This document shows, in pieces, positions 1-35,885 of a stretch of DNA of 35,885 nt. The notes beneath the pieces are model-generated. The model made no database searches. It was given only the letters and a program-made list of their open reading frames with translations, and was not told the DNA's origin. The translations under genes were made by a program, and so were the position numbers. Source of the DNA: Synergistaceae bacterium (GTDB lineage: Bacteria > Synergistota > Synergistia > Synergistales > Synergistaceae); the NCBI GenBank assembly GCA_031273805.1, contig JAISRE010000044.1, forward strand, positions 1 to 35,885, read 5' to 3'. The first letter of the stretch is position 1; every line of letters begins with the position of its first letter.

Positions 1-72
1 GTTAAAGAAGCCACGAAGAAAATCAATGAAATCGCAGAGCATTTGAATATCGAACTTCCTCTGAACTTATAG
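1..72 (+). CDS. C-terminal end of a clipped CDS (unidentified)
   Basis: The first base opens a reading frame of 23 codons ending in TAG at 70-72. The peptide is Lys/Glu-rich and looks helical (it contains KKINEIAEHLNIELP). The start lies outside the window and the fragment is too short to assign to a family. It sits directly upstream of two gene remnants, so it may itself belong to a decayed stretch. Confidence 0.4.
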   Translation, partial: VKEATKKINEIAEHLNIELPLNL

Positions 73-92
73 TGTCTCTTGAATGGTGGTAA

Positions 93-338
93 AAACTTTT
101 CCGGGAATTACGGGTAAATGAAATAATTTACTATGAACTTTGCAAGGGAATAATAAAAGATAATTCACGTGAGGAATATATAAGAATAATTGATAAAATG
201 GTAAAAGATGGAGGACGGGGAATAATATTGGGATGTACCGAAATAGGATTATTGATAAAACAAAAAGATATTTCTGTAAAAATATTTGACACGACAATAA
301 TACATGCCAAAAAAGCCGTTGAATTTGCATTGAAATAA
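93..338 (+). pseudogene. Aspartate/glutamate racemase family, C-terminal remnant
   Basis: Frame 93-338 encodes about 81 residues matching the C-terminal part of the aspartate racemase (YgeA-like) family. Visible landmarks are NEIIYYELCKG, a Ser-Arg-Glu-Glu-Tyr stretch, the catalytic-cysteine motif ILGCTEIGLLI, and the terminal FDTTIIHAKKAVEFAL. Complete members have about 230 residues, so the N-terminal two thirds, including the first catalytic cysteine, are gone. A stop codon lies just before the frame and there is no sensible start codon or ribosome binding site. The base composition is much more AT-rich than in the genes downstream. I infer a dead remnant of an amino-acid racemase gene, possibly acquired by transfer. 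Confidence 0.75.
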
Positions 339-389
339 TATGCAAATCTTGGATTTTGGGATTGTCGGCATACCACCTCTGATTTTTGA

Positions 390-725
390 CTTTGGCTGAG
401 AGCGATTTGCCATTATGTTCCGAGGAGTTTTATTGCAACCGGCTGTGGCATAATTGTTTTTGACTATAATGATTTAATCAGTAGCGCGGGATTTAGCAGG
501 TCTGAAATAACTTATGAAAATACAGATAGATATTTTGACGATAGTGCCGAAATAATAAAATGGATTGATCAACCGTGTTTAGTTCCATTTCTCAAAATAC
601 TTCCAGACGATAAAAAAGACGATTTTCGCAATATGGTGGTTAAAATTATGATAGATAGAACAAAACAACCAGACGGAAAATGTTTTGAAACTTTTCGCCG
701 ATTGAATGTTAAAGCTACCAAATGA
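390..725 (+). pseudogene. SAM-dependent methyltransferase, C-terminal remnant
   Basis: The frame is open from 390 to the TGA at 723-725. Its last ~95 residues resemble the C-terminal part of small class I SAM-dependent methyltransferases: SRSEITYENTDRYF, then EIIKWIDQP, then MIDRTKQPDGKCFETFRR and a basic end. The SAM-binding N-terminal Rossmann half is absent, no start codon with a ribosome binding site is visible, and the first ~20 codons look unrelated. The sequence is AT-rich like the racemase remnant upstream. I recognise the family only by its C-terminal pattern. The most likely reading is a truncated, non-functional gene. Confidence 0.6.
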
Positions 726-756
726 AAACCGTGACAGGGTTTGTAGTTACGTATGC

Positions 757-785
757 TTGTCAAATTGGAAATTTTACGATATAAG
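757..785 (+). promoter_or_regulatory. Sigma-70-type promoter for the ferredoxin-nitroreductase gene
   Basis: TTGTCA at 757-762, a 17-base spacer, then TATAAG at 780-785. Both boxes match consensus in five of six positions and spacing is ideal. It lies 40 bases upstream of the ATG at 825, which is preceded by GGAAAGGG. Inferred from sequence only. Confidence 0.65.
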
Positions 786-824
786 GCTTGTCCTACAGAT
801 GCTGACCGGAAAGGGTGATTTCTC

Positions 825-1649
825 ATGAATAAACTGCAATTTACCGTTGATCACGGCCTGTGTGTTCGCTGTGACGCCTGTATTCAGGACTGTCCCCGGA
901 AAATTATTCACCACACAAACGGTTTCCCAGAGATTCCGCCTGAGGAAGACGGTTGTCTCGGCTGTCAGCATTGCCTGGCAATTTGTCCGACCGGCGCGGT
1001 TTCAATTTTTGGATTAAATCCGGCGGATAGCATTCCGCTGGATTCGGTCGCGTGGCCCACTGCGGAAAAGATGCGCGCTCTGGTATGCGGTCGCCGAACA
1101 GTTCGCCGATACAGCGAACGGGATGTTGATCGCTGTTTGATTGATACGTTGCTGGCGGATACCGCACATGCGCCGACTGGCGGAAATACCTGTGGGCTGA
1201 CCTTTTCCGTTATTGACAGCCGGCGAGAACTCTTGGCGTTGCTGGCAAAAATTATTGAAATCATCGAGACCGTTCACGCCGGTGGACGAGAAATTTCTGA
1301 ATTTATTCTGGACGGCGTCCGTGCGTACCGTCGCGATGGCAGTGACGAAGTATTTCGCGGAGCTCCTCATCTGCTGATTGTCACCGCCGGTGAAAAAGCC
1401 TACTGCGGTGAGGCAGATGTGATTATTGCACTGAGCTATTTTGAACTAATGGCTTTTACAGAAGGGCTCGGGACTACCTGGTGTGGCTTTATTAAGTTCA
1501 TCATTGACGCCGTACCGGAAGTACGAGGTTTACTGGGGCTCACGCTTGAGCAGCCGTTTTATGCAATGGCCTTCGGCATACCGATGGTACATTATTCCAG
1601 AACCGTGCAGCGCAACCGCGCCGCGCAGATTAAGACGCTCAGGTTTTAA
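825..1649 (+). CDS. Ferredoxin-nitroreductase fusion (FMN oxidoreductase)
   Basis: This is a 274-residue soluble redox protein with two parts. The N-terminal bacterial ferredoxin domain carries two complete 4Fe-4S motifs: Cys13, 16, 19, 23-Pro and Cys44, 47, 50, 54-Pro. From about residue 86 it becomes a nitroreductase-type flavin domain: RRTVRRYSERDV (typical FMN-phosphate contact), HAPTGGN, and GLGTTWCGF near residue 215. The family uses FMN and generally reduces small organic electrophiles; the fused ferredoxin suggests low-potential electron input, as in anaerobes. The substrate cannot be read from sequence. The ATG at 825 follows GGAAAGGG, and a good promoter lies at 757-785. A nested hairpin just after the stop probably ends this transcript, making it monocistronic. 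Confidence 0.9.
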   Translation: MNKLQFTVDHGLCVRCDACIQDCPRKIIHHTNGFPEIPPEEDGCLGCQHCLAICPTGAVSIFGLNPADSIPLDSVAWPTAEKMRALVCGRRTVRRYSERDVDRCLIDTLLADTAHAPTGGNTCGLTFSVIDSRRELLALLAKIIEIIETVHAGGREISEFILDGVRAYRRDGSDEVFRGAPHLLIVTAGEKAYCGEADVIIALSYFELMAFTEGLGTTWCGFIKFIIDAVPEVRGLLGLTLEQPFYAMAFGIPMVHYSRTVQRNRAAQIKTLRF

Positions 1650-1679
1650 CAATATCCGGGGTGCTCACTCCGCCCAAAG

Positions 1680-1726
1680 TTTTTTGGCGCAAAACCGATT
1701 CGCGGTTTTCTTATCGCGCCAAAAAA
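1680..1726 (+). terminator. Nested hairpin after the nitroreductase gene
   Basis: TTTTTTGGCGC (1680-1690) pairs perfectly with GCGCCAAAAAA (1716-1726). Inside it AAAACCG (1691-1697) pairs with CGGTTTT (1703-1709), leaving a 5-base loop and a 6-base bulge. TTTT follows the outer arm. The A/T-flanked symmetry suggests a terminator active in either direction. Confidence 0.5.
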
Positions 1727-1766
1727 TTTTCGCATACAGCCGGAATGTTCATCGATAAATTGGAAT

Positions 1767-1794
1767 TTGCCGAAAATATCGCAAATCTTAAATA
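1767..1794 (+). promoter_or_regulatory. Weak candidate promoter for the small Cys-rich protein
   Basis: TTGCCG at 1767-1772, a 16-base spacer and TAAATA at 1789-1794. The match is only moderate. It is supported mainly by its place between a terminator-like hairpin and a strong AAGGAGG ribosome binding site at 1811-1817. Confidence 0.3.
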
Positions 1795-1825
1795 AACGAC
1801 GGAACTTTATAAGGAGGTTTAATAG

Positions 1826-2041
1826 TTGCCGAACGTACCTTTTTGTACTTGCGTGGATCATGAGTGTTCCTGCAATCCGGTAAACCACGATAAGGGTTGT
1901 ACACCGTGCATGGCGAAATGTCTCTCGGAGAGCGAAGTCCCTGTCTGTCTCTTTAGGAAAATTGAACCTGATATGGATCGCAAGCAGGATTATTCGTTCC
2001 AGGGTTATGCCCGCTTCGTGAAAGATCGCATAGGGATATGA
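1826..2041 (+). CDS. Small Cys-rich protein (DUF6485-like)
   Basis: This encodes 71 residues starting at TTG 1826, placed 8 bases after a strong AAGGAGG. No ATG fits. The first half is dense in cysteines: CTCVDHECSCNP, then NHDKGCTPCMAKCL and EVPVCLF, a spacing expected of metal binding (zinc or iron-sulfur). The overall pattern (Cys cluster, HDKGC, a Glu-Val/Ile-Pro-x-Cys-x-Phe end) resembles small proteins grouped as DUF6485, whose function is unknown. There is no signal peptide or membrane segment. Two hairpins follow the gene. The assignment to that DUF is from memory of the pattern; the open frame and ribosome binding site themselves are convincing. Confidence 0.75.
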   Translation: MPNVPFCTCVDHECSCNPVNHDKGCTPCMAKCLSESEVPVCLFRKIEPDMDRKQDYSFQGYARFVKDRIGI

Positions 2042-2102
2042 AATTTTTGTTAAAATTTGTTTGCTTATTCAAAGGACTCGCCAAATTCCAGTTTACCGAT
2101 AT

Positions 2103-2132
2103 AAGCGGATAACTCAATTGAAGTATCCGCTT
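2103..2132 (+). terminator. Hairpin, possible weak terminator
   Basis: AAGCGGATA (2103-2111) and TATCCGCTT (2124-2132) form a perfect 9 bp stem with a 12-base loop, 60 bases after the stop of the Cys-rich protein. Only scattered T residues follow, so it may be part of a two-hairpin 3' end rather than a terminator by itself. Confidence 0.35.
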
Positions 2133-2172
2133 GCTACTCTCATTTAACCCAACTTCATCAAGGTTGCCCTCC

Positions 2173-2210
2173 AAGTCAGATACCCTGGCTCTGCAGGGGG
2201 TATCTGACTT
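2173..2210 (+). terminator. Strong hairpin, likely terminator of the Cys-rich protein gene
   Basis: AAGTCAGATACCC (2173-2185) and GGGTATCTGACTT (2198-2210) form a perfect 13 bp stem around a 12-base loop. It is followed by a T-containing but not uniform tail. It separates the small gene from the promoter of the xdh run. Confidence 0.55.
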
Positions 2211-2288
2211 CTACATCATTTTACGAGTGCGGCCAGCCCGCTTGGTGTAACTGCCAGAGCGAATGGCAGCGCGGACGAAAAGAAAAGA

Positions 2289-2318
2289 TTGACAAAATTG
2301 TGCGCGAAAAGGTAATAT
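2289..2318 (+). promoter_or_regulatory. Near-consensus sigma-70 promoter of the xdh-mut run
   Basis: A perfect TTGACA at 2289-2294, an 18-base spacer, and TATAAT-like TAATAT at 2313-2318. Transcription should begin around 2325, giving a leader of about 175 bases before the preferred xdhA start. No other good promoter is visible between here and the terminator at 13723, although internal promoters inside genes cannot be excluded. Confidence 0.65.
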
Positions 2319-2498
2319 AACGGTGTTTTTAGACAATAATAGACTGCTAAACCTTGATTTTTCCTTAAATATTTTAGAAATTACCGCTTTGGCAAAGAGT
2401 ATCTAATAATCGTGTTATTTGTAAGGATGTGGAGGTTGTTCGCATATTCACTTTACTGCGAACGTCAGAATAAACGCATCGACTGGTGGATGATTGAC

Positions 2499-4634
2499 AT
2501 GAAAGAGATCAGCAGGCCTGTTATAAAAGAGGATCATTCGTCTAAATTCGACGGCAGCGCGGTTTATGTTGGCGACTGGCCGACAGATGGCATGTTGTTC
2601 GGGTATTTTGTTCGCTCGACACGCGCTCATGCCCGCATACGCTCCATCAGTGCGCCAAATTTGCGAGAGGGATATTTCACGGTCGATCACAGAGACGTCC
2701 CCGGCCAGAACTGTGTGCACATTATTTTGGATGACATGCCGGTCTTTGCAGGCGATACAGTGGAATACATTGGAGAACCCATCCTGATGGTGGTAGGGCC
2801 TGACGAGTGTGTGGTCAGGAGGATTGCCGCGTCTGAAATAGCGGTCGAGTACGACGATCTGCCAGCGGTGCTTAACATAAATGACTCCGTGGAGGAGCTT
2901 TGCGCCTATCGCTTCGATAAGGGCGACGCGGACAGCGCATTTAAACATGCCGACATGGTATTCGAGGAGCGGTTTGAGACCGGTCCGCAGGAGCAAGCGT
3001 ATCTCGAAACTCAGGGCATCATAGCCGAGTTCAGAGACGGGCGAGTGACGCTGCATGGCAGCATGCAGTGTCCGTACTATGTCCATGAGGCGGTGGCGCG
3101 CGCCCTCAATTTCGAACCTGAGCGTGTTCGGGTCGTGCAGGACGTGACCGGGGGAGGTTTCGGCGGCAAGGAGGATTATCCGTCGATCTTGGCCTGCCAG
3201 GTCTCCGTTGCCGCGATCAAAGCCGGAGGCAAGCCGGTGCGCGTTATCCTGAGCCGCAGGGAGGATATGTCGGTCACCACCAAGCGTCACCCCTCCATAT
3301 CCAGATACAGGGTATCCGTAAAGGACGGCAGAGTAACCGGCATGGACATAGATGTTGTCTTTGACGGGGGCGCTTATACAACCCTTTCGCCGGCGGTGCT
3401 CCAGAGAGGGCTCATAGCCGCCTCTGCTGTGTATGACATTCCCAACCTCAAAGTCAGAGGACGAGTTGTGAGGACAAACACGCCTCCAAACGGCGCGTTT
3501 CGTGGTTTTGGCGCGCCGCAGACGATATTCGCGGCCGAGATGATAATGAGCCACATTGCGCGCAGCCTTTGGGAGGAGCCGACCGCGTTCAAATTGCGTC
3601 ACGCAGTGAGCCAGGGCGACAAGACGTCCACCGGGGGCAGATTTCACTTCCCGGTTCCAATCAGCGAGATGATGCGTGATGTCAGCGTGATGAGCCAGTA
3701 TCACAAAAAAAGAGATCTGTATGAAAATGGCTGCGGAAGATTCCGCAGGGGGATAGGTATGTCAATGTGGCTTCATGGGGTTGGCTTCACCGGTTCCGGA
3801 GAGCGCGATATAATCAAGGCCCGGGTTTGTCTCCACAAATACCCGGATGGCCGTGTCGAGGTGCTCGCCTCCAATACAGATATCGGACAGGGGGTCAAGA
3901 CAGCGTTTCGCAAGATAGCCGCAAATGAACTGCTTTTGCCCCAGGATATGATAATTATCCAGGCGCCGGACACCGACCGGGTTCCAGACAGCGGTCCAAC
4001 AGTCGCGTCACGAAGCGTGGCTATCGTCGGCGAGCTGATACGCTCCGCCTCCCGCAGATTGCGCGAAGATTGGCGTGACGGGGCGGATCAGGTTGTCGAG
4101 GAGCAGTACGCGGAACCTGACTTTATCATCCCATTTTCTCTCGATAAATTCAGCGGCGACGCTTATCCCGCCTACTCATGGGGCGTGTGCGCCGTGGAAC
4201 TTCAGGTTGATTCTCTCACCGGCGTGAGTGAGGTAGTTGGCGTTTGGGCGTCATTCGATGTGGGAACTCCCATAGATATTAATATTGTCATGGGGCAGAT
4301 GGAGGGAGGGATCCTTCAGGGTTTGGGCTACGCCTTCATGGAGCGCATCCCGCCTGACGGACATGGCAGAATCCTGAACGATAACTTCGCGGACTACGCC
4401 ATACCGACCGCGTCTGATGTGCCAAACATACAGGTCAAAATTCACGAGATGGAGTCAAGCGTCGGGCCGTACGGCGCGAAGGGCGCCGGCGAGCTCCCGC
4501 TGGTTGGCGTCCCTGCTGCTTATATAGAGGCGATGGAGCATGCCCTAGGAGGCCGCAGGATCAACCACATCCCGTTTGGCGCGTCCGATGTCCTGGACGC
4601 CCTGTCCAAAGCCCCGCAGATGGAGGTGATGTGA
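2499..4634 (+). CDS. xdhA: Xanthine dehydrogenase-type molybdenum hydroxylase, molybdopterin subunit
   Basis: Catalytic large subunit of a three-subunit molybdenum hydroxylase, which oxidises N-heterocycles such as purines using water as oxygen donor. With start ATG 2499 it has 711 residues. Visible landmarks are YLETQ with an active-site-like Glu near 170, the cofactor loop TGGGFGGKED at 217-226, FRGFGAPQ from 334 (the Arg corresponds to the substrate-orienting Arg of xanthine dehydrogenases), and GAKGAGELPL with the probable catalytic base Glu near 665. The frame is open back to a GTG at 2412, but the extra residues lack family character; GGTGGATG precedes the chosen ATG (ATG 2490 is also possible). 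The iron-sulfur and FAD subunits follow in the same operon. The precise substrate (xanthine, hypoxanthine, nicotinate or another) is not decided by sequence. Confidence 0.88.
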   Translation: MKEISRPVIKEDHSSKFDGSAVYVGDWPTDGMLFGYFVRSTRAHARIRSISAPNLREGYFTVDHRDVPGQNCVHIILDDMPVFAGDTVEYIGEPILMVVGPDECVVRRIAASEIAVEYDDLPAVLNINDSVEELCAYRFDKGDADSAFKHADMVFEERFETGPQEQAYLETQGIIAEFRDGRVTLHGSMQCPYYVHEAVARALNFEPERVRVVQDVTGGGFGGKEDYPSILACQVSVAAIKAGGKPVRVILSRREDMSVTTKRHPSISRYRVSVKDGRVTGMDIDVVFDGGAYTTLSPAVLQRGLIAASAVYDIPNLKVRGRVVRTNTPPNGAFRGFGAPQTIFAAEMIMSHIARSLWEEPTAFKLRHAVSQGDKTSTGGRFHFPVPISEMMRDVSVMSQYHKKRDLYENGCGRFRRGIGMSMWLHGVGFTGSGERDIIKARVCLHKYPDGRVEVLASNTDIGQGVKTAFRKIAANELLLPQDMIIIQAPDTDRVPDSGPTVASRSVAIVGELIRSASRRLREDWRDGADQVVEEQYAEPDFIIPFSLDKFSGDAYPAYSWGVCAVELQVDSLTGVSEVVGVWASFDVGTPIDINIVMGQMEGGILQGLGYAFMERIPPDGHGRILNDNFADYAIPTASDVPNIQVKIHEMESSVGPYGAKGAGELPLVGVPAAYIEAMEHALGGRRINHIPFGASDVLDALSKAPQMEVM

Positions 4635-4635
4635 C

Positions 4636-5106
4636 TTGTTGATTAGGTTCACGCTTAACGGCGAAGACACTGTGTACGAGGGGAGCGCCTCAGATCGGCT
4701 TCTCGACGTGCTGAGGAACAAATATCGCCTCTGTGGAGTGAAGTGTGGCTGCGGAGAGGGTGAGTGCGGCGCATGCTGTGTGATACTGGACGGGCGTCTC
4801 GCTAACAGCTGTCTTGCCGCAATGGGGCGCGTGGAGGGGCTCGATGTCGTCACCATTGAGGGTTACAGGACGACTGAGCGCTTCAAGGTTCTGGACAGGG
4901 CTTTTGCCTCTGTAGCGGCCGTTCAGTGCGGTTACTGCACTCCGGGAATTGTGCTTGCCAGCGAGTGTCTGCTTGCGGTAAACCCCCATCCTACAAGAGA
5001 GGAGATACGCCTTGGCATCAGCGGGAACCTCTGCCGCTGCACAGGATATAACGCCATAGTGAGGGCCATTGAAATAGCCGCTTGGGAGGGGGATGGGTTA
5101 TGGTAG
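4636..5106 (+). CDS. xdhC: Molybdenum hydroxylase, 2Fe-2S subunit
   Basis: Small electron-transfer subunit of 156 residues carrying two 2Fe-2S clusters. The N-terminal plant-ferredoxin-type cluster uses Cys39, Cys44, Cys47 and Cys59 (GCGEGECGACC ... NSCL). The C-terminal helical cluster uses Cys98 and Cys101 (QCGYCTPG) with Cys133 and Cys135 (NLCRCTGY). Length and order match the CoxS/XdhC family. Start is TTG 4636 (the next codon is also TTG), preceded by GGAGGTGA that overlaps the end of xdhA; the intergenic distance is a single base. It passes electrons from the molybdenum centre to the FAD subunit encoded next, whose start overlaps this gene's stop. Confidence 0.93.
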   Translation: MLIRFTLNGEDTVYEGSASDRLLDVLRNKYRLCGVKCGCGEGECGACCVILDGRLANSCLAAMGRVEGLDVVTIEGYRTTERFKVLDRAFASVAAVQCGYCTPGIVLASECLLAVNPHPTREEIRLGISGNLCRCTGYNAIVRAIEIAAWEGDGLW

Positions 5107-5918
5107 ACGGATATACGCCCCGGAGTTTGAGCGAAGCGCTGAGCCTGTTGTCCTCTCACGGGCTGACGCCATACGCCGGCGGCACTGATCTGATGACCAA
5201 GGGATACAGACATGAGGGGTATCTCTTTCTGCACAGGATACCCGAGCTGAGACATATAACGGAGACGCGCTCAGAGTTGCGATTCGGCGCGTGCTGCACG
5301 TTCACGGAGATCCTGGAGAGCAAAACCGCGCCGGCTATCTTGAAGGAGGCTGTCTCGCGGATAGCGTCTCCATCCATTCGCAACTTGGGCACTATCGGCG
5401 GAAATATAGCGAACGGCAGCGATAAGGCGGACAGCGCGTTTATTTTTTTTGTGACAGATTCATCTGTGAGGATCGCGAGTTGCCGCGGAGAGCGGACCGT
5501 ACCGATAAAAGATCTCTATCTCGGGCGAAATAAACTGGCGTTGGAACGTGACGAACTCATAGTCGAGGTCATCATGCCCAAGCGATGGCTTGGGAACTAT
5601 AGATATGAAAAAATAGGCGCTCGGAAATCTCTCGCGATTTCGCTGGTCCTCTTCGCGGGGCTGATGTCGATTGAAGACGGAAAGATCGCTCACTGCGCGA
5701 CCTCGTATGGCGTCGACAGCGGCGTCATCGTCAGGAGGAGCGATATCGACGAAATCATGATCGGGCTGACAGTGGAGGAGGCTCGCGCCGCAAAGGACTC
5801 GTACATAAAGGCGTATGACGGGGCCATCTCGCCGGGACGGGGCAGAGTGTCCGCCGAATACTCCAAAGTGGTCTGCATGAACCTTCTCGCGGATTTCCTG
5901 AGCAGCATGGGTATTTAA
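5100..5918 (+). CDS. xdhB: Molybdenum hydroxylase, FAD-binding subunit
   Basis: This 272-residue subunit binds FAD and hands electrons to the final acceptor. The two FAD-binding loops are visible: YAGGTDLM at 25-32 and IRNLGTIGGNIAN at 93-105, both typical of the CoxM/XdhB family. The ATG at 5100 overlaps the preceding stop (ATGGTAG) and follows a G-rich GGGAGGGGG ribosome binding site, so translation is probably coupled. The frame is open further upstream, to TTG 5082, but that lies before the site. Length is a little below the usual 280-300 residues. Together with the two preceding genes it gives a complete three-subunit hydroxylase in the order Mo, Fe-S, FAD. mutS begins 34 bases after its stop. 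Confidence 0.9.
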   Translation: MVDGYTPRSLSEALSLLSSHGLTPYAGGTDLMTKGYRHEGYLFLHRIPELRHITETRSELRFGACCTFTEILESKTAPAILKEAVSRIASPSIRNLGTIGGNIANGSDKADSAFIFFVTDSSVRIASCRGERTVPIKDLYLGRNKLALERDELIVEVIMPKRWLGNYRYEKIGARKSLAISLVLFAGLMSIEDGKIAHCATSYGVDSGVIVRRSDIDEIMIGLTVEEARAAKDSYIKAYDGAISPGRGRVSAEYSKVVCMNLLADFLSSMGI

Positions 5919-5952
5919 TGAGAAACATTCCGGCTAACGCGAGGGCGCTGAC

Positions 5953-8556
5953 TTGAAATTACCTGACGGAGTCAAGATGACGCCGATGCTGAAGCAGTAC
6001 GGCGAGTGGAAGGATAAATATCCGGACTGTCTGCTGCTCTTTCGTATGGGCGATTTTTTTGAATTATTTTTCGATGACGCGGTTATCGCCTCGGAAGTCC
6101 TTGACATCGCGCTCACAGCGCGGGATCAGGATAAGGCCATACCGATGGCTGGTGTGCCGCATCACGCGCTCGACTCATATCTGGGTCGGCTTGTCGCCGC
6201 CGGTTACAAGGTGGCCATGTGCGACCAGGTAACGGAGCCGGACGGCAAGACGTTGGTGGAGCGCAGGGTCGTTCGCGTAGTGACGCGCGGCACGTATGTG
6301 CCTCAGGACGCGCCGGGAGACGGCAAACTTGCGGCCGCCGCGTTGAGCGGGGAACAGGCAAGCATAGCGCTGCTCACAGTCGGCACCGGTCTGCTGGAGG
6401 CCGGTACTTTCTCCAAAGATGAGGCCATGTCCCTGCTCTTCTCATTCTCACCCGACGAGCTATTGATACCTAGGGGTCAGGAGGCCGATTTCGATCGTAA
6501 TTCCAGGGATCTGACACCGCTTCAGGGAGTTCGCCCCGCCATAGTTCCGCGTGAGCGGTCTGATTTTTCCGCTTCGTTCGGGTCTGGGTGGCTCTGCAAG
6601 CGCTGGGGAGTCGCAAGCCTCAGGGCAATGGGCATCGACGATCTCGATCCGGCCTCGGGGGTTGCCGCCTCAGCTGTGCGGTATCTTGAGGAGACTCAGT
6701 TTGGCGGCTCGGATCACGTTCACGAGATACGTCCCCTGATGTCTGATGGGATGCTGATACTCGATAATACCACACAGACAAACCTGGAGCTGTTGGAGGG
6801 CGATGGCGCCTCACTGTTCACGGTGCTCAACAGGTGCAAAACCCCAATGGGCCGCAGGCTTCTGCGGGATTGGATATCGCACCCCCTGTCCAGCCTCGAC
6901 GTCATTGCCTTCAGGCACGATTGTATAGGCGTTATGGCCGGCAACCCATCTCTCTTGAAGAAACTTGCAGCAGTCCTGGCGGAGTGCCGTGATATGGAGC
7001 GAGCCCTTGGGAGGCTGTCGCTCAAGGTCGGCAACCCCAGGGATCTTGGCGCGGTTAGAGATACCCTTGCCTCTCTGCCGGGGCTCCGCGAGATTGTCTC
7101 GTCAGCGGAGTCAGGTCCGCTGTCGTCCATATTTGACGGTGTCCCTGATCTGTCGGAGTTGACTGAGCTGCTTTGCGGCGCGCTCTCCGATGATCTGCCC
7201 CGATCTCTTGGTGCGGGAGGGGTCGTCAGAGACGGCTATGATGACGCCCTGGACGACGCGCGCGACGCCATAGCCCACGCCGAGGATAACATCAGGGCCT
7301 TCGAACAGTCCGAGAGGGAGCGAACCGGGATAAAGCTGCGGGTGGGGATCAATAAGGTCTTTGGCTATTATATAGAGTTGGGCAGAAGTTATGCCGACAA
7401 GGTCCCCGATGATTACGTGAGGCGTCAGACTGTGTCGAACGGAGAGCGTTTTGTCAACGAACGGCTGAAGGAGATAGAGAGAAGAGTTTACCGCGCGGAG
7501 CGCGATATAGGTGAACGTGAGGAGATTTTGTACAAGGATATACTTGCGCGCGCTCTGGAGAACGGGGCATCCTGTCAGGCCGCGTCCAGGGCTGTGGCGG
7601 TTCTCGATGTCCTGCGCTCTCTGGCGTGTGTTGCGCGCGATAACTCGTACATCAGGCCGGAGATGGACGAGAGCAGAATTTTCTCCGTCAAGGGAGCGCG
7701 TCACCCAATAGTGGAGAGCACGCACGGCGTCTCTTTCACGCCGAACGACATAGACCTCGATCCTGACGAGTGCTCCGACAAGGGGTGCATCGCGATAATA
7801 ACAGGTCCGAATATGGCCGGCAAATCCACATATCTGAGGACTGCGGCCCTTGTGGCTCTGATGGCTCACATCGGCTCGTTCGTACCGGCTGAGAGCGCCC
7901 ATATCGGGCTCATGGACAGGATATTTACCCGCGTAGGAGCGAGAGACGAGCTTGCGCGCGGACGCAGCACATTCATGGTCGAAATGGTGGAGACGGCCGA
8001 TATCCTGAGGCATGTCACATCGCGCAGCCTGGTTATACTCGACGAACTGGGCCGTGGGACGTCCACCTATGACGGAATGAGCATCGCGTGGGCTGTTGTC
8101 GAATTTTTAAACCTGCACGTGGAGGGGAGAACTAAGGCGCTCTTTGCCACGCACTATCACGAGCTGACAAATCTATCGCTTCCGAAGCTCCTTAATCTCA
8201 GCATGGCGGTGGAGGAGTCGGAGAGCGGGATCCGTTTTCTCCATAAAGTGGTTTCCGGGCCCGCAAACAGGTCGTATGGGGTAGAAGTGGCGCGCCTTGC
8301 CGGGATACCGAGTATAGTTGTCCGCAGATCCGAGGAACTGCTCTCAGAGTTTGAAAGCGCTTCATCTGCCGAGGACAGAGAGATGGAGGTCATGTCCAAA
8401 AAATATGTGCAGCGTGAGATATTTTTTGACGTTGACAGAGAGGGAGTGCTGGAGGAACTGGCAGCGAGCGACCCGAATCAGATGACCCCGATGGCGGCGC
8501 TTGACCTGGTTTTTCGCCTGAGGGAGAAGAGCAGGAGGATACTTGGGTTTAAATGA
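5953..8556 (+). CDS. mutS: DNA mismatch repair ATPase MutS
   Basis: Mismatch-recognition protein of 867 residues, the normal length for bacterial MutS. Near the N-terminus FRMGDFFELF carries the Phe-x-Glu mismatch-reading motif. The C-terminal ATPase has Walker A GPNMAGKST at 618-626, the STFMVEM loop, Walker B VILDELGRGTS at 694-704, and ATHYHEL shortly after. The start given is TTG 5953 after GAGGGCG; ATG 5977 behind GGAG is an equally reasonable alternative that still keeps the mismatch domain. It follows the xdh genes closely and ends in an ATGA overlap with mutL, so the two repair genes are translationally coupled. No truncation or frameshift is seen. Confidence 0.96.
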   Translation: MKLPDGVKMTPMLKQYGEWKDKYPDCLLLFRMGDFFELFFDDAVIASEVLDIALTARDQDKAIPMAGVPHHALDSYLGRLVAAGYKVAMCDQVTEPDGKTLVERRVVRVVTRGTYVPQDAPGDGKLAAAALSGEQASIALLTVGTGLLEAGTFSKDEAMSLLFSFSPDELLIPRGQEADFDRNSRDLTPLQGVRPAIVPRERSDFSASFGSGWLCKRWGVASLRAMGIDDLDPASGVAASAVRYLEETQFGGSDHVHEIRPLMSDGMLILDNTTQTNLELLEGDGASLFTVLNRCKTPMGRRLLRDWISHPLSSLDVIAFRHDCIGVMAGNPSLLKKLAAVLAECRDMERALGRLSLKVGNPRDLGAVRDTLASLPGLREIVSSAESGPLSSIFDGVPDLSELTELLCGALSDDLPRSLGAGGVVRDGYDDALDDARDAIAHAEDNIRAFEQSERERTGIKLRVGINKVFGYYIELGRSYADKVPDDYVRRQTVSNGERFVNERLKEIERRVYRAERDIGEREEILYKDILARALENGASCQAASRAVAVLDVLRSLACVARDNSYIRPEMDESRIFSVKGARHPIVESTHGVSFTPNDIDLDPDECSDKGCIAIITGPNMAGKSTYLRTAALVALMAHIGSFVPAESAHIGLMDRIFTRVGARDELARGRSTFMVEMVETADILRHVTSRSLVILDELGRGTSTYDGMSIAWAVVEFLNLHVEGRTKALFATHYHELTNLSLPKLLNLSMAVEESESGIRFLHKVVSGPANRSYGVEVARLAGIPSIVVRRSEELLSEFESASSAEDREMEVMSKKYVQREIFFDVDREGVLEELAASDPNQMTPMAALDLVFRLREKSRRILGFK

Positions 8557-10304
8557 GCGAATCACGCAGATCTATAGAGCGTCTCGAACACAGCGTGGCG
8601 AGCCGGATCGCGGCAGGAGAGGTGATAGAGCGCCCGGTATCCGCAGCCAAAGAGTTGCTGGAAAATTCGCTGGACGCGGGGGCCTCCGACATCAAAATAA
8701 TTCTGGAGCAGGGCGGCAAGGCTTCACTGGTGGTTGAGGATAACGGAGACGGTATAGCGTATTGCGAGATGCCGCTTGCCGTGGAGAGGTATGCCACCAG
8801 CAAGATTCGTACTCTCGATGACCTCGAGTATGTCATGACCCTCGGTTACAGAGGGGAGGCATTGTCCAGCATCGCCTCGGTGAGCCGATTTGAGCTGCGA
8901 AGCAGAAGGCGCGGAGAGGATTCCGGCGGAGTCATCAGGGTGGAGGGAGGGTCGCTGATCTCTCACTCACAGGTCCCTGCTCCGCAAGGTACGCGTGTGG
9001 AGATAGACGACCTATTTTACAACCTGCCGGCAAGGAGAAAATTTCTGAAGGCTGCCTCTGCTGAGCTGAAGCGGATAATACAGGTTGTTCAGGATTACGC
9101 TCTTGTGTATCCCAAAACCCGCTTCAGACTGTCGAATGATGGGAAAAGCCTGCTGGACCTCGGCGACGCGGAGACGACAGATGAGGTTCTGAGGTCCATC
9201 TGGGGAGATGAGCATCGCTCAGTGCATATATCGATCGGCGGCGTAGGAGGGCAAGTCTCACTGTGGTGGAACAATTTGCCAGGGTCGCGGCGGGTCAACG
9301 TCACGGCGTTTGTCAATGGCAGACGTGTACAGGACCCCACTGTCAGATCGGCCCTCAACTCGACAGGCGCCTCGATTTATGGCGAATGGATCGTCATGGT
9401 AACCATCCCGCCGGAGGACGTGGACGTAAATATCCACCCGGCGAAGGCCGAGGTGCGTTTCAGGAAGTCGGGTCAGGTGTTTGAGCTGGTTCGCAAGGGG
9501 GCTCAGAGGGCTCTGCTCGACGGCGGAGGTTTTTCCGGCGCGGGAACGTCCCATGCGCCAGATTTCGCTCCGCCTCCGCTGGTTGACCAGTTGGAGAACT
9601 ACATCCCGGCGCCGGAGCGCGTCAAGAAACGCCCCGAATTTTTTTCATCAACGCCGAATGAACCGCCTCAGGCTGCGGTATCGGAAAAATTGTTGTTCCC
9701 GGAGTCCGACCTGGGACCCGCAAGAAAATATCTTGGGCAGGCCCAGGGCGGATATCTGGTCTTTGACGATCCCAGGGGTCTGATATTGGTCGATGCCCAC
9801 GCTGCGCACGAGAGAATACTTTACGAGGATATAGAAAACTCGTACAGCGGCAGAAAAATCGATACTCAAACTATGATCTCCGGTCAGGAACTCCCCCCGG
9901 TCGTGGCCGCCGGGGCTGTTCTGCACCGCGAAGCCCTTGCCGGGATGGGGTTTAACTTCAAGCTGCCTGGTGACGACGGAAACGAGACGGACGAGGCCAT
10001 GCTGATATCTGTCCCCGTGCTCCGGGGGCTCGGGAGGCTCTCGCCTATGGAGATGCTTCGCTCGGCGATTCGCGGAATCGAGGAGGAGACAGATCCCTCG
10101 AAGCGCGACAGGGAGGTATGGTGGCGATGGGCGCGAACCGCCTGCAGGGACGCAATAAAACTTGGCGCCTCGGTCGGCGTGGAGGAGGCCATCGATCTGT
10201 TCGAACGGCTTGAACGATGCCGGTCACCCTACAGTTGTCCTCACGGCAGGCCGACGACCATATTCCTGGCAGGAGAAAAGCTGAAGAGCTGGTTCGAGAG
10301 ATGA
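8553..10304 (+). CDS. mutL: DNA mismatch repair protein MutL (endonuclease type)
   Basis: This 583-residue GHKL ATPase couples MutS to strand incision. The N-terminal ATPase motifs are intact: Glu37 in ENSLDAGA, DNGDGI at 63-68, GYRGEALSSIASVS from 98. The C-terminal domain carries the set known from nicking MutL proteins: DAHAAHERILYE at 414-425, ACR around 530-532, CPHGRPT at 562-568 and a terminal FER. This fits organisms that lack MutH. One oddity is that the canonical DQHA motif reads DAHA; the metal-binding Asp, His and Glu residues are kept. It overlaps mutS and miaA by four bases each (ATGA). Confidence 0.95.
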   Translation: MSESRRSIERLEHSVASRIAAGEVIERPVSAAKELLENSLDAGASDIKIILEQGGKASLVVEDNGDGIAYCEMPLAVERYATSKIRTLDDLEYVMTLGYRGEALSSIASVSRFELRSRRRGEDSGGVIRVEGGSLISHSQVPAPQGTRVEIDDLFYNLPARRKFLKAASAELKRIIQVVQDYALVYPKTRFRLSNDGKSLLDLGDAETTDEVLRSIWGDEHRSVHISIGGVGGQVSLWWNNLPGSRRVNVTAFVNGRRVQDPTVRSALNSTGASIYGEWIVMVTIPPEDVDVNIHPAKAEVRFRKSGQVFELVRKGAQRALLDGGGFSGAGTSHAPDFAPPPLVDQLENYIPAPERVKKRPEFFSSTPNEPPQAAVSEKLLFPESDLGPARKYLGQAQGGYLVFDDPRGLILVDAHAAHERILYEDIENSYSGRKIDTQTMISGQELPPVVAAGAVLHREALAGMGFNFKLPGDDGNETDEAMLISVPVLRGLGRLSPMEMLRSAIRGIEEETDPSKRDREVWWRWARTACRDAIKLGASVGVEEAIDLFERLERCRSPYSCPHGRPTTIFLAGEKLKSWFER

Positions 10305-11242
10305 GCCGCGAGCGCCCCCTATATGCGATAGTAGGCCCGACTGCTGTTGGCAAGACGCGCACTGCCTACGAACTGGCCCGGATTATAAATGGCGAGATTA
10401 TATCAGTCGATTCAAGACAGGTTTACAGATATTTGGACGTAGGCACAGACAAAATTTCACCCCTGGAGAGAAAGATTGTCCTCCATCATTTAATCGATGT
10501 TGCCGATCCGGACGAAATATTCACGGCGGCGGATTTCGTCAAGCAGTCCATGGATGCGTCACGACGCATCGAGAGCCGCAGGAAAGTTCCCATACTTGCG
10601 GGAGGTACGCCGATGTACTTCAAATCTCTTGAGGGAGGAATGCTCTCTGAATCTCTTCCTCATGACGAGAGTATCAGGAGAGAACTCGATCGCGACGCCG
10701 AGCTGAGAGGAGCGCACGCTCTCCACGATGAACTGAACGCGATCGACCCGGCAAGCGCTGAGCGAATTCATCCAAACGATAAGGCGCGCATCGTCAGAGC
10801 TCTGGAAATTTTTAAATTATCTGGATGCAGCGCTACGGAACTCTACGCCAGGCACAAAAAAATAGGGGGAGAGCGCGGAATAATATACTTTGGCATAACC
10901 GCTCCCAGGGAAATTCTATTCGATAGAATCGAGCGGCGTGTGCGCGAGCAGTTTCACTCAGGATACCCGGAGGAAGTTCGCTGGCTGCTGGATAACGGCT
11001 ACTCGCGGGATCTTCCGGCGCTGCGCGGTTTCGGTTACAGGGAGTTAGTGGATTATATCGACGGCAAGATAACCTTCGACGATGCTATGGCTGGTGATGT
11101 GCAGTCAACCAAGGCTTTTTCGCGCAGGCAGATGACTTGGTTCAGACAATTTTCACCAATTTTGTGGTATGATTTTTCAGAAATAACTTTAGAGAGAGCG
11201 GTACATGATATGGCGGAAAAAATACATCGGAGCGGCGGCTGA
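10301..11242 (+). CDS. miaA: tRNA dimethylallyltransferase MiaA
   Basis: Transfers a dimethylallyl group from DMAPP to N6 of A37 in tRNAs reading UNN codons. With ATG 10301 the protein has 313 residues, typical for the family. P-loop GPTAVGKT is at 12-19 and the substrate motif DSRQVYRYLDVGTDK starts at 37; AGGTPMYFK and, later, a GFGYRELVDYI stretch also match. The frame is open back to 10217 inside mutL, but those residues lack similarity and the ATGA overlap marks the real start. MutL-MiaA adjacency is common in bacteria. The gene downstream, ispH, makes the DMAPP that MiaA uses, and the two overlap by one base. Confidence 0.95.
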   Translation: MSRERPLYAIVGPTAVGKTRTAYELARIINGEIISVDSRQVYRYLDVGTDKISPLERKIVLHHLIDVADPDEIFTAADFVKQSMDASRRIESRRKVPILAGGTPMYFKSLEGGMLSESLPHDESIRRELDRDAELRGAHALHDELNAIDPASAERIHPNDKARIVRALEIFKLSGCSATELYARHKKIGGERGIIYFGITAPREILFDRIERRVREQFHSGYPEEVRWLLDNGYSRDLPALRGFGYRELVDYIDGKITFDDAMAGDVQSTKAFSRRQMTWFRQFSPILWYDFSEITLERAVHDMAEKIHRSGG

Positions 11243-12075
11243 TGAAGTTGGTGGTTGCGAGCCCAACTGGGCTTTGTTTTGGTGTAAGAAGGGCAATCGA
11301 TCAACTGGAGAGAGCGCTTGGTGAATACAGAGAAGTTTATTCGCTTGGCAGTCCGATTCATAACCCTCAGGAGGTAGCCCGTCTCTCGGCGCTCGGTCTT
11401 AAATTGGCAGAACACGCGGAGGATGTTCCACAGGGTTCTGTGACGTTCGTGCGGGCTCATGGCGTATCCAAGGCCGAGTTGGAGGAGCTTAGGAACAGAC
11501 GCGGCGTGGTGGTGGACGGAACGTGTCCTTTTGTGCGCACGGCACAGGAGAGAGCGGAGAGCTTGTCCGGAGAGGGTTATAAAGTTGTAATACTCGGCGA
11601 CTCCAAACATCCCGAGGTGAGGGGCATACTGGGACATATAGACGGGGAATCCCTTGTCATATCAGGAGAGAGTGAGATAGACGCCGGGACACGCTACAGG
11701 CGTTTGGGAATTTTAAGCCAAACTACGCAGTGGGAGGCATCGCTTGCCGCTGTCGTCTCTAAATTAGTACTTCTTACTGACGAGATTAAGGTATATAATA
11801 CTATTTGTCGTGCTACTATAGAGAGACAGGAGTCCATACGGAGACTTGGAGCTCAGGTGGACGGTATAGTCGTTATAGGCGGGAGGAACAGCGCCAATAC
11901 CAGGAAACTGGTGGAAATTGCTGAATCTCTCGGCGTCTCGGCTATGTGGGTTGAGCATCCCGATGAACTAGATGGGAGGTGGATGCAGGGCAAGTCGTCT
12001 ATTGGAGTGGCCGCAGGTGGAAGTACCCCTGACTGGCTGATTAATGAAATAACCGAGAAAATAAAGAGGCTGTAG
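11242..12075 (+). CDS. ispH: 4-hydroxy-3-methylbut-2-enyl diphosphate reductase IspH
   Basis: Last enzyme of the MEP pathway, an oxygen-sensitive 4Fe-4S protein producing IPP and DMAPP. The 277-residue protein retains the three cluster cysteines: Cys12 (SPTGLCFGV), Cys95 (DGTCPFV) and Cys189 (TICRAT). Substrate-binding stretches are also present: RAHGVSKAE near 75, [10 protein letters not shown], and [11 protein letters not shown] near 213. Start ATG 11242 shares one base with the miaA stop. The S1-type gene follows after a short gap. In several Clostridia IspH and an S1 protein are fused, so this separate but adjacent arrangement looks like the unfused form of the same association. Confidence 0.94.
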
Positions 12076-12097
12076 GTCCGAGGAGGCTGTGACGATA

Positions 12098-13693
12098 ATG
12101 GTGGATGAAATCCGCAGTGAAGTATTTACAACGCAGGAGCCGGGTGTGGAGGAGACTAATTTAGTCGAGGAAAATCCGGCGGCTGAAGAGACGATGGAGA
12201 GCTTTATGGAGCAGATGGGCGGCTTCGAAGATATCCATCGCGGCAAGGTGGTCGAAGGGGTTGTGGTTGACTCCAGAGACGATGGTTGGCTTGTTGACGT
12301 GGGCTATAAATGCGAGGGCTTCCTCCAGCAGAAGGAGTGGACGCATCGTGTTTTGGTCGAATCCGCTCCTGAACCCGCAGTGGGGGATAAGGTTCGCGTA
12401 CAGGTCACCAATATCAGCCAGGGGGAGGAGGCCCAGCTGACATTAAGCCGTTGGCGTTGTGAATTCGACGAGAGGTGGAATAGACTCGAGGAGGAGCTCG
12501 GAAAAAGCGAGATCGTCGACGTTAGGGGTCTCCGGAAGGTCAAGGGAGGACTTATAGTCGATTGCTTTGGACTCGAGGGTTTCATCCCCATATCTCACTT
12601 GGCTGAGGAAGGCCGCGGAGTAAATCCCGGTCGTCTGGTGGATCAGGTATTTCCTGTAAAGATTCTGGAGCGTGACCGCCGCAAGCGTCGCTTTGTACTG
12701 TCGCGCCGCTCCATCCTTGAGGAAGAGATGGGCGCGGAGCGCGATAAGTTCTACGAGTCCGTTCACGAGGGAGACGTCTTGGAGGGCGAGGTCAGCAGTA
12801 TCACCAGTTTCGGCGTATTTGTCAACCTTGGGGTCATCGAGGGTTTGATTCACGTGACAGAGCTTGCGTGGCAGCGCAACGCAAAGGCCAAGGATCTGGT
12901 GAACAAGGGTGATACAGTCAAGGTCAAGGTCACCAGCATAGATCGGGAGAAAAATCGAGTATCCCTTTCGTTGCGTCAGACTCTGCCGGATCCGTGGGAA
13001 TCTGTAGCGTCGCGCTGGATGAAGGGCACTGAGACCGAGGGAGTCGTCACGAACATGACGGACTTTGGAGCTTTCGTCGAGATCGAGCCCGGGGTCGAAG
13101 GGCTCATTCACATCGGAGACATCAGTTGGAGCCGCATAAAGCACCCTAAGGAAGTTTTGAAGCGCGGACAGAAGGTCAATGTCGTGATACTGGATGCTGA
13201 CATGGAGCGCAAGCGCATAAGCCTTGGATTCAAACAGCTCAACGATCCTTGGACGAATATAGAGTCTCGTTTCGCCAAAGATCAGGATATTCAGGTCAAG
13301 GTGATACGTCTGGCGGACTTTGGAGCGTTTGTTGAGCTAGAGACAGGCGTCGAGGGTCTTATCCACATATCTCAGATCAGCCGCAGCCGAGTGGAGAAGC
13401 CCGGCGACGTCCTGCAGATGGGACAGGAGGTTATGGCTCGCATACTGGAGATCGACCCAGCCACGAGAAGAATCCGCCTCAGCGTGAAGGCTCTTCAGCC
13501 AGAGGGGGAGAGGAGCGCCAATGATGGCGCCCAGACGTCGGATCGCGAGCGTCGCCCTCGCCGCGAGGATTCAGACCGCAGACAGAATAAAGATCATGGT
13601 CCGCAGATACCGACAGAGGAGATGTCTGTCACGCTCGGAGACTTCTTGAAGGCCAGGGAAGAGGCCAGCGCCGCCTCCGACGATAACGATTGA
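12098..13693 (+). CDS. rpsA: Ribosomal protein S1-type RNA-binding protein, five S1 repeats
   Basis: This 531-residue protein is built from tandem OB-fold S1 repeats that bind single-stranded RNA, in S1 helping 30S subunits load mRNA. Five repeats can be traced, beginning near residues 49, 131, 225, 310 and 395. The last three are the most canonical ([49 protein letters not shown]). The N-terminal 45 residues are acidic, and the C-terminal ~60 are charged and of low complexity. E. coli S1 has six repeats; four or five are usual in other phyla. GAGGAGG at 12080-12086 favours ATG 12098; the GTG at 12089 is too close to it. A textbook terminator follows at 13723. Confidence 0.88.
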
Positions 13694-13722
13694 TTCTGTT
13701 TGTATATTAGGCAGCAATAGAG

Positions 13723-13746
13723 CCCGGCCTGATGGCCGGGTTTTTT
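13723..13746 (+). terminator. Rho-independent terminator of the xdh-mut-rpsA run
   Basis: CCCGGCC (13723-13729), loop TGAT, GGCCGGG (13734-13740), then TTTTTT (13741-13746). It lies 30 bases after the S1 gene and closes the co-directional run that starts at the promoter near 2289. Confidence 0.92.
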
Positions 13747-13747
13747 G

Positions 13748-13756
13748 TGAGATAAT
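13748..13756 (+). promoter_or_regulatory. Candidate extended -10 promoter for the exported orphan
   Basis: TGA directly followed by GATAAT (13751-13756) fits an extended -10 element, right after the terminator T-tract. No -35 box is seen. Transcription would start near 13763, before the preferred GTG start at 13789. Confidence 0.35.
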
Positions 13757-13788
13757 CAGTTGTGTTTAAATTGATGGAGGTGGTCGTA

Positions 13789-15336
13789 GTGAACAAGAAA
13801 TTATTGTTGGCAATAGTGCTGTTGTTAATACTGGCCGGTGTCTTTGTTATGAGGGATCGGGTGATTGGTACCAGTACGCGTGGCGCAGAGGAAATTCCGA
13901 ATGTGGAATCCGCATTGCCGGACGTCTCGAATTATGATTCTTTTGAATATATAAAAGTTGTCGACACTGAGTCGCTCTCATATTCGATATCGGAACTGTC
14001 GGGCTTTATAAATTTTGTAGCTGGTAAGGTCTATGGGAGTGAATTTGAGGACGCCAACGATGTTGAGTCATTCCTGAGTTTCATGGAGGATTTTATCGAG
14101 ATGACGGACGAACTGGCGTTGATAGCTGTCTCTTCTGATGTTCCTGAGTTTTATCTCTCGTTTTACGCCGACGATGATAAGTTCGATTCATTCGTTTCCG
14201 ATTTTGACAGCCGGATAATCGATATCGAGCCGTGGGAGACCGAGGATGCCAAGAGCGGGGATGCGTGGATCGTTCGCCCTCTTTATAACAGCCGCAGGAA
14301 TGCGAATTCATTTTATATGACGCGGCGGAAGGCGGGGGGCAAGAGCTTTGCACTCCTCTCGTCGAGCGAGTCGGGCATTGACCGGATGGCGCGCGCTTTG
14401 AATGCGCCGTCTGAGCGATATAAACCCTCTCGCCAGACGGAGGGAGAAAACGTGTTATTGGGCAAATTCAAAGAACCCTTTGAGATGGGGCCCTATAAGA
14501 TCACTTCCAGTGAAACAGGCTGGGCTCGACTGGAAAACGGCTTTAAGGTGGATATATTTTCTGATTTGTACAGTGGATCTGTTGCGATGTTCGCAAGCCA
14601 GGATATTACGGGAGTGAAGCCCACCATACTTGGGGATGGAGAGCTGGCGTTCTTCGCCGCTGCTTATATACCATTTTATCTCCATGCCGTCTTCCCAGGT
14701 GAAGATGATCCCGTAGGCGCGCTATTTGATGTTGTGGGGGCGGGCGCTATTCCAGCGGAGTTCTCATCGGATTTGAAGGAGATATTGAGTCAGGCCAGGA
14801 TATCGGCTGTGCTCACAGTTAAGGATGAAGAGCCTAACACGGCGTATATAGTGATAGAGTCCGGGGCGAAATCTTCGTTGGATAAGCTTTATTCTCTTGC
14901 CAGTATTTTCCTGAGGTCCAACGAGATTGAGCTCCAGGGGTGGGATTCAGCCTATTTCTTAAAGCTTGGCGGAGGAGAGGAGTCCATTTTTGCGCATAAA
15001 GAAGGAGCAGTCCTGTTAGGTATTGGCAAAGCCTCTGACTATGCCAAGATTCCATCGATTTCAAATGTCGGAGAGCTCGATGATATAAGCTCACCATCCA
15101 CTATGATGGGCGTTATACTGGAGCCAACGAGCCTGAAGGGTGAATTTGCGGATGCGTTTAAGCAGAGCTTCAGAAGAGAGTTCAATAATCAGTTATCACA
15201 GAGTGGTATTCCGGAGGATATCTTCGACGGGATCCAATTCGACATGGTCGAGAAGTTTAACATGAGGCAGACGCTGACTGGGCACACGTATATAAACGTA
15301 TTTTTCAAAAAGCCGGAGGAAGCTCGAATTGATTGA
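13789..15336 (+). CDS. Exported or membrane-anchored protein of unknown function
   Basis: I do not recognise this 515-residue protein. The N-terminus (NKKLLLAIVLLLILAGVFVMRD) is a basic patch plus one hydrophobic segment, either an uncleaved anchor or a signal peptide, so the bulk should lie outside the cytoplasm. The rest is acidic, rich in Ser, Asp, Glu and Phe, and alternates strand-like and helical stretches with repeated F-x-S-F patterns. There is no cysteine cluster, no enzyme motif and no further obvious membrane helix. GTG 13789 follows a GGAGGTGG site; the frame extends to GTG 13762 but that would coincide with the likely transcript start. It stands alone between two terminators. Confidence 0.8.
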   Translation: MNKKLLLAIVLLLILAGVFVMRDRVIGTSTRGAEEIPNVESALPDVSNYDSFEYIKVVDTESLSYSISELSGFINFVAGKVYGSEFEDANDVESFLSFMEDFIEMTDELALIAVSSDVPEFYLSFYADDDKFDSFVSDFDSRIIDIEPWETEDAKSGDAWIVRPLYNSRRNANSFYMTRRKAGGKSFALLSSSESGIDRMARALNAPSERYKPSRQTEGENVLLGKFKEPFEMGPYKITSSETGWARLENGFKVDIFSDLYSGSVAMFASQDITGVKPTILGDGELAFFAAAYIPFYLHAVFPGEDDPVGALFDVVGAGAIPAEFSSDLKEILSQARISAVLTVKDEEPNTAYIVIESGAKSSLDKLYSLASIFLRSNEIELQGWDSAYFLKLGGGEESIFAHKEGAVLLGIGKASDYAKIPSISNVGELDDISSPSTMMGVILEPTSLKGEFADAFKQSFRREFNNQLSQSGIPEDIFDGIQFDMVEKFNMRQTLTGHTYINVFFKKPEEARID

Positions 15337-15420
15337 ATGACTCGGGTGAGGGGGTAACCGCCAGGGCGACTCTCTGGCCGTCTCCCGCACGCGGTGGCAA
15401 CGCCATGCTCATATATATAA

Positions 15421-15461
15421 AACAATGCGACGGACGATATTGATTCGTCCGCCGCGTTGTT
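15421..15461 (-). terminator. Terminator of the zinc-ribbon gene
   Basis: Arms 15421-15436 and 15446-15461 pair over 16 positions with a 9-base loop. Read on the minus strand the two non-Watson-Crick positions become G-U wobbles, and the stem is followed by TTTTATATATAT (down to about 15408). On the plus strand they would be A-C mismatches and no T-tract follows. The hairpin therefore serves the minus-strand gene. Confidence 0.8.
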
Positions 15462-15481
15462 CCCCCCGAAGTTGATATTGC

Positions 15482-15751
15482 TTATTGCTGCCATCGCTTG
15501 AGAGTTGGAAAGACTCCGTACATGCCGGCCACGATGTCATCTCTGATGACATCGAGTTCCCAACACTCGATGCGGTCGGCACAGAGAGAGATCATCTCCT
15601 CCATGGTAACATCCTCCAGGAACGCCCCATTTTTGTAACAGTATGTACAATAGTCGTTACATCTCCCCCCATCTTCCTCTGTCCCGAAATCCTCGGGTGC
15701 AATTATCTGCATCCCGCAGCTCTGACAGATTGGCCTACTGCCCTCGCGCAT
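15482..15751 (-). CDS. Small zinc-ribbon protein
   Basis: This 89-residue protein matches the pattern of the putative zinc-ribbon family PF12674. It has CQSCGM near the start, then GTEEDGGRCNDYCTYCYKNGAF, then VTMEEMISLC. The paired CxxC motifs should bind one zinc ion; the rest is probably helical. The function of this family is not established. Start ATG 15751 (minus strand) is preceded by a GGGAGGT site. The gene is convergent with the exported orphan and has its own terminator at 15421-15461. An AT-rich segment upstream (TATAAA near 15770-15780) could hold its promoter, but no clear -35 box is seen. Confidence 0.85.
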   Translation of the reverse strand: MREGSRPICQSCGMQIIAPEDFGTEEDGGRCNDYCTYCYKNGAFLEDVTMEEMISLCADRIECWELDVIRDDIVAGMYGVFPTLKRWQQ

Positions 15752-15970
15752 TTCTAGTACCTCCCGCTTTTATTTTATATATTTCCCAAACGATGCCGGT
15801 CCGATTACGTCCGACACGGAATAGGCACAGTAAATCAGTGAAACCGCATTTAACAGACTAATCACGGTTCCGCTCTTAAAGATTTGTCAATAAACCCACG
15901 CATTGAAGCGGGATTATCGCCAATCCAGGGCACACTTGTATATTTTAGAAATCTAATCAACACAATCAAA

Positions 15971-16096
15971 CCCAGGGGATCGCTGATTTAATAGCTGCAA
16001 CGACATTTAGCCGTTTGCAAATACAAAGTGCATCCGGCTTTTAGTCTTTGCCCTTTAGTGTCCCTAACTTTAACAATAAATCAGACCTTCCCCAGG
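15971..16096. repeat. 126 bp element with imperfect terminal inverted repeats
   Basis: The left end reads CCCAGGGGATCGCTGATTTA and the right end, read on the minus strand, CCTGGGGAAGGTCTGATTTA. They share GGGGA, CTGATTTA and a similar flank. The left end also belongs to the CGCTGATTTAAT repeat family of this window. No coding potential is seen. It looks like a diverged relative of the MITE at 20707-20889. Confidence 0.45.
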
Positions 16097-16115
16097 ATGA
16101 AACATCTCTCTTAAC

Positions 16116-16263
16116 GTAAGTGAGGCAATATTTCTTCTCGCTGAGGCTTGTCCTGCCGCTGACATTTGCCGTTCGTCTCCCTAAAAATGACTGGAGTCTT
16201 CTGCGGCAGATGTGACGAAGCGATATAACATTGTATAATAGTAATACCTGCGACCTCACTTAC
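16116..16263. repeat. 148 bp palindromic segment with 10 bp inverted ends
   Basis: GTAAGTGAGG at 16116-16125 is repeated inverted as CCTCACTTAC at 16254-16263. Inside, the arms show weaker symmetry (CTGCCGC on one side, GCGGCAG on the other; TCGC and GCGA further out), so the segment could fold into one long interrupted hairpin. It could be a second small mobile element or a structured RNA. Confidence 0.4.
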
Positions 16264-16394
16264 CCAGTTATCCTGTGAGCGTTAAGTATATAACACTTTC
16301 TGCCTTGTAGCCAAGGGTTTAAAGGAGGAAATTAGCGTAATTCATTAAAATATTCGAGAATTCAGCAAAAAAAATTTTTACGTTGCGTGAAATA

Positions 16395-16403
16395 TGCTAT
16401 AAT
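16395..16403 (+). promoter_or_regulatory. Extended -10 promoter of the cyclophilin gene
   Basis: TGC followed by a perfect TATAAT (16398-16403), an extended -10 element. The -35 region is T-rich but poor. Transcription should begin near 16410, about 75 bases before the GTG start. Confidence 0.6.
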
Positions 16404-16483
16404 TAATTTGTATGTTACACGTTGTGAAGAATGAAAGAAGTTTATTGAGGACTTTGGTAAATCGCTGGAAAGGATGATGTTTT

Positions 16484-17062
16484 GTGAGATTTTTGCTCCT
16501 TCTTATGGCAGTTTCTTTAATATCAATAATGTTTTTCCCAGGCATTACAATGGCCGCTGAGTCGACTGACGGGAAACCGGTCGAGCGGCCCGTCGCCGTA
16601 TTCGATACGTCGATGGGCACGTTTAAAATAGAGCTGTTCAACGATTTGGCGCCGAAAACCTGTCGCAGCTTCATGGATCTTGCGGAGAGAAAATTCTATG
16701 ACGGGCTGATATTCCATCGGGTTATAGATGGTTTTATGATTCAAGGCGGCGACCCAGATGGTACCGGCAGCGGCGGTCCCGGATACAAAATTCCGGACGA
16801 GTTCGGAGAGGGATTGGCTCACAATGCGCCGGGCATACTGTCTATGGCCAATGCCGGCCCCAATACAGGAGGCTCGCAGTTCTTCATAACCCTTGCGCCA
16901 ACGCCGTGGCTTGACGGCAAACACGCTATCTTTGGCAAGGTCATAGAGGGGATGGGCGTGGTCGAAGCTATCGGGCATGTTAAGACAGGAGCGAATGACA
17001 GGCCGATAACGAATGTTGTCATAAAAACATTGACTATCACAGGCGACCCCGCGAAAAAATAA
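16484..17062 (+). CDS. Secreted cyclophilin-type peptidyl-prolyl isomerase
   Basis: This 192-residue protein catalyses cis-trans isomerisation of proline peptide bonds, here outside the cytoplasm. Residues 1-24 form a signal peptide (Arg, then Leu-rich core, cleavage about ITMA|AES). The mature part is a complete bacterial cyclophilin: FDTSMGTFKIELF, FHRVIDGFMIQGGDP at about 76-90 with the catalytic Arg, MANAGPNTGGSQFFIT, and LDGKHAIFGKV. The GTG start at 16484 follows GGAAAGGATG. A good extended -10 promoter lies upstream and the gene appears monocistronic; the hairpin after it belongs to a repeat family rather than being a normal terminator. Confidence 0.93.
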   Translation: MRFLLLLMAVSLISIMFFPGITMAAESTDGKPVERPVAVFDTSMGTFKIELFNDLAPKTCRSFMDLAERKFYDGLIFHRVIDGFMIQGGDPDGTGSGGPGYKIPDEFGEGLAHNAPGILSMANAGPNTGGSQFFITLAPTPWLDGKHAIFGKVIEGMGVVEAIGHVKTGANDRPITNVVIKTLTITGDPAKK

Positions 17063-17072
17063 AAATATTGAG

Positions 17073-17124
17073 TCAGCGGTTCCCTAAGGAATCGCTGATT
17101 AAATGTTCTTCGAGCGAAATGGAG
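17073..17124 (+). repeat. Repeat family copy, with a second end facing it
   Basis: 17088-17124 is a 37-base copy of the family (GGAATCGCTGATTAAATG, then TTCTTCGAGCGAAATGGAG). Just left of it TCAGCGGTTCC (17073-17083) is an inverted copy of the same end, separated by CTAA, so the pair also forms an 11 bp hairpin after the cyclophilin stop. No T-tract follows. Confidence 0.6.
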
Positions 17125-17203
17125 GGGAAGCAAATCTGTTTGTCTTTTAAAATGTGCTGATAAGCCTATTTTGATTGAAATAACGCTATAGTTCAAAGCC
17201 TTC

Positions 17204-17231
17204 TTGTCAAATCTTTGCATTGGATTATACT
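17204..17231 (+). promoter_or_regulatory. Sigma-70-type promoter of the MATE gene
   Basis: TTGTCA (17204-17209), a 16-base spacer and TATACT (17226-17231). Transcription would start near 17238, which rules out the upstream TTG at 17215 and supports ATG 17263. Confidence 0.6.
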
Positions 17232-17262
17232 GCTTTGTAGACAAGGAGGCTTTTTCAAACAG

Positions 17263-18678
17263 ATGAGTACGCGTGATAATGTTCCAATGGGCCGGTCTGC
17301 GCCGAGGTTTTTGAGTATCTTCAGCGGCAGGGCCGATCTTGCTAATGATGCTCCGATGCAGGCGATCTTAAAGCTTGCCATACCGTCGATGGGGCTTTTT
17401 GTATTTAACAGCCTCCTGCATCTTGTGGATACAATTTTTGTGTCGTGGCTTGGAGAACTGCCGATGGCCGCAATGTCATTCACGTCTCCGGTCAATATGT
17501 GTATATTTGCAACGCTGGAGTGTGTGTGCAGTGGTTCGATATCTCTGATGGGCCGCAACTTAGGGAGAGGGGACGTCCGCTCCGCGAGGCACATAGCCAG
17601 AAGTGGTCTGTTGCTGCTCTACACGGTCTGCCTGATTTCAACTCCGATGGTGTTCCCTACGATATCGAATCTCATTTTCTCCAATATAGGCGCAGGAGAG
17701 AACTCTGAATTGCTCGGTCTTTGCTGGAGATACAACATGTGGTATCCTATAATGTTGCCGTTCATGGGTTATACCTATATCGCAAACACGGTCTTCAGGG
17801 CTCAGGGGGATACGCTGACTCCCTTTAAGGCCATTGCCATTGCAAATACGGTGAATATTTTGCTGGACCCTCTCTTTATATTCACGTTCGGTTGGGGTAT
17901 ATCGGGCGCTGCAATTGCGACATGGGTCTCGCGCATAGTCTCATCGTTTTATGTATGGCATCGCCTCAATGTATCCAGTGTAATAAAGCTGCCTCCCATG
18001 ATACAGGTGAAGAAACGTCTGCTGAGCTATTGGGGACCGATATTGTGGATAGGCGTTCCGGTCGGTCTCTCCACCGCGAGTACAGCGCTTGGGATGGGGA
18101 GCATTAACAGGATCCTCTCGACGTTCGGCCACCGGGCGGTGGCGTCGTGGATGCTTGGCCTTAGAGTGGAGGAGTTGGCCTTTAACTTCGTGAGCGGAAT
18201 CAATATAGCTCTGACGCCATATATTGCGTTCAACTACGGCAAGCGAGATCCTGGCCGTATGCTGGCGGGCTTCAAGTCCGCGCTTCTGATTGCAGCCGTG
18301 CTTATGGGAACGATGGGTACGATAATTTACATATTTCCTCACGCTTTTCTCGGCATATTCAAACCCATAGCGGAGATTGAGTATCAGGCGGCCAACTCGA
18401 TACGGGCTTCGGTTCCCGGCTATCCATTTAACATCTTCCTAGTTCTGTCCAGCGGTTTTTTCGTCGGTACGGGACATTCGCTTTACGGGACAATCTCTCA
18501 GCTGCTTCGCTCAGTGGTGTTCAGGGTATCCGCCGCATGGATATTCGCCCAGCTGTTTCCTCTGTCACGCATATGGTGGTTCCAATCAATCGCGTTCTTC
18601 CTGGCGAGTTTTGTCGCAATGTTCTTCTTCATTCGCCACTTCCGGAGGATAAAACAAGAATGTTCAGGGAATCGCTGA
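17263..18678 (+). CDS. MATE-family multidrug/metabolite exporter
   Basis: This 471-residue inner-membrane antiporter expels organic cations or metabolites against Na+ or H+. About twelve hydrophobic segments are visible in two similar halves. Family landmarks include the first helix with MGLFVFNSLLHLVDTIFVSWLGE (residues ~36-65), a PLFIFTFGWGISGAAIAT stretch at ~205-220, and YIAFNYGKRDPGRM in the second half. ATG 17263 follows AAGGAGG with a rather long 13-base spacer, but the promoter position excludes the longer frame. The last codons (CSGNR and the TGA) are formed by a short copy of the CGCTGA repeat, so the original C-terminus may have been altered slightly. The substrate is unknown. Confidence 0.9.
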   Translation: MSTRDNVPMGRSAPRFLSIFSGRADLANDAPMQAILKLAIPSMGLFVFNSLLHLVDTIFVSWLGELPMAAMSFTSPVNMCIFATLECVCSGSISLMGRNLGRGDVRSARHIARSGLLLLYTVCLISTPMVFPTISNLIFSNIGAGENSELLGLCWRYNMWYPIMLPFMGYTYIANTVFRAQGDTLTPFKAIAIANTVNILLDPLFIFTFGWGISGAAIATWVSRIVSSFYVWHRLNVSSVIKLPPMIQVKKRLLSYWGPILWIGVPVGLSTASTALGMGSINRILSTFGHRAVASWMLGLRVEELAFNFVSGINIALTPYIAFNYGKRDPGRMLAGFKSALLIAAVLMGTMGTIIYIFPHAFLGIFKPIAEIEYQAANSIRASVPGYPFNIFLVLSSGFFVGTGHSLYGTISQLLRSVVFRVSAAWIFAQLFPLSRIWWFQSIAFFLASFVAMFFFIRHFRRIKQECSGNR

Positions 18679-18679
18679 T
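18667..18679 (+). repeat. Short repeat end supplying the MATE stop codon
   Basis: GGGAATCGCTGAT at 18667-18679 matches the end of the repeat family found at 17088, 20707 and 24560. The TGA inside it (18676-18678) is the stop codon of the MATE gene. The match does not continue beyond this point. Confidence 0.45.
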
Positions 18680-18848
18680 GCTCGTGTTAGAGGCCCAAAG
18701 GCAAAGATTAAAACCCCTCTGTCGTTCCCCGGCTCTTCAGCGAGGACCTACTTGCATCTGCCTATATAGTACCGCTTCTTTTATCACTATTGAGTGAACG
18801 AGTATCTTACGAGGCGCGAAATGTTCTATAAAAGCCGCTTCCCTAATG

Positions 18849-18854
18849 TATAAT
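18849..18854 (+). promoter_or_regulatory. Candidate -10 box of cobQ
   Basis: Perfect TATAAT at 18849-18854, about 48 bases before ATG 18902. No convincing -35 hexamer is found at the usual distance, so the call rests on the -10 box and position. No cobalamin riboswitch sequence is visible in the leader. Confidence 0.4.
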
Positions 18855-18901
18855 ATCTCCCAGCGTTACGGGAATAAAAAAATTCTTTTTTGGGAGTGGA
18901 T

Positions 18902-20431
18902 ATGCGCGTGAACGAAGTCAACGTAAAATCATATTCGACGAAAAAATCTGCCAAAACACCCTCCCTCATGATTCAGGGCACTGCTTCAGACGCCGGGAAG
19001 TCGCTCATTGTGGCTGGACTCTGCCGGATATTTTCCAGGCGAGGGTTTCGCGTCATGCCGTTCAAACCTCAGAATATGTCAAACAACGCCGCCATCACGG
19101 CGGACGGCGGAGAGATAGGCAGGGCTCAGGCGCTTCAGGCAATGGCGTGCGGGGTCGACCCGATCTCCGATATGAACCCGGTGCTGCTGAAGCCCGAGAG
19201 CGACCAGGGGAGCCAGGTTGTCGTGCAGGGGCATGTTCGAGCGACCGTTAGCGCGGCTGATTACCTTCAGTACAGATACACGCTCATGAAGGATGTCATG
19301 GAGAGCTACAACAGGCTCTGCAGTCATGCGGACATTGTATTTGTCGAGGGCGCCGGCAGTATTTCCGAGGTCAACCTGCGGGACGGAGACATATCGAACA
19401 TGGGTTTCGCCGTAGAGGCCGGCGTCCCGGTAGTGCTTGCGGCGGATATAGACAGGGGCGGGGCGCTTGCGTCAATAATAGGTTCACACTGTCTTCTGCG
19501 GGATTCCGAGCGCCATCTGCTCCGCGGCTATATGATGAATAAATTTCGCGGGGACCGCAGGATACTTGACCCGGCAATCGACATAATATCCGGTCGCACG
19601 GGACTGTCCTGCATCGGTATCATGAAGTGGTTCGACGGCGCGGCCAAATTTCCGGCGGAGGACTCGCTCGCATTGGAACACTCGAGGACTTTTGGCATGA
19701 GAGACGGTAAAAAAATCAAGATATACGTGCTCGGCCTGCAGCGCATATCAAACTTCGACGACTTCGATCCCCTGGCGGCGGAGGACGACGTGGAACTGTC
19801 ATTCGTCAAGCCCGGTAACCCGATACCCGGGGACGGAGATCTCGTCATAATACCCGGCACCAAGTCCACAATCGCCGATCTCGAGTATGTCAGGAAACAG
19901 GGCTGGGATATCGACATAGCGGCTCATATTCACCGCGGAGGCAGGGTTGTGGGTATATGCGGCGGTTATCAGATACTGGGCCGAGAGATATCAGACCCTG
20001 ATGCCGTCGAAAACCCTGTGCCGACAACCATTCAGGGGTTGGGTCTGCTGAATGTCGTGACTGTCATGTCTCGCGAGAAGACGTTGCGGAGGTTCTCCGC
20101 CTCAACGCCCGACGGCAGCGTCGTATCGGGCTACGAGATACACATGGGTGTGACAAAGGGTCCGGGTATCGAACGACCGCTGGTTACGCTGAACGGAGTG
20201 CCGGAGGGCGCTCTGCGCGAGGATGACTTGGTCGGCGGTTGCTATATTCACGGGCTTTTCACCAGCGATGAGTTCAGGGCGAAGTTCCTCTCCATCTTCA
20301 GGGGAGGCAAGGGGCTTGGCACGGCGAAACAGGACTATGAAAAGTCAGTCGATACGGCGCTCGACGAGCTGGCCTGTCAGATGGAGAGCGAGCTCGATAT
20401 GGAAAAGATAGAGGAGATCGCCGGAATTTGA
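18902..20431 (+). CDS. cobQ: Cobyric acid synthase CobQ/CbiP
   Basis: Glutamine- and ATP-dependent amidase that amidates side chains b, d, e and g of adenosylcobyrinate a,c-diamide in cobalamin synthesis. The protein has 509 residues from ATG 18902, behind GGAG; the frame also opens at TTG 18890. The N-terminal dethiobiotin-synthetase-like ATPase shows MIQGTASDAGKS at about 23-34, FKPQNMSNN and PVLLKPESDQGSQV. The C-terminal class I glutamine amidotransferase has the nucleophile Cys353 in GICGGYQ and the catalytic His450 in CYIHGLF. No other cobalamin genes are in the window, so this copy stands apart from any cob cluster. Confidence 0.95.
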   Translation: MRVNEVNVKSYSTKKSAKTPSLMIQGTASDAGKSLIVAGLCRIFSRRGFRVMPFKPQNMSNNAAITADGGEIGRAQALQAMACGVDPISDMNPVLLKPESDQGSQVVVQGHVRATVSAADYLQYRYTLMKDVMESYNRLCSHADIVFVEGAGSISEVNLRDGDISNMGFAVEAGVPVVLAADIDRGGALASIIGSHCLLRDSERHLLRGYMMNKFRGDRRILDPAIDIISGRTGLSCIGIMKWFDGAAKFPAEDSLALEHSRTFGMRDGKKIKIYVLGLQRISNFDDFDPLAAEDDVELSFVKPGNPIPGDGDLVIIPGTKSTIADLEYVRKQGWDIDIAAHIHRGGRVVGICGGYQILGREISDPDAVENPVPTTIQGLGLLNVVTVMSREKTLRRFSASTPDGSVVSGYEIHMGVTKGPGIERPLVTLNGVPEGALREDDLVGGCYIHGLFTSDEFRAKFLSIFRGGKGLGTAKQDYEKSVDTALDELACQMESELDMEKIEEIAGI

Positions 20432-20706
20432 ACTTTGCATGACACTTATTCAAGTTCATTGACTGCGGTTCCCTGTGTTAAAAAGACTGCCCTTTACGGT
20501 GGGGCAGTCCGGTATTACAATCCTTCCGAGCTTAATTGATTATTCGAAATATCCTGTGGATAAGCTCAAGGATTTGGATAATCAGGTTAAACAGAGGAGC
20601 AAGACTTATTGCATTGGTAAGGGGGGGTCTTACTCCTCTGTTTTTTGCCTGGAAGGCGCTCTCTGTCTTCTGACATCGCATCACCTCCCCTGGAGGGAAG
20701 ACCCTA
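20432..20706. other. Non-coding stretch with two hairpins downstream of cobQ
   Basis: The stretch holds the hairpin GACTGCCC / GGGCAGTC (20485-20509) without a T-tract, then about 80 bases without a clear pattern, then the terminator at 20592-20646. An 80-codon frame (20475-20717) overlaps both hairpins and shows no family features. The segment between the two hairpins could be the 3' end of the cobQ transcript or a separate small RNA. Confidence 0.4.
20592..20646 (+). terminator. Rho-independent terminator downstream of cobQ
   Basis: CAGAGGAGCAAGAC (20592-20605) pairs with GTCTTACTCCTCTG (20627-20640) with one mismatch, around a G-rich 21-base loop. TTTTTT follows (20641-20646). It lies 160 bases beyond the cobQ stop. 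Confidence 0.8.
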
Positions 20707-20889
20707 GGAAACGCTGATTTAATGTTCTTTGCGGCGAAATGGAGTGGATTCGTTCTCCCGTCGAAACGGTTGTCGCGAAAATGGCCGCAGGCACTTCAGA
20801 GCTATGTTGAGGACCATTTTTGTGGCAACCGTGAAGATGGTGAGCGAATACACCCATTGCAGCCCAAAGGTTATTAAATCAGCGTTTCC
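20707..20889. mobile_element. 183 bp MITE-like element with perfect 17 bp inverted ends
   Basis: The left end GGAAACGCTGATTTAAT (20707-20723) is exactly the reverse complement of 20873-20889. The interior lacks a transposase-sized frame. Flanking tetranucleotides are CCTA on the left and CTTA on the right, which could be a diverged 4 bp target duplication. The first 38 bases recur at 24523-24560 (minus strand, one difference) and, less exactly, at 17088-17124. The ends resemble those of IS5-type insertion sequences in general style, which is an inference only. Confidence 0.7.
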
Positions 20890-21047
20890 CTTATCACTTA
20901 TCGGCGCCCTGCTCTGCCGGAAGTCCGTCGCGGGGGATTATATCACAGCGGTTTGAGCCGCTCTGCAGCAAAAATGTCTCACGATTTATCGCGCGACAGC
21001 CGATATTGACTGTATGAACCCATAATAGACATGGAGAGTGCCGCGCG

Positions 21048-22022
21048 ATGAAGTCAGTAATATATTCCAATAAATCGTCTGCAAGATACATATTTAGGGG
21101 AGCGTTCGCGCTTATCTCAGCGCTATTATGCGCCGTGTTTGCATCCACATCCTGGGCTGCGGCGCTGGACAAGGGGGAGCGCGTCTCAATCGGTCTGGTG
21201 ACTCCGATAGAAAACAACACGGAGTTTCGCGTATGGGGCAGTAAGTATTACCCCGGGGATGTTCTCTCAGAGAAAATGGCGGGTTATATGCTGAGGCGGC
21301 TTCGAGAGATACCGCGCGTGAATGCGGAGCGCGTGCAGGGCGCCAACCCAGATTACTGGGATATGGCAGGCGCGTCCCGGGACGATCTCATCATCAAGGT
21401 CAATCTGGAGCAGTTCGACTATAGAAAGCGCGATACGCTTGGCTCAAAGGTGCAATGGGATTTTGTGCTTCGCCTGTACGTGTACAACTCCGCAAAGAGA
21501 CTGATCTACGATACATCTGTGCGTGAGCGGGACGACAGATATTACGTGCTCTATAACGACGTAATGGAGAGAGGACCCTTCTACTGGGAGGAGTTCGAGA
21601 AGAGCCCATATTGGCCGGCCCTGCGTCACGCGATGGACGAAGCTCTGGACGACGTTGTTACAGGGTATAACGGCTACCGGATAGTGGGGCGAATCGTCGC
21701 CAAGGCGGAGCGAGTGGACGGCTCCCTATCAGTGCCCAAGAAAAAAATGGACAAGATTTATCATATCGACCTTGGGCGGGAGGACGGCGTTCATGTGGGG
21801 GACATATTGGCAGTGACGCGCGCTTCTTCGGTGCGCACCGTTGCGCCTGAGACGCCGGAGATGCACTTTCCTCAGATCATAGGCCGCGTCAGGGTTATTT
21901 TTATAAAAGGGCGTGACGCGGTGGTCGAGATAGTCAAGGAGTCCAGGGATGCTCCGATACAGCTTGGAGACGCCCTCTCCACTCCGCTTTACGGCTATCG
22001 CGGGGCGCGGAGTGATTTTTAA
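21048..22022 (+). CDS. Exported protein with FlgT-C-like terminal domain, unknown function
   Basis: This 324-residue protein begins with a signal peptide (basic N-terminus, hydrophobic residues ~19-34, likely cleavage after SWA at 37). The next ~180 residues start with RVSIGLVTPIENNTEF and are followed by an alternating alpha/beta pattern that recalls CsgG/TolB-like periplasmic domains, though only loosely. Residues from about 235 (IYHIDLGREDGVHVGDILAV) resemble the small beta domain at the C-terminus of FlgT-type proteins. It is probably periplasmic or attached to the outer membrane. It is followed after 22 bases by another exported protein and the two likely act together. I cannot name a function. 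Confidence 0.75.
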   Translation: MKSVIYSNKSSARYIFRGAFALISALLCAVFASTSWAAALDKGERVSIGLVTPIENNTEFRVWGSKYYPGDVLSEKMAGYMLRRLREIPRVNAERVQGANPDYWDMAGASRDDLIIKVNLEQFDYRKRDTLGSKVQWDFVLRLYVYNSAKRLIYDTSVRERDDRYYVLYNDVMERGPFYWEEFEKSPYWPALRHAMDEALDDVVTGYNGYRIVGRIVAKAERVDGSLSVPKKKMDKIYHIDLGREDGVHVGDILAVTRASSVRTVAPETPEMHFPQIIGRVRVIFIKGRDAVVEIVKESRDAPIQLGDALSTPLYGYRGARSDF

Positions 22023-22044
22023 GAAAACAGAGGGGGAACGCGCG

Positions 22045-23373
22045 ATGTTTACAGTAAAAGCTGTCGAAATGAAAAAGGGGAAAATAAAGAAATCTTTTGC
22101 GGCGCTTATATTATCGCTGCTGTGTCTTTGCTATTTTGTGCTCGTCCCGGTCGGGCCTGCCGGCGCGGACCGTTATTCGCCGCCCGACGAGAGCATACCG
22201 GAGCGACCGGCGGCGAGCGACGACGCGCGAGTTCGTCAGGAGAAAAATGAAGCGGCGAGGAGAGCGCGCGAGCGTGCCGCTGCGGCTAAGCGAAGGGCTC
22301 GCGAGAAGGCCGAGCGCGAGGCCAAGGCTGCGGCGGATGCGGCGCGCGCCGCAGCGGAGCGCGCTGCGGAGGAGGAACGCAGGAGGGCTGCGAGCGAGGA
22401 TATGATTAACCGCGTCATAATGAACGGTCGCAGCCTGGTCGAAAATGGGCGGTTTCAGAGCGCGATCAACGTGTTGGGCGGTTTCCTGGACGCCAATCCA
22501 CACTCTGCGGACGGCTGGTATTGGATATCCAGGGCTCACCACGCGCTTGGCGACTATGACAGGGCGCAGCTTGCGGCCAACATAACATTGGAGATAGATC
22601 CGTATTACCCGGAGCTTGTAAAGACGCCGAGCGGCCTCGAACCGAGACCGTATCTCACGAAACAACAGAGGAAGGAACCGCGTCCGTCCATGTCCGTGCT
22701 TCCCGTGAAGCCCCCGCTGCCCTCTAACCTGCTTCTGGCGCCTGTTGTGATATCATTCCCAATACTTGTTGACTCGGAGTCTCCACAACAGACATACCCA
22801 GAGAGCAGCGCGCGCGGTGCACACTCGGAAGAGCTCGCGAGTTCGATGACTGAGCCCGAAGGGAGTGACTCGGTAACAGGCGCGTATCTGAGGTATGTTC
22901 CCTATCCTCCCGAGCCCCTTGGCGCCACGGTCGCCTGGATGCAGAGCGAACACTTCAACGAGATATCCCGGTGGCGCTTCAGGGTCGACAGGATGGGTAT
23001 TCTGATGGAGCCAAGAGTTCCAATCGCCTGGAAGGGCAGTCATCCCTACGAGGTCTACTTTTGGACCGGCAGGGAGTGGGCGAGGGTCAGGAGAAAGGGT
23101 GGGCGGTATGACAGCCGGGAGACGTATGACGATATACTTTACAGCGCTCAAGATAACATCGCAGAGGTGTTGAGCGACAGAGGCTTTGTGTGGAACGAGC
23201 CGGATGTTCCTTCGCTTGCCGCAAGCGCGTCGCTGATGCGTTACATGTGGATGGGGAACGTGGACCTTGCGGAGGCAAGGCGCAGAGCCGAGAAGAAGGC
23301 GAGGGAGCGCGCGCTCTTCAATCTCGTCTCCGATGACGTCAAGTCCGATGAGGTCAAGCCAACTGCGCAGTGA
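22045..23373 (+). CDS. Exported TPR protein with charged helical region, unknown function
   Basis: With ATG 22045 (after GAGGGGG) the protein has 442 residues; the frame extends upstream into the previous gene but without a site. Residues ~17-41 are a signal peptide ending PAGA. Residues ~61-118 form a long Ala/Arg/Glu-rich helix, probably a coiled coil. A TPR-like unit spans ~124-190 (AINVLGGFLDANP, then WYWISRAHHALGDYDRA, then EIDPYYPEL). A Pro-rich linker follows. The C-terminal half (WMQSEHFNEISRWRFRVDRM, VYFWTGREW) is unlike anything I recognise. TPR units bind partner proteins, and the paired upstream exported protein is the obvious candidate. Confidence 0.75.
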   Translation: MFTVKAVEMKKGKIKKSFAALILSLLCLCYFVLVPVGPAGADRYSPPDESIPERPAASDDARVRQEKNEAARRARERAAAAKRRAREKAEREAKAAADAARAAAERAAEEERRRAASEDMINRVIMNGRSLVENGRFQSAINVLGGFLDANPHSADGWYWISRAHHALGDYDRAQLAANITLEIDPYYPELVKTPSGLEPRPYLTKQQRKEPRPSMSVLPVKPPLPSNLLLAPVVISFPILVDSESPQQTYPESSARGAHSEELASSMTEPEGSDSVTGAYLRYVPYPPEPLGATVAWMQSEHFNEISRWRFRVDRMGILMEPRVPIAWKGSHPYEVYFWTGREWARVRRKGGRYDSRETYDDILYSAQDNIAEVLSDRGFVWNEPDVPSLAASASLMRYMWMGNVDLAEARRRAEKKARERALFNLVSDDVKSDEVKPTAQ

Positions 23374-23410
23374 GCACGGATAGCTAATCCATTCAGCCGC
23401 AGATAAGGCG

Positions 23411-24373
23411 TCAGTTCATGAGGGATCGAACTTTTTCCAGCGGCAAATCGGCGCTCTTGGCTATGATATCCGGCGATACTCCGTTAGCCAACAGGTTGCG
23501 GGCTACTTCGAGCTTGCCTTCGAGTTTGCCTTCTTCCCTGCCGCGCTGTTCAATCTCAGCCGCCGAGTCCCTCAAAATCAACGGTATATACATGGCCTTT
23601 CCCCCCTTGCTGTGTTGTTCCAAAAAATCCCTGTATTGCCTTATAAGCCCTTCGTCTTTCATGTTTATAATGCGCTCCGTGAAAAGAAGCAGATCGCGCT
23701 TGTCATTCACGCTCCATCCGCGTTCGTCCAGAAGCCCGACCGTCTTGCGGAGAAAGTTGAATTTCTGGAGTTCCTCTTTCGCTCTCAGCGCGAATTTTGC
23801 GGCGTAGAGAACGATATCTATCGGATTTTCGCTAGATATAAGCTCGTCGTCGCTCAACTCCGACAGAACGAGATTGTTGTAATTGTATACGACATTTGTG
23901 CCATATCGCGTATGCGACTAAAAATCAACCTCGCTCGGTGGACGCTTGTCGGTGATAACCGCCAAAGCCACTGGTTCCTTGCGATAATGCCCGTATATAA
24001 GGCACCTGTAATGATTCATGCGCTCGCAAAGATTCCCGCCGCCGCGTCCTTGGATTTCCAAGTGAAGGATAACACGCTCGACAGAGCCATCCTTCAACGG
24101 AACTTCCATAAGAAGATCCGCAAAATGCGGGCTCGTGTGTATCTCAGGGTCCGCTGTGTTCAGGATGTCAATGAACTCCTTGTCGAGCGGGCGCGGTTCA
24201 TGCTCTATGTCGGCGTCCTCGTAAAGATCAGGAATGGCTCTCAGGAGAAGGGAATAGAAAAAACGATCTACAAGCCCTTTCCACATTCCATCATGATCGA
24301 AACGCTCGTTCTTTTCTTCGTTGCCTCCGATATCGGCGCCCTGGGCCTCAGAGTTTATCTTGTCCGTCTCCAA
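23411..24373 (-). pseudogene. Rpn family PD-(D/E)XK nuclease, interrupted by in-frame TAG
   Basis: Two minus-strand halves (24373-23921 and 23917-23411) lie in the same frame and together give an intact-length Rpn/PDDEXK_2 protein of about 320 residues, a family of transposase-like nucleases that promote recombination. The first half has DHDGMWKGLVDRFF, FADLLMEV with the likely catalytic Asp, and HLEIQG with the Glu-x-Gln pair, followed by RMNHYRCLIYGHY. After EVDF comes TAG (23918-23920), then SHTRYGTNVVYNYNNL continues the family pattern, ending in the usual REEGKLEGKLEVARNLL tail. The start TTG 24373 follows GAGGTGG; the upstream ATG 24409 overlaps the -10 box. A tyrosine codon turned TAG is the simplest explanation. 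Confidence 0.75.
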
Positions 24374-24397
24374 TGTGCTCCACCTCGCAACGAAACA

Positions 24398-24427
24398 ATT
24401 ATACCTCATCTTAGCGGCGCCAGTGAA
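24398..24427 (-). promoter_or_regulatory. Promoter of the interrupted Rpn gene
   Basis: On the minus strand TTCACT (24427-24422), an 18-base spacer and a perfect TATAAT (24403-24398). Transcription would start near 24391, downstream of ATG 24409, which supports the TTG start at 24373. Confidence 0.55.
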
Positions 24428-24522
24428 GCATCAGAGCACTTGTTTCGCCCTGTGCGTGAATGCGGTTTTATGCAGCGTTCGAAATATCTGCTGCCGAAGT
24501 CTCTATACGGCGCGGTAGACGA

Positions 24523-24560
24523 CTCCATTTCGCCGCAAAGAACATTAAATCAGCGATTCC
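24523..24560 (-). repeat. 38-base repeat copy, nearly identical to the MITE end
   Basis: Read on the minus strand this copy differs from 20707-20744 at one base (GGAATCGC here, GGAAACGC there). It is preceded by CTGA. No matching inverted end is found within 200 bases, so it is a solo end or a decayed element. It lies about 100 bases upstream of the Rpn promoter. Confidence 0.65.
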
Positions 24561-24578
24561 TCAGGGATGTTGTTTTGA

Positions 24579-24608
24579 AAAAGGCCCGACTCACAAGTCG
24601 GGCCTTTT
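24579..24608. terminator. Bidirectional-type terminator upstream of the ABC operon
   Basis: AAAAGGCCCGACT (24579-24591), loop CACA, AGTCGGGCCTTTT (24596-24608): a perfect 13 bp stem with A-tract and T-tract on either side. No plus-strand gene precedes it closely, so it probably insulates the ABC operon from transcription entering through the repeat region. Confidence 0.75.
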
Positions 24609-24618
24609 CATGTATACT
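24590..24618 (+). promoter_or_regulatory. Candidate promoter of the ABC operon, inside the terminator
   Basis: CTCACA (24590-24595), a 17-base spacer and TATACT (24613-24618). The -35 box falls in the terminator loop region. Transcription would start near 24625 with a short leader before TTG 24656. Confidence 0.35.
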
Positions 24619-24655
24619 TTAACTGTTTTTATATGGATATGTGGAGGATACAGAC

Positions 24656-26215
24656 TTGTCGTCCGAGCCAAAATCAGTGAACGATGCTAATATGCCCCCG
24701 CTCGTCTCGATGCGCGGCATAGACAAGATTTTTTTCGGGAGTTACGCCAACAAGGGAGTGGATTTCAACCTTAAGAGGGGAGAGGTGCATGCTCTGCTGG
24801 GAGAAAACGGAGCAGGCAAGACAACGTTGATGAATGTGCTCTCCGGCATATATGCTCCGGATGCCGGAACCATCAGCATTGACGGCAGGGATGTCTCGTT
24901 TCGGTCGCCGCGGGACGCTATTGCGTCCGGCATAGGCATGGTGCATCAGCACTTCATGCTGATACCGGCGCTCTCTGTGTGGGAGAACATGCTCCTGGGG
25001 ATGGGCGGTATTCCATTTGTGATGAAAAAACATGAGATAGTGGCGCGCATAAAGGAGTTGTCCAAACGCTATGCTCTGTCCGTGGATCCGGAGGCGTATG
25101 TGTGGACCCTCTCGATAGGAGAGCAGCAGCGCGTCGAGATTTTGAAGATGCTGTATCGCGGTACTAAGGTGCTGATACTGGACGAGCCGACGTCAGTGCT
25201 GACGCCCCAGGAGACGCGTGATTTCTTCGTCACTCTGCGAGTTATGACGGAGGCCGGGCATGGCGTCATTCTTATATCCCACAAGATAGACGAGATTTTG
25301 TCCATCTCAGATCGTCTCTCCATTCTGCGCAAGGGAGAGCATATCGGCACTGTGAACGCGTCAGGGGTGACGCGCGAAACGGTGGCGGAGATGATGGTGG
25401 GCAGGGTGCTGAGGCCAATCAAAAGACCCGACTCAGAACGGCATGGTCCGACGATCCTCTCGTGCGCGAGGTTGTCCGCGCGGAATGACCGCGGCGCCCT
25501 GTCGCTCTCTGGTGTCTCCTTCGACCTGGCGGCAAGCGAGATATTGGGCGTTGCGGGAGTGGTCGGCAATGGCCAGGGAGAACTGTGTGAGGTTCTCACT
25601 GGTCTTCGCTCCCTTGACTCGGGCGAGATAACGCTAAAGGGAGACAATGTCTCCCTTTGCACTCCGCGCGAATTTATCAGGCGCGGGGTGAGTTACATCC
25701 CGGTAGATCGCAAGGGAATGGGTCTTGTTCCAAACATGAACCTGAAGGAGAATGCAGCGCTCAAGCGTTACTGGAAAAAACCCGCTTCTGTAAAAAAAAT
25801 CTTTCTGGATTGGGAATATATCGCCGGATTGACAGGGGAGCTTGTCGCCAGGTACGCTATTCAGGCCGATTCACTTGCATCTCCGGTCAGAGTGCTCTCC
25901 GGAGGCAACATACAGAAGCTCATGCTTGCGCGCGAGTTGTCGGAGGCGCCATCGGTGATACTCGCGATGCACCCTGTCTGGGGGCTCGATGTCGGCGCCG
26001 CCGAATTTGTTCATGAGCGTATCTTGGAGGAAAGAGAGCGGGGAGCTGGGATAATGTTAATATCTGAGGATCTTGACGAGCTGATGGAGCTCTCGGATCG
26101 AATAATAGTCATGAGCAGGGGGAAGATTATGGGCACAGTTCGGCGTCCTAGAGACGCCACCAAGGAGGAGATAGGTCTGATGATGGCCGGAGAATCAATG
26201 GAGGCTACCCGGTGA
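24656..26215 (+). CDS. BMP/nucleoside-type ABC importer, double ATPase subunit
   Basis: This 519-residue cytoplasmic ATPase has two ABC domains in one chain and powers an importer of the YufO/NupO type, which carries nucleosides or related compounds. The first domain is complete: Walker A GENGAGKT at 49-56, signature LSIGEQQ at 152-158, Walker B LILDEP at 173-178. The second is degenerate as usual for the family: the P-loop reads VVGNGQGE (302-309, no Lys), the signature LSGGNIQK is at 414, and Walker B is replaced by VILAMHPVWGLDVG. Start TTG 24656 follows GGAGG with 8-base spacing; the frame opens at GTG 24641, which overlaps that site. It overlaps the next gene by four bases. Confidence 0.92.
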   Translation: MSSEPKSVNDANMPPLVSMRGIDKIFFGSYANKGVDFNLKRGEVHALLGENGAGKTTLMNVLSGIYAPDAGTISIDGRDVSFRSPRDAIASGIGMVHQHFMLIPALSVWENMLLGMGGIPFVMKKHEIVARIKELSKRYALSVDPEAYVWTLSIGEQQRVEILKMLYRGTKVLILDEPTSVLTPQETRDFFVTLRVMTEAGHGVILISHKIDEILSISDRLSILRKGEHIGTVNASGVTRETVAEMMVGRVLRPIKRPDSERHGPTILSCARLSARNDRGALSLSGVSFDLAASEILGVAGVVGNGQGELCEVLTGLRSLDSGEITLKGDNVSLCTPREFIRRGVSYIPVDRKGMGLVPNMNLKENAALKRYWKKPASVKKIFLDWEYIAGLTGELVARYAIQADSLASPVRVLSGGNIQKLMLARELSEAPSVILAMHPVWGLDVGAAEFVHERILEERERGAGIMLISEDLDELMELSDRIIVMSRGKIMGTVRRPRDATKEEIGLMMAGESMEATR

Positions 26216-27309
26216 CGAAGTGGCGCCTCGAACCTCGCGCGTCGTCGTCCATATTCTTCAGCGCGGCAATCACGTCAGCGTCCCTCTGTGCAGCTCTGGT
26301 GGCAGGCGGCGTCTTGATGACGCTGATGAAGGTGAACCCGCTTGTCTCGTACTCAGAGATACTGAGAGGGGCTCTTGGCAGCGGATACGGCTTCAGCGAA
26401 ACTTTGGTCAAGGCGATTCCCATAACGCTTACCGGGCTTGCGTGTCTCTTCTCGTTCAAGATGATGATCTGGAACATAGGAGCAGAGGGTCAGCTTGTGA
26501 TGGGAGCGCTCGCGTCTGCAGCCGTCGTCCGTTATTTTTATTTCGACAGCCATGTCGCTATGTTTATACTCATGTTCGCGGCATCCGCCATTTCCGGCGG
26601 AGTGTGGGGCGCCATACCCGGTTTTTTGAAGGGACGATGGGCTGTCAACGAGATAATAGCCACTCTGATGCTCAACTACATTGCGCTGTACACGATGGAT
26701 TTCATGCTCTACGGCGCATGGAAGGATCCGATGAGCATGGGATTCCCGATGACGGCGCCGTTTCCAGACAGCGCGCGCCTGTGGCGCTTTGGAAACACCA
26801 GGGTGCACGCAGGCATTGTGATCGCGGTGATAGTATCGTTTCTGGCTTGGATTGTCATGCGGTGGACGCAGTGGGGTTTCGAGATTAGGGTTATAGGCGA
26901 GAGTCAGAGGGCCGCTCGTTATTTTGGAATGAGCATCATGAGGAACATCCTGCTCGTGATGTTCGTCTCCGGGGCAATAGCGGGCATATGCGGCTTCGGA
27001 GAGGTTGCGGGTTTGCAGGGTAGGCTGTCCAGAGGGTTTGCCGTGGGATACGGATTCACCGGTGTGATAGTGGCCTGGCTTGCAAGGCTCAACCCACTCG
27101 CCGTTCCGTTGGTGGCTTTCCTGATGGGGATACTGCTGGTGGGCGGCGATACCCTTCAGGTGGTGATGGCCCTGCCTCTGTCGAGCGTACAGATGATTCA
27201 GGGCATGATACTGTTTTCCATCCTTGGGGGCGAGCTGTTCTCGAAATATCGCCTGCGCAGGGTCGGCGCCGCCGGACGGAGCGATGTCCCGACAGAGGGA
27301 GCTGTATAG
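26212..27309 (+). CDS. BMP/nucleoside-type ABC importer, permease 1
   Basis: This 365-residue inner-membrane permease belongs to the BPD_transp_2 (LivH/RbsC-like) family. About nine hydrophobic helices are visible. Family signatures are SFKMMIWNIGAEGQLVMGALAS near residue 80, NEIIATLMLNYIA near 145, and GFEIRVIGESQRAARYFGMS (cytoplasmic coupling loop) near 223. The match is to the YufP/NupP-type partner of the double ATPase. GTG 26212 overlaps the ATPase stop (GTGA). It forms a heterodimer with the next gene product. Confidence 0.9.
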   Translation: MTKWRLEPRASSSIFFSAAITSASLCAALVAGGVLMTLMKVNPLVSYSEILRGALGSGYGFSETLVKAIPITLTGLACLFSFKMMIWNIGAEGQLVMGALASAAVVRYFYFDSHVAMFILMFAASAISGGVWGAIPGFLKGRWAVNEIIATLMLNYIALYTMDFMLYGAWKDPMSMGFPMTAPFPDSARLWRFGNTRVHAGIVIAVIVSFLAWIVMRWTQWGFEIRVIGESQRAARYFGMSIMRNILLVMFVSGAIAGICGFGEVAGLQGRLSRGFAVGYGFTGVIVAWLARLNPLAVPLVAFLMGILLVGGDTLQVVMALPLSSVQMIQGMILFSILGGELFSKYRLRRVGAAGRSDVPTEGAV

Positions 27310-27313
27310 GCAA

Positions 27314-28243
27314 GTGGATATACTTATACCGATGTTGGCTGCGGCGATAAGAAGCGGAACACCTGTGCTTTATTCCGTGCTCGGGGAGATACTGACTGAA
27401 CGCTCCGGAGTCATGAACCTCGGGCTCGAAGGGCTCATGCTGGTGGGCGCTTTTGCGGGTTTTGCGGTTACACAGTCCACCGGCAGTCCATACGCAGGGC
27501 TTGCGGCGGCATTTCTGGCAGGAGTCCTCGTAACGCTGATTCACGCTTTCCTCTGCATTACGATGGGCGCCAATCAAGTGGTGAGCGGACTTGCGCTCAC
27601 GATGTTCGGCGGCGGGATGAGCGGGATGCTCGGGCGCGGTCATATAGGGGAGACCATCAAGGGGCTCTCTCCCTTCCGCATACCGATTTTGGGGGATATC
27701 CCGCTGATTGGGCCAGTCCTGTTTCATCACGACATAATGGTGTACATCTCGTACATTCTCGTCGCGGCGCTTGGTTTTTTCATCTTCCGAACGAGGCCGG
27801 GCATGAATCTGAGGGCTGTGGGCGAAAATCCAAGGGCGTCAGACGCGATGGGGCTCTCCGTAGCAGGAATACGCTATTTTTACACTTTGGTGGGCGGGGG
27901 GCTTTCCGGCATCGCCGGAGGATATCTCTCGGTTGTGTACACTCAGATGTGGGTCGAGGGGATGACGTCGGGACGCGGATGGATAGCGGTGGCTCTCGTC
28001 ATCTTCAGCATATGGCATCCATTCAGGGCAGCGCTTGGCTGTTATCTGTTCGGCGGGATTGACGCTCTTCAGATGCGGATGCAGGCGGCCGGCACGAGCA
28101 TTCCCGCCCCTCTTTTGCTGATGCTGCCTTATCTTATGACGCTGGTAGTGCTGACATTTATATCGATACGCAAACGGCAGGGAATACTGCTTGGCGCTCC
28201 GGCGTCTTTGGGGAACCCCTTCAGACGGGAAGAGCGCGAATAA
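27314..28243 (+). CDS. BMP/nucleoside-type ABC importer, permease 2
   Basis: This second BPD_transp_2 permease, about 309 residues, matches the YufQ/NupQ type: LAAAIRSGTPVLYSVLGEILTERSGVMNLGLEG at the N-terminus, then GANQVVSGLALTMFGGGMSG, and GMNLRAVGENPRASDAMGLSV as coupling loop. Around eight hydrophobic helices are visible. Homologues normally begin right before the first helix with Met-Asp-x-x-x-Pro, which favours GTG 27314; ATG 27284, inside the previous gene, is the alternative. No substrate-binding lipoprotein (BMP family) is found in the window, so it must be encoded elsewhere or be missing. The patatin gene follows after 32 bases. Confidence 0.9.
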   Translation: MDILIPMLAAAIRSGTPVLYSVLGEILTERSGVMNLGLEGLMLVGAFAGFAVTQSTGSPYAGLAAAFLAGVLVTLIHAFLCITMGANQVVSGLALTMFGGGMSGMLGRGHIGETIKGLSPFRIPILGDIPLIGPVLFHHDIMVYISYILVAALGFFIFRTRPGMNLRAVGENPRASDAMGLSVAGIRYFYTLVGGGLSGIAGGYLSVVYTQMWVEGMTSGRGWIAVALVIFSIWHPFRAALGCYLFGGIDALQMRMQAAGTSIPAPLLLMLPYLMTLVVLTFISIRKRQGILLGAPASLGNPFRREERE

Positions 28244-28275
28244 TTATCATATAAAACATGGGCAGGTGAGATAGG

Positions 28276-30477
28276 GTGGTCAAACTGGTAAAAATAGCAT
28301 GGATAATTTGTTCGGCTCTCATAGTCATACTGTTGAATGCCGTTTCATCGACGCTATGGGCGGGAACGGGGAGTGACTTGCTAAAGGCTCTCTCTGCGGA
28401 CGAGAGCCTCGGCGCATCCGGAAACGCGGACAGGCGCGGCGGAGTGGTTCTGGTGCTCTCCGGAGGCGGCACGAAGGGTTTTGCCCACATAGGGGTGCTG
28501 AAGATACTGGAGCGTGAGAACATCCCCATAGTGGGTATTGTCGGCACGAGCATCGGTTCGGTAATCGGAGGGCTGTACGCTGCGGGCTACAGCGCGGATG
28601 AAATTTACAGGATAGTATCGGAGACGAATGTCCTTGGCCTCCTTGCCGACTCCGGCACGCGTCTCAAGCCGGACGCAGGGGATCACAGACCGGTCGGCGA
28701 AAGCGTAAGGCTGTATCACATGGACTTCGACAAGAACTTCAAGCAGAATGGTCCGCTCGGGCTGCTGCCAGCAGCCTCCCTCGCGAGCTTCCTCATAAAA
28801 TACACCAGTCACATACAGACGACCGACTTCAACGATCTTCCCATCCCCTTCGCCTGTGTCGCTGCCGATCTAGGGACCGGCGACGAGGTGGTGATGAGAG
28901 ATGGAAGCCTGGCGTCGTCGATCAGGGCGTCAGCGTCCATACCGGGCCTTATCGAACCGTGGCCGATCAACGGCAGGCTGCTGGTTGACGGAGGATTGGT
29001 CGCCAACCTTCCGGTGGGCATTGCTAAGGAAATATTCCCGGGATATCCGATTATTGCCGTGAACCTGTCGGGCGCGTCGATCGCGAAGCCGAACGAGCGA
29101 TTTAGGAGTATGGTCGATGTCATGATGCAGACCATAGACATAATGACCGTGGATCGCATCAAATATAACGAGTCGTTGGCGGACATCGTACTCTACCCAG
29201 ATGTTTCAGGCTTCAGCATGCTCGACGCCACAGGATACGACGTAATATACCAGAAGGGGCTGGATGCTGCGGAGGCCAACGTCTCCAGAATGGTGGCCGT
29301 CTCCCGCGAAGCGCCGCTCCCATCCTCCGCGAGGACGGGCGGCAGCAGGGTCAGAGTCGTTCGCAGCGTGAAGGTTATAGGCCTCAGCGATGACGCGGCA
29401 AAGGATATAGAGGATAATTATAAAAACTGGGTGGGGAATCCTTATAACGTCGATCTGGTGAATCAAGCGCTCGACCTCATAGCGAGGAGGGATGAAATAG
29501 CGACAGTCGACGTCGACACATATTCCTCGCCCAACAGCAGTCCTGATGACGTGGATATAGTGTTCTCCGTCGAGAAGCGGCCTCCTTACGAGATAGGGAT
29601 AGACGGATATACGACCAATATGCATTCGCGCCGCTGGCTCTCAGTCACGATGAACGCGCGGGATATAGCGTCTGACGGAGACTCCGCGAATTTAGACGCG
29701 CGCGTCGGCTATAACGAGTGGGGCGCCTCGCTGGGTTACTTCACCCCTCAGAGGGCCAGCGGGCAGTGGGGACTCTCCCTTGGCGCCAGGAGAGAGGGTT
29801 TCTTTCCTGACGGTATCGACGATTACTATCTGGACAGGTATTCGCTCAGGGGCATGTACTACTGGGAGGGGGACCACAGCAGAGTCGGAATGGGCGTCGC
29901 GGCGGAGTACACCAACGCAATCCACAAAGATAGTTTCACATTTGGCCCGTACTTCTACTACAATCGCGACACACTGGACAATCTGCTTCTCCCTTCGAAG
30001 GGCTACTCGCTGAACTCTCAGATCTGGTGGGGCGACGCGGATATTCTGGTTTCGCGCACGAATCTGACGGCGTACATACCGTGGAAGAGCAACCTGCACT
30101 TCATGATGAACTTAGGACTCGAGACAGGCGACAGGGATCATGAGGCCTATCGCGTCATGCTGGGAGAGCGTGAGGAGCTGTTCAGCCTGGCGCGCCATCC
30201 TCTGCCTGCCGATGAGGCGGCGTGGGCGCATTTGGGAGTCGGCAGGTATTTTTATAATTCATGGTGGGGGGCTGTACGGGGTGAACTGTTTGCGAGCTAC
30301 GGCATCGTGATGGAGGATTGGCATCGCACTAACGAGGCGTGGGAGACGGGGCTGGCCCTGTCGATTCCAGGGCAGTTCCTGAATGGGCGGCTGCTGCTCG
30401 TTTACGATAATGACGGCGAGATCACAGTCGGTTTCAGCCTCGGTTCCCCGAGGTGGTGGCCGAGTCCTCTGCCGTAA
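28276..30477 (+). CDS. Patatin-like phospholipase with POTRA and outer-membrane barrel (type Vd autotransporter)
   Basis: This 733-residue secreted lipase has the domain order of type Vd autotransporters (PlpD, FplA). A signal peptide spans about 1-29. The patatin domain (~55-330) has the oxyanion loop SGGGTKG at 62-68, nucleophile Ser92 in GTSIGS, and catalytic Asp238 in VDGG. A POTRA-like unit begins near 355 (VRSVKVIGLSDDAAKDI) and ends with VDIVFSVEKRP. From ~440 to the end, alternating amphipathic strands rich in Tyr, Trp and Gly, with LLLPSKGYSLNSQIWWG, form a BamA/Omp85-type barrel. It should sit in the outer membrane and present a phospholipase A-like enzyme outside. GTG 28276 follows AGGTGAG. 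The last 44 bases overlap the convergent phoR gene. Confidence 0.88.
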   Translation: MVKLVKIAWIICSALIVILLNAVSSTLWAGTGSDLLKALSADESLGASGNADRRGGVVLVLSGGGTKGFAHIGVLKILERENIPIVGIVGTSIGSVIGGLYAAGYSADEIYRIVSETNVLGLLADSGTRLKPDAGDHRPVGESVRLYHMDFDKNFKQNGPLGLLPAASLASFLIKYTSHIQTTDFNDLPIPFACVAADLGTGDEVVMRDGSLASSIRASASIPGLIEPWPINGRLLVDGGLVANLPVGIAKEIFPGYPIIAVNLSGASIAKPNERFRSMVDVMMQTIDIMTVDRIKYNESLADIVLYPDVSGFSMLDATGYDVIYQKGLDAAEANVSRMVAVSREAPLPSSARTGGSRVRVVRSVKVIGLSDDAAKDIEDNYKNWVGNPYNVDLVNQALDLIARRDEIATVDVDTYSSPNSSPDDVDIVFSVEKRPPYEIGIDGYTTNMHSRRWLSVTMNARDIASDGDSANLDARVGYNEWGASLGYFTPQRASGQWGLSLGARREGFFPDGIDDYYLDRYSLRGMYYWEGDHSRVGMGVAAEYTNAIHKDSFTFGPYFYYNRDTLDNLLLPSKGYSLNSQIWWGDADILVSRTNLTAYIPWKSNLHFMMNLGLETGDRDHEAYRVMLGEREELFSLARHPLPADEAAWAHLGVGRYFYNSWWGAVRGELFASYGIVMEDWHRTNEAWETGLALSIPGQFLNGRLLLVYDNDGEITVGFSLGSPRWWPSPLP

Positions 30478-32293
30478 TAGGCAGATGCACGAAGAAATCC
30501 GTCGAGTCCGCCGAACTCTCCGCGTCTATCCGACCGCCATGCGACTCTATGGCGGTCTTTGCTATTGCCAGTCCCAGTCCATAGCCGCCGCTGGACTTCT
30601 CGCTGCGGGATCGATCGAGCTCCGCCCGCTCGAAACGACCGAATATACCGGCGAGCTTGTTTCGCGGTATCCCTATGCCGTTGTCGTTGATATGAAGCAC
30701 GCACTCCATGCCGTCTGTGTCAAGCGATACGGATATCCTGCCTTTTTTATCAGATTTGCCAGGGTTCTCGCCATATCGCTTGTAGGTGTACTTGACAGCG
30801 TTGTCCAGAAGGTTCGAAATGGACCTCCCTATTTCCCTTCGTCTTCCGAAGAACATGACTTCCCCGACCGGAAGCGACACGGACCACTCTATATCAGAGG
30901 CCTGGGGGCGTTTTTTTGCGTCGTCGATATATTCGAGGCATAGTTGCGCCAGGTCGAAGGACTCCGACTCGCACGTGGGTACGCCGGACTCCAGACGAGA
31001 GAGCAGGAGCAGATCGTCCACCAATGACGTCATGCGCTCCCTCTGGCGCATTATCTCGGTCAGGTAAGGCGCGCGTTCGTCCGCTGTCGAGTTGTCCATG
31101 GCCATTAGCAGCTCCGCCGCCGCTGATATCGATGTGAGGGGAGTCTGGAACTCATGGCCCGCGTCCGCCACGAAGGACTTGCGCGCCATCTCCATCCTCA
31201 TTCGCTCCGTCTCGTCGTCAAGAACGACCAGAAGTTCCCCGGTACCGGTAGGGATTACCCGCGCTTTGTAAAACCTCTCCTCACCATCGTGGCGGAAGGT
31301 GAAACAGGTCTCGGAGGATCTGCCGTCACGTCCTGACGCTATGAGGTCCATCAGTTCCGGCGAGCGAAGTTCCCCATCCGCACTTCGTCCGGCAGCGGCG
31401 TCCGGGGATTCTCTCAGGAGGGGCGCCAGAGCTGCGTTGACGCAGCTTATTGTTCCGTCTGAGTCCATAAGCATGAGACCGCATGGGGCGGACTGCACAA
31501 TAGTCTCCAGTTCGTTGCGCTCATTTCTGAGGTCGCTCATCATGCGAGCCTGGGTTTGCGCGCTCTCCTTGAGTGTCCTGGATAGCTCCTCTATCTCCGC
31601 AGTGCCGCCCACGGGATAGGCCGCCCGCTCTCCCTCCTTCGACGCTCTGGAGGCGGCAATCAGCATAGCTATCGGGCGAGTGACTCTTCTCGCTCCGATT
31701 ACGCCAACGACAAGCGCCGTGATCCCAGCGACGATGAGAGAGACAATGATGCTGCTTCGCACCCTCGACACCAGGAAGTAATACCTCGCCATTGGGAGAG
31801 AACAGCGAATTACATAACCATTGCCGCCCTCCGTCCTGTCGAACAGGGCGTAGTAAAGATACGGCTCGCTGGTCGTCTCGCTGTACCTCATGTCCATTCC
31901 AGATCCCGACGAGAGCGCAGCCCGCACCTCCGGCCTGTCACCGTGATTGGCAAGTATTTTAAGAGAACTTCTTGAGACGCTGCTGTCGGCCAGAACGACC
32001 CCATCCGTCCCTATTATCGTTATCCTGACCCCAAGTATGCCGGACCATCTCTCCAGGTTCGGCTGCCGCATCGGGATCCCTGAATCTGAGTCGGCCCATC
32101 CGGGGTCGAGCAGAGTTGCTATTACAAGCGCGCTCGTCCTCAGGTTTGCCGTCGTCAATGTGTTGATCTCCCGCCTCATGTCGTATGACACGAAAATGCC
32201 GCTTATAAACGCCCCAAGGGCTATCGTCAGTATTATTAACAGCATAACCCGACCGGCGAAAGTATGCGTAAAATCAGCGATTTGTTTTCTCAT
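30434..32293 (-). CDS. phoR: Phosphate-regulon sensor histidine kinase PhoR
   Basis: Membrane sensor kinase of 619 residues, partner of the response regulator 19 bases upstream. Order: TM1 at ~15-36; an extracytoplasmic sensor region ~40-175; TM2 ~180-202; HAMP ~203-255; PAS ~262-370; HisKA with phospho-acceptor His380 in GHEFQTPL; and HATPase with NLLDNAVKYT, DNGIGIP and GYGLGLAI. The unusual GHEFQTPL replaces the commoner SHELRTPL. The large periplasmic region is bigger than in E. coli PhoR. No strong ribosome binding site is seen before ATG 32293. The assignment to phosphate sensing rests on its place after pst-phoU. Its 3' end overlaps the patatin gene tail-to-tail. Confidence 0.88.
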   Translation of the reverse strand: MRKQIADFTHTFAGRVMLLIILTIALGAFISGIFVSYDMRREINTLTTANLRTSALVIATLLDPGWADSDSGIPMRQPNLERWSGILGVRITIIGTDGVVLADSSVSRSSLKILANHGDRPEVRAALSSGSGMDMRYSETTSEPYLYYALFDRTEGGNGYVIRCSLPMARYYFLVSRVRSSIIVSLIVAGITALVVGVIGARRVTRPIAMLIAASRASKEGERAAYPVGGTAEIEELSRTLKESAQTQARMMSDLRNERNELETIVQSAPCGLMLMDSDGTISCVNAALAPLLRESPDAAAGRSADGELRSPELMDLIASGRDGRSSETCFTFRHDGEERFYKARVIPTGTGELLVVLDDETERMRMEMARKSFVADAGHEFQTPLTSISAAAELLMAMDNSTADERAPYLTEIMRQRERMTSLVDDLLLLSRLESGVPTCESESFDLAQLCLEYIDDAKKRPQASDIEWSVSLPVGEVMFFGRRREIGRSISNLLDNAVKYTYKRYGENPGKSDKKGRISVSLDTDGMECVLHINDNGIGIPRNKLAGIFGRFERAELDRSRSEKSSGGYGLGLAIAKTAIESHGGRIDAESSADSTDFFVHLPITAEDSATTSGNRG

Positions 32294-32312
32294 GATTTAA
32301 TGATGTCGTCCC

Positions 32313-33011
32313 TTATGTTTTTGTATTGAAACCAAGTCTGTAACCGCGTCCGCGAATCGTGTGCAATATCTCCGGGCTCTCCGGATTTTTTTCGATTTTG
32401 CGCCTTAGGCGATATATGTGGACGTCGATGGTTCTGGTGTCTCCGACCTGCATGTTCCAGACCCGCCGCAACAGCTCATCGCGGGACACGGTCCTTCCCT
32501 TGGCGGAAGCGAGCGTCTCCAGCAGGCGATACTCCGTGACGGAGAGGTCGAGGCGGTCATCTCCTTTGAACGCTTCCTCCCTGGATGTGTCCACCTTCAG
32601 ATACCCGATCTCTATCACCTCTTCGTCGTTCGATACGCGATTTCTCCTGAGCAGAATGCTTACCCGGGCGGTGAGTTCCGCAAGCGAGAACGGTTTTCTC
32701 ACATAGTCGCTCGCGCCGGCGCTGAAGCCCGCCAGAGCGTCCTCCTCCTCACGGCGCGCGGTGAGCATTATTATTGGGATGTCCCGCGTCTCGCGTTCAT
32801 CCTTCAAACGGCGCGCGACCTCGAAACCATCCAGCCTCGGTATCATTACGTCGAGTATTATCAGGTCAGGCCTCATCTCAGCCGCGACGTCCAGTGCCGC
32901 ATCCCCGTCAAACGCCGTCTCACAGTCATAGCCCTGCCGCTTGAGCGCCTCGGCTATCAGTCTGGCGATCGACTCCTCGTCATCCACAATCAAAATACGC
33001 CCCGACGGCAA
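32313..33011 (-). CDS. phoB: PhoB-type response regulator (OmpR family)
   Basis: Transcription regulator of 232 residues activated by phosphorylation. The receiver domain has acidic Asp10/Asp11, phospho-acceptor Asp54 in IILDVMIP, the conserved Thr in IIMLTAR and Lys in VRKPF. The C-terminal winged helix (~130-230) ends in HTIRGRGYRL, typical of the OmpR/PhoB family. The start is TTG 33011 on the minus strand, one base after the phoU stop, with GGAGG inside the end of phoU. It should control the pst operon under low phosphate; Pho-box sites would lie upstream of pstC or pstS, outside this window. Confidence 0.9.
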   Translation of the reverse strand: MPSGRILIVDDEESIARLIAEALKRQGYDCETAFDGDAALDVAAEMRPDLIILDVMIPRLDGFEVARRLKDERETRDIPIIMLTARREEEDALAGFSAGASDYVRKPFSLAELTARVSILLRRNRVSNDEEVIEIGYLKVDTSREEAFKGDDRLDLSVTEYRLLETLASAKGRTVSRDELLRRVWNMQVGDTRTIDVHIYRLRRKIEKNPESPEILHTIRGRGYRLGFNTKT

Positions 33012-33012
33012 T

Positions 33013-33714
33013 TTACTTGTCCTCCGTCCTTACCCTTCGAAAATCCGCCGCTCTGACCCTATTGCCGGCGATCATGTAGCAGATATGTTCCGCAAGGTTT
33101 GTCACGTGATCTCCCGCCCGTTCCAGCACTCGCGCTACGGTGATGATCTTGTTGCTTCCGTTTGTAAGAGCGGGAGTCTCCATGACTATCTCCATAAGCT
33201 CGGCAAACACTCCGTCCTCGTAATCGTCCACTGCGTCGTCCATGGCGAAAACCTCTTTCGCCGCCGATACATCTCGCCGTAACAGAGCGGACATCGATGT
33301 ATTCAGCATCGCTATAACGCGCATGCCCATTGGTTCGAGATTTTTTAAGGGTTTTATGCGCACGTCGAGGTCCAGTGTAACTCGCGCTATATTGACCGCG
33401 AGGTCCGTTATGCGCTCCAGGTCGAGAGCCATTCTAATGCACGCTTCGAGCGCGCGCAAATCGAACGCCACCGGCTGATATCTCGCTATGAGCTGAAAGC
33501 TGACGGTATTGATCTCCAGAGCAAGCTCGTCGACGGCGTCGTCCCCGTCCAAAACCTGACGGGCGAGATTTTTGTCCTGATGTGAGAGAGCCCATATTGC
33601 GTCACTTAAAGCCCGTTCCGTAAGGCTGCCCAGTTCGAAAATCTTGGAGAATAGCGACTCCATCTCCTTATCCTTAAACCTGTTCACTGTGCTGGTCCTA
33701 CCTCTCTCCGTCAT
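33013..33714 (-). CDS. phoU: Phosphate signalling regulator PhoU
   Basis: This 233-residue all-helical protein links the state of the Pst transporter to PhoR and holds the regulon off when phosphate is ample. Two tandem three-helix repeats are visible, each with the metal-binding type E-x-x-D and D-L-E-R-x-x-D patterns (for example [16 protein letters not shown] at ~95-110 and [16 protein letters not shown] at ~195-210). Length is normal. Its ATG overlaps the pstB stop (ATGA), and the response regulator starts one base after its own stop, so the three are translationally linked. Confidence 0.94.
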
Positions 33715-34475
33715 CCGAAACGGCCTGTTATGTAGTCCTCGGTCCTTTTGTCTCCGGGTGTCGTGAAGATAACGTCGGCAGGTCCGTATTCCACGAGCTC
33801 TCCCATGAGAAAAAAGGCCGTTGTGTCCGAAATTCGCGCGGCCTGCTGCATATTGTGCGTTACTATCGCTACAGTATAATCTTTTTTCAACTCGCGTACC
33901 AGCTCCTCGACCCTCGCCGTGGCAATGGGGTCGAGCGCAGACGTCGGCTCGTCCATCAGCAGGACCTCCGGCTCCACCGCTATGGCTCTGGCGATACAGA
34001 GCCTCTGTTGCTGTCCTCCGGAGAGCGATGTGGCCATTTCACCGAGTCGGTCCCGTACCTCCTCCCACAATCCGGCGCTGATCAGGCTCCTCTCGACTAT
34101 CTCCTCGATCTTCGATCTGTTTCTCTCGCCCAGAAGTTTTGGTCCGTAGGCGATGTTATCCCTGATCGAGAAGGGAAAGGGGTTGGGTCTCTGGAATACC
34201 ATGCCCACTCTGCGGCGCAGGTTCGTAACGTCCACGTCAGGCGAGTATATGTCCATGCCGTCCAGCATCACCATACCCTTTATATACACATCTCTCACGA
34301 AGTCGTTCATCCTGTTCAGGCACCGCAGAAATGTGCTCTTGCCGCAGCCTGACGGTCCGATGAACGCCGTCACCGAGTTAGCGGTGATGCCCATCGAGAC
34401 ATCCTTCAGCGCCAAGGGCGCGCCGCGCGAGTACGACAGTGACAGCGACTCGATTTTCATCTTGACATCATCCAT
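33711..34475 (-). CDS. pstB: Phosphate ABC transporter ATPase PstB
   Basis: ATPase of the high-affinity phosphate importer, 254 residues. Walker [10 protein letters not shown] is at 40-48 and is followed by [11 protein letters not shown], a hallmark of PstB. Further along are the Q-loop region [12 protein letters not shown], signature [14 protein letters not shown], Walker [14 protein letters not shown] and the switch His in [11 protein letters not shown] 34475 follows GAGGGGGTGA. The gene lies about 30 bases after pstA and overlaps phoU by four bases. No irregularities are seen. Confidence 0.97.
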
Positions 34476-34504
34476 AAGCGCATCACCCCCTCTGAACCAC
34501 CGGT

Positions 34505-35362
34505 TTATATTCTTCTGCGAAGCCGCGCGCGCGCGACTATCCCTATCATGGAAATTCCAAGCACCAATGTTAGCAGCACAAGTATCGTTCCATACTGAAG
34601 AGGACCCGTCTTGTCAATTTGAGTGCCCGCTGTTGCGAGCACATATATATGATACGGAAGCGCCATCACCGAGTCGAATATATTTCTTGCAAAACCTGGT
34701 GCAAAGAATACGGCGCCGGTGAACATTATAGGGGCGGTCTCTCCGGCTACCCTTCCGATACAGAGTATTCCGCCGGTTATAATGCCGGGAAACGCCGATG
34801 GAAGAACCACTTTGTAGATCGTCTGCCATCGAGTTGCTCCTAGAGCGTAGGAAGCGTCCCTGAACTCCTGAGGGACGTTTTGAAGCGCCGTCTCGGACGC
34901 GGTGACGAGCGTTGGGAGCGCCAGACATCCCAGCGTCAGTCCGGCTGACAGCAGAGACGCGCCAAAACTCAAAAAGACACAAAAGAAGGCGAATCCAAAG
35001 AGGCCAAGTACTACAGACGGGATGGACGCAAGACTTCGCACCGCAAGCCGAAGTGTCTTTGTCAGCGCTCCGCCGTGCGAGTACTCGTTGAAGTACACCG
35101 CCGTGATTACGCCGACAGGAAAGGCGAATGTCATGGATACCAGTATTAGCTGCACAGTGCCGACAATAGGAGTGATTATCCCGCCCTCCGTCATACCTGC
35201 GCGCGGGTGCTCACTGATAAATTCCCACGATATCGCGTCGGCGCCCCTGTATATCAAAAATGCCAGTATAAGGCCCAGAACCGCTGTCGATAGAGCCATG
35301 CACCCCCACAGCATTGCTGTTGATGCTCTGTCCATTATTTTTCTGCGAATATACACCGGCAT
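34505..35362 (-). CDS. pstA: Phosphate ABC transporter permease PstA
   Basis: Inner-membrane permease of 285 residues with about six helices. The cytoplasmic coupling loop [33 protein letters not shown] is the EAA motif of the PstA family, and [13 protein letters not shown] nearby is also typical. The start ATG 35362 lies four bases after the pstC stop with only a weak ribosome binding site, consistent with coupling to pstC. It pairs with PstC to form the phosphate channel. Confidence 0.96.
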
Positions 35363-35366
35363 GATT

Positions 35367-35885
35367 TTATTTCTTTCTGCCCGACTCTATCCTGAGCACT
35401 ATCAGGTTGAGGGCGCATGTCAGTAATAACAGCAGGCAGCCCATGAAAAAGAGCGCGTGATAGTGCGGCGAACCGACCGGCGTCTCTCCCATCTCCGCCG
35501 CTATGGTAGAGGTGAGAGGCCGCACCGGGTCCGCTATGAATTCGGGAATTATGGCAGCTCCTCCGGCGGCCATAAGCACCACCATCGTCTCTCCGATGGA
35601 GCGCATCACACCCAGAATGGCGGCCTGCGCTATTCCTCGCGACGCGCACTTCAGTTCGATCCTGAACATCGTCTCGCACCTCGTGCCGCCGAGCGCGTAT
35701 GACGCGTCGCGTATCGATTGAGGCACGGCGTAGAGACTATCCTCAGAGAGCGTCGCTATCGTCGGCAGAATCAGAATCCCGAGCAGAAACGACGCGTTCA
35801 GCATGTTGAGCCCCGACAGCAGTTCCAGCTTCATCTGCATGTAGGGCGCGATTATGACCATTCCGATAAAGCCTAGCACAACGGA
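35367..35885 (-). CDS. pstC: Phosphate ABC transporter permease PstC (N-terminus outside window)
   Basis: The minus-strand frame runs off the right end of the window; 172 residues of the C-terminal part are seen. Landmarks are SVVLGFIG at the cut edge, [40 protein letters not shown] (EAA coupling loop) and ILGVMRSIGETMVVLMAAGG. About five helices remain. Complete PstC proteins have about 300 residues, so roughly 130 are missing only because of the window boundary. It is the first visible gene of the pst-pho operon; pstS would be expected further right. Confidence 0.95.
   Translation of the reverse strand, partial: SVVLGFIGMVIIAPYMQMKLELLSGLNMLNASFLLGILILPTIATLSEDSLYAVPQSIRDASYALGGTRCETMFRIELKCASRGIAQAAILGVMRSIGETMVVLMAAGGAAIIPEFIADPVRPLTSTIAAEMGETPVGSPHYHALFFMGCLLLLLTCALNLIVLRIESGRKK

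Follow-up and report, generated by a model that had tools for sequence, protein, structure and literature searches.

The 183-bp sequence at positions 20707–20889 of the window, by which we mean the whole 35,885-nucleotide stretch of Synergistaceae DNA that was analysed, is very probably a gene-less MITE with IS5-type ends, moved by an IS5-type transposase of relatives, as judged from the sequences compared here. The earlier note had proposed a non-autonomous transposable element, a reading that is now backed by numerous copies, duplications of a YTAR target, empty sites and, in related genomes, an IS whose ends match. According to the proposed mechanism, the transposase would insert the MITE at a YTAR tetranucleotide, which would become duplicated, and the movement would follow the usual DDE chemistry. 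The MITE family is new, its kind is already well known, and it is a clear but ordinary example.

The element and related repeats in the window

In the orientation set by its left end, GGAAACGCTGATTTAATGTTCTTTG, the element lies on the plus strand. The left terminal inverted repeat (TIR), GGAAACGCTGATTTAAT at 20707–20723 on the plus strand, and the right TIR, the identical 17 bases on the minus strand at 20873–20889, are exact reverse complements, so that the perfect 17-bp repeats and the coordinates of the 183-bp element first reported stand unchanged. Beyond the TIRs, an imperfect inverted repeat reaches 36 nt at 81%. The TIR 17-mer with up to three mismatches was found six times in the window, where 0.07 occurrences are expected, and is therefore no chance match. 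The interior encodes no transposase, in agreement with the first reading, and no ORF of 80 aa or more is present within the 183 bp. The window element thus has the basic makeup of a MITE, being short (<600 bp), bounded by TIRs and free of a transposase gene.

The element is flanked by CCTA on the left (20703–20706) and CTTA on the right (20890–20893). These flanks are not identical; since the family duplicates YTAR, the suggestion of an eroded target duplication is nevertheless a fair one, and both are probably best read as decayed copies of a YTAR target site. At 20589–20643, downstream of cobQ, a T run comes after an inverted repeat of 17 nt, an arrangement that resembles an intrinsic terminator.

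The left 38 bases had been noticed to recur elsewhere in the window, and two such places were located. Both are solo left-end fragments of this family: one, at 24522–24560 on the minus strand, agrees with the left end at 38/39 bases, and the other, at 17088–17128 on the plus strand, is more diverged and of the AGCG subtype. Directly outside the latter, with CTAA between them, is a decayed TIR remnant with three mismatches (17067–17083, minus strand). The decayed TIR and the solo left end, together 17067–17128, stand back to back just past the stop codon of a gene for a cyclophilin-type peptidyl-prolyl isomerase. Positions 15976–16091, between exact CCAG/CCAG flanks, belong to a second MITE family, in which TIRs of the same type enclose a different interior (CTAAAGGG...). 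This second family, about 92–117 bp in length and recognised by the interior motif CTAAAGGG, is present in several members of the genus.

Copies, target duplications and empty sites

The window is contig 17 of a draft MAG of 2.71 Mb in 172 contigs, 87% complete and broken at repeats. The census of copies was built from search matches and fetched stretches. In the own genome, at least 40 BLAST matches to the element were obtained, about 30 of which are near full length, with identities of 78–100%. A genome-wide search for the TIR pattern GGAANCGCTGATTWAAT with at most one mismatch gave 95 hits on each strand, against none for the reversed control pattern. The copies fall into length classes of 180–183 bp and 208–210 bp, the latter containing about 27 additional bp, alongside short forms of, for example, 55 bp. 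Copies often lie side by side with 3–4 bp between them, presumably because existing copies are flanked by YTAR. An 856-bp TIR pair in one locus (L031) was considered as an autonomous element and rejected; it encloses an ordinary host gene and no transposase.

Only two of the 60 relatives searched gave full-length matches, both of them other members of the genus. When a 25-base end pattern was looked for by exact matching in public genomes, it turned up in 42 stretches, all from Synergistaceae MAGs, with the named MAGs Cd354_bin13, Cd354_bin54, Gx485_bin65, Po218_bin54 and Kf353_bin117 carrying it. To judge from the style of their sample codes, these named MAGs may come from termite guts, an origin that the paper checked did not confirm. 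No copy of the MITE was found in the phage records, plasmid records and viral contigs scanned, and a literature search for MITEs in Synergistetes found no relevant paper. The dispersed full-length copies that the earlier note had suggested looking for in the genome and in relatives are accordingly many in the own genome, with more in sister species.

Intact copies sit between 4-bp duplications of a YTAR target, for instance CTAA/CTAA or TTAG/TTAG. Among 35 copies from the own genome plus two sister species, 16 have identical 4-bp flanks, and YTAR is read in 50 of the 70 flanks, with about 0.6% expected in either case; in the other MAGs, where the expectation is again about 0.6% for each, 12 of 18 copies have identical flanks and 30 of 36 flanks read YTAR. 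Target-site duplication is therefore a property seen at the family level, the window copy itself being eroded. An inverted repeat arising by chance or as an assembly artefact might be considered for a draft MAG in which contig ends frequently fall within the element, but dozens of diverged copies in varied contexts, with target duplications, and the occurrence of the family in independently named MAGs make this scarcely conceivable.

Empty sites, likewise proposed as a check, were found at two levels of precision. Two copies (L002 and L025) have landed within repeats of the second MITE family, with CTAA and TTAG as their targets. After removal of the element and one target copy, both junctions align without gaps to uninterrupted family-2 members, and these empty sites are base-exact because the uninterrupted host repeat is present elsewhere. 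At the position of the window copy, seven relatives have cobQ and the following gene side by side across a gap of about 50–180 bp that lacks the 183-bp element, compared with 617 bp here; this empty site is locus-level, not base-exact. In one genome (L158 in G008), the orthologous gap between cobQ and the next gene contains a mini-palindrome, degenerate and about 50 bp long, whose ends (GGTATCTCTGATTAGAT ... AATAAATTGACGTTTTC) resemble TIRs; it might be what is left of some other small element.

An IS5-type partner in related genomes

A DDE_Tnp_1 search in the five named MAGs led to L139, a locus of G062 (the Cd354_bin54 genome). This locus contains an IS of 1,304 bp (positions 7–1310) with perfect 17-bp TIRs, GGAAACGCTGAATAAAT, and a TTAA duplication on both sides. 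It encodes a transposase of 327 aa with matches to DDE_Tnp_1, DUF772 and the NCBIfam model NF033581 transpos_IS5_4 (290.7 bits, cut-off 140). The DDE transposase, the YTAR duplication and the GGAA... ends are those of the IS5 family, an assignment that applies to the IS and not to the MITE. The nearest plasmid-borne transposases, 46–52% identical, are annotated as IS5 family. The TIR of this IS differs from that of the window copy at 2 of 17 positions, and the MITE is present in the same MAG (Cd354_bin54) with TIRs GGAATCGCTGATTAAAT and GGAACCGCTGATTAAAT.

Within the genus of the window, several contigs of another genome (G009) carry or terminate in relatives of the L139 IS. In two of them TTAA or TTTAA adjoins the TIR GGAAACGCTGATTAAAT, which is identical to a variant of the MITE TIR. 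In L078/L151 of the same genome (C40, 1–246), an IS5-type TIR abuts the C-terminal part of the transposase gene; this apparently internally deleted IS copy may be on its way to becoming a MITE. Among other genus members, IS5-like and IS701-like loci (L059–L070 and L091–L096) were rejected as partners, as they are without these TIRs. In the own assembly, 87% complete, no match was found to PF01609, to PF13546 (IS701) or to the L139 IS protein.

The full-length IS with matching ends that had been called for thus exists in related genomes, at L139 and in the IS ends of G009, and agrees with the MITE in the kind of ends and in target type. The combination that the earlier note would have held against a mobile family, namely no other full-length copies and no transposase with matching ends, is the opposite of what was observed. 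The L139-type IS5 lineage is or was probably the mobiliser.

The MITE could also be simply a shortened IS5 copy, collapsed by internal deletion. Its ends and target type are like those of the IS, and the G009 contigs hold apparent internally deleted IS copies. The interiors speak against such an origin: after base 17, L139 reads ACATTCC and CGCACTT where the MITE reads GTTCTTT and AACCTTT, a BLAST search of the 1,304-bp IS against all fetched loci returned IS-related loci and no MITE copies, and the palindrome that makes up the MITE interior bears no relation to the transposase gene. We consider a deletion derivative unlikely. The IS and the MITE have their ends in common and not their interior; because the similarity stops at these ends of about 17 bp, the MITE probably acquired or assembled its interior independently, rather than arising by simple deletion from the IS found.

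Hairpin folding, gene context and known systems

The whole element is a full-length imperfect palindrome, and its RNA is predicted to form one hairpin. For the window copy, the predicted fold has an energy of −104.5 kcal/mol on the plus strand (z −11.9) and −76.3 on the minus strand. Among 52 copies from several species, the plus strand is the more stable in 51, with means of −101.8 versus −77.6, a difference of about 24 kcal/mol. The sole exception is the copy at 1501–1680 of L023, in which the interior is apparently inverted relative to the ends, the stable folding strand being the opposite one.

These properties raise the possibility that the element is at present a transcribed hairpin, regulatory or processed in mRNA by RNase III in the manner of ERIC and NEMIS, that it is under selection as RNA, and that its mobility is historical. 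Besides the single hairpin and its strand asymmetry, many base pairs differ on both sides between copies, and copies are common near the 3' ends of genes. Selection on the RNA was assessed by comparing derived changes from Watson-Crick pairs to G-U with those to A-C, under both the plus and the minus structures. The ratio of G-U to A-C changes was 66:28 in the plus structure, but 21:41 in the minus structure and 10:10 in pairs common to both. The excess in the naive count, which together with the fold asymmetry had suggested selection on RNA structure, is an effect of the choice of structure, and the strand-symmetric control gave no support for it. The bias towards substitutions that keep the RNA paired, as in an ERIC- or NEMIS-like element, was not found in the shared pairs. 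In addition, the genes around plus copies have mixed orientations, an Rfam search of the window gave no match, and mobility is evident from the YTAR duplications and exact empty sites. A function as transcribed hairpin is thus very unlikely as the explanation of the family. From the three ratios, the fold asymmetry, common to the family, is probably inherited, with no sign of RNA selection. The two-sided pair changes may instead reflect the matching of both ends to one transposase, or arm-to-arm correction of the palindrome. The preferred reading remains that of a MITE moved by an IS5-type transposase.

Copies are mostly intergenic; based on simple ORF calls, nine plus copies are in a convergent, 17 in a tandem and three in a divergent setting. 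Several copies adjoin a gene that uses as its stop codon the TAA or TAG inside the YTAR flank. The gene at L003 and its closest orthologue (80% identical) stop at the same residue, the orthologue with TAA; the gene at L011 and its closest orthologue (63%) likewise stop at a common residue, where the orthologue has TGA. As these orthologues stop at the same residue, the protein ends at both loci were not made by the insertion. Insertions at stop codons account for 7 of 29, against 33 of 438 non-coding YTAR sites (p 0.008), which is a modest enrichment; with stricter ORF cut-offs the numbers are 5/29 and 4/29 (p 0.035 and 0.046). An initial figure of 9/29, for which the ORF cut-offs were unequal and the position rule less strict, gave way to 7/29. 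Exact insertion into a stop codon is possible because YTAR contains TAA and TAG. It is conceivable, and in our estimation quite improbable, that an IS5-type system could enter stop codons exactly, duplicating them and adding a stable one-strand hairpin to the 3' end of the mRNA with the protein unchanged, in which case the family would be a portable 3'-end module.

The closest known counterparts of the ends and target are found in the YTAR-targeting group of IS5. The ends of ISBmu2 from Burkholderia read CTAG|GGAAACGCTGAT on both sides, the IS itself beginning with GGAAACGCTGAT, and agree with the MITE TIR over its first 12 bases. ISBmu2 and ISBmu23 prefer CTAA as target (PMC3091744), and the target motif of E. 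coli IS5 is YTAR (PMC10359306). This group resembles the present system in its CTAA/YTAR target and, for the IS of the relatives, in the IS5-type transposase, whereas the MITE is without a transposase gene and 183 bp long instead of about 1.2–1.3 kb, the likeness being one of ends only. RUP of pneumococcus is about 107 bp in length, gene-less and present in about a hundred copies, with TIR and target matching those of IS630-Spn1 (PMC2229807). Like the MITE described here, it is short and gene-less with TIR and target matching a separate full-length IS; it differs in its host, its IS630-type ends and its TA target, compared with IS5-type ends and YTAR here. ERIC, Correia/NEMIS and YPAL are intergenic imperfect palindromes of less than 200 bp that form long hairpins and have many copies per genome (PMC2229807). 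The palindromic structure, the hairpin (predicted in our case) and the copy number are comparable, but these elements belong to unrelated hosts and most have a terminal TA, and effects on mRNA are reported for ERIC. The excerpted account of QMITE2 from Coxiella burnetii describes a stable-stem MITE at the 3' end of a gene, where it supplies or abuts a stop codon (PMC5896051); the stem and the position at gene ends and stop codons are alike, while the host is unrelated and the excerpt shows no IS5-type ends.

With ends, target and exact empty sites in agreement, a MITE family of an uncultured bacterial group is tied to a specific type of IS. A single type of ends is common to at least two MITE families whose interiors differ. 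The repeats explain the break points of some contigs in the source MAG. A target that spells a stop codon lets the element settle at the 3' ends of genes without damage.
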